From the NCBI GenBank assembly GCA_944322585.1, contig CALUPB010000003.1:186001-250000 (forward strand): 64,000 nt of DNA, read 5' to 3'. Below are positions 1 through 64,000 of the stretch, piece after piece (positions within the stretch are counted from its first letter, which is position 1; every line of letters starts with the position of its first letter). Source of the DNA: an uncultured Bacteroidales bacterium (GTDB lineage Bacteria; Bacteroidota; Bacteroidia; Bacteroidales; UBA932). The position numbers and the translations under genes were made by a program. The notes under the pieces are model-generated. The model did no database searches. It was not told the DNA's origin and worked only from the letters and a program-made list of their open reading frames with translations.

Positions 1-342
1 AAGCATTCCCTTGACTGCCATTCTGACCAGTTCCGTAGGCTTCTTTGCAAGAATCTCCTTCGGAGTACTGAAACGCTGTCCGCCCGGATATCCGGTATGG
101 CGGACATACACCCTGTCGGTCATTTTCCTGCCTGTAAGCTTCACCTTGTCGGCATTGAGCACGATGACATTGTCACCGCAGTCAATGTGCGGGGTGAAAT
201 ACGGCTTGTTCTTTCCACGGAGGATAAGAGCAACCCGAGAAGCAAGACGGCCGAGAGGAAGGTCAGTAGCGTCAATGACAACCCACTCTTTGTTCACAGT
301 CGTCGGAGTGGCTGACACTGTCTTGTAACTCTGTGTGTTCAC
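1..342 (-). CDS. rplM: 50S ribosomal protein L13 (N-terminal part, cut by window edge)
   Basis: The first 114 codons of L13 are present; the rest lies outside the window. L13 is an early-assembly protein of the large ribosomal subunit. The visible protein carries family hallmarks: KEWVVIDATDLPLGRLAS near residue 15, a CGDNVIVLNA stretch and RHTGYPGGQRF. No in-frame ATG is available at the right place. Alignment with Bacteroidota L13 proteins, which begin M-x-T-x-SYKTVSA, points to the GTG at 340-342 (VNTQSYKTVSA). A good Bacteroidota promoter lies 60 bases upstream. Identification is secure; the GTG start is inferred from the family N terminus. Confidence 0.93.
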   Translation of the reverse strand, partial: MNTQSYKTVSATPTTVNKEWVVIDATDLPLGRLASRVALILRGKNKPYFTPHIDCGDNVIVLNADKVKLTGRKMTDRVYVRHTGYPGGQRFSTPKEILAKKPTELVRMAVKGML

Positions 343-403
343 TGTCTTGATCTTTAAATGGTTAATACTAAAATACTGCGTTCCCTACACTATATAGGGG
401 GCG

Positions 404-434
404 CAAAGATAACAATTATTTTATTTTCAGCAAA
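404..434 (-). promoter_or_regulatory. Promoter of rplM
   Basis: On the minus strand TATCTTTG (404-411) matches the -7 consensus TAnnTTTG, and TTTG (431-434) lies 19 bases upstream as the -33 element. This is one of the best matches in the window. It predicts transcription starting near position 397-400 and a leader of roughly 55 bases before the GTG of rplM. Confidence 0.7.
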
Positions 435-487
435 ATATTTTAGAATCAGCACATAAATACCGGACTCGGAACTGCCGGAGAAACTGA

Positions 488-1528
488 TCAGGCAGAGGGG
501 ATATCATATACGTTGCCTGCAGCGGGAGCGGCATCGCCCCAACGTCCGGCCACATAGTCGAGTGTCGCATAAAGCTCGTCCGGATCAGTCAGGGTCACTA
601 ATTTCAGTCTGGTCTCCTTGAAATCCGGGAGACCTTTGAAATAGCAGCTCAGATGACGCCGCATCTCCAGGATTCCGGCCTTTTCCCCTTTAAGTTCCAA
701 TGACTTGGCGAGATGTCTCTTGGCGAGGGCAACCCTGTCGGACACATTCATCGGAGGCAGGAGTTCCCCCGTGTCGAGATAATGCCGTATCTCCCTGAAT
801 ATCCACGGATGCCCGTAAGTGGCACGTCCTATCATGACCCCGTCCACTCCGTACCGGTCAAACGCCTCCTTCGCCTTTTCAGGAGAGGTTATATCCCCGT
901 TCCCTATTACGGGGATGTGCATCCTCGGATTTTCCTTTACCTTGCCTATCAGTGTCCAGTCCGCCTGACCGGTGTACATCTGACTGCGTGTACGGCCATG
1001 GATAGTAAGCGCACTGATGCCCGCATCCTGAAGCCTTTCCGCAAGCTCCACTATTATTTTCGAATCCTCATCCCATCCGAGGCGGGTCTTGACCGTGACA
1101 GGAAGTCTTACGGCCTCCACGACACGGCGCGTAATCTCCACCATCCTGTCCGGCTCCCGCATCATCCCGCTGCCCGCCCCGCGCCTTGCGATCTTGTTGA
1201 CCGGACAACCGAAATTGATGTCCACGAGATCGGCTCCGTGACCGCCGGCTATTTCTGCAGCCTGCTCAGCCATCCTCGCAGCATCCACCATGGCCTCCGG
1301 AATATTCCCGTATATCTGAATCCCTATCGGAGCCTCATAATCATACGTGACCAGTTTGGCAAGCGACTTTTTCGCATCACGTACAAGGCCGTCAGAACTG
1401 ATGAACTCCGTATACATCATGTCAGCCCCGAACTCCTTGCATATGAACCGGAAGGACGCGTCAGTCACATCCTCCATCGGAGCCAGCAGCAACGGCCTCT
1501 CACCCAACTCTATATTACCTATTTTCAT
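488..1528 (-). CDS. dusB: tRNA-dihydrouridine synthase (DusB type)
   Basis: Flavin enzyme that reduces specific uridines in the D-loop of tRNA. The TIM barrel opens with the APMEDVTDASFR motif, continues with VDINFGCPVNKI (the catalytic-cysteine region), TVKTRLGWDE, LTIHGRTRSQMYTG and the phosphate-binding VIGNGDI and DGVMIGRA segments. The 346 residues are close to the usual Dus length. The frame is open 20 codons further upstream, but that start (1588) overlaps the predicted -7 box of this gene (1586-1593), so the ATG at 1526-1528 before KIGNIELGERP is preferred. It stands divergent to pfkA. The DusB subgroup is a guess; the family is certain. Confidence 0.9.
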   Translation of the reverse strand: MKIGNIELGERPLLLAPMEDVTDASFRFICKEFGADMMYTEFISSDGLVRDAKKSLAKLVTYDYEAPIGIQIYGNIPEAMVDAARMAEQAAEIAGGHGADLVDINFGCPVNKIARRGAGSGMMREPDRMVEITRRVVEAVRLPVTVKTRLGWDEDSKIIVELAERLQDAGISALTIHGRTRSQMYTGQADWTLIGKVKENPRMHIPVIGNGDITSPEKAKEAFDRYGVDGVMIGRATYGHPWIFREIRHYLDTGELLPPMNVSDRVALAKRHLAKSLELKGEKAGILEMRRHLSCYFKGLPDFKETRLKLVTLTDPDELYATLDYVAGRWGDAAPAAGNVYDIPSA

Positions 1529-1585
1529 ATAACGGACCGGTATCCGGCAATGCCGGAATATTTCCTCATCAAACAAAAACCCCGG

Positions 1586-1593
1586 CAAAGGTA
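1586..1593 (-). promoter_or_regulatory. -7 promoter element of dusB
   Basis: TACCTTTG on the minus strand fits TAnnTTTG. It is about 58 bases upstream of the chosen ATG, and no clear -33 TTTG is present at the usual distance. Its position argues against the longer reading frame start at 1588. Confidence 0.45.
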
Positions 1594-1614
1594 CACGTTT
1601 GGACAGAAAATTGC

Positions 1615-1622
1615 TATTTTTG
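1615..1622 (+). promoter_or_regulatory. -7 promoter element of pfkA
   Basis: TATTTTTG fits TAnnTTTG and lies 31 bases before the pfkA ATG. It is back to back with the dusB element, giving a compact divergent promoter region. The -33 element is not convincing at normal spacing. Confidence 0.5.
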
Positions 1623-1652
1623 TAGGATTATTCTTAATTATCGGTTATTGAT

Positions 1653-2633
1653 ATGGCAAAAATTTCGACTATCGGAATTCTTACTTCCGGAGGGGACGCT
1701 CCGGGAATGAACGCGGCTATCAGGGCCGTCACCCGTGCCGCCATCTTCAACGGATGGAAAGTAAAAGGTATATACAGAGGTTACGAGGGTCTTATCAACA
1801 ATGAAATAAAGGATTTTACATCAGAAAGCGTCAGCAACACCATACAAAGGGGAGGGACAGTGCTGAAGACCGCCCGTTCCGAGGAATTCATGACTGTCGA
1901 GGGCCGTCAGAAAGCCTATGACAACATGCGGGCCAACGGAATCGACGCCCTGATAGTCATAGGAGGCAACGGTTCCCTCGCAGGGGCACAGGTTTTCGCC
2001 CAGGAGCATGATGTACCGTGCATCGGCCTGCCGGGTACCATAGACAATGACCTTTACGGTACGGATTCGACCATCGGATACGACACCGCACTCAATACCA
2101 TAGTGGAATGTGTGGACAAGATCAGGGATACGGCCACTTCCCATGACAGGATATTCTTCGTGGAAGTGATGGGCCGCGATGCCGGATTCCTTGCCCAGAA
2201 CAGCGCCATTGCGGCAGGGGCGGAGGCAGCCATCATTCCAGAGGACCAGACGGATGTCGACCAGCTCGGACAGTTCATCAGCAGAGGATTCCGCAAAAGC
2301 AAGAACAGCAGTATCGTCATAGTATCCGAGAGCAAGAAGGACGGCGGAGCGATGTATTACGCCAACCGCGTACGCAACGAATATCCGCAGTATGATGTAA
2401 GGGTGACAATCCTCGGGCATCTCCAGAGGGGAGGCACACCGAGTGCGGTCGACAGAATTCTCGCAAGCCGTCTCGGGGTAGCCGCCATTGAAGCCCTGAA
2501 CGAGGGCCAGCGCAACGTCATGATAGGCATATCCAACGACAGGATAGTCTATGTACCTTTCAGCAAGGCGATAAAAATCGACAAGCCTATCGACAAGGAA
2601 CTGATCAATGTCCTGAACGTATTGTCCATCTGA
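1653..2633 (+). CDS. pfkA: ATP-dependent 6-phosphofructokinase
   Basis: Phosphorylates fructose 6-phosphate to fructose 1,6-bisphosphate in glycolysis. The 326-residue protein has the full group I signature: the ATP site [17 protein letters not shown] at the N terminus, the GGNGS loop near residue 110, the catalytic PGTIDND (a family-defining motif) near residue 130, VEVMGRDAG near 170 and [15 protein letters not shown] near 260. Length equals that of typical bacterial PfkA. A 31-base gap separates it from lpxK on the same strand, so the two may be cotranscribed. The glycine in GGDAPG and the PGTIDND aspartates fit the ATP-using type rather than the pyrophosphate-using type. Confidence 0.96.
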
Positions 2634-2664
2634 TCCGGTGATGGAGGACTGACAATCTGACTGT

Positions 2665-3762
2665 ATGATAGACAAGATATTACTGGCTCCATACTGGTGG
2701 AGCCTCAAATTGAGGCATTGCCTGTACGACCATGGAGTACGCAAGGTGCACAAAAGCAGTGTCCCCACAGTCTGCATAGGGAACATTACCGTAGGAGGAA
2801 CCGGAAAGACCCCTCATACCGAGATGCTTCTGAGAATACTGGCCGGCCATTCCGCATGGTCGTCGAAACGGATTGCAGTCCTGTCGCGGGGATACAGGCG
2901 CAAAAGCAAGGGATTTCAGGCCGTATCGATATCGGGGACAACGGCACAATACGGGGACGAACCGCTTCAGATCAAGAGGAAATTCCCGGAAACCATTGTA
3001 GCGGTCGACAGGAACAGGGTGGAAGGCTGCAGGATACTTGGAGGTGAGGCCATTCCGGATGATAAGGGCACAAAAGGCGGCAACATGGCAGAACAGACCG
3101 CCACGAAAAGCGCCGACCTCATAATCCTGGACGACGCATTCCAGTACAGGGCGCTGAAAGCGGATCTGGACATCGTCCTTATGGATTACAACCGTCCTGT
3201 CTACAAGGATCATCTGCTCCCGTTGGGACGGCTGCGCGACCTTCCGGAAAGGATTTCCCGCGCCGACATAGTCATCGTTACCAAGTGCCCTTCATATCTC
3301 GACGAATGGGAAAGGGGAATCATAACGGAAAGCCTCGGATTCAAGGGGAACGTCTTCTTCACTACGGTAGGATACGAGACCCCCGGACCGGTATTCCCGG
3401 AAGGGGACAGAAGATACATCCATTCCCAATGGCTGATACTTGTCACCGGCATAGCGAATCCCGTTCCCATGACCAGATACCTCAGCGACAGCTATAAGAT
3501 TGTAAGGCATTTGGCTTTCGGAGACCATCACAGATTTTCGGGAAGCGACATACGGCAGATAATCAGGGCAGCGGAGAAATACCCCGCCGCCGTAATCGTC
3601 ACTACCGAGAAAGACAGCCAGCGCCTGCTTGACATGGATGACTTGCCCGGAATAATCCGGGAAAGGCTTTTCAAACTGCCAATACGTGCGGATTTCCTCA
3701 CGGAAAAGGACGCATCAGGCTTCATGGCCGCTTTCGACCGGCATATTTCCGCCGCCAGATAG
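2665..3762 (+). CDS. lpxK: Tetraacyldisaccharide 4'-kinase (lipid A synthesis)
   Basis: Adds the 4'-phosphate to the lipid A precursor at the inner face of the cytoplasmic membrane. Diagnostic parts: an N-terminal membrane-associating segment, VCIGNITVGGTGKTPHTE with the Walker A loop near residues 44-52, LSRGYRRKSKGF, DEPLQIKRKFP, VAVDRNRVEG, LIILDDAFQYRAL, LLPLGRLRDLPER and the late TTEKDSQRL. The 365 residues are somewhat above average. One reason is an insert of roughly 18 hydrophilic residues (about 128-148, EAIPDDKGTKGGNMAEQTA) just before the LIILDDAFQ strand. Follows pfkA on the same strand; converges with the aromatic operon. Confidence 0.93.
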   Translation: MIDKILLAPYWWSLKLRHCLYDHGVRKVHKSSVPTVCIGNITVGGTGKTPHTEMLLRILAGHSAWSSKRIAVLSRGYRRKSKGFQAVSISGTTAQYGDEPLQIKRKFPETIVAVDRNRVEGCRILGGEAIPDDKGTKGGNMAEQTATKSADLIILDDAFQYRALKADLDIVLMDYNRPVYKDHLLPLGRLRDLPERISRADIVIVTKCPSYLDEWERGIITESLGFKGNVFFTTVGYETPGPVFPEGDRRYIHSQWLILVTGIANPVPMTRYLSDSYKIVRHLAFGDHHRFSGSDIRQIIRAAEKYPAAVIVTTEKDSQRLLDMDDLPGIIRERLFKLPIRADFLTEKDASGFMAAFDRHISAAR

Positions 3763-3836
3763 CATAGCCGCAGTAACATATTTCCTGTCATGAAGAAAGC
3801 ATTCACCCTCGAGCTGCCTACTGTCCGGCAGTACGG

Positions 3837-4928
3837 TCAGTCGCGGGCCAGAATATCGTTCTGTACCTGCACGGATGCCTCGTGTATGGCATTGAACACA
3901 GTCGTTATGAACTTCTCCGGCAGCCCGTAACCTTCACCCTTGCGTATCATGTCTTCGAGGATCGAATCCCAACGGGAAGTCTGGAGTATGGCAATGTTGT
4001 TCTTTTTCTTGTACTCGCCTATCTTCCGGCTGATATTCATCCTGGATGCAAGCATATTTAGCAGATTCTCGTCAATTACATCTATCTGCGACCTGAGCTG
4101 GTCAATATTCTCCTTGTAACTCAGGTCCTCGGAATCATTCTCCCTGACAGTCAGAGACTCGAGCAGTTTTTTCAGATCATCCGGAGTGAGCTGCTGCGCG
4201 GCGTCGCTCAGGGCGCATGTAGGATCACAGTGGCTCTCTACCATCAGTCCTTCCAGGCCGAGATCAAGGGAACGCTGGGAAATCTCCTGGATATATTCGC
4301 GTTTTCCCGCCATATGGCTCGGGTCGCAGAAGAAAGGAAGTTCAGGATAACGGCTTCTCAACTCTACGGCTATCTGCCATCCGGGGTCATTCCGGTATCT
4401 GATTTTGGAAAATGTGGAAAAACCTCGGTGTATGACTCCGAGTTTGCGGATTCCTGCCGCATTAAGCCGTTCAAGCGCCCCGATCCACAGATCTATGTCC
4501 GCATTTACCGGATTTTTGACAAGAACGGGTATATCCACATCCTTCAGGGCATCGGCAATCTCCTGAACCAGGAACGGATTGGCGGTAGTCCTTGCACCGA
4601 GCCATACTAAATCCACCCCGTATTTAAGACATTCGAACACATGTTTCTCGCTTGCCACCTCGGTGGAAATCTTCAGCCCGAGTTCCTTTTTTGCCCTCTG
4701 CATCCACTTGAGCCCCTTGGCTCCTACCCCCTCGAAAGACCCCGGATGGGTACGCGGCTTCCATATTCCGGCCCTGAAAACATTGATACCGAAACTCCTT
4801 AGCTGTCTTGCGGTCTCCATGATCTGGATTTCCGACTCTGCGCTGCACGGGCCGGCTATCACACACGGCCTCGGCTCTGTGAACATCCCCCATTCCGAAA
4901 GCGGGGCTATCTCCAATCTGCTGTTCAT
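3837..4928 (-). CDS. aroG: Bifunctional DAHP synthase / chorismate mutase
   Basis: Residues 1-260 form a type I DAHP synthase of the compact KDO8P-synthase-like class (PCVIAGPCSAES, FRAGIWKPRT, GVGAKGLKWM, LVKNPVNADIDLWIGALER, FCDPSHMAGKRE, GLMVESHCDP). It condenses phosphoenolpyruvate with erythrose 4-phosphate at the start of the shikimate pathway. After a short linker, residues 275-363 form an AroQ-type chorismate mutase (IDQLRSQIDVIDENLLNMLASRM...IGEYKKKNN). Such fusions are usual in Bacteroidota, where the mutase part also gives feedback control. It is the last gene of the pheA-aminotransferase-tyrA operon, 48 bases after tyrA. The gene symbol is by function; other annotations call it aroF or aroA. 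Confidence 0.93.
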   Translation of the reverse strand: MNSRLEIAPLSEWGMFTEPRPCVIAGPCSAESEIQIMETARQLRSFGINVFRAGIWKPRTHPGSFEGVGAKGLKWMQRAKKELGLKISTEVASEKHVFECLKYGVDLVWLGARTTANPFLVQEIADALKDVDIPVLVKNPVNADIDLWIGALERLNAAGIRKLGVIHRGFSTFSKIRYRNDPGWQIAVELRSRYPELPFFCDPSHMAGKREYIQEISQRSLDLGLEGLMVESHCDPTCALSDAAQQLTPDDLKKLLESLTVRENDSEDLSYKENIDQLRSQIDVIDENLLNMLASRMNISRKIGEYKKKNNIAILQTSRWDSILEDMIRKGEGYGLPEKFITTVFNAIHEASVQVQNDILARD

Positions 4929-4976
4929 GATTCTATGATTTTATTACCATTTATTCATACTCTCCGGCATTTCCGG

Positions 4977-5870
4977 TCAACGGATAATACGCTTGATCCT
5001 GTTGGCGTCCTCTATGAGTGTCCTGACGGCAGCCTCATCGTCATCCGCTATCGCCTCCCGGAACCTGCCCATCTTTTCTATATATGTGTCTATCACCTGA
5101 AGCACATTGTCCCTGTTCTGGGAGAATATCGGCACCCACATGTCCGCATTACTCTTTGCGAGACGCACGGTGGATGAAAAGCCTCCCGATGCAAGGTCAA
5201 AGATATGCTTCTCGTTCTTCTCCTTGTCCAGCACCGTAAGCGCAAGCGCAAAAGAAGTGATATGCGAAATGTGGGACACGTATGCCACATGGACATCATG
5301 TCCAGATGCATTCATGTAAATGTGTCTCATGTTCAAGGTGTCATACAGGTTCTCGACAGTCCGCACCGCGTCCGGAGCCGACTCCTGGCTGTCGCATATG
5401 ATACAGGCCCGGCCGTCGAAAAGTCCGGGCATTGCAGCCCACGGTCCGGAATATTCCGTACCCGCCATGGGATGGGTCGCCACATACCTTCCGCGCAGAG
5501 GATGATAGTGGACTGCACGCACAAGCGCCTCTTTCGTAGAGCATACATCCATCACCGTCTTTTTCATCTTCCGGGCGGATGGACTGTCATCCTCCATTGA
5601 CCGAAAACGGTCGAGTACTTCGGGGAGCATCTTCACTGCTGTCCCCACCGGCACGGCCAGAACGATCAGATCGCTCTGCTCCATGCAGTCATCGAAGTCC
5701 ACAATCCGGTCGACAAGACCTATCTTCTCTGCCGCGGCGGCATTGACCGGATCTGCTTCGACTCCGATCACCCGGGAAGCGAAGCCGCGCCGTGCAAGAT
5801 CTATCGCCATGGACCCGCCTATCAGGCCAAGTCCTACAATACCCACTGTCATATTTCTCTTCTGTTCCAT
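4977..5870 (-). CDS. tyrA: Prephenate dehydrogenase (tyrosine branch)
   Basis: Oxidative decarboxylation of prephenate to 4-hydroxyphenylpyruvate using NAD(P). The N terminus holds a Rossmann motif, VGIVGLGLIGGSMAIDLARRG, at residues 8-30. It is followed by DLIVLAVPVG, MDVCSTKEALVRA, THPMAGTEYSGPWAAMPGLFDGRACI (substrate loop with the conserved HPMAG) and VSHISHITSFALAL. Length is 297 residues if the first ATG is used; a second ATG six codons later, directly before TVGIVG, is equally possible. There is no ACT domain. Lies between the aminotransferase and the DAHP synthase gene, all on the minus strand. Confidence 0.93.
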   Translation of the reverse strand: MEQKRNMTVGIVGLGLIGGSMAIDLARRGFASRVIGVEADPVNAAAAEKIGLVDRIVDFDDCMEQSDLIVLAVPVGTAVKMLPEVLDRFRSMEDDSPSARKMKKTVMDVCSTKEALVRAVHYHPLRGRYVATHPMAGTEYSGPWAAMPGLFDGRACIICDSQESAPDAVRTVENLYDTLNMRHIYMNASGHDVHVAYVSHISHITSFALALTVLDKEKNEKHIFDLASGGFSSTVRLAKSNADMWVPIFSQNRDNVLQVIDTYIEKMGRFREAIADDDEAAVRTLIEDANRIKRIIR

Positions 5871-5933
5871 ATCATACGATTTCCGTATCTGTCATCCGCT
5901 GATTTCCAGTGGAATGCAGAAAAATCATCCACA

Positions 5934-7301
5934 TCAAAGCATCGCTGCCAGACGGTCATAAGCCTCTTTCAGGACATCCTGTGCCGCACACAGGGAAATC
6001 CTCACATAATCCTCTCCGTTCTTTCCGAAAATGAGTCCGGGAGTGATAAATACCCCTGCTCCGTACAAGGCTGCATCCGATACCCTTTCGCCAAGCGTTT
6101 TTCCTGTCTTTCCGGCACCATTCCCTGCTTCCGCCACACCGCCGGTCCCCGGCCCACCGCCCGTATTGGCTGCCATCCCGTTTTCCGCATTCCGACCAAG
6201 CCTTACATCTCTGTTTCCTGCCGCACAGCCATTATCCGGATCTCCGCCTATATTCCCGGATCCGATATTCTCCCGGGCCGCGGCCAAAGGATTGTCGGCC
6301 CCTGCCTTTCCCCAGAGGAACAGCCCGGAAGAATCCGGGTTGTACTTCACCCCTATCAGATCGAATATCTTCCCGGCGAGCCGCCTGCGGCTACGGTATT
6401 CCGAATTAAGCTGCGCGAACCACTCCGGACCCTGCTTCAGGGCTTCTACAGCCGCCATCTGCAACGGTCTGAACATCCCGGAATCCATCTGGCTCTTGAC
6501 TTTCAGTATCTCGGCTATGACATCCGAAGCCGCAGCCACCATTCCTATCCTCCACCCGGACATGTTGTGTGCCTTGCTGAGGGAATTCAGCTCGATACAG
6601 CATTCCCTGGCTCCCGGAACCGCAAATATCGAAAGAGGCGCATCATTGAGGATGAAGCTGTAAGGATTGTCATTACAGATCATGATACCGTGCCTCCGAC
6701 CGAAACCGACAAGACGGGAGTACAGTTCCATGCTTGCAGGTGCACCTGTAGGCATGTTCGGCCAGTTGGTCCACATCAGTTTCACCCCGGTCAGATCCAT
6801 CCTTTCCAAAGCATCGAAATCCGGCATCCACCCGTCCTCCTCCTTCAGATCATATGTAATGATTTCGGCTTCAGTCAGGCGTGTGGCCGAAGTATAGGTC
6901 GGGTACCCGGGGTCCGGCACCAGCACTTTGTCCCCTTTGTCAAGGAACGCGAGCGATATGAGCAGTATACCTTCCTTGGAGCCCACAAGAGGTTGGATTT
7001 CTGCAGCGGGGTCGAGGGTAACGCCATAATAACGGGAATACCAGTCAGCGAAAGCCTGCCTGAGTTCTGGTATCCCCACATAGCTCTGATAGGCATGTAC
7101 ACCCGGGAGTTCCGCATTCCGGACCAAAGCCTTTATGACAGGCTCCGGAGGCATCCTGTCAGGAGCCCCTATCCCGAGATTGATGATACCCGGCCTGGCT
7201 TCCGCCCTCCTCCGGGCATCAAGCAGTGCCACTTCCTTCAGCTTGCGCGAAAAATAATATTCCCGGACCGTATCCGTCCTCTTTGCAGGTCTTATTATCA
7301 T
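5934..7301 (-). CDS. Class I/II aminotransferase of the aromatic operon, with a low-complexity insert
   Basis: A pyridoxal-phosphate aminotransferase of fold type I, probably acting on phenylpyruvate, 4-hydroxyphenylpyruvate or prephenate, given its place between pheA and tyrA. Seen: LGIGAPDRMPP near residue 45, YQSYVGIPELRQAFADWY, VGSKEGIL, VLVPDPGYPTY, WTNWPNMPTGAPAS, CNDNPYSF, and the lysine motif ELNSLSKAHNMSGWRIGM with the Schiff-base lysine near residue 243. The usual C-terminal strand GVFITPGLIFG...YVRISLC is present. Between FLWGKAG and GERVSDAALYG (about residues 332-401) sit roughly 60 extra residues rich in Gly, Asn and Ala, not expected in this family. The frame stays open, so this is an insert and not a frameshift. 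Confidence 0.87.
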   Translation of the reverse strand: MIIRPAKRTDTVREYYFSRKLKEVALLDARRRAEARPGIINLGIGAPDRMPPEPVIKALVRNAELPGVHAYQSYVGIPELRQAFADWYSRYYGVTLDPAAEIQPLVGSKEGILLISLAFLDKGDKVLVPDPGYPTYTSATRLTEAEIITYDLKEEDGWMPDFDALERMDLTGVKLMWTNWPNMPTGAPASMELYSRLVGFGRRHGIMICNDNPYSFILNDAPLSIFAVPGARECCIELNSLSKAHNMSGWRIGMVAAASDVIAEILKVKSQMDSGMFRPLQMAAVEALKQGPEWFAQLNSEYRSRRRLAGKIFDLIGVKYNPDSSGLFLWGKAGADNPLAAARENIGSGNIGGDPDNGCAAGNRDVRLGRNAENGMAANTGGGPGTGGVAEAGNGAGKTGKTLGERVSDAALYGAGVFITPGLIFGKNGEDYVRISLCAAQDVLKEAYDRLAAML

Positions 7302-7400
7302 AGCCTCAACTTTCTGAATTGTTTAACATCAGTCCCACAGACTGTTCCCGCCGATCAGTGTGCTTCCGCCCCATGGCCGGAACCGCCCGTGCATCCGTCC

Positions 7401-8237
7401 CTAAATCGCCGCGACATATTCCCCGAGGGTGTCGAAATCCTCCATAAGCGGCCGCACTGCCGATATGGACTGAAGATATTTCATATAACTGTCGAACTTG
7501 ATGTCAACATAGAAGAAATACTGCCATTCCCTTCCAGGTATCGGAAGCGACTGTATCCTCGTAAGATTCATCCCGTAAAAAGACAGTATCGTCAGCACGT
7601 GGGCAAGCGAGCCGGAAGTATGCGGCAGCGTAAAGCAGATCGACACCTTGTTGACCGCTTCCTGAGGGACTTTCAATGCATTGTCCAATATCAGGAAACG
7701 GGTAAAGTTCTGCTTGTAGGTTTCGATGCCCGGTGCTATTATTTCAAGCCCGTAAAGGTCGGCCGCAAGGGATGATGCCACGGCACCGACACCTTTCAGG
7801 CCTTCCCTGGCAATGTCACCGGCACTCTTCGCCGTGTCTTCCGACTCTACAAGCCTTATGTGAGGATAACGGCTGAAAAAAGGTCTTGTCTGGTTGATTG
7901 CCATGTAATGCGACCTGACTTCCTTGATGTCATCTATTGTCTGTCCGGGGAGAGCCATGAGATTCTGTTCGATGCGCAGGAATATTTCCCCCTTTATCTT
8001 TATCCTGAATTTCCGGAGCAGTTCGAAATTCGGAAGAAGACCTCCCGACACCGTATTCTCGATTGCCATGACAGCAGCGTCGGCCCGGCCTTCCGCCATA
8101 CTCTGATAAAGGTCATCGAATGTCGCGCACTCGACGATTTCCGGCCCGACACCGATTTTCCCATAGAATTTCCTTGCAGCCTGTTCGTGGAAGCATCCGC
8201 TGTATCCCTGGATCGCGACTCTCCTTTTCTGTTCCAT
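7401..8237 (-). CDS. pheA: Prephenate dehydratase (phenylalanine branch)
   Basis: Converts prephenate to phenylpyruvate. The 278-residue protein is the monofunctional type without chorismate mutase. It starts RVAIQGYSGCFHEQAARKFYG and continues with the dehydratase domain (AVMAIENTVSGGLLPNFELL, LMALPGQTIDDIKEVRSHYMAINQT, DTAKSAGDIA, NFTRFLIL). It ends with an ACT regulatory domain from about residue 195 (SICFTLPHTSGSLAHVLTILSFYGMNLTRIQSLPIPG...YFFYVDI), which in this family binds phenylalanine for feedback inhibition. First gene of the aromatic operon; a Phe/Tyr leader peptide and a terminator lie directly upstream. Confidence 0.95.
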   Translation of the reverse strand: MEQKRRVAIQGYSGCFHEQAARKFYGKIGVGPEIVECATFDDLYQSMAEGRADAAVMAIENTVSGGLLPNFELLRKFRIKIKGEIFLRIEQNLMALPGQTIDDIKEVRSHYMAINQTRPFFSRYPHIRLVESEDTAKSAGDIAREGLKGVGAVASSLAADLYGLEIIAPGIETYKQNFTRFLILDNALKVPQEAVNKVSICFTLPHTSGSLAHVLTILSFYGMNLTRIQSLPIPGREWQYFFYVDIKFDSYMKYLQSISAVRPLMEDFDTLGEYVAAI

Positions 8238-8288
8238 CTTCTTAAGTCATTTAATTTAACGTCAGCACGACAAATTACCGGTGATGAC

Positions 8289-8320
8289 AATAAAAAACTG
8301 TCCGGATACCATCCGGACAG
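8289..8320 (-). terminator. Attenuator terminator in front of pheA
   Basis: On the minus strand a perfect 10-base-pair stem (8311-8320 with 8298-8307; CTGTCCGGAT / ATCCGGACAG), a three-base loop GGT and a run of six T at once after it form a textbook intrinsic terminator. It lies between the leader peptide (ends 8374) and the pheA ATG (8237), so it would stop transcription before the structural genes. The TCCGGA just behind the leader stop (8368-8373) is self-complementary and can pair with the first arm of the stem, offering the competing antiterminator. A small AACTTT/AAAGTT hairpin (8327-8339) sits between. Confidence 0.85.
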
Positions 8321-8373
8321 CCTTTAACTTTTAAAGTTATCAATCATGATGCTATGACTACACGACTTCCGGA

Positions 8374-8433
8374 CTATACCCTTTTCTGAGAATAGTAAAA
8401 ATAATAAAAGCTAAATCGGAACCCGTTTCTCAT
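8374..8433 (-). CDS. Phe/Tyr-rich leader peptide of the aromatic operon
   Basis: A 19-codon open frame reads MRNGFRFSFYYFYYSQKRV and ends in TAG. Eight of the ten residues from position 5 to 14 are Phe (4) or Tyr (4), far beyond chance, and exactly the amino acids made by the operon that follows. The ATG is only a few bases downstream of the predicted transcription start (-7 box TAGATTTG at 8442-8449), so the message would be nearly leaderless. The stop codon abuts TCCGGA (8368-8373), which can pair with the left arm of the downstream terminator. The reading and coordinates are seen; the control role is inferred from classical phe/trp attenuators. Confidence 0.8.
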   Translation of the reverse strand: MRNGFRFSFYYFYYSQKRV

Positions 8434-8441
8434 AACAGTCA

Positions 8442-8449
8442 CAAATCTA
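8442..8449 (-). promoter_or_regulatory. -7 promoter element of the aromatic operon leader
   Basis: TAGATTTG on the minus strand fits TAnnTTTG. It ends eight bases before the leader ATG, placing transcription start within a few bases of the leader peptide. No good -33 TTTG is seen. Upstream, two TTCCGGA copies (near 8459-8478) have unknown meaning. Confidence 0.55.
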
Positions 8450-8536
8450 CGAAAATTTTCCGGAACTTGTTCTTCCGGAGCTGTATTTTTCAGAAATTTT
8501 CTGACAGGCAGCATACAGGACACGTACTTTGACGCG

Positions 8537-9100
8537 TCATACAGTCATTATATCCTTTTCCTTGGCAGCACAGAGCTCATCTACCTTCTTGCCGAAAGTG
8601 TCCGTCTCCTTCTGGACATTCTGCTCATAGTCCTTCTGCACATCCTCCGGCAGGCCTTCCTTCTGAGCTTTCTTAAGAGCCTCGATGGCATCCCTTCTGG
8701 CATTACGGACAACTATCTTGGCATTTTCGCCTGCTGTCTTCACTTTCTTTATCAGTTCCTTGCGTCTCTCCTCGGTAAGAGGCGGCACTACACAGCGGAT
8801 ACTCTCGCCGTTGTTCTGCGGAGTCAGTCCTATATTGGCATCCATTATGGCCTTCTCGATGGCAGGGATCATCTTCTTTTCCCAAGGCTGGATCATAATG
8901 GTCTTGGCATCCGGAGTCGTCACGGAAGCCACCTGCGGGACAGGAGTGGGCGTACCATAATAATCCACAAGCACATTATTGAATATCAATGTATTCGCCT
9001 TTCCTACACGATAAGTCTTCAGATCCTCTTCAAGGAACTTCACAGCGTCGGACATCTTGACCTTTGCGCTGTCCAGGATTTCTTTCGCTTTGTCTAACAT
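8537..9100 (-). CDS. frr: Ribosome recycling factor
   Basis: Splits post-termination ribosomes together with EF-G. The 187-residue length is standard. Recognisable parts are the N-terminal helix (AKVKMSDAVKFLEEDLKTYRVGKANTLIFNNVLVDYYGTPTPVPQVASVTTPDAKTI is represented across residues 14-70), MIQPWEKKMIPAIEKAI and the helical RRKELIKKVKTAGENAKIVVRNARRDA. It follows pyrH by 38 bases on the minus strand, the common bacterial arrangement, so the two genes are probably one transcript. Confidence 0.95.
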   Translation of the reverse strand: MLDKAKEILDSAKVKMSDAVKFLEEDLKTYRVGKANTLIFNNVLVDYYGTPTPVPQVASVTTPDAKTIMIQPWEKKMIPAIEKAIMDANIGLTPQNNGESIRCVVPPLTEERRKELIKKVKTAGENAKIVVRNARRDAIEALKKAQKEGLPEDVQKDYEQNVQKETDTFGKKVDELCAAKEKDIMTV

Positions 9101-9138
9101 AATATCTCTTTTTAAAATTGTCTATATCCGGTCCCCTG

Positions 9139-9858
9139 CTACACATGGACGACAGTACCGACCTTTTCTCCACGGACAAGCGCCGTAAGGTTCCCCGTGC
9201 GGTTCATGTCGAACACTATTACAGGCATATTCCCTTCACGGCAGAGGGCGAATGCAGTCTGGTCCATAACTTTCAGATGGTCTTCCATAGCCTTGTCGAA
9301 TGTCAGGTCGTCATACTTTACCGCATCCGGAACCTTCTCCGGATCGGCAGTATACACCCCGTCGACACGTGTCCCTTTCAGCAGAGCGTCCGCCTTTATT
9401 TCGAGAGCCCGGAGAGCAGCCCCGGAATCCGTCGTAAAGAAAGGATTGCCGGTCCCGCCTGCAATGAGGGCGACTCCGCCCTTCTCAAGGACGGCCACAG
9501 CGTCATCCCTCATATAATAACGTGCCACCGGCATCATTGGCGTGGCCGTGAACACTTCCGCTTCCAGTCCGGCAGACCTGAGGGCCATGGCCAGGCCGAG
9601 GGAATTTATTACAGTGGCAAGCATACCCATCTTGTCCCCGTCTACCCTGTCGAAGCCCTTGCCCGTACCGGCAAGTCCCCTGAAGATATTGCCTCCTCCT
9701 ATGACTATGGCCACCTGCAGACCGCCATGCACAGCCTCCGCTATCTCACCTGCATACCGGGCAAGCCACTCTTCGCTTATGCCTTTCCCCTCCGGACCTC
9801 CCAGGCTTTCCCCGCTGAGCTTCAGCAGGACCCTTTTGTATTTCATCGAATTTTCCAT
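9139..9858 (-). CDS. pyrH: Uridylate kinase (UMP kinase)
   Basis: Phosphorylates UMP to UDP in pyrimidine synthesis; hexameric amino-acid-kinase fold. Seen: KRVLLKLSGESLGG at the N terminus, VAIVIGGGNIFRG, DKMGMLATVINSLGLA, VALIAGGTGNPFFTTDSGAALRALEI near residue 140 and GTRVDGVYTADPEK. The frame is open to 9969, but those extra residues are not family-like and would overlap the predicted promoter (9892-9899). The ATG at 9856-9858 (MENSMKYKR) or the next at 9844-9846 (MKYKR) is therefore preferred. Forms an operon with frr; divergent to the cytochrome b gene. Confidence 0.94.
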   Translation of the reverse strand: MENSMKYKRVLLKLSGESLGGPEGKGISEEWLARYAGEIAEAVHGGLQVAIVIGGGNIFRGLAGTGKGFDRVDGDKMGMLATVINSLGLAMALRSAGLEAEVFTATPMMPVARYYMRDDAVAVLEKGGVALIAGGTGNPFFTTDSGAALRALEIKADALLKGTRVDGVYTADPEKVPDAVKYDDLTFDKAMEDHLKVMDQTAFALCREGNMPVIVFDMNRTGNLTALVRGEKVGTVVHV

Positions 9859-9891
9859 ACCGACATGCGATTCCCGAAAAAAACAGATAAA

Positions 9892-9923
9892 CAAAAGTAT
9901 CGAATTATTATGAAACTTGCAAG
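9892..9923 (-). promoter_or_regulatory. Promoter of pyrH-frr
   Basis: TACTTTTG (9892-9899, minus strand) fits TAnnTTTG, with CTTG (9920-9923) 20 bases upstream as an imperfect -33 element. It lies 34 bases before the chosen start and overlaps the divergent control region of the cytochrome b gene. Confidence 0.5.
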
Positions 9924-9931
9924 AAAGAATA

Positions 9932-9939
9932 TATCTTTG
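9932..9939 (+). promoter_or_regulatory. -7 promoter element of the cytochrome b gene
   Basis: TATCTTTG fits TAnnTTTG and lies 39 bases before the ATG at 9979. It faces away from the pyrH promoter; the two -7 boxes are 32 bases apart. Confidence 0.5.
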
Positions 9940-9978
9940 CAGTGCTAAAGGAAAACTGAACAAAATCAAGCTGACAAT

Positions 9979-10665
9979 ATGGCAAACATTTTCACATCTT
10001 CAATAGGCAAGAAACTCATAATGAGCATTACAGGCCTGTTCCTGATTATCTTCCTCCTTCTTCACCTGACAATCAACTTCTTTTCAGTGATCGATTCATG
10101 CACTGGAAATTTTGTCGCAGGCAATACGGACGGGCTTTTTGCATTAGGATGCGAATTCATGTCGACTCCGATAATCACCGTAATGGTCCCTATACTTGCA
10201 CTCGGGTTCATAATACATATAATATATGCGACCTACCTGACCTGGTCCAACATCAGGACCCGCGGCGGCTATAACCGCTACGAAGTGGCAAGCAAGGCCA
10301 AAGCCGAGTCTTGGGCTGCGAAGAACATGTTCGCCCTCGGGATCATCGTATTGGGTTTCATCGTATTCCACCTCACCCATTTCTGGGATGAGATGCAGCT
10401 CAAGGAGTTCATGGGTCAGGAAGCGGCTGATCCTTATACTCTCCTTACGACCACTTTCGGACGATGGTGGGTTGTAGTGCTGTACATTGTCTGGTTCGGA
10501 GCCCTGTGGTTCCACCTCACCCACGGTTTCTGGAGCGCATTCCAGACCATCGGCTGGAGCAACCGGATATGGGAAAAGAGACTCAAGGTCATCGGCTACA
10601 TTTTCGCGACGATTATATTTCTTGGATTTACTACCGTAGCAATCAATGCCTATATAATGGCATAG
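9979..10665 (+). CDS. sdhC: Succinate dehydrogenase / fumarate reductase cytochrome b subunit (standalone)
   Basis: Membrane anchor that binds heme and passes electrons between menaquinone and the flavoprotein/iron-sulfur subunits. The 228 residues match the Bacteroidota (B. fragilis FrdC-like) type. Five hydrophobic helices are visible (about 13-33, 58-83, 110-130, 150-175, 200-225) with histidines in LLLHLTINFF, FIIHIIYA, FHLTHFWD and WFHLTHGFW that suit heme or quinone binding. In this phylum the gene is normally followed directly by frdA and frdB. Here a strong terminator and then trpB follow, and neither partner is in the window. Family call is solid; whether the partners are encoded elsewhere cannot be seen. 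Confidence 0.88.
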   Translation: MANIFTSSIGKKLIMSITGLFLIIFLLLHLTINFFSVIDSCTGNFVAGNTDGLFALGCEFMSTPIITVMVPILALGFIIHIIYATYLTWSNIRTRGGYNRYEVASKAKAESWAAKNMFALGIIVLGFIVFHLTHFWDEMQLKEFMGQEAADPYTLLTTTFGRWWVVVLYIVWFGALWFHLTHGFWSAFQTIGWSNRIWEKRLKVIGYIFATIIFLGFTTVAINAYIMA

Positions 10666-10688
10666 TGGAAAATCCAGAATGAGATAGC

Positions 10689-10726
10689 GGACGGCTGGCC
10701 GGATGACGGTCAGCCGTCCTTTTTTA
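10689..10726 (+). terminator. Intrinsic terminator after the cytochrome b gene
   Basis: A nine-base-pair stem GGACGGCTG / CAGCCGTCC (10689-10697 with 10711-10719) is followed by six T and ATT. It begins 24 bases past the stop codon and closes the cytochrome b transcript as a single-gene unit. Confidence 0.85.
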
Positions 10727-10807
10727 TTGTCCTGTCTTCCGTCATGCCGCATGACATTACCCCAAAAAGAAACATAATTCCAATTATCATATTAAAAACA
10801 TCAGATT

Positions 10808-12127
10808 ATGAAACAGAAAAGATTTTTCCTTCAGGAGAAGGAGCTGCCGACACAATGGTACAACATCCAGGCAGACATGATCAACAAACCTCTGCCTCTG
10901 CTCAATCCGGCGACGAAACAGCCTCTGAAACCGGAAGACCTGTATCCGATCTTCGCTGAAGAACTTTCCCGGCAGGAACTCAACCAGACTGACCGCTACA
11001 TCGACATCCCCGAACAGGTACAGGAAATGTACAGGTACTACAGGTCGACCCCGCTTGTCCGGGCATACGGTCTCGAAAAGGCTCTCGACACACCTGCCCA
11101 TATATATTTCAAGAACGAAAGCGTCAGCCCTGTAGGGTCCCACAAACTGAATTCGGCAATAGCCCAGGCATATTACTGCAAGAAAGAGGGAGTGACGAAT
11201 GTCACCACCGAGACAGGAGCAGGACAATGGGGTACCGCCCTTTCCTATGCCGCCCGTGTGTTCGGTCTGGAAGCGGCCGTCTATCAGGTAAAGATAAGCT
11301 ATGAGCAGAAGCCGTACAGGAGAAGCATGATGCAGGTGTTCGGGGCACAGGTGACGCCTTCACCTTCAATGTCCACAAGGGCCGGAAAGGATATCCTGAC
11401 AGTAAATCCGAACTATCAGGGCTCTCTCGGTACTGCAATATCGGAGGCCGTGGAACTTGCACAGATGACACCGGGCTGCAAATATACCTTGGGGTCGGTA
11501 ATGAGCCATGTTTCCCTTCACCAGACCGTAATCGGACTTGAGGCCGAGAAGCAGATGGAAATGGCCGGAGAATATCCGGACGTGGTCATAGCCTGCTTCG
11601 GAGGAGGTTCCAATTTCGGAGGTATCTCTTTCCCGTTCATGAGACACAATATCCTGGAAGGCAGGAAAACACGCTTTGTCGCAGCGGAACCGGCATCATG
11701 TCCGAAACTGACCAAGGGGAAATTCGAATATGATTTCGGTGACGAGACAGGATACACGCCGCTGCTTCCTATGTTCACCCTCGGGCACAAGTTCGCCCCG
11801 GCAAACATACATGCCGGCGGGCTGAGGTATCATGGTGCAGGAGTGATCGTTTCCCAGCTTCTGAAAGACGGGTACATGGAAGCCGTAGACATCGAACAGC
11901 TCGATTCGTTCAAGGCCGGCTGTCTGTTTGCCAGGACAGAAGGCATAGTCCCTGCTCCGGAATCCTGCCATGCGATTGCCGCCACCATCGACGAAGCTCT
12001 CAAATGCAAGGAAGCCGGAGAAAGCAAGGTCCTGTTGTTCAACCTGTCCGGACACGGCCTGATGGACATGTCCGCATATGACCAGTATCTTGCAGGAAAC
12101 CTGTCCAACTATACCTATAACGGCTGA
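10808..12127 (+). CDS. trpB: Tryptophan synthase beta chain, TrpB2 type
   Basis: Pyridoxal-phosphate enzyme that joins indole and serine to make tryptophan. The 439 residues, the long N-terminal region and PLVRAYGLEKAL plus GSHKLNSAIAQAYYCKKEG (lysine of the cofactor motif near residue 109) place it with the TrpB2 branch rather than TrpB1. Other marks are TTETGAGQWGTALSYAA, CFGGGSNFGGISFPF (phosphate loop), LRYHGAGVIVSQL and EGIVPAPESCHAIAA. No trpA or other trp gene is adjacent; TrpB2 proteins often stand alone and may work with free indole. No leader peptide is seen upstream, although the phylum promoter motif is not obvious either. Confidence 0.9.
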   Translation: MKQKRFFLQEKELPTQWYNIQADMINKPLPLLNPATKQPLKPEDLYPIFAEELSRQELNQTDRYIDIPEQVQEMYRYYRSTPLVRAYGLEKALDTPAHIYFKNESVSPVGSHKLNSAIAQAYYCKKEGVTNVTTETGAGQWGTALSYAARVFGLEAAVYQVKISYEQKPYRRSMMQVFGAQVTPSPSMSTRAGKDILTVNPNYQGSLGTAISEAVELAQMTPGCKYTLGSVMSHVSLHQTVIGLEAEKQMEMAGEYPDVVIACFGGGSNFGGISFPFMRHNILEGRKTRFVAAEPASCPKLTKGKFEYDFGDETGYTPLLPMFTLGHKFAPANIHAGGLRYHGAGVIVSQLLKDGYMEAVDIEQLDSFKAGCLFARTEGIVPAPESCHAIAATIDEALKCKEAGESKVLLFNLSGHGLMDMSAYDQYLAGNLSNYTYNG

Positions 12128-12130
12128 CAG

Positions 12131-12317
12131 TCCAGGAAAGATTTCCTGGACCGCGGCGCCTCCTGAGAGAGGCCGACCCAATCTCTCTGAATCGGGCTGA
12201 CAGGCCCGCAGGAACCGTGGCAGGCGGACGAGAAATCTGGGAATACATCAAAGAAGAGGCTCTCACTTTTGCCATTGATGACAGATCACATGCGCAGAGG
12301 TGGGAGCTTTTCTTTTA
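12131..12317 (+). ncRNA. Candidate structured RNA or 3' untranslated region after trpB
   Basis: The gap between trpB and the converging peptidase gene is rich in nested stems. There is a TCCAGGAA/TTCCTGGA hairpin (12131-12150), CGCCT with AGGCG enclosing AGAGAG/CTCTCT and CGGGC/GCCCG hairpins (about 12157-12233), and a final stem GCTCTCAC / GTGGGAGC (12259-12266 with 12300-12307) followed by TTTTCTTTT. The last element looks like a terminator with a long loop. No protein is evident. It may be only a folded 3' end of the trpB message or a separate small RNA. I could not match it by eye to 6S, SRP, tmRNA, RNase P or a known riboswitch. Confidence 0.3.
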
Positions 12318-12365
12318 ATATGAGATGAAAAACAATGACAATCAGGACGAGAGTACTTCCTGATC

Positions 12366-14186
12366 TTACAGAGGCGCGGTCCTGACTTTCAGCCATTCGG
12401 CCACATCCTCGGGAAGGAGCGGTGCAAGACGGCTGCAGACAGACGCATTATAGGCATTGAGCCATTCCGTCTCTTCCTTTGTCATCAGTTCCCTCACAAT
12501 CGGAGCCGTGTCTATATGACAGACAGTCAAAGTCTCGAAGGAAAGCCAGCTGCCGAAAGCATTGCTGCCGTCCTCCCGGCATAGAAGGATATTCTCATGA
12601 CGTACTCCATGCTGGCCCTGCCGATAGATTCCGGGCTCATCCGATGTCACCATTCCCGGAAGCAAAGGCTGCCGGTTGAAATCCTGCCTGATGCTCTGCG
12701 GACCTTCATGCACCCCGAGATAAAATCCGATCCCGTGTCCCGTACCGTGCCCGAAATTGCGGCGGGCCTTCCAGAGGGCATTCTTCGCAAGCACATCTAT
12801 CTGGCAGCCGGCCGTCCCGGACGGGAACACAGCCATTGCCAGCTGTATCATGCCTTTCAGGACAAGCGTATAGTCTTCCCTCTCCAGTTCCGTACACTCC
12901 CCGAGAGGGACTGTCCTCGTAATGTCCGTCGTCCCGAAAAAATACTGCCCGCCGGAATCCGCTAAATACAGTCCGTGAGGTTCAAGCACTGCCGAACCAT
13001 GCTCCGGTGTACTGTAATGCGGCAGGGCGGCGTTCGCCCCGTAGGCGGATATATTCCCGAAACTGTTCCCCCGGTATCCTTCGATTTCCGAACGCAACGA
13101 AGTCAGTTTCATCGAGGCATCCCATTCAGTGATCCTTTCCCCTGACCTTACGGACATATCAAGCCAGTAGAGAAAACGTTCCATGGCGACTCCATCCTGA
13201 AGATACGCTTCGCGCAGGGCCGCTATTTCGGTCCTGTTCTTAACCGCCTTGCGCAGAATCACCGGTGAAGTGCCGGTTACCGTATTCTCCCTGCCGAATA
13301 TGCCGGACACATACCTGTACAGATGTTCGTTGAGGGAAGCCGTATCGACATATATCCTGCATCCGTCAGCCGCCTGGTCAGCCAACGTTATCCCGACATC
13401 ATCATAATCCGATATCTCGACCCCGTCCGACATTATTTCCACGAAACTGTCTTCCGTATCCTGATCCGGCCGGCGCGACATATCCTTGCGGACAAACCAT
13501 ATCGCCCTGTCCAAAGAGACATACAGATAGGATATTACAAAAGGGTTATAGGCAATGTCGCTGCCGCGTACATTAAGCAGCCAGGCAATCTCGTCAAGAG
13601 AGGACAGGAGGATGGCATCGCAGTCTTTCGACATCAGGAATTTCCTGAGCCACACTATTTTCTGCATCCTGGACTCGCCCACATCCGACTCGTCCAGAGT
13701 TATGATCGGAGACACGGGAATACGCGGTCTGTCAAGCCACAGCCCGTCAAGCAGGCCCGGAATATCCACGATTTTCCACTCGCCTTCCTCATAGGATTCC
13801 GACAGAGCCGTTCCGATTTCCTCCACAGCGGCAACAGACATGCAGCTGCCGTCAAGAGCCACTACCCGACAATATCCGGCAAGCCATTCCGGCACAGGGA
13901 CGGAATCCGGCTGACGCGTCCTGTGCAGTTCTATCCCGGTGCCCTGCAATTGTTCAAGAGCCTGGATAAAATATCTGGAATCCGTCCAAAGCCCTGCATG
14001 ATCTGCCGTTATCACGATATCCCCCGCCTCTCCGGTAAATCCGGACACCCACTGCACAGCCTGCCATCTCGGAGCAGGATACTCGCTGGCGTGAGGATCG
14101 GACGCCCCTATCACCACTGCATCCCATCCGTTCTCAGCCATCATTCTCCTGACAGCCTCCACCCTTTCGTAATGAACATTTCCCAT
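12366..14186 (-). CDS. pepP: Xaa-Pro aminopeptidase, M24B family (long form)
   Basis: Removes N-terminal residues that precede proline. The 606 residues match the long aminopeptidase P form: two creatinase-N-like domains (about 1-310) followed by a pita-bread catalytic domain. Metal ligands are visible in LADSGGQYFFGTTDITRTVPLG (two Asp), GTGHGIGFYLGVHEGP (His), TSDEPGIYRQGQHGVRHENI (Glu, Glu). No signal peptide, so probably cytoplasmic. It is a single gene with its own promoter (TAATTTTG at 14208-14215) and is divergent from no gene; the regulator gene 3' end lies upstream. The gene symbol reflects family function and may differ in other annotations. Confidence 0.9.
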   Translation of the reverse strand: MGNVHYERVEAVRRMMAENGWDAVVIGASDPHASEYPAPRWQAVQWVSGFTGEAGDIVITADHAGLWTDSRYFIQALEQLQGTGIELHRTRQPDSVPVPEWLAGYCRVVALDGSCMSVAAVEEIGTALSESYEEGEWKIVDIPGLLDGLWLDRPRIPVSPIITLDESDVGESRMQKIVWLRKFLMSKDCDAILLSSLDEIAWLLNVRGSDIAYNPFVISYLYVSLDRAIWFVRKDMSRRPDQDTEDSFVEIMSDGVEISDYDDVGITLADQAADGCRIYVDTASLNEHLYRYVSGIFGRENTVTGTSPVILRKAVKNRTEIAALREAYLQDGVAMERFLYWLDMSVRSGERITEWDASMKLTSLRSEIEGYRGNSFGNISAYGANAALPHYSTPEHGSAVLEPHGLYLADSGGQYFFGTTDITRTVPLGECTELEREDYTLVLKGMIQLAMAVFPSGTAGCQIDVLAKNALWKARRNFGHGTGHGIGFYLGVHEGPQSIRQDFNRQPLLPGMVTSDEPGIYRQGQHGVRHENILLCREDGSNAFGSWLSFETLTVCHIDTAPIVRELMTKEETEWLNAYNASVCSRLAPLLPEDVAEWLKVRTAPL

Positions 14187-14207
14187 ATTTACCTACAGAT
14201 AACCGGG

Positions 14208-14239
14208 CAAAATTATATATAATTGCAGAATGTCCCAAA
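14208..14239 (-). promoter_or_regulatory. Promoter of the Xaa-Pro aminopeptidase gene
   Basis: On the minus strand TAATTTTG (14208-14215) is the -7 element and TTTG (14236-14239) lies exactly 20 bases upstream as the -33 element, both perfect matches to the Bacteroidota consensus. The ATG follows 22 bases after the -7 box. Confidence 0.7.
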
Positions 14240-14268
14240 TAACCGGCAGGAAACCGGAATGCGATATT

Positions 14269-17200
14269 TTATAAATCCTTTTTCTGCCGGATAAAATCTC
14301 CAGGAAGAATACCGAACTGTTCAAAGAAGCAATGACTGAAATATGAAGGAGTATTGAAGCCTGACAGATAGGCCACCTCGTTTATCTGATATTGTCCTTG
14401 AGAAAGAAGTTCCGCCGCATGTTTAAGCCTTGTCAGACGTATGTATTCATTAGGAGTAAGTCCTACCAGACTTTTAATCTTTCTCTGCATTTTAGATTGG
14501 CTGACAGCCAATTCCCGAGCAAGATCCTTGACAGAAAAACGTTCATTCGAGATATTGTCCATAATAACCTTGTCCATTTTCAAAAGAAAGGTATCCTCTA
14601 TTCCGGCTTCACCTTTCCCATCCTTACCGAACGGCAAATGCAGGAAGCGGTCCCTTGCCAATTTTCTGTTTTCCATTATACTGGCAAGCTGTGCTCTCAA
14701 TACATTAATGGAAAACGGTTTGGTAATATAGACTTCCGCACCGGACTTCAAGCCTTCTATATTAGCCTCATCCGATGTCCGGGCTGACAGAAGGATAACC
14801 GGAATATGAGAATACAGTTCGTTGGATTTCAAGAGTTTCAGGAACTCTATACCGTCCATTCTCGGCATTACGACATCACTTACAACGATATCGACATTGC
14901 GTCTTGCCACCTGTCTTAAAGCATCCTCGCCGTCCGCTGCAATCATGACATTATATCTGTCAGCAAGATTTTTCTGCAAAAAATCCCTCAGATCCGCATT
15001 GTCTTCTATTATCATCAGATCCGGTCTGACATCCGGACTGCACGAGCCATTATCATCTGACAGTTCGGATTCATGATATTCTCCTGCGAATCCTGTCCTG
15101 CGCGGAAGAATTACCGCAAATGCAGTTTCCGTGACAGAACTCGTCACAGAAATGGAACCGGAAAGCCCTGTCACTAACTGTCTTACAAGAGAAAGCCCGA
15201 GTCCTGTCCCGGAAACATATCCCCTTCTCGGTTCATATACATTCTCCTGCTCAACTCTGTAGAAAGGATCAAAAATCTTGTCTACATATTCTTCCGGTAT
15301 CATATCTCCGTCATTCAGTATTCTGACAGACATGTTCTCTTCGGTAATGTCCACTTCTATACGGACATAACTTTCAGCATATTTCAATCCATTATCTACA
15401 ATATTGCCGATAATCTTGGTCACCGCATCCGGATCCGACAACATTGTAAAAATCCCGAAATCAGGGACAAGTTCCAGCCTTATATTTCTCTTGTCCGCCT
15501 CCGGACCATACCGGAAAAAGATTTTCCGGAAAATTTCCATAGCATCGAACTTTTCATATTTAAGCCTGTACTTGTCTTCCTCTATTTTTCTGAAATCCAG
15601 CAACTGATCGATCAGTTCAGTAAGTCTGTCGGTATTCTTTTCTATTACCTTGAGATTCTCTTCGAAATTTTCGTCACTGTCCCTTGAAGCGACTATCATC
15701 TCAAGAGGGGCTTTGATAAGACTCAGAGGTGTCCTTATTTCATGCGCAATACTTGTGAAGAAATTTATCTTGTTCTTATATATCTCCTTTTCCTGTTCTT
15801 TTCTTATATCATCAAGCCTGCGTTCCTGCACGGTACGATATCTTTTTATAATAAAAAATATTATGAGAGCCAAAAAACAGAGCAGGATCAGAATATAGAC
15901 AAAATATGCTACCCGGCTTTTCCACAGCGGAGGCAGGATTGTAATTGACAATGTATCCCCTGTATAATTCCATATACCATCGCTATTGGCACCTCTTACC
16001 ATAAGATTGTAATGCCCGGATGGCAGATTATAGAAAGTTATGCTCCGTCTGTCATTGACTTCTCTCCATTCGTCCGTTTCCGAAAGCCTGTACTGGACAC
16101 GGTTGCATTCCGGAGCCACAAAACTCAATACAGACACATTCACTGTAAAAATAGAACTGTCATATGTCAGTGCTATCTTTTTCCCGTTGCCATAAAGATT
16201 AATTTCTTTCCCTACGGCATCTATGACAGAAGATATATGCACAGGCGGAATATCAGTGTTGATATAGATACAGTCAGGATTAATTACATTGAACCCGTTA
16301 ATCCCTCCAAAGAACAAAAGCCCGTCCCTGCTTTTCAGGCATGCGAGATAATTGAACTGGTTACTTTGCAGTCCGTCTTCCATATCAAGATTCCTGATAT
16401 CCCATGTTTCGGGATCTATTACGCTTATTCCTCTGTTGGTACTTACCCATATATTCCCTCTGCTGTCATTGAGCAGTCCGTATGTAACATTGCTGGCGAG
16501 ACCTGCTTCTTCATTTATTACTGTAAAATCATCCTCTCCATAATTGTATTTGCATATGCCTCCGCCTTGTGAAGTAAACCACAAACGCTGGTTATCATCG
16601 ACATATACACCGGTCAGTCTATTATAACATATCGAATTGGGGACGCTGCTGTCAGGGTAATAGTTTTTCCATTCCCCAGTCCCGGGCTTACGGCAATATG
16701 CCCCCGTAAAATAACTTGCTATCCATATATTCCCAAGATGGTCTTCTGCAATGGATCTTATAAACACATCCAGTCCGGCACTTTCCAAAGTTCTCGTGTC
16801 AAGATCAAAAATATAAAGGCCGAATGCTGTCCCCACATAAATATCACCGGTCGAACTTCTGAACATTGAGAACACACTGTTATTATTGATATGCGCCAGA
16901 TTGGACGGAAAGAGCTGGCAATTCTCGAACTCTCCTGTATTCAAATCCAATATATCCAGGCCTCTGGAAAAAGTGCCTATCAGAAGTCTGTCTCCGACAG
17001 CGAGCAAAGAATGTACGTTATGATAACTCAAACCGCCTTTATCCGGTGAAGGCATATAATTCCTAAAATGGCCGGTCCTGCGATTGAAATAACTGATCCC
17101 GTTATCTTCAGTCGCTATCCAGATATTACCTGCGTCATCCTCGCAGAAATTACTCACGGCCTTTCCGGAAATGGAACAATTGCCGGTGGACGGATAATAA

Positions 17201-18240
17201 TGCCTTATACCATCATTATACTTGTAATTATAAAGATAATTGACCCCGCCGAAATATGTAGCGAACCACATGCCCCCTTCTTTATCCTGATATATATCAT
17301 AAACATTCTGATCGCTGAGACTCATGAAATCTTTGGGATTGTCCACTCTCCAGCAGGTTCCGGAATTTGTACCGAACATATAAAGTCCGTCATCTGATCC
17401 TATCATCAGTTCTCCTTGCCTATATTCCCGGATAGTCCTTATATGTGAAACAAAAGTTTCGTTTTCAGGAGAAAGATAAACTGTGAAATCTCTCATATTC
17501 CGGTTCAGACGGCCTAAACCGCCATTCCAGGTGCCTACCCAGATATTCCCCCCACTGTCTTCATATACGGACATCATTTCGTTTTTCCCGAAATCGCCGT
17601 TACCCGGATAATACATGAACCTGTCGATTTCCCTGTTATAAAGTGCCAGACCGCCTGCAGTGGCTACCCATATATTCCCTGAAGCGTCTTTTATGATTCT
17701 GTTTATCACATCTGAAGGCAGACCGCCCGCAGTGTTACCGACTGTATAACGGACAAGGGCACTGTCCGATACGTCATATTTATATACACCATGATCTGAT
17801 GTGGCAAACCAGTATACACCGGCACCATCGGCACAGGTACAGTTGACATAAGGAGGAAGTGTTTCACCCGTATCCGTCAGAACGCGGAACCTGTCAAAAG
17901 AATCCTTCTCCCTGTCATAAACATATACTCCGTCTGTTGTCGAGACCCATAATTTATCCGAAGAGTCAACCATAAGATGGTTGATCGTATTATCTCCGGA
18001 CATGGAACCGGAAGACATGAATTTTCTGTAGCAGTCAAACGTATATCCGTCGAACCTGCACAATCCATCCCTTGTGCCGAACCACATATATCCATCCTGA
18101 TCCTGTGTTATCGTAGTCACACAGTTGTCAGAAAGGCCATTATCAACCGTATATTTTCTAAAATGCAACAACTCCATTCCTGAAAGCATATTCACACTCA
18201 GGAAGCAGGACAACAAGAATACGGTCACTCTGCAATACAT
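14269..18240 (-). CDS. Hybrid two-component system sensor/regulator (HTCS) of a Sus-type locus
   Basis: One protein of 1323 residues holds sensor, kinase and transcription factor. Order: signal peptide (about 1-21); two seven-bladed propellers of Reg_prop repeats (about 25-680, with repeated WFGT/IWVGT/LWVST motifs); Y_Y_Y domain (about 690-765); membrane helix (about 777-800); HisKA with phospho-acceptor H833 in IAHEIRTPLS; HATPase with NIVDNGLKYA and GTGLGLSL (near 1012); receiver with phospho-acceptor D1122 in SDVVMPRMDG; AraC-type DNA-binding domain at the C terminus (about 1220-1323). The periplasmic part normally binds a breakdown product of the target glycan. It stands divergent to the SusC gene it most likely controls. 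Confidence 0.95.
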   Translation of the reverse strand: MYCRVTVFLLSCFLSVNMLSGMELLHFRKYTVDNGLSDNCVTTITQDQDGYMWFGTRDGLCRFDGYTFDCYRKFMSSGSMSGDNTINHLMVDSSDKLWVSTTDGVYVYDREKDSFDRFRVLTDTGETLPPYVNCTCADGAGVYWFATSDHGVYKYDVSDSALVRYTVGNTAGGLPSDVINRIIKDASGNIWVATAGGLALYNREIDRFMYYPGNGDFGKNEMMSVYEDSGGNIWVGTWNGGLGRLNRNMRDFTVYLSPENETFVSHIRTIREYRQGELMIGSDDGLYMFGTNSGTCWRVDNPKDFMSLSDQNVYDIYQDKEGGMWFATYFGGVNYLYNYKYNDGIRHYYPSTGNCSISGKAVSNFCEDDAGNIWIATEDNGISYFNRRTGHFRNYMPSPDKGGLSYHNVHSLLAVGDRLLIGTFSRGLDILDLNTGEFENCQLFPSNLAHINNNSVFSMFRSSTGDIYVGTAFGLYIFDLDTRTLESAGLDVFIRSIAEDHLGNIWIASYFTGAYCRKPGTGEWKNYYPDSSVPNSICYNRLTGVYVDDNQRLWFTSQGGGICKYNYGEDDFTVINEEAGLASNVTYGLLNDSRGNIWVSTNRGISVIDPETWDIRNLDMEDGLQSNQFNYLACLKSRDGLLFFGGINGFNVINPDCIYINTDIPPVHISSVIDAVGKEINLYGNGKKIALTYDSSIFTVNVSVLSFVAPECNRVQYRLSETDEWREVNDRRSITFYNLPSGHYNLMVRGANSDGIWNYTGDTLSITILPPLWKSRVAYFVYILILLCFLALIIFFIIKRYRTVQERRLDDIRKEQEKEIYKNKINFFTSIAHEIRTPLSLIKAPLEMIVASRDSDENFEENLKVIEKNTDRLTELIDQLLDFRKIEEDKYRLKYEKFDAMEIFRKIFFRYGPEADKRNIRLELVPDFGIFTMLSDPDAVTKIIGNIVDNGLKYAESYVRIEVDITEENMSVRILNDGDMIPEEYVDKIFDPFYRVEQENVYEPRRGYVSGTGLGLSLVRQLVTGLSGSISVTSSVTETAFAVILPRRTGFAGEYHESELSDDNGSCSPDVRPDLMIIEDNADLRDFLQKNLADRYNVMIAADGEDALRQVARRNVDIVVSDVVMPRMDGIEFLKLLKSNELYSHIPVILLSARTSDEANIEGLKSGAEVYITKPFSINVLRAQLASIMENRKLARDRFLHLPFGKDGKGEAGIEDTFLLKMDKVIMDNISNERFSVKDLARELAVSQSKMQRKIKSLVGLTPNEYIRLTRLKHAAELLSQGQYQINEVAYLSGFNTPSYFSHCFFEQFGILPGDFIRQKKDL

Positions 18241-18409
18241 GACAATAAAATTATCACATTAATTGATTTTATACAACCGTCGGCATGACTTCTCCTAAAA
18301 TATTCCATAAATATCCCATTTTATTGCATCCCGGAACCTACCCGTCCGATAATCCTAATTTGTTGCAGTGTTTAACCAGAATATGATATCCGAGACAGAT
18401 CATGATATA

Positions 18410-18417
18410 TAATTTTG
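18410..18417 (+). promoter_or_regulatory. -7 promoter element of the first SusC gene
   Basis: TAATTTTG fits TAnnTTTG and lies 38 bases before the chosen ATG at 18456. No -33 TTTG is found at 19-20 bases, as expected for a promoter that needs an activator such as the divergent HTCS. The stretch 18241-18409 must hold its binding site; no clear repeat is seen. Confidence 0.45.
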
Positions 18418-18455
18418 TATTGTGCAACACTAAAACACCAATCGTTAACAGTTCT

Positions 18456-21400
18456 ATGATTATGAAAAGACTGATTGTTTTTCTAATGTTTCTCGGGCCA
18501 TGGATATACCATCCTGTTCCTGCCCAGACAGTTCAGGAACTTGAAGTTACAGGCATTGTAACTGATTCTGAAGACATTCCGATACCGGGAGTTGCGGTTC
18601 TCGTACCCGGAAGCCGGACAGGCACTACCACAGATGCAAACGGAGAATTCAAAATCACGGTAAGTAAAAATTCCCGTCTGCTGTTCACATGCCTCGGTTA
18701 CGAATCACTTGAGATCAGAGCGAACAGATCCCATCTTGAAATTGAACTGAATGAAGATCTGCAATCCATTGATGAAGTCGTTGTCGTAGGATACGGAACC
18801 ACGACGAGGAAAAACCTTACGACAGCAATTGCGACTGTCAAACCGGAAAGTATATCCAAAGCTTCAAACAGCAACATGTCACAGCTTCTGCTTGGACGCG
18901 CCCCGGGACTCAACGCAACCGTTTCCAGTGCCCAACCTGGAGGGAATGTCCGGATTTCGATACGTGGGGCCGGAACACCTATATATATAGTCGACGGAAT
19001 AATGATGCCTGAAGGCTCACTCGAAATCGGAGACGGCAACATAGGTGTCCCGAGTTCAATAGACAGGGCGGGACTTGCAGGCCTCAATCCCAATGACATC
19101 GAATCGATAGAAGTACTCAAGGATGCATCCGCGGCAATCTATGGAGTAAATGCCGCCAACGGCGTAATACTCATAACAACAAAGAAAGGCAGCCGCGGGC
19201 GCATGAAGATTGATGTGGAATCCAGCTATTCGCTTGTAAGGAACTATAAATATCTTGACATGCTTTCCGGTCCGGAATATATGAACTTCGCCAACATGTT
19301 CAGCAAGGAAAATTATCTGTATAACCGTGAAATGTACCCTTACGGGCCGAATGAATACGACAACCGGTGGATGCCGCTTTTCACACCCGAACAGATAGAC
19401 AATGCCATCACGACAAACTGGCAGGACTATATTCTCAAGACAGGACACATATTCAATGAAAATGTCACTGTCTCCGGGGGTACAGACAGACTGACCTATT
19501 ATGTCGGCGGGAGCTGGTACAGCAATGAAGGCTCCGTCTCGAATTCAAGCATGGAACGTTTTACCCTACGTGCCAATATATCAGCGCAGCTCTTTCCTTT
19601 TGCAAAATTGACTGCCATCGCCAATATCAACCAGAACAATTACACGAACTCAACAGTCGGTTCTCCGACCAAGAATCAGGGTGACCATGGAGCCGGGGCA
19701 CTGCAGGCAGCTCTCACATATCCGAGTTCAATGCCTGTGAAAGATGAAACCGGAAACTATTCGATATTCAGAAATCTTCCGAATCCGGTGTCCATGCAAA
19801 GCATCAGCGATAACACCAGGACCAATGGATATTACTATAATTTCTCCCTTGACATCGACATAATAAAAAACATGCTGTCAATACGCGGACTCTTCGGGCA
19901 GAACAGAGAAAATGCATATCGTGACTTGTACATACCGTCTGATTTGTATTTCGGACAAATGTACAAATCCCGAGGCCAACTGGGCAACAGCCAGAGATAT
20001 CAGACCACAATGGAGGCAATGATAATGTTCAGGAAACAGTTTTTCAATATTGTCAATGTCGATGCAATGATAGGAATGGGACGATACATAGACGGCGGCA
20101 GTTGGATGGACGTCGGATATGAAAACGCGAACGACCATATCGGAAATGACAACATAGGCGCTGCGGAGGGGCCTTATTATCCGGAATCCGGCCGTTATAA
20201 AAACGAAAAAAGATCACAGTTCGCAAGAGTTTCTTTCGATATCCTGAACCGGTATATAATATCAGGAACTGTACGCAGAGACGGGACCGACAAATTTTTC
20301 CCGCAAAAGAAATATGCCTGGTTCCCTTCCGTATCCCTTGCATGGAAAATCACCGGTGAACCGTTTATGGAAAATGTCCGATGGCTTAACCTGCTGAAAC
20401 TGCGTGCCAGTTACGGAGAAACCGGAAGGGACAATCTCGGTACGGCTGTCTATGGCGTATACATCCCTTCCGACTGGTATATCATGTTCAACAACAATAC
20501 GCTTACGTACATACCTTACAGAATGGAAGGTGCGGATTACCCTGATGTGACCTGGGAAAAGACAATCATGAAGAATATCGGGCTCGATTTTTCCGTCCTC
20601 AATGACCGCATCTACGGAAGTTTCGACGTATTCAGGAATGATGTAACCGACCTTCTCGGTTATGCAGCGACAGCTCCCCTTGACATGCTCGGTACCCGGC
20701 CTGTCAATGGAGGGCACTATAAAAGACAGGGATGGGATTTGAAAATCAACACAATAAACATCAGCAAACCTAATTTCTCATGGTCTACTGAACTCGTCGC
20801 TTCAAGATTCGATGCCCGATGGATTGAACGTGAACCGAACTATGACTATGAAGAATATCAGTTACGGGAAAATGAACCGATGAATGTATTCTATTATTAT
20901 CATATGACCGGTATTATAAATGAAGACCGCAGCAACATGCCGGAATCCCAAAAGACCCTTCCGGCAGCCGCACAAATGCCCGGATATCCTATCATCGAAG
21001 ACAGGAACGGCGACCAACGCATAAGCATAGATGACATTCACATGAAAAATCTTGTCCCTTCAATATATCTCGGTTTCGGCAACACTTTCAGATACGGGAA
21101 TTTCGATCTGGACATATTCCTTTACGGAGAACTCGGAGTACAGAAATACAACTCGTCCTATATCTGGGCAGATCCGACGGGAAATGCCAACCCCGGCAAC
21201 TGGAGCACGGCAGTATATTCTGTCTGGAGTTCCCAGACAAACAGGAACGGCACAAGACCAGGAATCGCATCAATACAGAGTGTTACGCTTCCTGGGAATG
21301 TCGGTATCGACAAAGATGTCCAGAACTCTTCATATATACGCGTCCGCAATATCACATTAGGATATAACTTCACAAAGAACAATCTTGGAGCAGCCGGGAA

Positions 21401-21551
21401 ATATATCGACCGTATCAGATTATACATTGATTTGCAGAATCCTCTTACTTTTACAGGGTTCGACAGATTCGACCCTGAAATAAATATCGACGGCGGAGTA
21501 CAGTATCCGCAAATACGTACATATTCATTCGGAGTCAGGGTTTCGTTTTAA
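18456..21551 (+). CDS. SusC-type TonB-dependent outer membrane transporter (locus 1)
   Basis: Outer membrane beta-barrel that imports glycan fragments with its SusD lid, powered by TonB. From the ATG at 18456 the protein has 1031 residues: signal peptide (KRLIVFLMFLGPWIYHPVPAQ), a carboxypeptidase-like regulatory domain (about 28-105: VTGIVTDSEDIPIPGVAVLVPGS), the TonB box region EVVVVGYGT near 110, plug domain with IRGAGTPIYIVDG and NPNDIESIEVLKDASAAIYG, then the barrel ending in TYSFGVRVSF. There is no STN domain, which fits HTCS and not sigma/anti-sigma control. An earlier in-frame start at 18402 overlaps the promoter and adds no signal-like sequence. Two bases separate its stop from the SusD gene. 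Confidence 0.95.
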   Translation: MIMKRLIVFLMFLGPWIYHPVPAQTVQELEVTGIVTDSEDIPIPGVAVLVPGSRTGTTTDANGEFKITVSKNSRLLFTCLGYESLEIRANRSHLEIELNEDLQSIDEVVVVGYGTTTRKNLTTAIATVKPESISKASNSNMSQLLLGRAPGLNATVSSAQPGGNVRISIRGAGTPIYIVDGIMMPEGSLEIGDGNIGVPSSIDRAGLAGLNPNDIESIEVLKDASAAIYGVNAANGVILITTKKGSRGRMKIDVESSYSLVRNYKYLDMLSGPEYMNFANMFSKENYLYNREMYPYGPNEYDNRWMPLFTPEQIDNAITTNWQDYILKTGHIFNENVTVSGGTDRLTYYVGGSWYSNEGSVSNSSMERFTLRANISAQLFPFAKLTAIANINQNNYTNSTVGSPTKNQGDHGAGALQAALTYPSSMPVKDETGNYSIFRNLPNPVSMQSISDNTRTNGYYYNFSLDIDIIKNMLSIRGLFGQNRENAYRDLYIPSDLYFGQMYKSRGQLGNSQRYQTTMEAMIMFRKQFFNIVNVDAMIGMGRYIDGGSWMDVGYENANDHIGNDNIGAAEGPYYPESGRYKNEKRSQFARVSFDILNRYIISGTVRRDGTDKFFPQKKYAWFPSVSLAWKITGEPFMENVRWLNLLKLRASYGETGRDNLGTAVYGVYIPSDWYIMFNNNTLTYIPYRMEGADYPDVTWEKTIMKNIGLDFSVLNDRIYGSFDVFRNDVTDLLGYAATAPLDMLGTRPVNGGHYKRQGWDLKINTINISKPNFSWSTELVASRFDARWIEREPNYDYEEYQLRENEPMNVFYYYHMTGIINEDRSNMPESQKTLPAAAQMPGYPIIEDRNGDQRISIDDIHMKNLVPSIYLGFGNTFRYGNFDLDIFLYGELGVQKYNSSYIWADPTGNANPGNWSTAVYSVWSSQTNRNGTRPGIASIQSVTLPGNVGIDKDVQNSSYIRVRNITLGYNFTKNNLGAAGKYIDRIRLYIDLQNPLTFTGFDRFDPEINIDGGVQYPQIRTYSFGVRVSF

Positions 21552-21553
21552 AA

Positions 21554-23200
21554 ATGACAGTCATGAAAAAAACAACAATATATCTACTCTCTCTCATGCT
21601 GTTGGCCGGCTGTGAGAAAAACTTTGATCCCAACATATACGGCACTCTCAACAGCAGCAATTTTCCTGCTACGGAAAAAGACTACGAGTCTTATGCCATG
21701 TTATGCTATACTCCTTTCACGACAACCTGGGTATATTTCATCGGAAGCGGATACAACCAGCATAGCATGTACATACCGGAAGGCGGGGCCGTCAGGCTTT
21801 TCGACGCCACAAGCGATATAATGGCACCATGGACTACAGGATGGGGAGGCGAATGGCTACGGTTCTCAATGGCAGATTTTTCAAACTGCCGTTACTATTA
21901 CAGGGGGAATTCAGGAGCTGACCATCTGAATCATTTTCAGAAGACAGCTGAAGTAACCCGCTTCACTGAAATTATCGGGACCATAGAGAATGCTCCGGAC
22001 GAAATATTCCATGGGGACAAGAAAAGGAATCTTATAGGAGAGGCAAGACTTTGCCGTGGACTGATGATGTATTACCTTCTCCATATGTACGGTCCGCTTC
22101 CTCTGATTACAGATCCGGATGATGTCCACGATCAGGACAAACTCAATGATATGGAACGTCCGAGTCTTGACGAGATGTGCAAATGGATAACTGATGATTT
22201 TGAGTTTGCCATCGCAAACATGGCGGAAAACGTATCCGAACAGGGAAGATATACCGCAGACTATGCAAGATTCTGTCTTATGAAACATTGTCTGAATGAA
22301 GGCAGTCATATGGACGGCTATTATGAACGCGGTATGGAACTGTATAACGAACTCAATAACGGCAAATACGATCTGTTCACTTCCGGGACGAATCCGTATG
22401 CAGACATGTTCAAGATCGGCAATAAATTCAATCGGGAAATAATAATGGCTGTCAGCTGCAGCGAGACCGGGAACGGAGAAGGCAACAGCGGTAATTTCTG
22501 GCCTTTCATGATGCTTGCCGTACCGACAGATGCGGCCAAAACCGATGCCGACGGTAATCCTACTCCGTTTGCCCTGCAAGGTGGCGGTTGGGGACAGAAT
22601 TTCAATGTATCGCCGGAATTCTATGCCACATATGAAGACGGTGATCTCAGGAAAGATGTAATACTGACATCATACTGGAGCACAAACGGATATGAGGTCA
22701 ATGATTCTCATCTCGGCTCCCGCTGGGACGGATATATAATAAATAAATACCCTATAGAGACTGAAACACCGTTCCAAGGAACCGATTATCCGCTTGCAAG
22801 ATGGGCAGACGTACTTCTCATGTTCGCGGAACTGGATGTCAGACTGTCAGGGAGTGCTCCTTCAGAAGAAGCCAAGGATGCAGTAAACAAAATCCGGCAC
22901 CGCGCCGGTCTCGATGATCTGTCCGACGAAGATGTAGCGACTGCCGAAGCTTTTCTTGCCGCCATTCTTGAAGAACGTGGACATGAATTCATATATGAAG
23001 GGCAACGTAAAATCGACCTTATACGGTTCAATGTCTATGCACGGGCAGTATATAAAGTCAAAGGAGTGACTCCTACGCATCAGTACATGCCTCTTCCGGA
23101 CTATGCCGTGGATCAGGCCAAATCTCTCGGCAAAACTCTGACACAGACGTATCTGAGACCAGGCTGGACAGAAGATCTTGCAAATATCGGTTCATATTGA
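21554..23200 (+). CDS. SusD/RagB-type glycan-binding lipoprotein (locus 1)
   Basis: Surface lipoprotein that closes the SusC barrel and binds the oligosaccharide. 548 residues with an N-terminal lipoprotein signal (MKKTTIYLLSLMLLAGCEK, lipobox LAGC). Typical SusD features are LIGEARLCRGLMMYYLLHMYGPLPLI in the TPR-like region near residue 160 and the C-terminal ADVLLMFAELDVRLSG...AVNKIRHRAGLDDL...AILEERGHEFIYEGQRKIDLIRF block. The start may be the first ATG or the second (three codons later, MKKTT), which gives the better signal peptide. It follows SusC by two bases and precedes the GH43-like gene by 16, so a single operon is clear. Confidence 0.94.
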   Translation: MTVMKKTTIYLLSLMLLAGCEKNFDPNIYGTLNSSNFPATEKDYESYAMLCYTPFTTTWVYFIGSGYNQHSMYIPEGGAVRLFDATSDIMAPWTTGWGGEWLRFSMADFSNCRYYYRGNSGADHLNHFQKTAEVTRFTEIIGTIENAPDEIFHGDKKRNLIGEARLCRGLMMYYLLHMYGPLPLITDPDDVHDQDKLNDMERPSLDEMCKWITDDFEFAIANMAENVSEQGRYTADYARFCLMKHCLNEGSHMDGYYERGMELYNELNNGKYDLFTSGTNPYADMFKIGNKFNREIIMAVSCSETGNGEGNSGNFWPFMMLAVPTDAAKTDADGNPTPFALQGGGWGQNFNVSPEFYATYEDGDLRKDVILTSYWSTNGYEVNDSHLGSRWDGYIINKYPIETETPFQGTDYPLARWADVLLMFAELDVRLSGSAPSEEAKDAVNKIRHRAGLDDLSDEDVATAEAFLAAILEERGHEFIYEGQRKIDLIRFNVYARAVYKVKGVTPTHQYMPLPDYAVDQAKSLGKTLTQTYLRPGWTEDLANIGSY

Positions 23201-23216
23201 CTAAAGTTGACTGCAT

Positions 23217-24221
23217 ATGAAATATTTTATTTCCATCTCGATTTTTATAAGCATGCTCATAAGCTGCAGTTCATGCAGTGAACCGGAAATTTCCCGGACA
23301 GACACAAGCAATGGAGGATATCTGTTCGCCCACATGACTACTTCAGACTATGGAAGCATGTATTATTCTGTCAGTTATGACGGGGTACACTGGGAAACCC
23401 TGAACAATGGGGCAAAAATAAATGAATACCGCGGACATCCCGACTTCTGTACAGGAAGGGACGGGCGTTACTATATGATCGGAGTAGAAGGCGGAACCTG
23501 GAGACCTGTGCTCTGGGTTACCGGCAATCTTATAGGATGGAATATCGAAAAATACCTGCCTGAAAAAGCCTTCGATGTCAGTAAAAGCGGATACTTCACG
23601 GAACACATATGGTACAATGCCCCCAAAATGTATTATGATGCAGATTCAGACCAATATATAATAACATGGCATCCGGCAGAAGCAAAATATGATATCCCGG
23701 ACATGTCCGAAACCCACCCGCAATATAAGAACATGTGGAGGAGCATACGTACTTTCTATATCCTCACTAAGGATTTTGAAACATTTACAGAACCTCAACG
23801 GCTTTTCCATTTTACCGGAGAGCACGAAAATATGCCTACCATGGATGCCATCATACGCAAGATAGACGGGAAATACCGGTCTTTCATTAAAGATGAAAGA
23901 TGGGACGGAGAAGTGTCTTCCGGAGCAAAAGCCATCAGAATGACAAGCTCCGACAACCTTACAGGCCCATACTGCAATCCTTCCGGAGCCATTACTGACA
24001 TGTGGACAGAAGCCCAGACTCTCACATGCAGTCCAGACGGGAAAGGATGGTATCTCTATGCAGAACATTATCCGCTTGAATACTATATGTATAAGGCAGA
24101 AACAATTGAAGGGCCATGGAACAGGGTGGAAATAGAATCTCCAGACGCCCGCCACGGATCTGTACTCAGGATAAATTCAGAACAAATGGAAGCAATCCGT
24201 AAAGCATACAGGAACAGATAA
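23217..24221 (+). CDS. GH43-like five-bladed beta-propeller lipoprotein, putative glycosidase
   Basis: A 334-residue exported protein with a lipoprotein-type signal (ISMLISCSSCSE; the acylated Cys may be 17 or 20). The sequence GYLFAHMTTSDYGSMYYSVSYDGVHWETL, repeated SYDG/W-type blades and GRYYMIG suggest a family GH43 (clan GH-F) propeller such as arabinosidases and related enzymes. Candidate catalytic acids, by position in the blades, are D76 (GHPDF), D210 (TMDAII) and E265 (TEAQ). Substrate cannot be read from sequence. It is the only recognisable carbohydrate-active enzyme of this locus and sits between SusD and a SusE/F-like gene. It could also be a non-catalytic glycan-binding propeller. 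Confidence 0.7.
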   Translation: MKYFISISIFISMLISCSSCSEPEISRTDTSNGGYLFAHMTTSDYGSMYYSVSYDGVHWETLNNGAKINEYRGHPDFCTGRDGRYYMIGVEGGTWRPVLWVTGNLIGWNIEKYLPEKAFDVSKSGYFTEHIWYNAPKMYYDADSDQYIITWHPAEAKYDIPDMSETHPQYKNMWRSIRTFYILTKDFETFTEPQRLFHFTGEHENMPTMDAIIRKIDGKYRSFIKDERWDGEVSSGAKAIRMTSSDNLTGPYCNPSGAITDMWTEAQTLTCSPDGKGWYLYAEHYPLEYYMYKAETIEGPWNRVEIESPDARHGSVLRINSEQMEAIRKAYRNR

Positions 24222-24234
24222 AAATACCGTTATC

Positions 24235-25644
24235 ATGAAAACACATGAAATTTACAGAGCAGTACTGTCATTGACTACGATTCTTGTGACAGTCTGCTGT
24301 TCTGACAATATCGAGAAGTATTATGACTGGCCTGAATGGCCTACTCCAAGTTCTCCAACCGTCCAGGATGTGACAATAGGTCCATTGGCAGGGAGTTCGG
24401 GAGAAATCACGGCCGGACAGGACATAAAAATCAAGGCAACTGTCACAGACCTGCACAATGAACTTGAAACAATCGGCATTTCAGCTTCGATAGGCAACCG
24501 GCAGATAGTGAACCGGACTTTTGAAACCGACGGATATGAACATCTGATAGATATTGACGTTAAAATCCCTTTCATAGCCAATATGGACTCCGGAGAGAAG
24601 ATAAATGTCAATATCGCAGCCACCAATGATATAGGCGGAGAAAGCGTATATGCCATACCTGAGGATCAGCAGCCCGTAGTCATGCGACCTGCAATCCCTT
24701 CCACAATATATATGGTCAATCCAGCCGGAGAAAACATAAGCATGCAGCTCGAACCAGGGGAAGAATACCTGTATAAAAGCAATCAGGACATATCCTCATT
24801 CGGCAATGAATTCAAAATAGCCAGTGCTCTGACAGAAGAAGGGAAACCGGATTATTCTCTACCGGTATGGGGCCAGACCGACGGGACGATACAGACCATA
24901 TATTCAGAAAATGACGGTTATATCATTGCGGAAAATACAGGAGATGATGAAATAGGAGGCTATACATTCGATACATATTCATTTTCCGTCGCTTCTCTGT
25001 ATCCTGCGGTAACAATCAATGCTTCATCTATGGTCCAGTCATCCTACCCTGGCTACAAGGTTGCAAAAGAATATCTCCGCTTCGGCAATGACGTCATTTT
25101 CGAGGGCTTCGGAGACATCCGTACTTCAATCAATCCTACGTTCTTCACCTACAGATCGGATAATCGTACGACATTTACCGGTATAAACGGAGAATATGAT
25201 ATTCTGCTTCAGGAATCCACCGGACATATCTACATTGAAAACAGGAATATGAGACATCCGGATGCCATGTGGATATGCGGAACCGGCCTCGGATTTCCTC
25301 AAATGCCATATGTTGCTTCAATCGCATGGCTATGGAATACTCCGAGCGACTATATATTCCTTAAGAAAGCCGGGAATCAGGCATATACTGCTATCGTATA
25401 CGCAAACAGCAGCTATGGTTTCAAATTCTTCAAGAAAAGCAATTGGGGAGAAGAGGATGAAGAATGGAGTTCAGACTATACACTCCTGCCTGAAGGCTAT
25501 ATGGCAGTAGGAGACAACGGGTTCGGAGTAATTACAGGAGACTGTATCCCTGGCGATAAATTTCCCGGGCCCGGTATATATGAACTTACCATTGACATTG
25601 ATGCCAAGACAATAACTATGGAACTTATAGAGAAAACAGAATGA
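24235..25644 (+). CDS. SusE/SusF-like surface lipoprotein of locus 1
   Basis: A 469-residue protein with a signal peptide ending in VTVCCSDN (lipobox-like, Cys 21 or 22). Residues about 40-150 look like an immunoglobulin-like beta-sandwich (VQDVTIGPLAGSSGEITAGQDIKIKATVTD). The rest is made of beta-rich modules with aromatic residues, ending VYELTIDIDAKTITMELIEK-like, as in SusE/SusF and the several DUF families found beside SusCD. Such proteins hold starch or other glycans at the cell surface and have no enzyme activity. It is the last gene of the operon, 13 bases after the GH43-like gene, and ends three bases from the converging trmB. The exact domain family is not recognised. Confidence 0.65.
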   Translation: MKTHEIYRAVLSLTTILVTVCCSDNIEKYYDWPEWPTPSSPTVQDVTIGPLAGSSGEITAGQDIKIKATVTDLHNELETIGISASIGNRQIVNRTFETDGYEHLIDIDVKIPFIANMDSGEKINVNIAATNDIGGESVYAIPEDQQPVVMRPAIPSTIYMVNPAGENISMQLEPGEEYLYKSNQDISSFGNEFKIASALTEEGKPDYSLPVWGQTDGTIQTIYSENDGYIIAENTGDDEIGGYTFDTYSFSVASLYPAVTINASSMVQSSYPGYKVAKEYLRFGNDVIFEGFGDIRTSINPTFFTYRSDNRTTFTGINGEYDILLQESTGHIYIENRNMRHPDAMWICGTGLGFPQMPYVASIAWLWNTPSDYIFLKKAGNQAYTAIVYANSSYGFKFFKKSNWGEEDEEWSSDYTLLPEGYMAVGDNGFGVITGDCIPGDKFPGPGIYELTIDIDAKTITMELIEKTE

Positions 25645-25647
25645 CTG

Positions 25648-26409
25648 TCAGCGGGACCAGAGGGTCTCGTCCCATTCGGGAGAGATGTAGGGACCGGCAT
25701 GGTCTATGACAAATGAAAGATAGGTAATGGGAATGCCCTGGGCAAGGTACTGCGACTCATAAAAGGTCTGTACCTGGAACAGGGCATCTATTGCATCCCG
25801 GCCGCAGACGGAATACATGGGACTGGCATAGAGAGATTCCCTGTCATTACCGTAAATGTCGGTGGCAGAAGCAAGAACCGTCAGCCCGTTCTGCTGTGCC
25901 ACGGCAAGGGAATACTCATGAAGATAACGGCTGTCGGTCTTCAGATGGACTATTCCCCCGCTGCGCAGCATACTGCGGTAACGCTCCATGAACAGAGGCG
26001 AGGTAAGGCGCTTCTTCTCCCTGCGTATCTGAGGATCGGCAAATGTTATCCATATCTCCGACACTTCTCCCGGAGCGAAAAGGGATGTGATGAACTCTAT
26101 CCTTGTACGGAGGAAAGCCACATTCGGCAGGCTGTGCTCCTCGGCATATTTTGCCCCTTTCCACAGGCGTGCACCCTTGATGTCCACACCTATATAATTG
26201 CACTGCGGATTCCTCAAGGCAAGGTCGATGGTATATTCACCTTTCCCGCATCCGAGTTCCACCACTATGGGACGGTCGTTCCCGAATACAGCCTCGCCCC
26301 AATGCCCCTTCAGAGGATGGTCCGTCCCGAACACTTCTTCCGTCCGCGGCTGGACCAGACATCTGAAAGTCTCGTTCTCCTTGAATTTACGCAGTTTGTC
26401 CTTGCCCAT
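25648..26409 (-). CDS. trmB: tRNA (guanine-N7)-methyltransferase
   Basis: Methylates G46 in the variable loop of tRNA using S-adenosylmethionine. 253 residues. Seen: VVELGCGKGEYTIDLALRNPQCNYIGVDIKGARLWKGAK (SAM-binding motif I, residues about 50-88), FLRTRIEFITSLF, EIWITFADPQIRREKKRLTSPLFMERY (the PDPW/K-type motif, here ADPQ) and VHLKTDSRYLHEYSL. An N-terminal KFKENETFRCLVQP is usual in the Bacteroidota members. It is downstream of ricT on the minus strand with an 18-base gap and converges with the Sus-type operon. Confidence 0.93.
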   Translation of the reverse strand: MGKDKLRKFKENETFRCLVQPRTEEVFGTDHPLKGHWGEAVFGNDRPIVVELGCGKGEYTIDLALRNPQCNYIGVDIKGARLWKGAKYAEEHSLPNVAFLRTRIEFITSLFAPGEVSEIWITFADPQIRREKKRLTSPLFMERYRSMLRSGGIVHLKTDSRYLHEYSLAVAQQNGLTVLASATDIYGNDRESLYASPMYSVCGRDAIDALFQVQTFYESQYLAQGIPITYLSFVIDHAGPYISPEWDETLWSR

Positions 26410-26427
26410 ATCTCCAAATCGACTGTA

Positions 26428-27903
26428 CTACTGAACTTCCGAAGTCTGTCCGGGCCGGTCATTCTGCCTGTCCTGACGACGGTTCTGATACGGCTGTCCT
26501 CCACCGGCACCGTTCCTGTTCTGTCTGTTCCTGTCGGCATTCTGCTGATCGTTTCTTCCTCCTTCTTTCTGACCGTTTCCGGCAGGCTGTCCTGACATGT
26601 TCCGGGATTTCTGTCCGGCTGCCCCTGTCCCTCCGTTGTTCCGGTTCTGCTGGCCTTGCCTGTCGCCCTGCTGGCCTGACCGGTCCGCTGAATTCCGGGA
26701 CTTACGGTTATCTGCACCTGTCTCATTCCTGCCGTTCCGGCCAGTGCCCTGTACTTCACCTGAATTCCTCTGCTGACGGTTGTTCCTGTTGCGGTTCTTC
26801 CGCTTTTTGCGTGTCTCGTCAAACCGGGTAATACTGTCGTCCCCCACGGCGGAAATGAATTCAGGGACATTCTGTACCGGCTCCCCTTTCAGGGATTCCG
26901 GCTTCTGCCCGTTTCTGTTCATCCTGATGATTTCCCTGACCTCGGATGCCGGAAGAGGGTAAAGGTTGGCAAATGAAGTCTGGTCATAGGAAAAATACAT
27001 GACTTCCTTCAGAATATCCGTCTTCATCAGATATGCAAGGCCGTCCTCGAATTCAAGAGGATTCGCCACTTTCGGTATCCTCGACTGGGCATCCATATAG
27101 ACTGCCGTCTCATAATTAAGGCAGCATTTGAGCTTTCCGCACTGGCCGGCAAGTTTCTGGGGATTGAGGGAAAGATCCTGTATCCTCGCCGAAGCAGTGG
27201 TGATAGACTGGAAGCTCGAAATATAGTTCGAACAGCACAGCTCCCTGCCGCAGACTCCGAGACCGCCGATGAGACCGGCTTCCTGCCTCGCACCTATCTG
27301 CTTCATCTCTATCCTGATATGGAACTCCTCTGCAAATACCTTGATAAGCTGGCGGAAATCCACCCTTCCATCGGCAATATAATAGAAAATAGCCTTGGTG
27401 CCGTCTCCCTGGAATTCGACATCCCCTATCTTCATCTCGAGTTCCAGTTCGGCCGCAATCTGACGGGCACGGATCATCGTTTCATGCTCCCGTGCGATGG
27501 CTTCCTGCCATTTCTCTATGTCGAATACCTTGGCCTTGCGGTATATTTTCTTCAATTCGGCCGTAGCAGGGTCTATTTTCCTGCACCGCATCTGGCGGGC
27601 CACCACAGGACCTTCGAGAGTGACTATACCGAGATCATGGCCGGTCACCGCCTCGACTATTACCAGATCCCCCATCTTCACTGTCTGACCGGAAGCATTG
27701 ACATATATGCCCTTGCGCGTATTCTTGAAGCGCACCTCAAAATAGTCCCTGTACTGTTCCTGCTTCACTCCCGGCAGCCAGTCATAGACCTCAAGCTTGC
27801 AGCACCCCTGACGATAGTCGCACTTGAGTTCCCCTTCATCCGTTCTCTCGACGACGCACCCTCTGGAACAGTCGAATTTCCTGGTTTCGTTATCTGTGTT
27901 CAT
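26428..27903 (-). CDS. ricT: PSP1-domain protein RicT (YaaT-like) with long disordered tail
   Basis: In Bacillus RicT belongs to the RicA-RicF-RicT complex that acts on mRNA processing and signalling; in Bacteroidota its role is unclear. Residues about 1-345 are the conserved PSP1 core (DYFEVRFKNTRKGIYVNASGQTVKMGDLVIVEAVTGHDLGIVTLEG; GARQEAGLIGGLGVCGRELCCS; SLNPQKLAGQCGKLKCCLNYE) with paired cysteines that fit metal or iron-sulfur binding. The last 130 residues are a low-complexity tail of Asn, Gln, Arg and Gly. The start at 27901-27903 (MNTDNETRKFDCSRGC) is preferred; the longer frame runs into holB. It begins two bases after the holB stop, as often in the phylum. Confidence 0.87.
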   Translation of the reverse strand: MNTDNETRKFDCSRGCVVERTDEGELKCDYRQGCCKLEVYDWLPGVKQEQYRDYFEVRFKNTRKGIYVNASGQTVKMGDLVIVEAVTGHDLGIVTLEGPVVARQMRCRKIDPATAELKKIYRKAKVFDIEKWQEAIAREHETMIRARQIAAELELEMKIGDVEFQGDGTKAIFYYIADGRVDFRQLIKVFAEEFHIRIEMKQIGARQEAGLIGGLGVCGRELCCSNYISSFQSITTASARIQDLSLNPQKLAGQCGKLKCCLNYETAVYMDAQSRIPKVANPLEFEDGLAYLMKTDILKEVMYFSYDQTSFANLYPLPASEVREIIRMNRNGQKPESLKGEPVQNVPEFISAVGDDSITRFDETRKKRKNRNRNNRQQRNSGEVQGTGRNGRNETGADNRKSRNSADRSGQQGDRQGQQNRNNGGTGAAGQKSRNMSGQPAGNGQKEGGRNDQQNADRNRQNRNGAGGGQPYQNRRQDRQNDRPGQTSEVQ

Positions 27904-27905
27904 AA

Positions 27906-29036
27906 TCAAATACTTAAAAACAATCTGTCCACGAGGTCGCAAAAGACAATCCTCGCATTGACATTACGGTCTATGAGTGCAGATGCCCTGTCCAGTATAC
28001 CGGCTGCCCTGTCGCAGAATCCGTCACCGGTCCCCGCAGCAATATCCGAAAGCAGCGGCAATTCGTCTTCAGCAGCATTGGATATCTGTACCAGACCTTT
28101 ACGTATCATGAATATCTTCCGCACGCAGTCAGCGGCAAAGATACAAAATCCTTTCTGTTTTTCCCGCGAAGAAAGGGACGCCATATCCTCCCCGGCCTCA
28201 AGGGCTGCCGTCAGATCGCGCGACATCATGGCAGTCATCAGTTTACGGAATATAACGGCATATTCCCCGTGTTCCTCCTTGTCGCCGATCATGGACAGCG
28301 CAACTCCGACACTGCCCCCGGAAATGCCCGCCAGTACCTTAGCCCTGTCCGGAGACACGGAAAACCTGCTTTCCAGAATTTCCGACACCTGAGCCTTGGA
28401 CAAAGGAGGGATCCGGAAACTCTGGCATCGTGAGAAAATCGTCTGCAGCATCTTGTCCGGAGCATGGGTCACAAAAAGGAAAAGGGTCTTCTCCGGAGGT
28501 TCCTCCACTATCTTGAGCAACCTGTTCGCCGCCTCGGCATTCATCTTCTCCGGAAGCCATACGACTATGGCCCTGTAACCGTCTTCGACCGATGACAGGG
28601 ACAGTTTCGAAATCACCGACTTTGCTTCCGCCACAGCGATATTCCCGGACTTGCCTTCTATCCCGAGAGCAGAATACAGTTCACTCTCAAGAAAATACGG
28701 GTCGGCAAGCACTAAATCCCGCCAATATTCCATATACGTGTCGGAAACCGGTTTCTCGGAAGCGCTGACCTTGGAACCTGTATTGACCGGGAAAACGAAG
28801 TGGAGGTCCGGATGGATCAGACGCGATATTTTCCGGCAGGAAGGACATTCACCGCAGGAATCACCGTCATGCCTGTCCTGACAGTTCAGATACTGGAAAT
28901 ATGCAAGGACCAACGGGAGAGCCCCGCAGCCCTCATTTTCATAGAACAGCATTGCATGTGCCACTCTGCCGCTGTCGGCCATACCGGTCAGCGCCCGTCT
29001 GATATCTTCATTGCCAGGTATATCCGCAAATCTCAT
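27906..29036 (-). CDS. holB: DNA polymerase III subunit delta'
   Basis: Part of the clamp loader that puts the sliding clamp on DNA. 376 residues. Seen: MRFADIPGNEDIRRALTGM, VAHAMLFYENEGCGALPLVLAYFQYLNC with a degenerate, non-hydrolysing nucleotide loop as is normal in delta', a zinc-binding set of cysteines (CQDRHDGDSCGECPSC, residues about 51-67), NRLLKIVEEPPEKTLFLFVT and the arginine-finger motif IFSRCQSF. A C-terminal collar domain follows. It heads the holB-ricT-trmB set on the minus strand. No promoter match is convincing in the 80 bases between it and the polyprenyl synthetase gene. Confidence 0.92.
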   Translation of the reverse strand: MRFADIPGNEDIRRALTGMADSGRVAHAMLFYENEGCGALPLVLAYFQYLNCQDRHDGDSCGECPSCRKISRLIHPDLHFVFPVNTGSKVSASEKPVSDTYMEYWRDLVLADPYFLESELYSALGIEGKSGNIAVAEAKSVISKLSLSSVEDGYRAIVVWLPEKMNAEAANRLLKIVEEPPEKTLFLFVTHAPDKMLQTIFSRCQSFRIPPLSKAQVSEILESRFSVSPDRAKVLAGISGGSVGVALSMIGDKEEHGEYAVIFRKLMTAMMSRDLTAALEAGEDMASLSSREKQKGFCIFAADCVRKIFMIRKGLVQISNAAEDELPLLSDIAAGTGDGFCDRAAGILDRASALIDRNVNARIVFCDLVDRLFLSI

Positions 29037-29116
29037 CTACCGAAAATCTTCTTTACATCCCAAGTCCCGCAAGTACACTATCTTTTCTGTTCCCTCATTT
29101 CCACGAAATCACAGCG

Positions 29117-30106
29117 TCAGGAAAGCCTCTCCCCCACATAGCATGCAAGCTCAGACAGGAAATCCCTTTCTTCAGTCCCGGGAAGCAGGCCGAGAGCGGC
29201 TCTGGCCTCTGCAAGATACTCCTGGAGCCTGGACGCAGCATATTCGATGCCCCCCTCCGACCTGACAAACGCTATAATCTCATCCCTGTATTCGGGATGA
29301 GCCCCTATATCCATCACCTTAGACCTTATCTCCGCCGCCCTCCCGTCAGCTACATTGGAAATAGCCCCAAGCAGAGGAAGGGTCATCTTCTGCTCCATTA
29401 TGTCCACCCCGACCGGTTTGCCCACCATGGATGACGAAGGCAGATAATCGAATATGTCATCCTTGATCTGGAACGCCATCCCGAGGCTGACGGCATACCT
29501 GCACACGGCTTCCTCGACCTCGGCCGAAGCGCCTACTGATATGGCGGCCGACAAGGCACTTGCCTCAAAGAGGGAAGCGGTTTTGTTGAATATTATCTTA
29601 AGGTAATCTTTCTCGTCCGTATCTCCCGTGCCTGCTTTCTGCAGCTGGAGCATCTCCCCCTCCGCAAGATCGCTCAGAGTCCTGGAAAAAATGCGTATTA
29701 CCCTGTTGTCAAGAGGAGAGCCGCAGCAAAGTATGCTCTCCATGGCCTTGACAAGCCAGAAATCCCCTACCAATACAGACACCGAAGGCCCCATAACGGA
29801 ACGGATTGTCGGGACACCGCGCCTCTGGTCGCTGCTGTCCGCCACGTCGTCATGCAGCAATGTGGCATTATGCAGAAGTTCCGCGGCCGCTGCATAGCTG
29901 ACACTGGCCTCCGTCAAAGTACCTCCGGAACATGCCCTCGCAATCAGGACTGCAAGAAGAGGTCTGAGCTGCTTGCCGGAATGTCCGAGAATCCTCGCAT
30001 TGGTAGTATTGAGGATTTCTATATCGCTTTTCAACAACCCGGATATTCTGGCCTGAACCCTTTCCCAGTCCCCGCCCAGGAATTTCTTTACCGCATCAAG
30101 CTCCAT
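29117..30106 (-). CDS. Polyprenyl diphosphate synthase (trans, long-chain)
   Basis: Adds isopentenyl diphosphate units in all-trans form, most likely to make the side chain of menaquinone. 329 residues with the two aspartate-rich motifs of the family: LLHDDVADSSDQRRGVPT (near residue 85) and FQIKDDIFDY (near residue 215), plus GKQLRPLL at the N terminus. The five residues before the first Asp motif (NATLLHDD, small side chains) point to a long-chain product. The gene begins at once after the stop codon of the beta-barrel gene (TAA then ATG), giving translational coupling with trxA and that gene. Known names are ispB or hepT; chain length cannot be told. Confidence 0.9.
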   Translation of the reverse strand: MELDAVKKFLGGDWERVQARISGLLKSDIEILNTTNARILGHSGKQLRPLLAVLIARACSGGTLTEASVSYAAAAELLHNATLLHDDVADSSDQRRGVPTIRSVMGPSVSVLVGDFWLVKAMESILCCGSPLDNRVIRIFSRTLSDLAEGEMLQLQKAGTGDTDEKDYLKIIFNKTASLFEASALSAAISVGASAEVEEAVCRYAVSLGMAFQIKDDIFDYLPSSSMVGKPVGVDIMEQKMTLPLLGAISNVADGRAAEIRSKVMDIGAHPEYRDEIIAFVRSEGGIEYAASRLQEYLAEARAALGLLPGTEERDFLSELACYVGERLS

Positions 30107-30766
30107 TTATTTGCCGCCTCCGAAAAGAAATGCCAGAGACAATGTGATACCCCTGAAGTTGCTTGCAGAGAAAGCCTGCCTTACATATGGGCCGAAACCG
30201 TCCTGCATGTCTTCCGCGGCATCTGCCAGAGAACCGAAACTCCAGTTATACCTTCCGATGACCTGGAAACGCCACAGTTCCAGACCGATACCTACACCGA
30301 GACCGTACTCGAACCTGTTAAGTCCTGTCCATGAATTGGTCTGAGAGGAAAGTCCCGCCCCTGAAAGCTGGTTGTTGAGGGCATATCCGATATACGGAGT
30401 GACATCAAGGAACGGTCTGAAGACCAGCAGATCCGGCCCCCACTGCAAAGAGACGGGAAGCTCGACGAACCCCATCCTTATATTGAAGTCGCTGACCTGT
30501 CCCGGGTCTCCGGCCTGAGGGACATTGAGCTTTGCTCCCTTGACATGATACACCAATGACGGCTGTACGGAGAATCCCAACGGCAGATCCAGTTTGTATG
30601 TAAGTCCGGCATGCCACTGGGTCATCGATGCCCTGTTGATCTCCTTGAACTTGGATGTGGAGAAAGTCATTCCTCCTATGACTCCGTAACGGCTCTGGGC
30701 CACGGAAGACAATGCCCCTGCCATCATCATGACGGAAGCGAGCATGATCACAAGATACTTTTTCAT
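30107..30766 (-). CDS. Outer membrane beta-barrel protein (PorT-like family)
   Basis: A 219-residue exported protein. From the ATG at 30764-30766 it has a clear signal peptide (KKYLVIMLASVMMMAGALSSVAQS), then alternating hydrophobic beta-strands such as YGVIGGMTFSTSKFKE and LGFSVQPSLVYHVKGAKL, finishing GITLSLAFLFGGGK as outer membrane barrels of the PorT/OmpW-like class do. A longer frame (to 30910) only adds sequence overlapping trxA. It sits between trxA and the polyprenyl synthetase gene with gaps of two bases and none, so all three are one operon. Function unknown. Confidence 0.8.
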   Translation of the reverse strand: MKKYLVIMLASVMMMAGALSSVAQSRYGVIGGMTFSTSKFKEINRASMTQWHAGLTYKLDLPLGFSVQPSLVYHVKGAKLNVPQAGDPGQVSDFNIRMGFVELPVSLQWGPDLLVFRPFLDVTPYIGYALNNQLSGAGLSSQTNSWTGLNRFEYGLGVGIGLELWRFQVIGRYNWSFGSLADAAEDMQDGFGPYVRQAFSASNFRGITLSLAFLFGGGK

Positions 30767-30768
30767 GG

Positions 30769-31086
30769 CTACCTGAGTAAAGAGTCCAACTTTCCTGCTA
30801 TCTCCGTCTTGGGAGCAGCGCCTACCATCCTGTCCACGACCTCTCCGTTTCTGAAGAAAAGCAGGGTTGGGATATTCCTTATGCCGTATTTCACAGGCAT
30901 TTCCCTGCATTCATCCACATTGCACTTGCCTATTACAACCTTGCCTTCATACTCCGCAGCAAGCTCTTCCACCACAGGAGCTATCGCCCGGCAAGGGCCG
31001 CACCATGAAGCCCAGAAATCCACCATTACAGGCTTGCCTCCTCCTATTATTTCAGCGAAATTCGCATCTGTTACAATCTTTTCCAT
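30769..31086 (-). CDS. trxA: Thioredoxin
   Basis: Cytoplasmic disulfide reductase of 105 residues with the active site WASWCGPCRAIAPV near residue 30 and the cis-proline loop GIRNIPTLLFFRNGE near 75. No signal peptide. Standard length. Its own -7 element (TATATTTG, 31113-31120) lies 26 bases before the ATG, and the following beta-barrel gene begins two bases after its stop. Confidence 0.95.
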   Translation of the reverse strand: MEKIVTDANFAEIIGGGKPVMVDFWASWCGPCRAIAPVVEELAAEYEGKVVIGKCNVDECREMPVKYGIRNIPTLLFFRNGEVVDRMVGAAPKTEIAGKLDSLLR

Positions 31087-31112
31087 AAGCAGTCAATTAA
31101 AATTACAGTTTA

Positions 31113-31120
31113 CAAATATA
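31113..31120 (-). promoter_or_regulatory. -7 promoter element of trxA
   Basis: TATATTTG on the minus strand fits TAnnTTTG. No TTTG is seen at the -33 distance. Confidence 0.5.
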
Positions 31121-31237
31121 ACATTTCCGCCGGAAATTTTTCTGTCCGGGAGAAAATTTCTCCCGCAATCAGGTTCGGGAAACCTGTACGAAAGACAAAA
31201 TTCAGGCGATTCCCAAGCCGGAACCATATAACCGACT

Positions 31238-32011
31238 CTATATCAGACCGAAATGTTCCAAAGCTACCGTAACACCTTCTTCGTCCACGGAAGAAGTGAC
31301 ATAGTCCGCATGAGACTTGACCTCATCGGAGGAATTCCCCATGGCCACACCGATCCCGGCATATTCCAGCATGGAAACATCATTGCCCCCGTCCCCGAAA
31401 GCGATTGTCTCTTCCTTCCTTATACCGAGATACCTGACAGCCTCATCAAGACCTACCGCCTTGGAACTGCCCTCCGGGACGATATCCAGAAAGGCGGGAT
31501 GCCATCTGGTAGCGACCGCCTTTTTCATATACGGCGCGAGAATCCTCTGGAAAAGCTCTTCTGACATAATCGGAGTATACTGGTAGACCGGACCTTCGGC
31601 AATTTCCGTCAAATCGACTGGAGGAAGGGGCGATATCGCCAGGGTAGCCATCACCTGCATGGCCGTATCATCCAGTCTGCTCATACAAACGCCGTTCTCG
31701 AGGTAGGTCACGCACGGGACGGCATTGTCCTGAAGGATACGTGCTATCGTCATGGATTCCTCTTTGTCCATCGGATGGCTGAATATCGTCTTTCCCCCTA
31801 TCTGGACCAGGGAACCGTTCATGCTCACATATCCATCGAACGGATAATCCCGGAGGTTGTCCATAAGCGCCACAGGACGTCCGCTCGATATGAAGACCTT
31901 TATGCCGGCTTCCTTGAGCCTGTCAAGGCTGCGCAGGGACGTCTCGGATATGACATGTGTCTTGAAACTGACCAAAGTCCCGTCGATGTCGAAAAATGCA
32001 GCACGTATCAT
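31238..32011 (-). CDS. HAD-superfamily phosphatase, Cof type
   Basis: Cytoplasmic hydrolase of the Cof/YbiV subfamily, which removes phosphate from sugar phosphates, FMN or pyridoxal phosphate. 257 residues. Motifs in order: AAFFDIDGTLVS (nucleophile Asp 8 and acid/base Asp 10), VFISSGRP (motif II), and KAVGLDEAVRYLG with FGDGGNDVSMLEYAGIGVAMGNSSDEVK (motifs III and IV, metal-binding Asp). The C2-type cap lies between. The start codon overlaps the lgt stop (ATGA at 32008-32011), so it is translationally coupled to lgt. Substrate unknown. Confidence 0.9.
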   Translation of the reverse strand: MIRAAFFDIDGTLVSFKTHVISETSLRSLDRLKEAGIKVFISSGRPVALMDNLRDYPFDGYVSMNGSLVQIGGKTIFSHPMDKEESMTIARILQDNAVPCVTYLENGVCMSRLDDTAMQVMATLAISPLPPVDLTEIAEGPVYQYTPIMSEELFQRILAPYMKKAVATRWHPAFLDIVPEGSSKAVGLDEAVRYLGIRKEETIAFGDGGNDVSMLEYAGIGVAMGNSSDEVKSHADYVTSSVDEEGVTVALEHFGLI

Positions 32012-32961
32012 ATACTGCCTCCCGACTGTCTGACATTGTCTGAAGTCCTGCCGACTGTTTCTGGATTGCCGTCTTCACCGGTCCGGGATACGCTGTGCGC
32101 ATAATGGGTAGGCTGCGGCTTATGTTTCTCCGGATAAACTATCATGGCAGGCATGTCTTTCACCCGCGCATATACCAGCAGGACTATGCCGACAATGATG
32201 AACGGTATGCTGAGCAGCTGCCCCATGTTCAGGACCATATTCTCTTCGAAACCGACCTGCGGCTCCTTGATGAACTCTATCAGGAAACGCATCCCGAACA
32301 GGACTATAAAGAAAATGCCTATGAATGTCCCTCTCCTGACTTTTTCAAGTCTGTACCTGTACATCCACATCAATGCAAGCCCGAGCAGCAGATAGCTCAG
32401 CGCCTCGTACAGCTGGGTGGGATGATGCGGAAGCGTCTCACCGTTCCGAAGGAAGACAAAACCCCACGGAAGGTCGGTCACATCCCCGTAAATCTCGGAA
32501 TTGAAAAGGTTCCCGAGGCGTATGAACATTCCCGCAAAGCACACAGGGATACAGAGATGGTCGAGAATCCAGAGAAAATCGAAATTGTATTTCTTCCCGT
32601 AATGATGGGCGAACCACCACATCGCCAGTATCAGGGCGATTGTCCCTCCGTGACTTGCAAGCCCGCCTTTCCACGGCATGAATATCTCCCAGAAGCCTTT
32701 CCAGCTGCCGAAATAATAGTCCGGCTGATAGAAGATGCAGTGCCCGAGCCTTGCTCCGACGATAGTACCTATAAGAAGGGTATACAACAGAGGGTCGAGG
32801 AGCTTCAACGGAACGCCTTCCCTCTTGAAGAACCATTTGAATATGAACCATCCGAGAACGAACCCGGATACGAACAGTATGGAATACCACCTGATGGAGA
32901 CGGATCCTATATGGAATATTTCCGGATTGACATTCCAGTTTACAAACAGAAAATCAAGCAT
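32008..32961 (-). CDS. lgt: Prolipoprotein diacylglyceryl transferase
   Basis: First enzyme of lipoprotein maturation: moves diacylglycerol from phosphatidylglycerol to the lipobox cysteine at the outer face of the inner membrane. 317 residues with about seven membrane helices. Signature regions: SIRWYSILFVSGF, GARLGHCIFYQPDYY, LASHGGTIALILAMW (the conserved HGG, near residue 103), FIRLGNLFNSEIYGDVTDLPW (the N-E-Y/G motif) and HPTQLYEAL. The last 40 residues after PAMIVYPEK are a hydrophilic tail not usual in the family. Coupled to the HAD phosphatase gene by an ATGA overlap. Confidence 0.94.
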   Translation of the reverse strand: MLDFLFVNWNVNPEIFHIGSVSIRWYSILFVSGFVLGWFIFKWFFKREGVPLKLLDPLLYTLLIGTIVGARLGHCIFYQPDYYFGSWKGFWEIFMPWKGGLASHGGTIALILAMWWFAHHYGKKYNFDFLWILDHLCIPVCFAGMFIRLGNLFNSEIYGDVTDLPWGFVFLRNGETLPHHPTQLYEALSYLLLGLALMWMYRYRLEKVRRGTFIGIFFIVLFGMRFLIEFIKEPQVGFEENMVLNMGQLLSIPFIIVGIVLLVYARVKDMPAMIVYPEKHKPQPTHYAHSVSRTGEDGNPETVGRTSDNVRQSGGSI

Positions 32962-33063
32962 TGTCTTTCAGTAGTTTACATTTATATCCATCTGCGGTGC
33001 ACCACAGCGGAACCGCATCATGTACATTGAGGCATCCAGCCAGGAGCACCGTTTCACAGCCTG

Positions 33064-33071
33064 CAAAGGTA
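33064..33071 (-). promoter_or_regulatory. -7 promoter element of lgt
   Basis: TACCTTTG on the minus strand fits TAnnTTTG; it lies about 100 bases before the lgt ATG, and the -33 element is not clear. The remaining sequence from 32962 to 33063 shows no gene. Confidence 0.4.
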
Positions 33072-33167
33072 CTGAAATTTTTCCGTATCTTCATCGGACA
33101 TATACTTAAAAGCAGGCTGTTCCTCAGAGTTTAAGAAGCCATACAGCTTCTAAGGAACGGACATAAA

Positions 33168-33229
33168 ACAGGAAAGGGATGAATTCTAAGTCAAATCCAA
33201 ATTTTCAGATTAAACTTAGAATTCATCCC
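33168..33229 (-). terminator. Long perfect inverted repeat, probable terminator of the phosphoesterase gene
   Basis: Sixteen bases (33176-33191) are exactly inverted at 33214-33229 around a 22-base spacer; the arms include GAATTC. On the minus strand the hairpin begins about 40 bases after the stop codon of the upstream gene and is followed by TTTCCTGTTTTATG, weakly T-rich. It separates the Sus-type locus from lgt. The stem is longer than most terminators, so a mobile-element origin is possible. Confidence 0.55.
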
Positions 33230-33268
33230 GGAAGGTCAGGATTTACGGGATATCAGGGTATATGCAAG

Positions 33269-34228
33269 TCATTCATAGGAACCGAGGAAGAGGACCGGCC
33301 AGTGGTCGGAAATGAACTTGACCCCGTAGTCTTCCGTCACCACGTCATACTGCTCCGGAGAGAGATTGCCACCATAGAAGATATGGTCGACAATGGAGAC
33401 TCCGGCATCGGTGAAATTGTTGAAAGTATTCTGCGACGGCTCCGTGACCGGAGACTGTGTACGGGCATCGTCCATCGCAAGACGGACGGCGGAAAGTTCG
33501 GACGAATTGAGATCCGTATTGAAATCCCCGGTCAGTATTACCGGCATCGGGGCTCCCTTCAGATCTCCGTCTATTCCCGTCAGTTCATGTATCTGCTCCA
33601 CTATCAGACTGCTCGACCTTGTCCTCGCATAGCTGCTGACATTGTCATAATGTGTCGCGAAAAACCAGACGGTCTCTCCCGGATGCCATGTATCCTCTGT
33701 TTCTATCCATACTACAGTCCTCGGGAAGCGGCTGTTCCATGAAGAATAGGACCACCCGTCATCGTTCAGCTCAGGGCACTGGTCGTGCGGGTCCGCAAGC
33801 CAGAAAAAGCCTTTGTCCTTCAATGTGAAACGGTCCTTACGGTAAAGGACGAAGACTCCTTCGTCATCCGCCTCCGGAAGCTCCCCGCCGAACTTTCCGA
33901 CTCCGTAATATCCGAAACATTCATCCAGATTCTCCACGATATACTGTCCCTGGACCTGGCAGACCTCCTGCATGGCCAGGAAGTCCGGCTTTTCTGTATT
34001 GATGAACTTCATCACCGCTTCCCTGCGCATTGCCCAGGAATATGTGTCGGTGGTATTGTAGTACCGGATATTGAAAGAGCCTGACAGGATAGTGTTCTCA
34101 TCCCTTTCGACAGGGACAGTCTCCTCTCCGCCGCCATCCGGGACCGGCACCCTGTTGATGACAGGCTCCGCCTGGCATGAAAGCACGGCAGCACACACTA
34201 CCCACAAACACAACAATTTTATTTTCAT
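33269..34228 (-). CDS. Endonuclease/exonuclease/phosphatase-family lipoprotein
   Basis: A 319-residue exported hydrolase. The signal peptide ends in the lipobox VLSCQAE (Cys 18), so the protein is probably anchored in the outer membrane. The catalytic domain has the family motifs SGSFNIRYYN, DFLAMQEVCQ (metal-binding Glu), FFATHYDNVS, VILTGDFNTDLNSSE (Asp/Asn) and the C-terminal SDHWPV with its histidine. Relatives include DNase I, sphingomyelinase and inositol phosphatases; most Bacteroidota members of this secreted group have no assigned substrate. It is the last gene of the sigma-controlled SusCD locus, 221 bases after the PKD lipoprotein gene. Confidence 0.87.
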   Translation of the reverse strand: MKIKLLCLWVVCAAVLSCQAEPVINRVPVPDGGGEETVPVERDENTILSGSFNIRYYNTTDTYSWAMRREAVMKFINTEKPDFLAMQEVCQVQGQYIVENLDECFGYYGVGKFGGELPEADDEGVFVLYRKDRFTLKDKGFFWLADPHDQCPELNDDGWSYSSWNSRFPRTVVWIETEDTWHPGETVWFFATHYDNVSSYARTRSSSLIVEQIHELTGIDGDLKGAPMPVILTGDFNTDLNSSELSAVRLAMDDARTQSPVTEPSQNTFNNFTDAGVSIVDHIFYGGNLSPEQYDVVTEDYGVKFISDHWPVLFLGSYE

Positions 34229-34286
34229 TGTTTTATCATATTAAATTAAAGACTATCCGCATTATTACCCCTAAAAGGGAGCAGGT

Positions 34287-34411
34287 CGTAAATGTTCGGC
34301 CGGCGTGGCCGCCCGTGGCCTCGTGAACGGTTCATGAGAATGTCCGGTGGACATCCGGAAGTGAGCAGCCACCGTAGGCGTGGGAGGGATTTACCGGTCC
34401 GAACTTTTACG
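34287..34411. repeat. Long imperfect palindrome between the PKD lipoprotein and phosphoesterase genes
   Basis: CGTAAATGTTCGGCCGG at 34287-34303 is matched by the inverse at 34394-34411 with one substitution and one extra base. Inside, TGTCC/GGACA, GTGGC/GCCAC and GTGAAC/GTTCAT pairs suggest a rod-like fold on the minus-strand message. No gene fits the 221-base gap. It may stabilise or separate the two coding parts of the transcript, or be a dispersed intergenic repeat. Confidence 0.5.
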
Positions 34412-34449
34412 GTCTGGTTATCCAAAGGGTATTCTTGCGGATAATCATT

Positions 34450-36414
34450 TTATCTTACACAGGACTTCTGAGGGTTGCCTCCGAACTGGGACCATGAAGT
34501 ACCGTGCCCGGTCGCGCTGCCCTTGACTGCGAACAGGGTCGGCTGACCGTCCTTCATACCGGCGCAGTAGATGGTGCCGTCGCAGCTGATGGTAGGGGAT
34601 GACCGCATTCCGTCCGGAGCGAGCAATATCTCCGATACACGGCTGCCGTCGGTCGGGGAGAGTTTCACCAGCTTGCCGGTATTGCAGTCGTTATAATAGA
34701 CATATCCCTCATTATCGACCGCCGCGCACCCGGATATATCGCCATCGGCTACGGCTTCCCATTTCACGCTTCCGTCAGGATTCACCGCTGTCACACGACC
34801 TCCGTCTCCGGTCCAGTTTATATCTCCGGTAGTAACATAGAGAGTACCGTCATTACCTATTACGACTCCCTGTCCGTCGTATTTGTGGACTTCTCCGTTT
34901 ATACCTACTACCCATTCAGGCTCAGCGGCCTTGGTGTTATCCTTAGGATATTTATTGAGGTCATAGCAGTAAAGGACTGAAGTTGCAGATACCCTTGATG
35001 TCTTGTTCGCATACAGGAGGTATACTTTTCCGTCATCACTCATAGCCGGCTGGGAAGAACGTCCGTCTTCGTGTTCTTTGTTGTAATATCCCAAAGCATT
35101 CGGAGACTCCTGGTCATCCTGCGTGTAATACCACCAAGGACAGCTGTAACCGGCCAGGAGTTGATCCGTGCCCGAATAAACATGCTCCTCTCCCATATAA
35201 TCATAGACCCTGGAGCCGTAATTATCTCCGCAATGCGCCACGAACATATTGAGACTCTCGTTTCCGGCTATACCTCCGAAATTACCCCATTTTACCTTGA
35301 ACATCTGCTTGAATGCGCCTGTATTCCTGTCATAGATCTGTCCGTTCTCGGTTATTTTTATACCATTATAACCGTTCGCAGGATTATTCTGTGTCGTCAG
35401 CAGCACATCGTCGCCAAAAATGGCAGGCAGGACAGCAATATACCGTGCGCGTCCATAAGGAGCATACCATTTCTGCGTACCTTCCGGAGTCACGGCGAAT
35501 ACTCCCGATTCGTATTTTTCAGGATCCCTTTCGTTAAACCCGAGAGCCATGAATATGTTGCCTTCCTTGTCCACTGACGGGCCACAGGTCGTACTCTCCT
35601 TCTTACCGTTATTTCCGACGGCATCGGCTCCATGGATATTCCCGTTAAAAGACCACTTCTTCCCGCCATCCTTGGTATAGGCCACAAGGTAGTACCCTGA
35701 TGAAAGGGCATACACCATACTGCCGTCGACATTTGTTGCCGGGGAAGTGAATTTGACGAATGCATTCTCGCTTTCATCGTACATCTGTTCCCAAATGCAT
35801 TCAAGGCTGTTGACTCCGCGTTCGACTTCGATTGTGACGGTCTTGGTATTGGTCCCTTTCATATTGTCCGTCACGGTCAGGCTGACTTCGATCTCGCCGA
35901 ATTCAGGGAAAGTGAACTTCGGATTCTGTTCGTTTACGACAGTCGTGCCGAATTTCCATTCCCATCCGACAATGGTCCCGTCCTCATCGGTAGAGGCATC
36001 GGTGAACTGCACTTCCGTCTCACCGGCCCTGATGCCTGTCTGAGGAGTGTATGTAAAGTCGGCTACAGGGCGGATGTTGGTATCCTGCACCTTGATGGTC
36101 TTGACAAAGGTGGCTGAGACATTGCCGACATCCGAAGTCGCGGTGAGCTTTATGTCATAGTCGCCGACCTGCGGGAACGACAGAGGCTCCTCCATCTGGA
36201 GGCCGTAGACATGCTCGCTGCCCCATTCCCACCTGCACGCAATGATGTTTGCGTTCTCAGCATATGATGTATTGGTAATATGGATGTCCTCGTTGATTTC
36301 ATAGACATCCTTGTCTGTCGTGAAACCGGCATGGACCACGACCTGTTTCTCCTTTACGCAGCCAGAAAGAATAATCAGGACTGCCGCTGGAATTATCGTA
36401 AATAACCGTTGCAT
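34450..36414 (-). CDS. PKD-domain and beta-propeller surface lipoprotein
   Basis: 654 residues. Lipoprotein signal MQRLFTIIPAAVLIILSGCVKE (Cys 19). Two PKD-type beta-sandwich domains follow (about 30-110 and 115-205: GDYDIKLTATSDVGN; VQFTDASTDEDGTIVGWEWKFG...FPEFGEIEVSLTVTDN). The rest (about 210-654) is a PQQ-like propeller with repeated blades such as VDKEGNIFMALG, MSDDGKVYLLYA, IGNDGTLYVTTGD and VDNEGYVYYNDC. PKD domains usually hold proteins to a surface or ligand; the propeller may bind the substrate captured by the neighbouring SusCD pair. No catalytic motif is seen. It follows the SusD gene by 91 bases. Confidence 0.8.
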   Translation of the reverse strand: MQRLFTIIPAAVLIILSGCVKEKQVVVHAGFTTDKDVYEINEDIHITNTSYAENANIIACRWEWGSEHVYGLQMEEPLSFPQVGDYDIKLTATSDVGNVSATFVKTIKVQDTNIRPVADFTYTPQTGIRAGETEVQFTDASTDEDGTIVGWEWKFGTTVVNEQNPKFTFPEFGEIEVSLTVTDNMKGTNTKTVTIEVERGVNSLECIWEQMYDESENAFVKFTSPATNVDGSMVYALSSGYYLVAYTKDGGKKWSFNGNIHGADAVGNNGKKESTTCGPSVDKEGNIFMALGFNERDPEKYESGVFAVTPEGTQKWYAPYGRARYIAVLPAIFGDDVLLTTQNNPANGYNGIKITENGQIYDRNTGAFKQMFKVKWGNFGGIAGNESLNMFVAHCGDNYGSRVYDYMGEEHVYSGTDQLLAGYSCPWWYYTQDDQESPNALGYYNKEHEDGRSSQPAMSDDGKVYLLYANKTSRVSATSVLYCYDLNKYPKDNTKAAEPEWVVGINGEVHKYDGQGVVIGNDGTLYVTTGDINWTGDGGRVTAVNPDGSVKWEAVADGDISGCAAVDNEGYVYYNDCNTGKLVKLSPTDGSRVSEILLAPDGMRSSPTISCDGTIYCAGMKDGQPTLFAVKGSATGHGTSWSQFGGNPQKSCVR

Positions 36415-36505
36415 TTATATCATCGATTTTGAAATTGTTTGACATGGGCCGATCCTCCGCCTCTCCCGGCATCTTATTCCGGGAGAGGCGAAGGACAGCA
36501 GTTGA

Positions 36506-38323
36506 TCAGTTCCAGCCAGGGTTCTGATGAAGGTTGCCATTCTTCTGGATAACGACCTCGGGAACCGGATAGATGTACATATTGTCATTCCATATCCTGC
36601 TGGCATTATAAGTAAGTATATATCCGTCATCAGGATCGTTTTCGGCATGAGCGAAAACATTGCTTGAACTTGATTTTTTTGCAATTCCGGCATACTTTCC
36701 ATTATACGCCTGATCCTGCGTGAAATATACATCATATACACCATCTCCATTCAGATCGAGAGGAGTATCCAGAGCCGGGATATAGATACCGTCCCACGGT
36801 GCATCCTGCCACAGATGACCGCAGGCCCAACGCTTCAGGTCATTGAGTCTCAGGCCCTCCAGCACAAGTTCGCACTCCCTTTCCCTGCGGATTTCCAGAA
36901 TGACGGGATCGGTCACGTCCGGATATATCGACTGCATATACGGGTCGGCAGCCGTCGGTTTGATATCAAGGTCACCGCCTGTGATACCTGCCCTGCGGCG
37001 CAAAGCCCCTATTGTCCGGCTCCACTGTTCATCCGTCAATGTCCCGAGCTCCGCCTTGGCCTCAGCATAATTCAACAGGACTTCAGCATAACGTGCATAC
37101 GGAATATCGTTATAATTCGTAGGCCCGTTATCCATGGAAGGATCATCCATCACATATTTAGTAAACTGATATCCTGTCTCCGCCAGACCTACGATATTCG
37201 GGGCTGTCGGCACATACTTTCCGGAAGTGCCCAGGCTTGTATAATCCGCAGCCCGTATGGTCTGGTTCAGACGGTAGTCCCTGCCGGTGGTTTCCTCGTC
37301 AAAAGTCTTGTAGGTCCCGTCTTCATTCCTTTCGTTGTAGAATGTGCCGTCCAGGTTCAGATAAGTCTTCGCAAAGGCACGTGTCATACAGAGGTGGACA
37401 CCGTAGGACGAGGAATTGTACCACCAGTTGGCCGTCCCCATCTGCAGCACAGGATCGAGGGAAAGGGCCAGCATCACCTCTTCCGTCACCGTTTTGTCAC
37501 TGATGAACAGGTCACGGTATGCGCCTCTGCCATCACCGGTATAGGCCTCAGCAGCAGTATGAAGCTTGTACGGACCCTGGTTCATGATCAGTTCCGCCGC
37601 TTCTGCCGCTTCTGCAAAAAGCTCATCCGCAGTGATTGTACAGCCCTTCAGATATTCGTCCCCGAATTCGCTGCCTCCATCCGAATGGTATTTCCTGAAA
37701 GATGCCTCGAACAGGCAGAAGCGGGACTTGTAGAACAGGGCGGTCCATTTGTTTACGGTATTGGAATTGGGAGTTATGCCTGTCTCCGTGATATTCCGGT
37801 AAGCATAGTCCAGATCAGCTATAATATTGCTGATTATCACATCCCTGCTGTCCTGGGCCTTATAGAGTTCCTCGCTTTCCGGTTCCAGGACCTTGTCAAT
37901 CCACGGCACCTCCCCGTATTTGACCAGCTTGTCGAAATAGAAATATGCGCGGAACAGCCTCGCTATCCCGGTATAGTTGTTCCTGACATTTTCCGGCACC
38001 CGTTCATCTGTGTTGTGCTGGATGAAATAGTTTACATTCCGGATGCTGCTCCAGTCCCAGGATGTCTCCGAATTGGTCGTGTATGCTCCCACTTCGTAGG
38101 TATCAGTCTGTATCTTGGCTGCATTGTCCATTGTTATATTGATACGGAACGCATCTCCCCATCCCGGAAGCCAGTTGTAGAATCCGTATGTATAGTTCTG
38201 CAGACCCGTCTCCGAGCCGAATACCATATCCGTACTTGCCATATCCTTCGGATTTTCCGTAAGGTCACAGGATACAGCCAGAAAGAATACCGTACCTGAA
38301 AGAATATATGCTAACTTTTTCAT
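36506..38323 (-). CDS. SusD/RagB-type lipoprotein (locus 2)
   Basis: Substrate-binding lid of the second SusC. From the ATG near 38323 it has 605 residues with signal peptide KKLAYILSGTVFFLAVSCDLTENP (lipobox AVSC). SusD marks: ARLFRAYFYFDKLVKYGEVPWIDK near residue 110, YARYAEVLLNYAEAKAELG and RRRAGITGG...ILEIRRERECELVLEGLRLNDLKRW near the C terminus. The frame is open about ten codons further upstream, starting with TTG or an internal ATG, which would only lengthen the n-region. About 46 bases separate it from the SusC stop. The ligand cannot be read from the sequence. Confidence 0.93.
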   Translation of the reverse strand: MKKLAYILSGTVFFLAVSCDLTENPKDMASTDMVFGSETGLQNYTYGFYNWLPGWGDAFRINITMDNAAKIQTDTYEVGAYTTNSETSWDWSSIRNVNYFIQHNTDERVPENVRNNYTGIARLFRAYFYFDKLVKYGEVPWIDKVLEPESEELYKAQDSRDVIISNIIADLDYAYRNITETGITPNSNTVNKWTALFYKSRFCLFEASFRKYHSDGGSEFGDEYLKGCTITADELFAEAAEAAELIMNQGPYKLHTAAEAYTGDGRGAYRDLFISDKTVTEEVMLALSLDPVLQMGTANWWYNSSSYGVHLCMTRAFAKTYLNLDGTFYNERNEDGTYKTFDEETTGRDYRLNQTIRAADYTSLGTSGKYVPTAPNIVGLAETGYQFTKYVMDDPSMDNGPTNYNDIPYARYAEVLLNYAEAKAELGTLTDEQWSRTIGALRRRAGITGGDLDIKPTAADPYMQSIYPDVTDPVILEIRRERECELVLEGLRLNDLKRWACGHLWQDAPWDGIYIPALDTPLDLNGDGVYDVYFTQDQAYNGKYAGIAKKSSSSNVFAHAENDPDDGYILTYNASRIWNDNMYIYPVPEVVIQKNGNLHQNPGWN

Positions 38324-38369
38324 TGTATCGAGAGTCATGTTTATAATTTTCAAGTCTTCGGGAAAGGCC

Positions 38370-41300
38370 TCAGAATGTAATGTTCAGGCCTATGCTGTAT
38401 GACTTCATGGTAGGATATCCGAAGCCGTCGCCCGCATCGGCCGCCGATATGGAATCCGTGCCGTAGATATTGGCGGTAACATCTATATCCCTGGTATATC
38501 TGTAGACCGGAGACCATGTCCAGAGATTCTCTCCCGAGAAAAATACCGTCACTTTATCTATCTTCGCCTTTCTCGTCAATTTCTGCGGAATTGTATATCC
38601 GATCTGCAGATTTTTCAGCCTGATATAGGAAACATCCTGAAGATACCTTGTATTGGCAAAATAGTTACCGTTGTAGAACGGTCCGTAATAACCTGTATAA
38701 CGAGGAAGATACGCATCCCTGTTATCCTCTGTCCAATAGTTTCCCACATGCCATGTCGGCATATTGTTGTACGGACGGTTATACTGCCCCCAGAACATTG
38801 ACTCGTTGCTCGGATACCAGTCCTGTTTGCCGACTCCCTGGAAGAATGCGCTCAGATAAATGTTGTTCCACTCGAGATCAATCCCGAAACTGTAGATATA
38901 ACGCGGTTCCGAATTTCCGATGACCCTCCTGTCTCCGGGGTCATCCACCGTATTGCTCCCGCGGTCAATGTACCCGTTGCCGTTCAAGTCCTCGAATTTG
39001 ATGTCTCCCGGATACAGCCTGTAATCATCCGATGTACTCATCAAAGGATTATAATATTCCTGGCCGTGTGCCTTTGCGTTGGCCTCCGCTATGTCTATCT
39101 CATCCTGCGTCTGCCATAGCCCGTTGGAAACATAACCCCAGATTTCGCCTATCCTCATTCCTTCGTAATAATTGTAGTTGGTATTCGAGGTGCTTAGAGA
39201 TCCGGTCGCGTTGTTGTATTTGTCAATTATGGAATAATAATCGGCAAGTGTTGCCTTTATCCCGTAACTGAACGGCTTGCCTCCGAGCATGAAACTGTCG
39301 TTCCAGGTGAGAATGAGCTCATACCCCCTCGTGGTCATCTCGGCATAGTTCCCTTTTGGAGAACTTGCCCCGTAGACATCAGGGAGAGTAGGGCCGACAG
39401 TGTACATATTCAACGTACGCCTGATGTAATAGTCGCCGGTGAATGTCAGCCTGCCGTCGAAGAAGGCAAGATCGAGCCCGACATCGAATGTCCTTGCCGT
39501 CTCCCAAGTCAGGGATGCAGGAATCGGTGACGGGGCCTGTGTATAGAGGGCTTCCTTACCGTCGATTATGCGGCCGCTGTCAAAACCGAATATCTCATTG
39601 TATGCATAATTGCCTACATTGCTGTTGCCGAGCGAGCCATAGGACGCTCTGACCTTGATATTGGTAATGTCTTTCTTGTCCACCCTGAACCAAGGCTCCT
39701 CGGTGACACGCCAGCCTAAGGAAACCGATGGGAAGAATGCCCATCTCTGCCGCGGAGGGAATTTGGAGCTTCCGTCATACCTTCCGTTCAGCTCGATCAG
39801 ATAACGGTCATCGTAGCTGTAGTTGATACGGGCAAATGCACCTGCATTCCGCCACCTGTGCCAGTCTCCGGCTACCTGGCGGTTGTCTGTGCCCATTGCA
39901 AGCTGTATATTCTCCACATCCCCGGTCAGCAGGTCGTCATTGTACGCTTCAGTGTATTTATAGGTCTGCTGTTCATAATTATATCCTAACAAAGCCTTAA
40001 AATAATGCCGGCCGGCGAACGTGTCTTCAAATTCGACATATTCGTTTGTCACTATATTGTCATATTTGCCTGCTCCCTCCCTGATATATGACCGGAGACC
40101 GGACACGGTTCCGACCACGCCTTCTATCTGGGAATACTCGGTAGGCACCTTCCTGACACTGTTCGTGAAATCCTTGACTCTGTATGTAAAGTCTGCGTTG
40201 ATCTTCAACCTGCCATCAAGGAAAGTCGCATTCGCACGGAATGTCGTATTGAGCTGATCCGTATCATAGGTCCTCTTGCTCTTTCCGTACAGGAAATCAC
40301 CAACCGAATATACTGCGCTGTAGGTCATGGTCCCATCCGGATTCCACAAGGTCGAACAAGGGAAAGCCGCATCCGCTATGTTTCTCCATATATTGGAAGT
40401 GTTCATCGCATACAGTTCAGGAGTAATGTATCTTGACCTTGCGATATCTGTATTGTTGGATATCTTGAGCCACGGAGTCACCTGATAGCCCATCTTCATA
40501 CGTCCGTTGAAGACCCTGTACGATTCCGGATTGACATCTGAGTCGAAAATACCGTTGTTGTCAAAATACCTCATCGAGGCATAATAGTCGAACCTGTCAT
40601 CGGAACCGGAGATGGAGATGTTATGTGTCTGGCTGAAAGAGAAGTCCTTGTAAAGCAGGTCGTAATAGTCCGTACCCTTTACGAAATATACCCAATGTCC
40701 GGCTGTACCGAGGCTGCCGTCACTTACAAGGATTTCATAATTGCCTGTCTCCGCCCGTCTTCCGTACTCGTTGAGCCACGCCGTCGAGAACTCCATTGTA
40801 TTGTTGATACCCGATGGTGTCGTATGTCTTTTATTATACCACGCAGTATAGAAATGCTCCGCATACGTATATCCGTCAGTGACTACATCAGGAACGGAAA
40901 CAGGCATCCCGAACGTGAAATTGGCTGAATATGTCACTGTCGGCTTGCCTTTCGAGGCATTCTTGGTCGTAATCAATACGACACCATACGGGGCCCTCGA
41001 ACCGTAGACAGCAGACGAGGCTGCGTCCTTGAGCACGGAAACTGACTCTATATCATTTGGATTGATAAGACTGGCATCTCCCTCGACTCCATCTATAAGG
41101 ACAAGTGCGCTTCCTCCCTGGCCGATAGAGGTAGTACCGCGGATATTGTAGCCCGGAGAACTGTTCGGACGTCCATCGGTAAATTTGATGTTGAGGTTAG
41201 GCACCGCCCCCTGGAGCATCTGGGTCATGTTTGCCGTCGGCCTGCCGGCAAATGCTTCGGAACTGATCTGGTCGACCGCTCCCGTAAGATTGACCTTCTT

Positions 41301-41903
41301 CTGGGTACCGTATCCGACCACGACCACTTCATCAAGATAAAGATTGTCCTCAGGCATAGTAACGGACAGCACTTCCCTGCCGTTCAGGCTTACATCGACA
41401 GTCCTGTACCCTATCGATGAAAACCGCAGGATCCCGTCTTCCGGAGCCGGGATAGTGAATTTTCCGTCAAGGTCTGTCACCGTACCGGTGGAGGTGCCGG
41501 CAAGAATCACGCTTGCACCTATGACAGGCTGGCCGTCCATGTCCCGGACCTCTCCCGTGACAGTGTGGCCTTCAGGCTCCGGCTCCCGGGGTTTCTGTAC
41601 GGAAACAATCACATGTGACCTGTTGAATGAATAAGTGTAGCCTGTCCCGTCAAGGAGCCGGCCAAGGATGTCACTGACCATGCCCTTCTCCTGAGGGACG
41701 CTGACAACGAGGCTTGCATCGACGGATGCGGCATCGTAGTCGATTGAAAGGTCAGTCTGCTGTTCAATCTGGTCGAAAGCCTCGGCAAGAGTTATCCTCT
41801 CGCCGGATAGCTTCACCATCTGTTCCTGCGCAAAGGCCACTGCCGGAAAGAGGACGGCAGCCGTCAGCGCAAGAAGCACATTTTTAACTGGGTTGAGTTT
41901 CAT
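38370..41903 (-). CDS. SusC-type TonB-dependent transporter with STN domain (locus 2)
   Basis: Outer membrane importer of 1177 residues. Order: signal peptide (KNVLLALTAAVLFPAVAFAQ), STN (secretin/TonB N-terminal) domain at about 30-105 (ITLAEAFDQIEQQTDLSIDYDAA), carboxypeptidase-like domain at about 113-195 (VTGEVRDMDGQPVIGASVILAG), EVVVVGYGTQKKVNLTGAV, plug (NIRGTTSIGQGGSALVLIDG, NPNDIESVSVLKDAASSAVYGSRAPYGV) and the 22-strand barrel ending SYSIGLNITF. The STN domain is the part that contacts a FecR-type anti-sigma factor, which agrees with the FecR gene directly upstream. Signal is likely passed when substrate fills the transporter. Confidence 0.95.
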   Translation of the reverse strand: MKLNPVKNVLLALTAAVLFPAVAFAQEQMVKLSGERITLAEAFDQIEQQTDLSIDYDAASVDASLVVSVPQEKGMVSDILGRLLDGTGYTYSFNRSHVIVSVQKPREPEPEGHTVTGEVRDMDGQPVIGASVILAGTSTGTVTDLDGKFTIPAPEDGILRFSSIGYRTVDVSLNGREVLSVTMPEDNLYLDEVVVVGYGTQKKVNLTGAVDQISSEAFAGRPTANMTQMLQGAVPNLNIKFTDGRPNSSPGYNIRGTTSIGQGGSALVLIDGVEGDASLINPNDIESVSVLKDAASSAVYGSRAPYGVVLITTKNASKGKPTVTYSANFTFGMPVSVPDVVTDGYTYAEHFYTAWYNKRHTTPSGINNTMEFSTAWLNEYGRRAETGNYEILVSDGSLGTAGHWVYFVKGTDYYDLLYKDFSFSQTHNISISGSDDRFDYYASMRYFDNNGIFDSDVNPESYRVFNGRMKMGYQVTPWLKISNNTDIARSRYITPELYAMNTSNIWRNIADAAFPCSTLWNPDGTMTYSAVYSVGDFLYGKSKRTYDTDQLNTTFRANATFLDGRLKINADFTYRVKDFTNSVRKVPTEYSQIEGVVGTVSGLRSYIREGAGKYDNIVTNEYVEFEDTFAGRHYFKALLGYNYEQQTYKYTEAYNDDLLTGDVENIQLAMGTDNRQVAGDWHRWRNAGAFARINYSYDDRYLIELNGRYDGSSKFPPRQRWAFFPSVSLGWRVTEEPWFRVDKKDITNIKVRASYGSLGNSNVGNYAYNEIFGFDSGRIIDGKEALYTQAPSPIPASLTWETARTFDVGLDLAFFDGRLTFTGDYYIRRTLNMYTVGPTLPDVYGASSPKGNYAEMTTRGYELILTWNDSFMLGGKPFSYGIKATLADYYSIIDKYNNATGSLSTSNTNYNYYEGMRIGEIWGYVSNGLWQTQDEIDIAEANAKAHGQEYYNPLMSTSDDYRLYPGDIKFEDLNGNGYIDRGSNTVDDPGDRRVIGNSEPRYIYSFGIDLEWNNIYLSAFFQGVGKQDWYPSNESMFWGQYNRPYNNMPTWHVGNYWTEDNRDAYLPRYTGYYGPFYNGNYFANTRYLQDVSYIRLKNLQIGYTIPQKLTRKAKIDKVTVFFSGENLWTWSPVYRYTRDIDVTANIYGTDSISAADAGDGFGYPTMKSYSIGLNITF

Positions 41904-42025
41904 GATACCGTGCTGGTGTTTTTGTGGTTATACAATATAGTAAGCCAACCGCATCCACACGCACAGTCTGAAAGATTAAAAAAATGTTAAAGACACAGAA
42001 TCAGCGGACAGACCGTGAGAGAGTC

Positions 42026-42934
42026 CTAAAAATAAAAGAATATATTCTTCCCGTCCATCCGGTAGCTGGAACCGTCTATGAGCATAGTCAGGACATCCAG
42101 AGTCTCCTCAAGTGTCTCGTCCGGCCGGAATTTGGCAAAATATTCCTGACGGGAACCGGTCTGTGCAGCATCGTAATAGATTTCAACACCGAATTTCCTC
42201 TCTATGGCAGAAGCTATACTCCCGAAATCCACTCCGCTGAACACAAGATAGCCCTGCTCCCAGGAAGCGATTTTCCCGGCATTAACTTCCCTGATCTCGG
42301 TCTTCCGTGTCGCGGCATCGTATGCCAGCTGCATGTCGGGATCCAGAATATAGGACCTGCAGCTGTCGGCCGTCACTTCCACTTTCACCCTGCCATCTAT
42401 AAGGGTCGTCCTCGAGACGGATTCATCCGGATATGCCTCCACGCAGAATTTGGTCCCGACAGCCGTGACATTCATATTCCTCGTCTTCACGACAAACTGC
42501 TTCCGGTCATCACGGGCCACGTCGAAATTGGCTTCTCCCGTAAGAAAGACCGTCCTGTCGTCTCCGGTGAACTGCTCCGGGAACACAATGAACGAACCGG
42601 CATTCAAGGCCACCGCAGTACCGTCCGCCAGAGTGACGGTCGTCTGCTCGCCATATTCAGTACTGATACAGGCATACTCCGGTTCCGGTCTGTCAGCAAG
42701 TTTCCAAGTCAGGACAGAAGAAATTACAGCAAGCGCCAGCGAAGCCGCAGCAAACCACATATATCCGGAAAACTTTCCTGTCTTCCTGCGGCTCTCGCTT
42801 GCATCCATCATCCTGTGAACGGCTTCAAGATCCTTCATGGTCTCCGGAGACACCTTTCCTTCGGAATCTTCCCAAAGCTGTCTGATGACCTTTTCATCGC
42901 GCATGTCCCGTATGTCGTTTTCTTTCCTGTCCAT
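42026..42934 (-). CDS. FecR-family anti-sigma factor
   Basis: Inner-membrane protein that holds the neighbouring ECF sigma factor inactive and senses the state of the SusC transporter. From ATG 42934 it has 302 residues: cytoplasmic sigma-binding part (about 1-75, including KVIRQLWEDSEG), a membrane helix (about 76-95: GYMWFAAASLALAVISSVLTW), then the periplasmic FecR domain (EYGEQTTVTLADGTAVALNAGSFIVFPEQF...REVFLTGEANFDVARD-like) and a C-terminal STN-like fold (FGSIASAIERKFGVEIYYD). The longer open frame overlaps the sigma gene and is not used. It begins two bases after the sigma stop. Confidence 0.92.
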   Translation of the reverse strand: MDRKENDIRDMRDEKVIRQLWEDSEGKVSPETMKDLEAVHRMMDASESRRKTGKFSGYMWFAAASLALAVISSVLTWKLADRPEPEYACISTEYGEQTTVTLADGTAVALNAGSFIVFPEQFTGDDRTVFLTGEANFDVARDDRKQFVVKTRNMNVTAVGTKFCVEAYPDESVSRTTLIDGRVKVEVTADSCRSYILDPDMQLAYDAATRKTEIREVNAGKIASWEQGYLVFSGVDFGSIASAIERKFGVEIYYDAAQTGSRQEYFAKFRPDETLEETLDVLTMLIDGSSYRMDGKNIFFYF

Positions 42935-42936
42935 AA

Positions 42937-43515
42937 CTAACCATATATAAAGTAAGCCAACGGCATGATCACACACAAAAGATATTTCAGGGCACGACGA
43001 AGTGCGGACAGTGCTGCCGTAAGATGATTTTCCACTGTCCGCTTGTTTATATTCAGCCTTGCCGCTATCTCATCATTAGTGTACCCCCCCCAGCGGCTCA
43101 TCACGAATATTTCCCTCCTCCGCTGCGGCATCTTTCTGACCGTTGCCGCTACAATTGCCTTGATCTGCCGTTCCTTCAGCTTCTCTTCCGGGCCGACGGC
43201 TGTCCCTTCCGGCTGCTTCTTCCCCTCTTCGACATATTTCTTCACCACATCGAGATGGTCATAATAATTATAGACTGAAAATCTTGCCATCTGGAAAAGA
43301 TATCCTTCGAACGAACGGACTCCGGACAGTTTCGCACGGTCTTTCCATATATTGAAGAAAATGTCCTGCGCAATATCCCGTGCCTGCTCCTCATCGCCCG
43401 TACATGCTTTCAGGAAAGCCACGACTTTCGGCTGGTAACGGATGAAAAGCCAGTCGAAAGCAGTCCTGCTTCCTTCACTCAGTTCTTTCAGAAATATGCT
43501 TACTTCCTTCTGCAC
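42937..43515 (-). CDS. ECF-type RNA polymerase sigma-70 factor
   Basis: A 192-residue sigma factor of the group common in Bacteroidota beside FecR and SusC. Region 2 is seen at about 20-85 (FDWLFIRYQPKVVAFLKACTGDEEQARDIAQDIFFNIWKDR, FEGYLFQMARFSVYNYYD), and region 4 at about 120-175 (ATVRKMPQRRREIFVMSRWGGYTNDEIAARLNINKRTVENHL). The end is hydrophobic (LLCVIMPLAYFIYG), often seen in this group. The start is GTG (43513-43515); no ATG stands at a sensible place. It should direct transcription of the SusCD locus after release by FecR. Confidence 0.92.
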   Translation of the reverse strand: MQKEVSIFLKELSEGSRTAFDWLFIRYQPKVVAFLKACTGDEEQARDIAQDIFFNIWKDRAKLSGVRSFEGYLFQMARFSVYNYYDHLDVVKKYVEEGKKQPEGTAVGPEEKLKERQIKAIVAATVRKMPQRRREIFVMSRWGGYTNDEIAARLNINKRTVENHLTAALSALRRALKYLLCVIMPLAYFIYG

Positions 43516-43522
43516 TTCAATT

Positions 43523-43555
43523 AGAAGTTGTTTTGATTTTTGTCATTATAAATTT
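43523..43555. repeat. 33-base repeat, copy A (upstream of sigma factor)
   Basis: Identical at 30 of 33 positions to copy B at 54810-54842, in the same orientation; both share the 20-base core ATTTTTGTCATTATAAATTT. Copy A ends eight bases before the GTG start of the sigma gene (reading on the minus strand). It may be a binding site, a promoter upstream element or the end of a degraded mobile element. Confidence 0.7.
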
Positions 43556-43790
43556 TATGAGGTATTTTCGAAATCGGCCGGGCTTTCTTTGTGAAAAGAA
43601 TGGTAAAGATAGTCAAATTTTCCAAGCCTACAGCAATGTACCGACAGCATTGGAGACATTGTCGAAGAACATCAATTCGATGAGAGATATTCCTCTATAC
43701 GCCTGCTTATCTTCCTGTAAAGCATATTTATCTGATATTTAAGTGCAAATATAGAAGTTTTTGCGAATACAGGTGCGTTTTCCGATTCAC

Positions 43791-43820
43791 AAAAAAAGAC
43801 GGCTGAAAATTCCAGCCGTC
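43791..43820 (-). terminator. Terminator after rpsC
   Basis: On the minus strand GACGGCTG / CAGCCGTC (43813-43820 with 43798-43805) form an eight-base-pair stem with a seven-base loop and are followed by seven T. It starts 27 bases after the rpsC stop, so the ribosomal operon ends here and does not continue into rplP. Confidence 0.88.
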
Positions 43821-43846
43821 TAGTCAGATTTGTTATATGAAACAGA

Positions 43847-44590
43847 TTATTTGCTGTCTCTGCGCTCCCTGCGGCGGTCGCCTCCGCGACGGCGGTCACG
43901 TCCTCCACGGGACTGGCCCTGAGCCTGTGCATTGGCTGCCACTCCGGCATTAGGAGACAGATCCCTCTTTCCATAGACCTCGCCGTTGCATATCCATACC
44001 TTGATACCGAGAACACCCACCTTGGTGTGAGCCTCTGCAAGAGCATAGTCGATGTCCGCACGGAATGTATGGAGAGGAGTACGTCCTTCCTTGAACATCT
44101 CGCTTCTTGCCATTTCGGCTCCGCCGAGACGTCCGCTGATCTGTACCTTGATACCTTCTGCACCTACCCTCATGGTAGTGGCTACAGCCATCTTGATGGC
44201 CCTTCTGTAGGATACACGGCCCTCGATCTGACGGGCAATGCTGTCTGCAACGATGTGGGCATCCACTTCAGGTTTCTTGACCTCATAGATATTGATCTGC
44301 ACATCCTTGCTGGTGACTTTCTTGAGCTCTTCCTTAAGCTTGTCCACCTCGGCTCCGCCCTTGCCTATGATGACACCCGGACGGGCTGCATGGATAGTCA
44401 CGGTTATGAGCTTGAGAGTCCTCTCGATGACAATCTTGGAAAGACTTGCCTTGGCAAGACGGTTCACGAGATATTTACGGATCTGATAGTCCTCTGCAAT
44501 CTTCTCCGCATATTTACCACCACACCAGTTAGAGTCCCAACCACGGGTGATACCGATTCTGTTGCTGATAGGATTTGTTTTCTGTCCCAT
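43847..44590 (-). CDS. rpsC: 30S ribosomal protein S3
   Basis: Binds near the mRNA entry site of the small subunit. 247 residues with [21 protein letters not shown] at the N terminus, the KH domain ([23 protein letters not shown] near residue 70) and [38 protein letters not shown]. The C-terminal tail beyond residue 215 is Arg- and Gly-rich ([21 protein letters not shown]), an extension usual in Bacteroidota. Last gene of the shortened operon; starts three bases after rplV. Confidence 0.97.
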
Positions 44591-44593
44591 AAT

Positions 44594-45013
44594 TTATTCC
44601 TCCACTGTTGCTGGTTTCTTAACGTCAAGGATAACAGTCACATGGTTGGAACGTTTGCGGATCCTGCCGGCACGGCCCTGAGGACAAGGATGGATTCTCT
44701 TGAGAGTGCGGCCTTCATCCACCATGATGGTCTTGACTATTACATTCCCGTTGTCGAGTTCTGCAGTCCTGTCCGGATTCTTGGCTTCCCAGTTGGCTAC
44801 TGCACTGCGGAGAAGTTTCTCGAGCGGTCTGGATGCAGCTTTCTTCGAATATCTGAGGATATCCATTGCACGGTTCACCTCAACCCCTCTGACGATATCC
44901 GCCACAAGGCGCATCTTGCGAGGAGAAGAAGGCTCATTGTTCAGTTTAGCTATAGCTGTCTGCTTCTTTATTTCTTTCAGCCTCTCGGCCATAAGTCTTT
45001 TACGAGCTCCCAT
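44594..45013 (-). CDS. rplV: 50S ribosomal protein L22
   Basis: Lines the peptide exit tunnel. 139 residues; typical segments are [48 protein letters not shown] and the C-terminal beta-hairpin [22 protein letters not shown] that reaches the tunnel. An N-terminal extension of about 20 basic residues ([19 protein letters not shown]) is present as in other members of the phylum. Between rpsS (26-base gap) and rpsC (3-base gap). Confidence 0.97.
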
Positions 45014-45039
45014 AATTACAATTTCATTTTAAATTACAA

Positions 45040-45309
45040 TTATTTACGGTTGCCCGAATGGCCTCTGAAAGTTCTCGTCGGGGCAAACTCTCCGAGCTTG
45101 TGACCTACCATGTTTTCAGTAACGTAAACAGGAATAAACTTGTTTCCATTATGAACGGCGATGGTGTGACCCACGAAGTCAGGAGAAATCATACTTGCGC
45201 GTGACCAAGTCTTGACAACCTCTTTCTTCTTGCTACCTTCATTCATAGCAAGAATCTTCTTTTCCAGGCTTTCCTGGATATAAGGACCTTTTCTTAATGA
45301 ACGACTCAT
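45040..45309 (-). CDS. rpsS: 30S ribosomal protein S19
   Basis: Head protein of the small subunit, 89 residues. Seen: [62 protein letters not shown] represented at residues 35-80, and [10 protein letters not shown] at the end. Normal length; lies 19 bases after rplB. Confidence 0.97.
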
Positions 45310-45328
45310 AATCTCTTAATTTATTCCG

Positions 45329-46153
45329 TTATTTTTTCCTTCTTTCAATAATGAACTTATTTGAAGTTGCCTTAGGATTACGAGTCTTGTAGCCCTTTGC
45401 AGGGAGACCCTTGCGGGACCGAGGATGTCCTCCTGACGCACGTCCTTCACCACCACCCATCGGGTGATCTACCGGGTTCATTACGACACCGCGGTTACGT
45501 GGTCTGCGTCCGAGCCATCTGCGGCGTCCGGCCTTTCCATGCGACTCCAAATTGTGATCTGGATTCGATACAGTTCCGACAGTAGCGCGGCAGGTTACAA
45601 GGACCATCCTCGTCTCGCCTGAAGGCAGACGGAGAATGGCATGCTTGCCTTCGCGTGCTGCGAGCTGCGCGAATGTTCCTGCACTGCGTGCCATTGCCGC
45701 ACCCTGACCCGGATGCAGCTCGATGTTGTGGACAAGTGTACCGAGCGGAATATCAGAGAGAGGAAGAGCGTTGCCGACTTCAGGTGCGACACCGGCGCCT
45801 GATTCGATGATCTGTCCTACTTTCAGTCCGTTAGGAGCGATGATATATCTCTTTTCACCATCTTCATATTTCACGAGTGCGATACGTGCACTCCTGTTCG
45901 GATCGTACTCGATAGTCATCACCTCTGCCTTGCAGTTGTCCTTGTTACGGCGGAAGTCGATGATACGGTACATCCTCTTGTGACCGCCTCCGATATAACG
46001 GATGGTCATCTTACCCTGGTTGTTACGTCCGCCCGTCTTCTTGATCGGCTCAAGAAGCGGTTTGTAAGGGGTCTTGCAGGTAATGTCGTCAAAAGCACTG
46101 ATTACCTTATTCCTCTGACCCGGAGTTACCGGTTTGAATTTTCTTACTGCCAT
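45329..46153 (-). CDS. rplB: 50S ribosomal protein L2
   Basis: Conserved protein of the peptidyl-transferase region, 274 residues. Seen: [43 protein letters not shown] at about 42-70, [21 protein letters not shown], and the C-terminal [23 protein letters not shown], including the histidine implicated in peptidyl transfer. Twelve-base gap after rplW. Confidence 0.97.
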
Positions 46154-46165
46154 TGCCTTTACCTG

Positions 46166-46456
46166 TTAGATGTTAGCGTAAAAATCAATCTTGTCATCAC
46201 CTGCAAGCGTCACATAGGCTTTCTTGTAGTGATTCATACGACCCCTGAGAATACCGGCCTTGGTATAACGGGATTTTCTCTTTCCGTGATAGTTGGCAGT
46301 ATTGACTGACTCAACCGACACGTTATACATCTGCTCTACCGCGGTCTTGATCTGAAGCTTGTTGGCACTGCGATCCACGATAAAGCCGTAGCGGTTCAAT
46401 TTATCGCCCAGAACCGTCATCTTTTCAGTTACTATTGGCTTAATTATGATTCCCAT
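46166..46456 (-). CDS. rplW: 50S ribosomal protein L23
   Basis: Sits at the exit of the peptide tunnel, where trigger factor and SRP dock. 96 residues: IIIKPIVTEKMTVLGDKLNRYGFIVD, NKLQIKTAVEQMYNVSVESVNT and GRMNHYKKAYVTLAGDDKIDFY. Length is standard for the family. Twelve bases after rplD. Confidence 0.96.
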   Translation of the reverse strand: MGIIIKPIVTEKMTVLGDKLNRYGFIVDRSANKLQIKTAVEQMYNVSVESVNTANYHGKRKSRYTKAGILRGRMNHYKKAYVTLAGDDKIDFYANI

Positions 46457-46468
46457 TTCCTTGTCGAT

Positions 46469-47098
46469 TTAGCGTTTGATCCTGGACTCGAGAATATCCT
46501 GCACACCGTCTACCATCACGAGCGAATAGGCATTCATGATGAGATAGGTGTTGATCTCGTCTACAGATTTCACTGTCACCTGAGGGAGGTTGCGTGAAGA
46601 GAGATAGATGTTCTTCGAATTCTCCGGAAGCAGAAGGAGTATCTTCCTGTCCCCGGCCTTGATGTTCTTGAGTATCTGGATGAATTCCTTGGTCTTAGGC
46701 GCATCCATAGTGAACGGCTCAACGATGATGAGGGCATTTTCCTTCACCTTGTATGACAGGGCGGAGAATCTTGCGAGCTGTTTGAGCTTCTTGTTGAGCT
46801 TGAAACGGTAATCGCGCGGCTTAGGGCCGAACACTGTTCCGCCGCCGGTATAGATACCTGCCTTGCGGCTTCCGTGACGGGCACCGCCTGAACCTTTCTG
46901 GCGTATGAGCTTCTTTGTGCTGTAAGCCACCTCACTGCGATCCTTCGTCTTGGCCGTACCCTGACGCTGGTTTGCAAGATACTGCTTTACATCGAGGTAG
47001 ATAGCATGGTCATTCGGTTCTATACCGAATATCTCGTCATTAAGCACAACCTTCTTTCCGGACTCTGTTCCGTCAATTTTCAGAACTGACAATTCCAT
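46469..47098 (-). CDS. rplD: 50S ribosomal protein L4
   Basis: Tunnel-wall protein of 209 residues that in several bacteria also represses its own operon. Seen: the tunnel loop with [46 protein letters not shown] at about 50-95, and [31 protein letters not shown]. Three bases after rplC. Whether it autoregulates here cannot be judged; no leader structure is obvious upstream of rplC. Confidence 0.97.
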
Positions 47099-47101
47099 AG
47101 C

Positions 47102-47725
47102 TTAATCCTCCAAAATTACATATGAACCCTTGGCTCCGGGTATCGAGCCCTTCAGAACGAGAAGATTGTTCTCAGGTATGATCTTGATGACCTCAAGATT
47201 GAAAATCTTCACCCTGGCGTTACCCATATGTCCGGCCATTCTCATGCCCTTGAAGACACGTGAAGGCCATGATGACGCACCGAGGGAACCGGGATGACGG
47301 AGCCTGTTGTGCTGGCCATGGGTCTGGCCTCCGACTCCACCGAAACCGTGGCGCTTCACAACGCCCTGAAAACCTTTACCTTTAGAAGTACCGGTAACAT
47401 CCACATAAGCGGTGTCCGCGAATACATCGCTCACCGTCAGGGTGTCGCCTAACTTAAGCTCCTGAGCAAAGTCCGCCTTGAATTCGACGAGCTTGTACTT
47501 AGGTGTGGTTCCTGCCTTTGCAAAATGCCCCATCAGAGGCTTGCTGGCGTGCTTTTCCTTCATTTCGTCATAGGCAAGCTGTACAGCGGCATAACCATCT
47601 TTCTCTACTGTACGGATTTGCGTGACAACACACGGACCAGCCTCAACTACAGTGCATGGGATATTCTTCCCATCAGCACCGAAAACGGAAGTCATTCCGA
47701 TTTTCTTTCCAATTAATCCAGGCAT
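47102..47725 (-). CDS. rplC: 50S ribosomal protein L3
   Basis: Early assembly protein of the large subunit, 207 residues. Seen: [34 protein letters not shown] at the N terminus and the loop [39 protein letters not shown]-like region at about 125-170. It is the first gene of the operon: the next gene upstream is dacA in the opposite direction, so rpsJ (usually before rplC) is absent here. Confidence 0.97.
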
Positions 47726-47786
47726 TGGTTTGTTTAATTAATTGATTATAAACTATTTACCCTCACCAATACATTTTGGCGGGCTG

Positions 47787-47817
47787 CAAATATACGACTA
47801 ATATTTCAAAAATCAAC
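47787..47817 (-). promoter_or_regulatory. Promoter of the rplC-rpsC operon
   Basis: TATATTTG (47787-47794, minus strand) is the -7 element and GTTG (47814-47817) an imperfect -33 element 19 bases upstream. The predicted leader before the rplC ATG is about 55 bases. It is divergent from the dacA promoter, about 80 bases away. Confidence 0.6.
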
Positions 47818-47849
47818 GGTTTAGCGGAAAAAGTTTCGATTCAAATACA

Positions 47850-47881
47850 TTTGCTCCGCTTTCGGCTTTTGCGTATCTTTG
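47850..47881 (+). promoter_or_regulatory. Promoter of dacA and the downstream plus-strand genes
   Basis: TTTG (47850-47853), a 20-base spacer and TATCTTTG (47874-47881) match the Bacteroidota consensus perfectly. The ATG at 47908 lies 26 bases downstream, which argues against the longer open frame that begins at 47776. Confidence 0.72.
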
Positions 47882-47907
47882 CACCGGTATATAACAAAGG
47901 TATTGCA

Positions 47908-48747
47908 ATGGCTCTGGCATTATTCGGATTCCTGAGGCTCTCGCTGCTGGATGTTCTGGACATACTGCTGATATCGCTGATTATCTTTCTGCTGTTCAGA
48001 TGGCTGTGGGGATCGTCAGCGTGGAGCATATTCGTGGCCATCCTTTCCCTGTATCTCATAAGATTCGCCGTCACGGTACTCGGCATGAGGCTCACCGCCA
48101 CCATCATGGACATGGTGCTGGATGTCGGCGTGCTGGCCCTGATCGTCATATTCCAGCCGGAGATAAGGAGATTCCTCACAAGGCTCGGCAACGGGACGAG
48201 AGTGAACGCGCATACCAACAACCTGCTGAACAAGCTGTTCCGTAACGTGAGCAGAGACCGGATGGACAGCAATGCAGTCAATGAGATTACGGAAGCATGC
48301 CGCAGGATGTCGGAATCGAAGACCGGTGCGCTGATCGTGATACCGCACGCCACTCCTCTCGACGACATCATAGCCACAGGGGACAGAATAGATGCGGCAA
48401 TCCACAGAAGACTGATAATGAACCTGTTCTTCAAGAATTCACCTCTGCATGACGGGGCTGTGATCATCAACAGCAACCATATAGTCGCCGCAAGATGCAC
48501 TCTGCCCATCACGGAAAAGACCGACATCCCGCCGAATTTCGGGATGCGCCACAAAGCCGCCATCGGAATCACGGAAGAGACCGATGCCGATGCGATAGTG
48601 GTATCGGAGGAGACCGGCAACATATCCTTTGCAAGAGGAGGGAACGTAACTCATATAAACAACATAAACGAACTTAAACTACTGTTGAACAGTTCTTTAT
48701 CTGACAATATGGAAGGAAGGGAAAGGAATGGAAGGAACACGGATTGA
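47908..48747 (+). CDS. dacA: Diadenylate cyclase (c-di-AMP synthase), CdaA/DacA type
   Basis: Makes the second messenger cyclic di-AMP from two ATP. From ATG 47908 it has 279 residues: three membrane helices (about 10-30, 35-53, 58-75) followed by the DAC domain. The domain contains FQPEIRRFLTRLGNG, the DGA motif in SPLHDGAVIINSNHIVAARC (near residue 181) and, where most relatives have RHR, the sequence GMRHKAAIGITEETDA (near residue 213), then IVVSEETGNIS. No cdaR-type partner is adjacent. The last 20 bases overlap the start of mutS2, so the two are translationally coupled. Confidence 0.93.
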   Translation: MALALFGFLRLSLLDVLDILLISLIIFLLFRWLWGSSAWSIFVAILSLYLIRFAVTVLGMRLTATIMDMVLDVGVLALIVIFQPEIRRFLTRLGNGTRVNAHTNNLLNKLFRNVSRDRMDSNAVNEITEACRRMSESKTGALIVIPHATPLDDIIATGDRIDAAIHRRLIMNLFFKNSPLHDGAVIINSNHIVAARCTLPITEKTDIPPNFGMRHKAAIGITEETDADAIVVSEETGNISFARGGNVTHINNINELKLLLNSSLSDNMEGRERNGRNTD

Positions 48748-51274
48748 CACCAGACTCGAGCACAAGCTCGGCTTTGACAGGATAAGGGAAGCCATCGCGA
48801 ACAGATGCTCCACGGGATACGCGGCGGACAGGGTAGCTTCGGAACAGTTCTCGACCGGCACGGAAGAGATAAGGGAAAGGCTGAACCTGACCGATGAGAT
48901 GAGGCTTATCGTTATGTTTGAAGAGAGCTTCCCCTCAAGCGGCTTCATCGACTGTCTCGATTTCCTCAAGCCTCTTTCACAGCCTTCATCGAATATAGAC
49001 CTGCTCTCCATGCGCAAGCTCAAGACCATGCTGGAGACTCTTTCGAAAGTCATCCGGTTCTTCGAGGAGATCAGAGACGGAATATACCCCAACCTGAAGA
49101 AGCTGTCAGCCCCGATAATGCGTTTCCCGGAGGTGCAGAGAAGGATAGACGGGATTTTGGACCGGTTCGGAGAGGTAAAGGACACGGCGTCGGACGAACT
49201 GTACAGTATCCGCAAATCGCTCAAAGACACCGAAGGCGCTATCTCGAGACGCATCAACTCCATAATGAAAAAGGCCCAGGAAGAGGGCATCGTGGACAGC
49301 GACGCCAGTATCTCTGTGAGGGACGGGAAGATGCTCATACCTGTCCCGGCAGGCAACAAGAAGAAACTGAACGGTTTTGTGTATGACGAATCCGCTTCCG
49401 GAAAGACGGCGTTCGTGGAACCGGCCGAAATTGTCGAACTGGACAACAGGATCAAGGAGCTGAAATTCGCCGAGAACAGGGAAATTTTCCGGATACTGGT
49501 AGCATTCAGTGATTTCGTCAGACCGTATGTGCCTGATCTGGTAAATGCGGCCGAATATCTCGGAGAGCTGGATTTCCTGATGGCCAAGGCCAATGTGGCA
49601 CTCGACATGATTGCCGGGGTCCCGGTAATCTCCGACACCGGGGAACTGTCCCTGAGGAAAGCCAGACATCCGCTTCTGGAAAAGGCTCTGAAAAGAGAGA
49701 AAAAGGAAATCGTTCCCCTGACAGTCACACTGACGCCCCAAAAGCATATATTGCTCATCTCCGGGCCGAACGCCGGAGGCAAATCCGTATGTCTCAAGAC
49801 AGTGGGACTCCTGCAGTACATGTTCCAGTGGGGAATGCCCGTCCCGACTTCGGAGACTTCCGAGCTGCCTGTATTCGACAGGATAATGGTAAGCATCGGA
49901 GATGACCAGTCGATAGACAACGATCTGAGCACCTACAGTTCTTTCCTCGCAGACATGAAAGCGATGCTTGACATTGCCGATGAGAGAACGCTCGTGCTGA
50001 TAGACGAATTCGGTTCGGGTACGGAACCTGCTGCCGGTGGAGCCATCGCAGAAGCCATCCTCCACGAGATAGACAGACGCGGGACATACGGTGTGATAAC
50101 GACGCACTATACGAATCTGAAACTGTATGCATCCTCAACCGACACGGGAGTGATAAACGGTGCCATGTCCTTCGATGTAAAGAATATAGCCCCGCTTTTC
50201 AAATTAGAGACAGGACTTCCCGGCAATTCATTCGCCTTCGAGCTTGCCCGCAAGATGGGGCTGCCGGAAAGCATAGTCAGGGATGCGGAAACCAGGGCAG
50301 GTGAGGAATTCGTCGGCATCGAAAGGAATCTGAGGAAGATAGCCCGGAACAGAAAGGCCCTGGACGAAAAGCTCGAAAAAATCCGCAACACCGACAGGAC
50401 ACTCGAAAGCATCACCGACAAATACCAGAAAGAGCTTCTCGACATCCGCAAACTCAGGAAAGAAATACTCGACAACGCCCACAGGGAAGCCGAAGAGATA
50501 ATCCGTGGAGCCAACAGGCAGGTGGAGACCACCATACGTACAATCAAGGAAGCACAGGCCGAGAAGGAAAGCACTAACGAAGCAAGGAAAGAGCTCCAGA
50601 ATTTCGTTTCTGCACTCGCCAGGAAGAAGGAGCAGGAAAAGAAGGAACGGGACGACTATATCGAAAAGAAAATCCGTCAGATAGATGCACGGAAGGCAAG
50701 GGAAAAGGAAAGGCGTGCCAGACGGGCCGGGGAAAAGGAACGGCAGGAACTCGCGGAAAAGCAGGCCGAGCAGGAAAGGATAGAGGCATTCCGCAATGCC
50801 CCCCTGAAAGTAGGGGAGAAAGTCCGGGTCAAAAGCAACGGCATGGTGGGTGAAGTCACGCAGACTTCAACCAAGTCGGTCACGGTGAGTATCGGCAACA
50901 TAACCAGCAAGATGTCTCCCGACAAGGTGGAAAGGATCACTTCAAACGAATTCAGGAATGCCGTCCGGGAAACATCGCGCCCGGTATCTTCAGTGAATAC
51001 GGACAGTTCGATTACGGAAAGGAAACTGAATTTCCACCCTGAAATCGACGTAAGAGGGGAAAGGGTGACGGATGCCATAGAGAAAGTGATGAAATTCGTG
51101 GATGATGCCATCATGCTGAATATGGGAAGCGTCAGGATAATACACGGCAAGGGCACCGGGGCTCTGAGGGAAGAGATACAGAAATTCCTGAGGACAACCC
51201 CGGGAGTGGCAAAAGTCTCGGACGAACACATACAGTTCGGAGGTACGGGAGTCACCATCGTCACTTTCGACTGA
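48728..51274 (+). CDS. mutS2: MutS2-family ATPase with Smr nuclease domain
   Basis: MutS paralogue that lacks the mismatch-reading domain; family members act on collided ribosomes or recombination intermediates. 848 residues: core and clamp helices (about 1-330), ATPase with Walker A LISGPNAGGKSVCLKT (near 343), SIGDDQSIDNDLSTYSSFLADMK, Walker B LVLIDEFGSGTEPAAGG and TTHYTNLKLYA, a long charged coiled coil (about 520-690, many EKERR repeats), a KOW-like segment (VGEKVRVKSNGMVGEV), and a C-terminal Smr domain (DVRGERV near 774; IIHGKGTGALREEIQKFL near 805). Overlaps dacA by 20 bases. Confidence 0.94.
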   Translation: MEGTRIDTRLEHKLGFDRIREAIANRCSTGYAADRVASEQFSTGTEEIRERLNLTDEMRLIVMFEESFPSSGFIDCLDFLKPLSQPSSNIDLLSMRKLKTMLETLSKVIRFFEEIRDGIYPNLKKLSAPIMRFPEVQRRIDGILDRFGEVKDTASDELYSIRKSLKDTEGAISRRINSIMKKAQEEGIVDSDASISVRDGKMLIPVPAGNKKKLNGFVYDESASGKTAFVEPAEIVELDNRIKELKFAENREIFRILVAFSDFVRPYVPDLVNAAEYLGELDFLMAKANVALDMIAGVPVISDTGELSLRKARHPLLEKALKREKKEIVPLTVTLTPQKHILLISGPNAGGKSVCLKTVGLLQYMFQWGMPVPTSETSELPVFDRIMVSIGDDQSIDNDLSTYSSFLADMKAMLDIADERTLVLIDEFGSGTEPAAGGAIAEAILHEIDRRGTYGVITTHYTNLKLYASSTDTGVINGAMSFDVKNIAPLFKLETGLPGNSFAFELARKMGLPESIVRDAETRAGEEFVGIERNLRKIARNRKALDEKLEKIRNTDRTLESITDKYQKELLDIRKLRKEILDNAHREAEEIIRGANRQVETTIRTIKEAQAEKESTNEARKELQNFVSALARKKEQEKKERDDYIEKKIRQIDARKAREKERRARRAGEKERQELAEKQAEQERIEAFRNAPLKVGEKVRVKSNGMVGEVTQTSTKSVTVSIGNITSKMSPDKVERITSNEFRNAVRETSRPVSSVNTDSSITERKLNFHPEIDVRGERVTDAIEKVMKFVDDAIMLNMGSVRIIHGKGTGALREEIQKFLRTTPGVAKVSDEHIQFGGTGVTIVTFD

Positions 51275-51298
51275 TGCCTGACGGCATACCGTCAGGCA
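51275..51298 (+). repeat. Perfect hairpin after mutS2
   Basis: TGCCTGACGG and CCGTCAGGCA (ten base pairs, four-base loop CATA) begin directly after the mutS2 stop codon. There is no T-run, so it is not a normal intrinsic terminator; it may protect the 3' end of the mutS2 part of the message or act as a weak stop before yraN. Confidence 0.6.
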
Positions 51299-51380
51299 TA
51301 CTGCATCCGGAACCGGCATGCTCCTGCGGATACAGGCTATTCACCGGCGGCCCTGCTGCCGACACATTGAAAGACAGGCA

Positions 51381-51764
51381 ATGACAACGGATCAGGAACG
51401 GAAAAATACGGGAAAGAACGGAGAGGACACGGCATGCAGATTCCTGATGTCGAAAGGGCATACGATAATTGAAAGGAACTGGAGACTCGGGCACCTCGAA
51501 GTGGACATCATTTCCATGGACAGGGCTGGAATACATTTTGTGGAAGTGAAGACCCGCCGGCCTCCGATGCAGGCTGACCCGCAGGAAAGCGTGACCGTGC
51601 AGAAACAGAAAAGGATTGCGGCGGCAGCTGCCGGATATATGGCAACGGCCGGCAGACAATACAGGGAAATGGAATGCATGTTCGACATAGTTTCAGTCGT
51701 ACTCGGAGGGGAAGAAATCGAAGTGGAATACTATCCTGAAGCATACATTCCGATCTTCATATGA
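51381..51764 (+). CDS. yraN: YraN/UPF0102-family nuclease-like protein
   Basis: A 127-residue protein of the restriction-endonuclease-like fold. Seen: KNTGKNGEDTACRFLMSKGHTIIERNWRLGHLEVDIISMDRAGIHFVEVKTRR, spread over residues 9-62, with the D...E-x-K pattern (Asp in EVDII, then VEVKTR) expected of a metal-dependent nuclease active site. Function in the cell is not settled. The start at 51381 (MTTDQER) is chosen because the upstream residues of the longer frame are not family-like. It lies between mutS2 and manC on the plus strand. Confidence 0.88.
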   Translation: MTTDQERKNTGKNGEDTACRFLMSKGHTIIERNWRLGHLEVDIISMDRAGIHFVEVKTRRPPMQADPQESVTVQKQKRIAAAAAGYMATAGRQYREMECMFDIVSVVLGGEEIEVEYYPEAYIPIFI

Positions 51765-51787
51765 CAGGAAGACTACATTAATGACAC

Positions 51788-52888
51788 GTGAATATGGACA
51801 AGAATAACTATTGTATCATAATGGCCGGAGGGCCGGGGACAAGACTGTGGCCAATAAGCCGTACCGGATACCCCAAACAGTTCCTGGAAGTGGGAAAGAC
51901 AGGGCAGAGTTTCATAAGACGTACATATGACCGGTTCGCAAAATTCATCCCCGCGGAAAACATAATCATCGTCACCGCCGCAAAATACAGGGACATCGTA
52001 CGGGAACAGATCCCGGAACTGGCGGAAGACAACCTGCTTCTGGAGCCTTACAGCAGAAACACGGCCCCGTGCATAGCATATGCCACATACACCCTCCTGA
52101 AACGCAATCCGGACGCGGCCATGGTCGTGACGCCGGCCGACCACCTGATCTTTGACGGGGAAAAGTTCGAAGAGACCATAATCAATGCCCTCGAATATGC
52201 CTCCCGTGAAGAAGTTCTGATGACCATAGGCCTTATGCCGTCACGTCCGGACACCAATTACGGATATATCCAGGTTACGGGCGGACGGTGCGCATGCCAT
52301 GCCGACAAGGCCGTCAAAGTAAAGACATTTACGGAAAAACCCGACGCCGAACTCGCCAAAGTGTTTGTGGACAGCGGTGAATTCCTGTGGAATTCCGGAA
52401 TTTTCGCCTGGACGGCCCGTACAATAAGGGAAGAGATGGAGAAATACCTTCCTGAAGTTACAAGGCTTTTCACGGGATGGGAGAAAGTTCTCGGCAGCAA
52501 GGCTGAAAGCGATTTTATCGCAAGGGTCTATACCGACTGCCTCAACATATCCATCGACTATGCCGTAATGGAGAAAACCGACAGGGCCTGGCTCTACCCC
52601 GCCACCTTCGGGTGGGCGGATATCGGCTCGTGGGAATCCCTTCAGGAATTCTACCCTCACAAGGATGCCATGGGCAATGCTGTAGTAGCCGGCAAATCTC
52701 TCACTGCAGAAGACAGCAACAGCCTGTTCGTCTCGACAGTAAAGGACAAGCTCGTGGCCGTCAAGGGACTGAAAGACTTTATGGTCATAGATACGGATGA
52801 CGTCCTGCTCATCTGCCCTAAAAGCGACAAACAGTTCAAGGACTTCATTGCAGGCATAGCCATGCCTGAATACGAAAAATACCGTTAG
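51788..52888 (+). CDS. manC: Mannose-1-phosphate guanylyltransferase
   Basis: Makes GDP-mannose from mannose 1-phosphate and GTP, feeding glycan and fucose synthesis. 366 residues: the single-domain type without phosphomannose isomerase. Seen: YCIIMAGGPGTRLWPISRTGYPKQFLEVG (nucleotide-binding signature), LLEPYSRNTAPCIAYAT, VVTPADHLIFDGEKF, TNYGYIQVTGG, KTFTEKPDAELAKVFVDSGEFLWNSGIFAW and FGWADIGSWESL. The first ATG (51788) or the one two codons later may be used. Plus-strand run with yraN upstream; a small AACTGTT/AACAGTT inverted repeat follows the stop. Confidence 0.95.
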   Translation: MNMDKNNYCIIMAGGPGTRLWPISRTGYPKQFLEVGKTGQSFIRRTYDRFAKFIPAENIIIVTAAKYRDIVREQIPELAEDNLLLEPYSRNTAPCIAYATYTLLKRNPDAAMVVTPADHLIFDGEKFEETIINALEYASREEVLMTIGLMPSRPDTNYGYIQVTGGRCACHADKAVKVKTFTEKPDAELAKVFVDSGEFLWNSGIFAWTARTIREEMEKYLPEVTRLFTGWEKVLGSKAESDFIARVYTDCLNISIDYAVMEKTDRAWLYPATFGWADIGSWESLQEFYPHKDAMGNAVVAGKSLTAEDSNSLFVSTVKDKLVAVKGLKDFMVIDTDDVLLICPKSDKQFKDFIAGIAMPEYEKYR

Positions 52889-52958
52889 TCGGAAACTGTT
52901 GTGACAAAACAGTTCATTAGTCTATCGGCTGTTATAATTAATTGAATCTACATTGATT

Positions 52959-53411
52959 ATGGAATTGGAAAAACAGATCCAGGCGGACATGGTTACCGCC
53001 ATGAAAGCGAAAGAGACAGTCCGCCTTGCCGCCCTCAGAGGCATCAAGGCCGCAATCCTCCTTGCCAAGACATCGGAAGGAAGCACCGGAGAAGTATCGG
53101 ACAGCGACATCGTGAAGATTATCGGAAAATTAGTGAAGCAGCGTAAGGAAAGCGCCGAAATATACTCCCGGCAGAACAGGCCGGAACTTGCGGAGAATGA
53201 ACTTGCAGAAGCCGCGGCGATGGAAGTCTACCTGCCGAAACAGCTCAGCGAAGCTGAAACGGAAGCGGAAATAGCAAAAATCGTGGCCGAAACGGGGGCA
53301 TCACAGCCGTCCGACATGGGCAAGGTAATGGGAGTGGCGACGAAACGGCTTGCCGGTCAGGCCGACGGCAGACTCATATCCTCAATTGTGAAACGCCTTC
53401 TGGCAAAATGA
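52959..53411 (+). CDS. YqeY/GatB-like domain protein
   Basis: A 150-residue soluble protein of the YqeY family, related to the tail of the tRNA amidotransferase subunit GatB. Seen: LEKQIQADMVTAMKAKETVRLAALRGIKAAI, VKIIGKLVKQRKESAEIYSRQNRPELAENELAEAAAMEVYLPKQLSE and a C-terminal small domain ending GQADGRLISSIVKRLL. It may bind tRNA, but no function is established. The ATG at 52959 is preferred over a TTG two codons upstream. Last gene of the plus-strand run; it converges with the radical SAM gene. Confidence 0.87.
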   Translation: MELEKQIQADMVTAMKAKETVRLAALRGIKAAILLAKTSEGSTGEVSDSDIVKIIGKLVKQRKESAEIYSRQNRPELAENELAEAAAMEVYLPKQLSEAETEAEIAKIVAETGASQPSDMGKVMGVATKRLAGQADGRLISSIVKRLLAK

Positions 53412-53484
53412 CATCCTCCCGGCGGCCGCACGACAGGATAAAGAGATTCATCATGCAGCCGGCCTGCAAGGGACCGTATATTCT

Positions 53485-54750
53485 TCAGAGCATAAGCCCC
53501 ATATTGTGACGGGCGAAAGGAATGACCCATGAAGGGGCCTGTTCTTTCATGAGCAGGCCCTTCATATATTCCATATACGGCTCGACATGACTGAAATAGG
53601 CATACAGTCCGTCGCACAGCGAATTCTTCCTGCTCCCGTCCTGTCCGACAGCAAACCTGTGCTTCGGGCACTCTCCGCGGCAGGCGAAATAGAAACGGCA
53701 CCGGAGGCATTCCGCAGGAAGCGTATTGCGTTTGCCGAGTCCGAACTGAAGTCTTTTGCGCGTGGCATAGATATCCTTCAGAGACGTTTCCCTGATGTTC
53801 CCCAGCAGATACCCGGGATATACGAAATGGTCGCAGGAGTAGACATCGCCGTTCCTCTCCACCACCAGTGCATCACCGCAGGTCTCACACATGGAACATA
53901 CTCCCGGCTGTATCCCGCACCACTGCGCCAGCGTGGCATCGAACATCTGGACAAACACCTGACCCACATCCCTTATTACCCATTCATCGAATACATCGCA
54001 GAGGAACTTGCCGTACCCTTCCGCCGGAACGGACCATGGAGCAGGATATGCCCCTTCCGTCTCGGGAGGCACTATCACCGGTCTGTGGTAACCGGGCCTG
54101 TCGGCTACATGTTCCACAGCCGGAAGAAACTGCATGTAACGGCTCCTTGCCTTGTCCCGTAAGAACCTGTATATTTCCCCTCCCCTTTTCCCGCAGAGAC
54201 TGCTTACGACACTCAGGGTATTGAATTCGACGCCCGTCTTACGGAACATTGAGATTGCAGACATCACTTTTTCAAAAGTGGGGCGTCCGCCTTTAGTCAG
54301 CCTGAAGGCATCATGTATATCCTGAGGGCCGTCCAACGAAATCCCGACAAGGAAATTATTCTCCGTGAAAAGTCCGCACCATTCCTCTGTCACCAATGTA
54401 CCGTTCGTCTGTATGGTATTCTCTATACGTTTCCCGGCGGCATATTTTTTCTGTAGAGCCATTGCCCTGCGGTAAAAATCCGTCCCGAGCAGGAGAGGCT
54501 CACCGCCGTGCCAGCAGAACTGCACGGTATCCACCTCGTTTGCCTCTATATACTGCCGGATATACATTTCAAGGAGTTCGTCGTCCATCACGGCATTCCT
54601 GCCTCCGTACTGCATCGCCTTGTCAAGATAATAGCAATATGAACAGTCCAGATTGCAGCTTGACCCGGCCGGCTTGAGCATTGTCACAAATGCCTTGGGA
54701 GCCGTCAGCTTCCGGGCGTCTCCGAGTGTGAATATTTCCTTTTCTTTCAT
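53485..54750 (-). CDS. Anaerobic sulfatase-maturase-type radical SAM/SPASM enzyme
   Basis: In characterised relatives (anSME) the enzyme turns a Cys or Ser of a sulfatase into formylglycine without oxygen. From ATG 54750 it has 421 residues. The radical SAM cluster motif CNLDCSYC gives Cys 32, 36 and 39. Other marks are QFCWHGGEPLLLG, NTIQTNGTLV, FLVGISLDGPQDIHDAFR, and a C-terminal SPASM domain with many cysteines (CSMCETCGDALVVERNGDVYSCDHFVYP; CLRCRFYFACRGECPKHR) for two more iron-sulfur clusters. No sulfatase gene is in the window, so it may serve remote sulfatases or modify another peptide. Confidence 0.88.
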   Translation of the reverse strand: MKEKEIFTLGDARKLTAPKAFVTMLKPAGSSCNLDCSYCYYLDKAMQYGGRNAVMDDELLEMYIRQYIEANEVDTVQFCWHGGEPLLLGTDFYRRAMALQKKYAAGKRIENTIQTNGTLVTEEWCGLFTENNFLVGISLDGPQDIHDAFRLTKGGRPTFEKVMSAISMFRKTGVEFNTLSVVSSLCGKRGGEIYRFLRDKARSRYMQFLPAVEHVADRPGYHRPVIVPPETEGAYPAPWSVPAEGYGKFLCDVFDEWVIRDVGQVFVQMFDATLAQWCGIQPGVCSMCETCGDALVVERNGDVYSCDHFVYPGYLLGNIRETSLKDIYATRKRLQFGLGKRNTLPAECLRCRFYFACRGECPKHRFAVGQDGSRKNSLCDGLYAYFSHVEPYMEYMKGLLMKEQAPSWVIPFARHNMGLML

Positions 54751-54792
54751 ATCATGTCGCACTTAAAACCGTTTCTGCCTCCAACCTGTCCG

Positions 54793-54824
54793 CAAATCTA
54801 CGATTTTTAAGAAGCTGTTTCAAT
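54793..54824 (-). promoter_or_regulatory. Promoter of the radical SAM maturase gene
   Basis: TAGATTTG (54793-54800, minus strand) fits the -7 consensus, and ATTG (54821-54824) lies 20 bases upstream as an imperfect -33. The -33 half lies within repeat copy B, so the repeat may be part of the promoter. Confidence 0.5.
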
Positions 54825-54842
54825 TTTTGTCATTATAAATTT
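54810..54842. repeat. 33-base repeat, copy B (upstream of radical SAM gene)
   Basis: Matches copy A (43523-43555) at 30 of 33 positions in the same orientation relative to the downstream minus-strand gene. Both copies are followed on the plus strand, after a few divergent bases, by GGCCGG. Confidence 0.7.
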
Positions 54843-54920
54843 CGGGATTGGCCGGTTATCCGTTCGGGAAGGACAGCTGTTGACCGGGAACGGAAGGGGC
54901 GGGCTCCGCCTTGCTTCGGA

Positions 54921-54962
54921 GGAAAAGAAACCCGGGACGGCCCTCACGGGCGGTTCCGGGTT
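54921..54962 (-). terminator. Terminator of the DUF4906-like lipoprotein operon
   Basis: On the minus strand AACCCGG...CCGGGTT (54956-54962 with 54929-54935) encloses an inner GCCC/GGGC stem and is followed by TCTTTTCC. It lies about 77 bases after the stop codon of the large lipoprotein gene. Confidence 0.65.
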
Positions 54963-55038
54963 GAGGATTGTGTGTATCAGTAAGAAATGTGTGTGTAGTT
55001 TTATAAGTTTGAATATGATATAAAGAGAGAATTGTCCG

Positions 55039-57678
55039 TCAATAGTTATCGTAAGAGCCGTAATAGTCCTCGATAAGGAAAGTGTTCCTCTCTATGTCCT
55101 GGAGTCTGTGGAGCTCGAAGAACAGTCTGTTGGACATATTCCATGCCGGATCGTAATACAGCAGTGTAGCCGATCTTTCCTGGGTATCATTGTGTATGAA
55201 TTGGAAATCCGTCCCGCATTCGTAAAGATAATTCCGCATCTGGTCGCTGATAAGGGTAAACTGCCGGTCCAGATTGTCGAAATCCCTGATATCGAACGTT
55301 TCGACTTTTCTTTCGTAGAAGAACGGACTGCCCATTCCGGAAATACTGCCGGATTTGGGACTGTATATGCTGCAATAACCGTTTTCTTCCCAGAAAGTAT
55401 GGTACAGATAATCGTCATCCTGGCCGTATCTTCCCATTATCGGGACATATGCAATATCCAGGTAAGTGCCGGGTTCCAGATCGTAGCCCTCTTCAGCCGG
55501 ATAGAAATGCGCTTCCATCCCCACTACAATATACAGGATTATGTCCACACTGTAGTCTCCGTTTATCACCCTTCCGGAATACGGATTCGTGACAGTTCCT
55601 CTGACGTGGTACCGGCCACCGGCAAGATATTCCACATCCTGGAGCCCCGGAGGTTCCTCAAAATCGAGTACGATACCGGAACCGGATCGGGAAACCGAGA
55701 CAAGACTCTCATCATAGACGTCAAGCACAGAGTTGAGAGGCTCCTCCTGGCATCCTTCCACATATTTGTCGCCACGCCCTATACGCCAGGCCGCGTCCCG
55801 AGGCAGCTCATAGCCCGTATCCAGTACCGTCCGGCTGCGCTGCATATCACCGAGGGCCATCTGATAATTGTACACCGCCCCAAAATGTCTCTGCCCCCGG
55901 AAAGCCGGGTCAATCTTTATCCTGAAATCGTTCCGGACTCCACAGAAATTCTGGTAGCACGCCAGTTCCGTATATCCGGACTGCAGCCCGTCCGCCTGAA
56001 GTCCGTAAAGTTTCACTTCATACAGATAGGATTCGCCGTTCGTATCGAGTGCAGGTTTGTACGACCAGTCTATATACTGATCCGCCATAGCATTGTCTTC
56101 CACCCACATGTCAGGCTGATAATACCAGTACAGGTGTGTCCTTATGTCATCGCATGTCCTGACCCTGTCAATGTATTCCCTGACATTTTCCGGCATGGAA
56201 AAGATTCCCGGATCTATAATCCTGCCGTTATCGGCAAGATACATGTAACAAGAATTGTCTTCCCCGGACTCGTTTACAGTTATCGTCTCACCGCCGTAAA
56301 GCATTTCGAATCCATCTTCGGTATATATCTCTAAAGCCCACTTGAGAGACGTATTCTGGGTAAACGAAACGGTACCCTGCCTTATTCCCTGGCTGGCGTC
56401 AAAAGAATAGCGGCTGCTCCCGGAGCACAGATATACGGTATTCGGCTCGGACGGCAGATATACCAGAAGATCCGGACTGTCCTCTTCCACATCCCCGAAA
56501 TGGGCCGCTGTCTCCGACGGGACCTGCAACGTTTCCCCGTAATGGGTAATCGTGACCGGATGCTCTTCGGTAGCTTCCGGGAATGTAACCTTCCCCCACT
56601 GTCCGGCATACTCCGGGGCATCGAGTATATATTTCAGATCTCCCATTGTCAATCCGGAATTGTCCACCCTCCACGACACCCTGTCCAGACCGTCTTCCGT
56701 CAGACTCAAGGTCACCGTACTTTCCGTATTCCTGAAGACGTTGAAATCGGATGTATTGTCCTGCCCGAGAAAAAAACGGTATGTTACAGGTCCGCTGAGC
56801 CCTGTACTGCCGTCAAATTCCGCCATGACTTCGATATAGGTGCACAACTCTGCCCTGTCGGGAATATTGTCAGGAACTTTCTGCCACTGGTCATTGTTAT
56901 CCGGGAGAAGAACACCCTGACAGTTTTCCAGCATATAGAAGAAAACCGGCTGTCCCGCATTTATCCCCGCTATATCCTCATCGGTGGCATAGTCACCGTC
57001 CGACACTTCGGAAGCCATGCTTTCCTTCGAGAAAGGCCTTACGTCGCAAGGACTCTGCATCAGCCGGACGGACCTGACTTCCAATCCCCCGAGCTCGCCC
57101 CGGTCCATTACGAACTTCACCTTGGACACCAAACGGACAAGATTAAGGGAGACCGGCTCCACGACAGACGCAGGCGAGACCCGCACCATGGCAGACATCG
57201 GAAGTCCGTTCTCCCCCAGACTTCCTTGGGAACCAGGCCTGTACACCAAAGAGGACAGGTCTTCCTCCATGTCCGGAGCATCCGTCCGGCCCGTATTCAC
57301 AAGTGCATATATATTATAGTCGGCATTTCCGGAAAGCTCCATCCCTATCCCGGCAGACAGGTCATCCGAATAAAACGCATCATGCAGTCTTCCAGCGCTG
57401 TATGCATACAGGTTGATATTGTCCACCCGGGTCTCGTCCACGGAAAGACTGCTTTTCGACCCCGTCTCTCCCGGCACTGAAAGTTCGAACCTGACATACA
57501 CCCTGTCCCTCGGATCAGGCTCCTGAAAGGCCGCGGTACATGAAGTCAGGCACGCGGATACCCAAAGAACCGTACCTACAGCCGTAATCATAGGGGATGC
57601 ACATGCAACGGAAGCTACAGAAGCCGCACGACAGAATATCCGGTGACATTCAGACAATATATGATGGATACCTCTCAT
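55039..57678 (-). CDS. Large fimbrillin/DUF4906-like surface lipoprotein
   Basis: 879 residues. The N terminus has a basic region followed by a hydrophobic stretch and a lipobox (VLWVSACLTSCTAAF, Cys about 47 from the first ATG). A start at the ATG 29 codons later would give a shorter signal. Residues about 55-340 resemble the Mfa/fimbrillin fold of Bacteroidota (VYVRFELSVPG, INLYAYSAGRLHDAFY, YNIYALVNTGR, LNLVRLVSKVKFVMDRG). The rest is beta-rich and ends without a known domain. This layout recalls the DUF4906 group of putative fimbrial or adhesion proteins. It follows another lipoprotein gene by seven bases, so both are one operon. Function is inferred only from resemblance. Confidence 0.5.
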   Translation of the reverse strand: MRGIHHILSECHRIFCRAASVASVACASPMITAVGTVLWVSACLTSCTAAFQEPDPRDRVYVRFELSVPGETGSKSSLSVDETRVDNINLYAYSAGRLHDAFYSDDLSAGIGMELSGNADYNIYALVNTGRTDAPDMEEDLSSLVYRPGSQGSLGENGLPMSAMVRVSPASVVEPVSLNLVRLVSKVKFVMDRGELGGLEVRSVRLMQSPCDVRPFSKESMASEVSDGDYATDEDIAGINAGQPVFFYMLENCQGVLLPDNNDQWQKVPDNIPDRAELCTYIEVMAEFDGSTGLSGPVTYRFFLGQDNTSDFNVFRNTESTVTLSLTEDGLDRVSWRVDNSGLTMGDLKYILDAPEYAGQWGKVTFPEATEEHPVTITHYGETLQVPSETAAHFGDVEEDSPDLLVYLPSEPNTVYLCSGSSRYSFDASQGIRQGTVSFTQNTSLKWALEIYTEDGFEMLYGGETITVNESGEDNSCYMYLADNGRIIDPGIFSMPENVREYIDRVRTCDDIRTHLYWYYQPDMWVEDNAMADQYIDWSYKPALDTNGESYLYEVKLYGLQADGLQSGYTELACYQNFCGVRNDFRIKIDPAFRGQRHFGAVYNYQMALGDMQRSRTVLDTGYELPRDAAWRIGRGDKYVEGCQEEPLNSVLDVYDESLVSVSRSGSGIVLDFEEPPGLQDVEYLAGGRYHVRGTVTNPYSGRVINGDYSVDIILYIVVGMEAHFYPAEEGYDLEPGTYLDIAYVPIMGRYGQDDDYLYHTFWEENGYCSIYSPKSGSISGMGSPFFYERKVETFDIRDFDNLDRQFTLISDQMRNYLYECGTDFQFIHNDTQERSATLLYYDPAWNMSNRLFFELHRLQDIERNTFLIEDYYGSYDNY

Positions 57679-57685
57679 ATCCGAC

Positions 57686-59053
57686 TCAATATTCCATTAT
57701 CTCGAAAGTAAGGTCGACATCCCCGAAATGTCCGGCCTGTCCGTTATTTGCAATGATGTACTTGCGGCTCAACTGGCCTCTCCACACGATGTCGTCCCGA
57801 GTGTTTATGGGGAGATCTATATCGAAACCGTAACTCTTGGACTTGATCTTCACTACCGCAGAGCATTTCCATGATGTCTTCGTCCCTCCATCGTCTTCGG
57901 ATATGATGAGAGCGCAGTGCGTAAGCTGTTCCGTCCAGTCTGAAACGAGTACCGCATTGAATTTCTGCGGAACGCCTACATATTTCCTCTTCACGACTAT
58001 CATAAAGTCAGTGACCGAAGGAGAGTACAGTTTCAGTTCCGCTTCGGTACTGGCCGAGAAATCCTCGACGGAGCCTACCTTCACGAAGAATTCGGATGCC
58101 CCGGCAAACCACGAATCGAAATTGCGCAGCATTGTAAAATCCTTGAGGACAAGAGTCTTGACCGTACCGTCATCTTCCTGTACGTCCCCGGCTGCCCTGC
58201 CGGCCGCAGACATGTACACCGGTGTGTCCCCGGATACAGACCGGCCAGTCTCCTCCACGCCCCGGACACCGGACGACCTATGGGGATTGATGATGATCTC
58301 CCCTCCGCCGTTGCCCCATTCCGGCTCCTGCATCCTCAACAGCTCCAGGGAACTGTAGCCGCTGTCATCATTCCGGTTTACCACCCATACAGGATGCTCC
58401 ATGGCCATGGTTTCATCCACAATCACTTCTTCCACCGTCCTGTTGCCGTCACTGTCCACCGACAGCCGATAGCCTGTATTCGTGGAGCCTCCGTCATCAG
58501 GATCGAAGGTAATTACCGGAAATTCTTCCTTGTCCCAGTTTTCCGAATAGGGCCAGTATATCTGGATATCGGAAGATTTGAGCGCAGCCAGATATTCGTC
58601 TGCGGTAATTTCCGTCCCGTCCGCCCGAGTCAGCACACTGCCGGCTTTGGTCCGCTCTTTCAGATGCTTCTCTATGAGATCCTTCAAAGGCTCATCGTAT
58701 TCCCCTGAAGAACGTGTATGCACCCCGGCCTTTCTCATCGCCTCCCTTCTGGCTGCCATAGCCGTTTCCGGAAGCCTGTCATCCCCCACACCTGCACCCG
58801 GCTCACGGAAAAGATCTGTCATCATGTATTCCTCATCATAGCCGTTCCATGAGGATGAAGTGACAGCATCATATACTTCCCCGACCTGGGCCTCCCCTAT
58901 CGGGATTTCCGAAAGAAGGGATGCCACATCATCAAGAGGAAGGACAAGCGGCTCATCCTGTTCCAGATATTTCTCCGGGTCATCATCCAGTTCTTCACAG
59001 CATGGAAGCAACACCATTGCCGCCATTACCACCAACACTAAACTCTTCTCCAT
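57686..59053 (-). CDS. Unrecognised acidic lipoprotein paired with the fimbrillin-like gene
   Basis: I do not recognise a family. From ATG 59053 the protein has 455 residues with signal peptide EKSLVLVVMAAMVLLPCCEELDD (acylated Cys 19 or 20), then an acidic linker (DDDPEKYLEQDEPLVLPLDD). A helical charged stretch follows (about 105-160: REAMRKAGVHTRSSGEYDEPLKDLIEKHLKER), then a beta-rich C-terminal half ending in GDVDLTFEIMEY. The tail contains pieces that look like a secreted beta-sandwich (FDIDLPINTRDDIVWRGQ). Longer open sequence upstream is not signal-like. It is the first gene of a two-gene unit with the fimbrillin-like lipoprotein and may be its surface partner. Confidence 0.55.
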   Translation of the reverse strand: MEKSLVLVVMAAMVLLPCCEELDDDPEKYLEQDEPLVLPLDDVASLLSEIPIGEAQVGEVYDAVTSSSWNGYDEEYMMTDLFREPGAGVGDDRLPETAMAARREAMRKAGVHTRSSGEYDEPLKDLIEKHLKERTKAGSVLTRADGTEITADEYLAALKSSDIQIYWPYSENWDKEEFPVITFDPDDGGSTNTGYRLSVDSDGNRTVEEVIVDETMAMEHPVWVVNRNDDSGYSSLELLRMQEPEWGNGGGEIIINPHRSSGVRGVEETGRSVSGDTPVYMSAAGRAAGDVQEDDGTVKTLVLKDFTMLRNFDSWFAGASEFFVKVGSVEDFSASTEAELKLYSPSVTDFMIVVKRKYVGVPQKFNAVLVSDWTEQLTHCALIISEDDGGTKTSWKCSAVVKIKSKSYGFDIDLPINTRDDIVWRGQLSRKYIIANNGQAGHFGDVDLTFEIMEY

Positions 59054-59154
59054 AACGATAATTTTTTCTACAGCGCAAAGGGACAAAAAATTATCCGTGT
59101 ACTCAAAAAGAACACGGATAAAATTCAAAATACGTCACAGAGATGTACCGGAGG

Positions 59155-60282
59155 CTATTTCCTGAATGTCACGAACCGTATTTTGGCGCGAAAATCTTCA
59201 ACTGTCCTGACGTCATGAAGTCCTGAAGCTGAAAAAATACCGGCCACAGCCTCTCCGAAGGCCTCATTTATCTCCACGGCACCGAAACCTCCGGCATTCA
59301 GCCGTTTCCCTGCAAAATCCGCTATTGCCCTGTAGAAAAGCAGAGGGTCGTCATCAGGCACAAAAAGCGCGAGTCCCGGTTCATGCTCCAGTACATTCCT
59401 GTGCATCAGGCGTTTTTCGCTTTCCCTGACATACGGAGGATTGCTGACTATGATATCGAACGACATCCATGGAACTTCCCCGGCATACCGGCCGACGGTC
59501 ATGCCCGGTTCACATGAAGTCCCCGGACAGTTTTCCCCTTCAGTTCGGATGCCGTTTCCACACAAGGCAGAACCTGTATCCGAACTGAAACCGTCAGATC
59601 CGGACAGGACATCGTAAAGGAAGAATTCAGGGGGACAGCATCCGTCCGGAAGGGCGATTTTCTGGCCGGAAGCCACCGCAAGAGCCTCGGGAGAGATGTC
59701 GGCCCCGGCAACATATGCGCCGGGAAAAGCACAGGACAATGTCCAGGCTATACAGCCGGAGCCGGTACACAGGTCAAGTATTTTCAATCCGCTTCCGGTA
59801 CAGTCGGACCCACATCCGGCATCACACGGCAAATCCTCTCCCTTGCCTTTTTTCATTTTACGCAGTACGAAGCCGCTACAGCATGTCAAATCACCGGCCT
59901 TCGCATCGGAGACGGCCATCCGGTTTTCGGACAAAGTTCCTGGAAAGACCCTCTCTGCTTCCCGTACGACAATGGAACACAACTGCTCTGTCTCCGGTCT
60001 CGGTATCAGGACAGAAGGAGTCACCCGGAACCTGTGCCCGCAGAAATCCGCATAACCGAGAACATACTGGAGAGGCTCCCCTTCCGCAAGCCTGTCCAGT
60101 GCTCCGGACAGTACTGATACCGATTCATCCGGCACCTGCAGATCCGGTTCTATGATATGGGCATGACTGCCGACCCCGAGAAGCTCTTCACATAACCTTG
60201 ACACGACAGCCCGGGCTTCAGCTTCGGGATACAGCCCGGCAAGCCGTGCTCTGGATGAAACGACAAAATCCTTAAGAAGCAT
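59155..60282 (-). CDS. prmC: Release factor glutamine methyltransferase with two inserts
   Basis: Methylates the Gln of the GGQ motif in peptide release factors RF1/RF2. Family marks: N-terminal helical domain, LQYVLGYADFCGHRFRVTPSVLIPRPETEQL near residue 72, SAM motif LKILDLCTGSGCIAWTL near 164, and the catalytic IIVSNPPYVRESE near residue 278. The protein has 375 residues against about 280 for relatives. The extra length lies in two inserts: about 115-162 (Cys/Gly/Lys rich, with CCSG and CDAGCGSDC) and about 227-268 (Gly/Ser/Cys rich). Core motifs are intact, so the enzyme is probably active. It starts four bases after the ddl stop. Confidence 0.9.
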   Translation of the reverse strand: MLLKDFVVSSRARLAGLYPEAEARAVVSRLCEELLGVGSHAHIIEPDLQVPDESVSVLSGALDRLAEGEPLQYVLGYADFCGHRFRVTPSVLIPRPETEQLCSIVVREAERVFPGTLSENRMAVSDAKAGDLTCCSGFVLRKMKKGKGEDLPCDAGCGSDCTGSGLKILDLCTGSGCIAWTLSCAFPGAYVAGADISPEALAVASGQKIALPDGCCPPEFFLYDVLSGSDGFSSDTGSALCGNGIRTEGENCPGTSCEPGMTVGRYAGEVPWMSFDIIVSNPPYVRESEKRLMHRNVLEHEPGLALFVPDDDPLLFYRAIADFAGKRLNAGGFGAVEINEAFGEAVAGIFSASGLHDVRTVEDFRAKIRFVTFRK

Positions 60283-60286
60283 CCGC

Positions 60287-61315
60287 TCAGGAATTTTCTA
60301 TGATAGAAGTAAGGAAATCCGTCATGTCGAGACCTGCCGTCCTCACCATCTTAGGGACGAGGGAAGCGGCAGTCATTCCCGGCACGGTATTGATTTCAAG
60401 GAAATAAAGCCCGTCCTCCGCCAGTATATAATCCATCCTGACACATCCTGAACATCCGAGACGGTTGTATATCCTTATGGAAGCATCCTGCACCATTGCA
60501 GTCTCCGACGATGACAGCTCTGCGGGGCAGATTTCCCTGCTTTTCCCGAGATATTTGGCCTCGAAGTCGAAATATTCATTCTCGGTAATAATCTCTATAA
60601 CCGGCAATGCAACAGGTGCGTTTCCGGTAGAATAGACCGCACAGGTAAGTTCACGCCCGGCTATGAATTTCTCCGCAATGACAGTCTCCCCTTCCGAGAA
60701 AGCTGCCGTAACTGCCGTAGGGAACTCCTCCTTCAGCTTCACCTTCGTAACCCCGAAACTGCTTCCCCCGTCGGTAGGTTTTACGAACAGAGGCAGTCCG
60801 AGCTTCCGGATAATCCTGTCGGCCAGAGACTCCATGTCCTCTCCCTTACGGATGAACACATCTTCGGCACATTTCACACAGTCGAGATCCCGAAGATAAT
60901 TCTTGCATGAAAACTTGTCGAACGACATTGCGGACACGAATGCGCTGCAGCTGCTCTTGGGAATCCCGAGCATTTCAAGATAGCCCTGCATCAGCCCGTT
61001 CTCGCCCGGAGTGCCGTGCTGCATTATATAGGCATAGTCGAACCTGACTTTCTCTCCCTCCACCATGACTGAAAAATCCGTCTTGTCCACCTGCGGCCTT
61101 TCATTTTCAGGAATGATCACCCGCATGGAATTCCGCCTGCGGTAGGCGGCCAAGGTCCAGTTCCCGAACCTCGCGAAAATCTCGTACACGTCATATCTGC
61201 TGCCGTCAATCCGTGAGGCGACGAATTCCCCGCTCCTGCACGACACTTCCCATTCGGAAGAATCACAGCCGTATATGACAGCTATCCTGCTATATCCTTT
61301 TCCCATATCAATCAT
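60287..61315 (-). CDS. ddl: D-alanine--D-alanine ligase
   Basis: ATP-grasp enzyme that makes D-Ala-D-Ala for peptidoglycan. 342 residues. Seen: IAVIYGCDSSEWEVSCRSGEFV (N-terminal G-G-x-S-x-E-type region, here GCDSSEWEVS), MQHGTPGENGLMQGYLEMLGIP near residue 100, LPLFVKPTDGGSSFGVTKV (ATP-binding loop near 175), ELTCAVYS and the metal/ATP site CSGCVRMDYIL...YFLEINTVPGMT near the C terminus. The protein could start at the first ATG or three codons later (MGKGYS). With the penicillin-binding protein gene upstream and prmC downstream it forms a minus-strand set. Confidence 0.94.
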   Translation of the reverse strand: MIDMGKGYSRIAVIYGCDSSEWEVSCRSGEFVASRIDGSRYDVYEIFARFGNWTLAAYRRRNSMRVIIPENERPQVDKTDFSVMVEGEKVRFDYAYIMQHGTPGENGLMQGYLEMLGIPKSSCSAFVSAMSFDKFSCKNYLRDLDCVKCAEDVFIRKGEDMESLADRIIRKLGLPLFVKPTDGGSSFGVTKVKLKEEFPTAVTAAFSEGETVIAEKFIAGRELTCAVYSTGNAPVALPVIEIITENEYFDFEAKYLGKSREICPAELSSSETAMVQDASIRIYNRLGCSGCVRMDYILAEDGLYFLEINTVPGMTAASLVPKMVRTAGLDMTDFLTSIIENS

Positions 61316-61438
61316 TTACCGGTAGTCCCGCAAGTCCATGATTACACTGACAACCGTGGATTCGTGCAGCCTGCGGAACTTTTCCACCGCACAAATCGCG
61401 AAAATCGGGTCATACAAGTCTTTCCGATGACATCACTG

Positions 61439-63802
61439 TCATTCAAAGAAATAATCTCCCGACATGCTGCCGGAAGCTGACTTCGCGTCATTGTCGCTCC
61501 CGTCGCAGTCGAGGTTGAGATGCATTCCGGCAGGAGCGATGAACCTGTCATCCTCCGATATGCCGAGCGTACCGTCCGCGAGAACCTTGTCCATGAATAT
61601 TCCCCATATCGGCAATGCCATGTTGGAACCTCCGCCGAGAGCAAGGGACTCGAAATGTATCTGCCTGTCCTCGGCCCCGACCCATGCTCCTCCCATAATG
61701 GTCGGAGTATAACCGATGAACCATCCGTCGGCCTGGTCGTTCGTGGTTCCGGTCTTGCCGGCCATCTCCCCTTTGAGTCCGTATTTCACCCTCAGACGGA
61801 TGGCGGTACCGCTGTTGACCACTCCCTGCATGAGGTTTGCCATCAGATACGCCGTCTGTTCGCTTACAGCCTCCCTCTTGTGGCTGCTGAATTCGCCTAT
61901 CACATTGCCCATATTGTCCTCGATACGCGTGACGAAAAGCGGCTCGACATATACTCCCTGTGACGGGAATGTGTTGTACGCGGCTATCATCTCGTACGGT
62001 GAAAGGTCGCAGGAGCCTACACAAAGGGACGGGACTTCAGGAAGATAGCTTCCGATACCCATCTTGCGCATCATCTCCACCATGGCCGCAGGACCGAACT
62101 GCTTCATCAGATAGGCCGAGATATTGTTGGAACTTTTGGTCAGTCCCCATTTCAGAGTCACGGTCTGGCCTATCCACTCATCCCTGTCTGTACTTTTCGG
62201 TGTCCATGTATCCTCAGGCTTGTCCCCGACGATGAACGTCTGGGGGACATTCATCACCTTGTCGCACGGAGACATTCCCTCCTGCATGGCAAGCGTATAA
62301 AGGAAAGGCTTGATGGTCGACCCTACCTGACGCTTGCCCTGACGGAGATTGTCATACTTGAAATAACGGTAATCCGGGCCCCCGACATATGCCTTCACAT
62401 GACCGGTGACCGGTTCAAGAACCATAAAGCCTGCCCGGAGAAAGGATTTGTAATATTTAATGGAATCATCCGGAGTCATGACAGTATCCGCATAGCCCTT
62501 ACTGTTCCATGCGAACACCCTCATCTTCGTTTTCTCCCTGAAACTCTTCTCTATTTCGGATGCCGATGCCCCGCGGGCCTTCATCATCCTGTACCGGTCG
62601 CTCCACCGGCGTGCCTGCTCCATCAGAAGATCGACCGTCGCCTGATCCACCTCATCCGAGAAAGGCTTGTTCTTCTTCCACTTCATGTCGCGCCAGAAAG
62701 CTTTCTGGAGATCCTTGCTCAGATGTTCCCTCACGGCCTCTTCCGCATACTGCTGCATCCGGTAATTAATGGTAGTGTATATCTTCAGCCCGTCCTTATC
62801 GAGGCTGTACCTCGAACCGTCAGCCTTGAAATTCTTGTTCAGCCATCCGTACAGGGCGTTGTTCATCCACTGGAGAGAATCCACCCTGTAATCCTCATAC
62901 TGGGCATATGAAGAGCGCTTCGGCTCCTTTGCCGACATAGTCCGGCGCAGCATATCCCTGAAATAAGGGGCTATGCCCGCATTATGGTCAAGCACCTGAT
63001 ATGTAAGGTTTATGGGGATCAGGCTTATCGAATCGCATTCGGCCTGCGTGATGTATCCGGCCTTGGCCATCTGTCCTATCACGAAATTCCTGCGCTCAAG
63101 GGCCTTGTCAGGATTGAGTACCGGATTATAGCGGGTCGGCTTGTTGACCATACCGACCAGCATTGCGCTCTCTTCCACCGTCAGATCACGAGGATTTTTC
63201 CCGAAAAAGGTCTTGGACGCCGCCTGGATGCCGTAGGCGTTGCTGCCGAAGAAGATGGCGTTCATATACATGTCCATGATCTCCTCCTTGGTATAGTTCC
63301 TCTCCAACTTCACTGCTGTAATCCATTCTTTCAGTTTGATCCACACCATCTTCATCTGACGGCCCCCCGGGATCCGGCTGCTGACGTCCTCCCTCGGATA
63401 CAGGGTCTTCGCGAGCTGTTGCGTTATGGTACTTCCGCCACCCTGGCCGCTGTCCCCCATCAGAAGCGTCTTGAAAAGCACCCTTGCCAGACTGACGAAA
63501 TCAATGCCCGAATGCCGGTAGAACCTGACATCCTCAGTCGCTATCGCCGCATTGACAAGATTGGGGGACAGATCATCGTAACTGACGTATGACCTGTTCT
63601 CTATATGGAATGTAGTGAGTGTCTCCCCTCCTTCGGCTATCACCTGTGTAGCGAGCTTGCTCTCCGGATTCTCCAGTTCCTCGAACGAAGGGATGTCGGC
63701 AAACGCCCACACCAGGAGAAGAAGCATGAGTACTACGGCTACCGGTACTGTCACTATGGCCCAGAACCAGCGTATTATCCTTTTTTTTGTAACCTCTTTC
63801 AT
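61439..63802 (-). CDS. mrcA: Class A penicillin-binding protein (PBP1A-like)
   Basis: Polymerises and cross-links peptidoglycan. 787 residues: short cytoplasmic tail and membrane anchor (about 10-33), glycosyltransferase family 51 domain (about 55-235; ATEDVRFYRHSGIDFVSLARVL with the catalytic Glu, GGSTITQQLAKTLYPRE, KEWITAVKLERNYTKEEIMDMYMN), then the transpeptidase domain with S495 in GSTIKPFLYTLA (SxxK), SSNNIS (SxN) and K683 in GKTGTTNDQADGWFIGYTP. It ends with a short Ser/Gly/Asp tail. A -7 element (TAAATTTG, 63880-63887) lies upstream. The 123 bases to ddl hold nothing recognisable. Confidence 0.94.
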   Translation of the reverse strand: MKEVTKKRIIRWFWAIVTVPVAVVLMLLLLVWAFADIPSFEELENPESKLATQVIAEGGETLTTFHIENRSYVSYDDLSPNLVNAAIATEDVRFYRHSGIDFVSLARVLFKTLLMGDSGQGGGSTITQQLAKTLYPREDVSSRIPGGRQMKMVWIKLKEWITAVKLERNYTKEEIMDMYMNAIFFGSNAYGIQAASKTFFGKNPRDLTVEESAMLVGMVNKPTRYNPVLNPDKALERRNFVIGQMAKAGYITQAECDSISLIPINLTYQVLDHNAGIAPYFRDMLRRTMSAKEPKRSSYAQYEDYRVDSLQWMNNALYGWLNKNFKADGSRYSLDKDGLKIYTTINYRMQQYAEEAVREHLSKDLQKAFWRDMKWKKNKPFSDEVDQATVDLLMEQARRWSDRYRMMKARGASASEIEKSFREKTKMRVFAWNSKGYADTVMTPDDSIKYYKSFLRAGFMVLEPVTGHVKAYVGGPDYRYFKYDNLRQGKRQVGSTIKPFLYTLAMQEGMSPCDKVMNVPQTFIVGDKPEDTWTPKSTDRDEWIGQTVTLKWGLTKSSNNISAYLMKQFGPAAMVEMMRKMGIGSYLPEVPSLCVGSCDLSPYEMIAAYNTFPSQGVYVEPLFVTRIEDNMGNVIGEFSSHKREAVSEQTAYLMANLMQGVVNSGTAIRLRVKYGLKGEMAGKTGTTNDQADGWFIGYTPTIMGGAWVGAEDRQIHFESLALGGGSNMALPIWGIFMDKVLADGTLGISEDDRFIAPAGMHLNLDCDGSDNDAKSASGSMSGDYFFE

Positions 63803-63879
63803 TTCAAGTCAGTCTGCGGGGCTCGCCCAAAAGAGTACCTGAAATCCCTCCTTTTGAGTCACCCTCTCATGTAAACCTG

Positions 63880-63910
63880 CAAATTTAACAACAAATTTCA
63901 TCCCTGCAAC
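63880..63910 (-). promoter_or_regulatory. Promoter of the penicillin-binding protein gene
   Basis: TAAATTTG (63880-63887, minus strand) is the -7 element; GTTG (63907-63910) is an imperfect -33 element 19 bases upstream. The ATG lies 77 bases downstream. No gene is visible from 63911 to the window end. Confidence 0.55.
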
Positions 63911-64000
63911 CGGAAATTTCCCCGTTTTTCCTCACATTCCGGGAAAGGGCGAAACCGGGAAGAGACAAAAAAATTTGGAAAATTGCCCGGATTGTTCGTT

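Follow-up and report, generated by a model that had tools for sequence, protein, structure and literature searches.

A probable phenylalanine/tyrosine leader-peptide attenuator upstream of pheA in an uncultured Bacteroidales bacterium and its relatives in Bacteroidota

The 64,000-nucleotide stretch of DNA analysed here (hereafter, the window), taken from an uncultured Bacteroidales genome (assembly of 2.87 Mb, 93.5% complete), contains upstream of pheA a leader gene and a terminator that very probably constitute a ribosome-mediated transcription attenuator of a Phe/Tyr operon. An earlier note, made from the letters of the sequence, had interpreted the locus in this way, and the comparisons with relatives described here support that interpretation. 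The type of attenuation is classical; here it is retained across many Bacteroidota, a phylum where it has hardly been studied.

All parts of the element lie on the minus strand and follow one another in the order first described, which direct reading of the sequence confirmed. The -7 promoter box TAGATTTG (TAnnTTTG; 8442..8449) is located 8 nt 5' of the leader ATG. The leader ORF, MRNGFRFSFYYFYYSQKRV plus stop (8374..8433), also delimited in the genus alignment A1, has its ATG at 8433-8431, 19 codons and a TAG at 8376-8374, and its control codons, within codons 5-14 (8421-8392), are four Phe and four Tyr. Immediately 3' of the stop, at 8373-8368, is the motif TCCGGA. It belongs to segment 2 (GTCCGGA, 8368..8374), the putative 5' strand of the antiterminator, situated at the leader stop. 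The terminator is a 10-bp hairpin followed by six T (8320-8292), between the leader and pheA. Its 5' arm, segment 3, is CTGTCCGGAT (8311..8320), the loop is GGT, the 3' arm, segment 4, is ATCCGGACAG (8298..8307), and the U-tract occupies 8292..8297. The TCCGGAT at 8317-8311 in segment 3 doubles as the antiterminator 3' strand, so that the proposed pairing of the post-stop motif with the first terminator arm can be specified as GTCCGGA/TCCGGAT at 8374-8368/8317-8311. The seven GCTGTCCGG columns are invariant across the 56 genus sequences of alignment A1.

A further segment had been missed in the first reading. In the predicted minimum-energy fold and in duplex predictions, segment 1, at the start of the leader gene (8417..8437), pairs with 8371-8350, that is, with segment 2 and the bases beyond it. 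In this predicted pairing, which is that of a classical segment 1, codons 3-7 and the region around the ATG join the segment behind the stop and the stretch beyond it; own-versus-swapped pairing, described below, was also used to define segment 1. Behind the leader, on the same strand, are pheA (prephenate dehydratase; 7401..8237; PF00800, E 4.3e-50), a class I/II aminotransferase (5934..7301; PF00155), tyrA (prephenate dehydrogenase; 4977..5870; PF02153 and PF20463) and a DAHP synthase-chorismate mutase fusion (3837..4928; PF00793 and PF01817). According to these Pfam matches, the operon makes Phe and Tyr, the amino acids of the control codons. The upstream neighbour, directly 5' of the leader region and also on the minus strand, is frr (9100-8537). 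A second TCCGGA hairpin (TCCGGAAGAACAAGTTCCGGA then AAATTTTC) was observed at 8479-8459, between frr and the promoter box, and is perhaps the frr terminator.

We compared the leader with all small frames of the window (12-35 codons, counted by stop, both strands). Only one of these 1,023 frames, the leader itself, has at least six Phe/Tyr codons making up at least 35%. For the 154-nt leader RNA, the predicted folding energy is -47.8 kcal/mol, compared with a mean of -30.2 for shuffled sequences (z -4.5); none of 200 shuffles was as good. Rfam covariance models of leaders, T-boxes and riboswitches gave no match at the gathering score in the window; five sub-threshold matches (two microRNA families, Hsp90_CRE, SOX2OT and rliI; E 3.4-4.2, far below thresholds) were attributed to chance. 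A pattern scan of the window returned five terminator-like sites, versus a shuffle mean of 4.7, and reported the pheA hairpin on the plus strand only; the minus-strand stem, which runs into the T tract (AAAGG with TTTTT), probably fails the rule of the scan. Among genus leaders of length 15, codon differences number 1310 at second, 899 at third and 490 at first positions and, with second rather than third positions affected most, they offer no additional evidence that the leader is translated.

The leader and terminator are conserved upstream of pheA in many relatives. Among 61 relatives, 43 gave a PheA match (E 0.001 or better), as did 88 of 198 genomes of the order sample and 259 of 296 genomes of the phylum sample; 80 named loci were taken in addition. 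Low-identity (28-32%) and partial second matches among the relatives were left out, as were four order-level ones (G206, G207, G198 and one G042 fragment). The nearest named pheA loci belong to Candidatus Cryptobacteroides and uncultured Bacteroidales MAGs. An aromatic-rich leader frame precedes pheA in 70 of the 99 distinct genus loci, the window's included, and 64 of the 99 have both the leader and an accepted terminator. L029, which comes from another family and is truncated by a contig end, is excluded from the genus count. Outside the genus, both were detected in 101 of 119 examined loci, representing 50 of 58 families. Broken down by rank, the pair was detected in 42 of 50 families belonging to the order, in all 6 from elsewhere in the class and in both of the 2 beyond it. 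From the phylum sample, upstream DNA was examined for 37 class- or phylum-level and 2 order-level loci (29 best-scoring, 10 hand-picked); the class and phylum loci represent a small share of the matches, selected mostly by score, and no claim is made for more distant lineages. Two terminator finders were used, each of which misses hairpins accepted by the other; the counts of leader plus terminator use one of them, which passed over 14 of the 184 leader-bearing loci. Eight of the 58 other families lack an accepted leader-plus-terminator, including f25, in whose locus L024 both leader and terminator are visible by eye.

In 29 of the 99 distinct genus loci, no leader was found in the 350-450 nt upstream of pheA. 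Two of these (L041 and L043) have a leader further upstream than the stretch read; in both, several hundred extra bases were seen to separate the terminator from pheA, the leader end and terminator lying upstream of them. At least five others (L044, L058, L059, L061 and L085) have a terminator without a leader frame. These leader-less terminators look, from their sequences, like products of deletion of the leader, as in L058, where the promoter box continues directly into the terminator. The other 22 loci show no leader in the stretch read, and in several of them pheA starts a few bases from the stop of another gene. Retention of the terminator in relatives that lack the leader had been named in the earlier note as an argument against attenuation; this arrangement occurs in at least 5 of the 99 distinct genus loci. 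The attenuator element is thus widespread but losable.

If the segment at the leader end is an antiterminator strand, it must vary along with the terminator. The window has the pair GTCCGGA/TCCGGAT, and other families have, for example, GAGCGGGA/TCCCGCTC, GACAGGATTTTGTATGT/ATATATAAAATCCTGTC, GAACGAGC/GCTCGTTC, AAGGTGAGGC/GCCTCACCTT and TGCTTTCGGGATT/AATCCCGAAAGCA. Given that the terminator arm is nearly invariant in genus alignment A1, we swapped leader ends between families rather than counting covariance within it, searching for the antiterminator strand from 30 nt before to 34 nt after the leader stop. Across 51 families, the terminator arm pairs with its own leader end at a mean of -15.3 kcal/mol and with the leader ends of other families at -9.6 (Wilcoxon p 2.5e-9; median rank 0.05 or better in 28 of 51 families), and the contiguous helix score is 21.4 for own and 14.2 for swapped partners (p 5.8e-10; 27 of 51). 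The families are related to one another, and these p-values overstate their independence. In the pairing test, 23 of the 51 families miss rank 0.05, and four (f121c, f22, f67 and f93) show no own-partner advantage. The window's own 2:3 helix has 7 bp, with one G-U, and rank 0.069. The 1:2 duplex also favours own partners over the 51 families (-12.6 versus -10.0 swapped, p 6e-5); it is strong in the genus (-20.2 versus -9.9) and weak elsewhere, with rank 0.05 in 9 of 51 families. The co-variation of antiterminator and terminator that the first reading led one to expect in relatives is thus present.

These data also bear on the possibility that the hairpin is a plain terminator of the upstream frr and the aromatic frame a chance product of a T-rich stretch. 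The position of frr directly upstream of the leader region, together with the genus loci (at least five) that have a terminator between frr and pheA and no leader, would fit this explanation. However, a promoter box and a leader separate frr from the hairpin, and two genus loci (L007 and L016) have the leader and hairpin although their upstream DNA, judged by eye, does not end in a frr-like manner. Considering also that the aromatic frame is one in 1,023 and that the leader end co-varies with the terminator, we regard a simple frr terminator as very unlikely.

An attenuator makes demands on geometry as well, which were examined with the best locus of each family as its representative. For 49 of the 51 representatives, the distance from the last aromatic codon of the block to the start of the antiterminator strand is 5-18 nt (quartiles 8 and 12); the genus mode is 15, and in the window the distance is 17 nt, spanned by the tail SQKRV and the stop. 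Relative to the stop codon, the strand starts at -30 to +8 in the representatives, and its distance varies less from the last aromatic codons than from the stop. The stop-adjacent position first reported for this strand therefore holds for this genus, whereas in other families the strand often lies inside the end of the leader frame. When arms were swapped between families, the 5-18 nt distance was found in 72% of cases on average and in at most 84% (300 draws). The standard deviation of the spacing is 5.9, against a null mean of 10.7; the tightest null draw, however, reaches 5.5, so the spacing counts as moderate evidence.

We then modelled ribosome footprints, assumed to reach 18 nt upstream and 12 nt downstream of the first base of the A-site codon. 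By raw count, 65 of 69 genus loci and 40 of 51 representatives have an antiterminator strand that a ribosome stalled at the last aromatic codon leaves at least 60% exposed and that one at the stop covers to at least 60%. In constrained folds of the transcript up to the first terminator arm, segment 2 of the window is predicted to fold into the antiterminator when the ribosome is stalled. The full switch, in which the antiterminator is predicted for a ribosome stalled at the last aromatic codon but not for one at the stop, appears in 67 of the 69 genus loci and, outside the genus, in 96 of the complete set of 101 loci. When the sequence separating the aromatic block from the terminator is shuffled, the respective fractions are 16% and 19%. 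The modelling is therefore in line with the idea that a stall exposes and a stop masks this strand. The 69 genus loci of the fold and leader-composition counts include genomes present twice and correspond to 64 distinct loci.

Folds of the full-length RNA without a ribosome contain the terminator in all 69 genus loci and the 1:2 helix in 66 of them; of the 50 other representatives, 45 have the terminator and 42 the helix. The predicted fold of the window contains this helix. For transcripts cut short of the second terminator arm, the antiterminator is predicted in 14 of the 69 genus loci and in 35 of the 50 representatives from other families. Default termination in the absence of translation is, on these models, plausible in this genus and doubtful outside it, because the cut transcript forms the antiterminator in most of the other representatives.

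Regarding what is sensed, the genus leaders contain on average 4.57 Phe, 3.71 Tyr and 0 Trp codons (69 loci), and those of other families 5.44 Phe, 3.69 Tyr and 0.35 Trp (101 loci). For the commonest core length, differences at aromatic codons comprise 654 Phe-Tyr exchanges and 203 changes to other residues, counts that are pairwise and not independent; the 16-codon class has 45 Phe-Tyr and 62 aromatic-to-other changes. A shortage of either Phe or Tyr would, we infer, suffice.

The same genome has further candidates for leaders matched to their operons, known here from the window's own genome alone. A His-rich frame, MRNFRHNHHHDTAPEW, precedes hisG and is followed by a hairpin and T run (L226 1150-1275, G000:C3); GTGGTAGCC is found at the stop of this frame, and the hairpin is GGCTTACCACTGGCGGTAAGCC. 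An Ile/Val-rich frame, MNLNSLSIINGIAAIIIVVVIISVIIIR, precedes ilvD and is followed by a long hairpin with a T run (L228 1230-1400, G000:C9). From their sequences, these are likely a His and a branched-chain attenuator, respectively. No leader was seen upstream of the homoserine dehydrogenase gene. A chorismate-binding enzyme (PF00425, TrpE/PabB family) was not found in this 93.5% complete assembly, and, judging from its gene content, the organism may be without the usual route to tryptophan or folate.

A leader-peptide attenuator might alternatively answer general slowing of ribosomes, or translation of the leader as such, and not the supply of Phe and Tyr, and the free interchange of Phe and Tyr codons in most comparisons could be read in that sense. 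Yet it is an aromatic operon that the aromatic codons precede, and the frames upstream of hisG and ilvD favour His and Ile/Val, respectively, all of which makes a response unrelated to the encoded amino acids highly improbable. Least credible of all, to the point that we give it hardly any weight, is direct binding of a ligand or tRNA by the RNA structure (a riboswitch or T-box), with an unimportant peptide: the strong structure (z -4.5), the GTYGYGTATC-like post-stop stretch that is similar in many genus sequences and the leader codons without third-position excess would suit it, but Rfam gives nothing at gathering scores in the window and only chance-level matches below them, the RNA sequence changes between families while the aromatic codons stay (by eye, in part of the loci), and the 1:2 and 2:3 pairings can explain the conserved stretch.

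Returning to ribosome-mediated attenuation, the spacing between box and leader suggests how the leader starts. Of 75 genus leaders, 70 have a TAnnTTTG box no more than 60 nt from their start, and in 38 the box precedes the start by exactly 8 nt; in shuffled genus leader stretches, a box occurs in 5%. Outside the genus, a box lies within 80 nt of the start in 72 of 109 leaders, at a median of 22.5 nt. The description of the leader as nearly leaderless thus applies to the genus (8 nt in 38 of 70) but not to the other families. At promoters with this type of box, transcription starts 4-6 nt behind it; if that applies here, the untranslated part of the leader gene would be about 2-4 nt. Very short 5' regions have been reported in the phylum: about 3.7% of 5' UTRs in B. 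thetaiotaomicron are shorter than 10 nt, according to its transcriptome map (PMC7366714), and leaderless mRNAs make up 5.5% in a transcriptome study of F. psychrophilum (PMC9723704).

From the parts, their conservation and their co-variation, a mechanism can be proposed in which the start site, translation of the leader, stalling and readthrough are the conjectural steps. RNA polymerase would start just 5' of the leader ATG, and a ribosome would load at or very near the RNA 5' end, as the box spacing suggests. When Phe-tRNA or Tyr-tRNA is short, the ribosome would halt on one of the eight aromatic codons, covering segment 1, so that segment 2 (GTCCGGA) would be free to pair with the first terminator arm and block the terminator, and pheA, the aminotransferase, tyrA and DAHP synthase would be transcribed. 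With both tRNAs plentiful, a ribosome reaching the stop would cover segment 2, and the terminator would form. With no ribosome, the 1:2 and 3:4 pairings could coexist, leading to default termination, an outcome that the folds support in the genus and not in most other families. The cell would thereby probably read its own Phe/Tyr supply through the moving ribosome. The mechanism requires ribosome-polymerase coupling, which to our knowledge has not been established for Bacteroidota.

The arrangement resembles that of E. coli pheL-pheA, where a short leader peptide with a run of control codons, alternative 1:2, 2:3 and 3:4 pairings and a terminator precede pheA. Unlike pheL, the leader of the window reads Phe and Tyr in similar numbers, is expected to work without a Shine-Dalgarno sequence, has its ATG only 8 nt after the box and has no Rfam match. 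Sensing of more than one amino acid by one leader is shared with thrL and ilvL of enterobacteria, which concern other amino acids and another phylum. The experimental work on leader-peptide attenuation that we are aware of concerns Proteobacteria and Actinobacteria. The authors of a 2010 survey stated that they knew of no demonstration of leader-peptide systems beyond these two groups, and the main text of that survey contains no word beginning with Bacteroid, pheA or phenylalanine (PMC2965389). Short ORFs that recall leader peptides are noted in the B. thetaiotaomicron map, where the example given is another gene (PMC7366714). A close precedent, in the same phylum and before the same gene, comes from the transcriptome study of Flavobacterium psychrophilum, which reported indications of this type of control together with a 5' element preceding pheA (PMC9723704). 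Its passages on that element speak of conservation in Flavobacteriaceae and give no anatomy (PMC9723704); here, class-level relatives show the leader-terminator architecture before pheA, and a co-variation test accompanies the tracing of the element into Bacteroidales and further families of its class. No other description of the element in Bacteroidales was found in the open-licence literature, although the 2010 Lopatovskaya survey may cover the phylum.

If the attenuator works as proposed, transcription and translation would be coupled within the first hundred or so nt of Bacteroidota transcripts, the leaders would reveal which amino acids such a bacterium senses, and the varied antiterminator sequences across the phylum would amount to a natural experiment on the spacing rules of attenuators. 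A broader reading, which we advance tentatively and at somewhat less than an even chance, is that ribosome-mediated attenuation is standard and ancient for amino-acid operons of Bacteroidota (Phe/Tyr and probably His and Ile/Val), with close coupling, near-leaderless loading in this genus and a cascaded tandem switch in about ten families. Were it true, close ribosome-polymerase coupling would operate in a phylum that initiates translation without Shine-Dalgarno pairing, a near-leaderless leader gene would load its ribosome as soon as the RNA emerges in the window's genus, and two attenuators of the same specificity in series before pheA would act as a cascaded switch in about ten other families.

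Tandem attenuators with two short leader ORFs in one transcript leader are described for Salmonella mgtCBR (PMC3641672); unlike those, some Bacteroidota carry two aromatic leader-plus-terminator modules in series before pheA. Such modules are absent from the window, and were flagged in 18 of 224 loci, all of other families. Seventeen flagged loci were re-examined (L130 was left out) and one (L183) was dropped. The candidates include L113, L114, L119, L125, L126, L127, L134, L138, L164, L175, L188, L202, L203, L209 and L221; in L027, the first leader of the tandem is short and doubtful. The best antiterminator helix has at least 5 pairs in both modules in 15 of the 16 remaining loci, the exception being L126, with only 4 bp in the second; in some of the others the helix has 5-6 bp, a length that carries little weight as evidence. 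Both modules have a hairpin with a T run in all 16.
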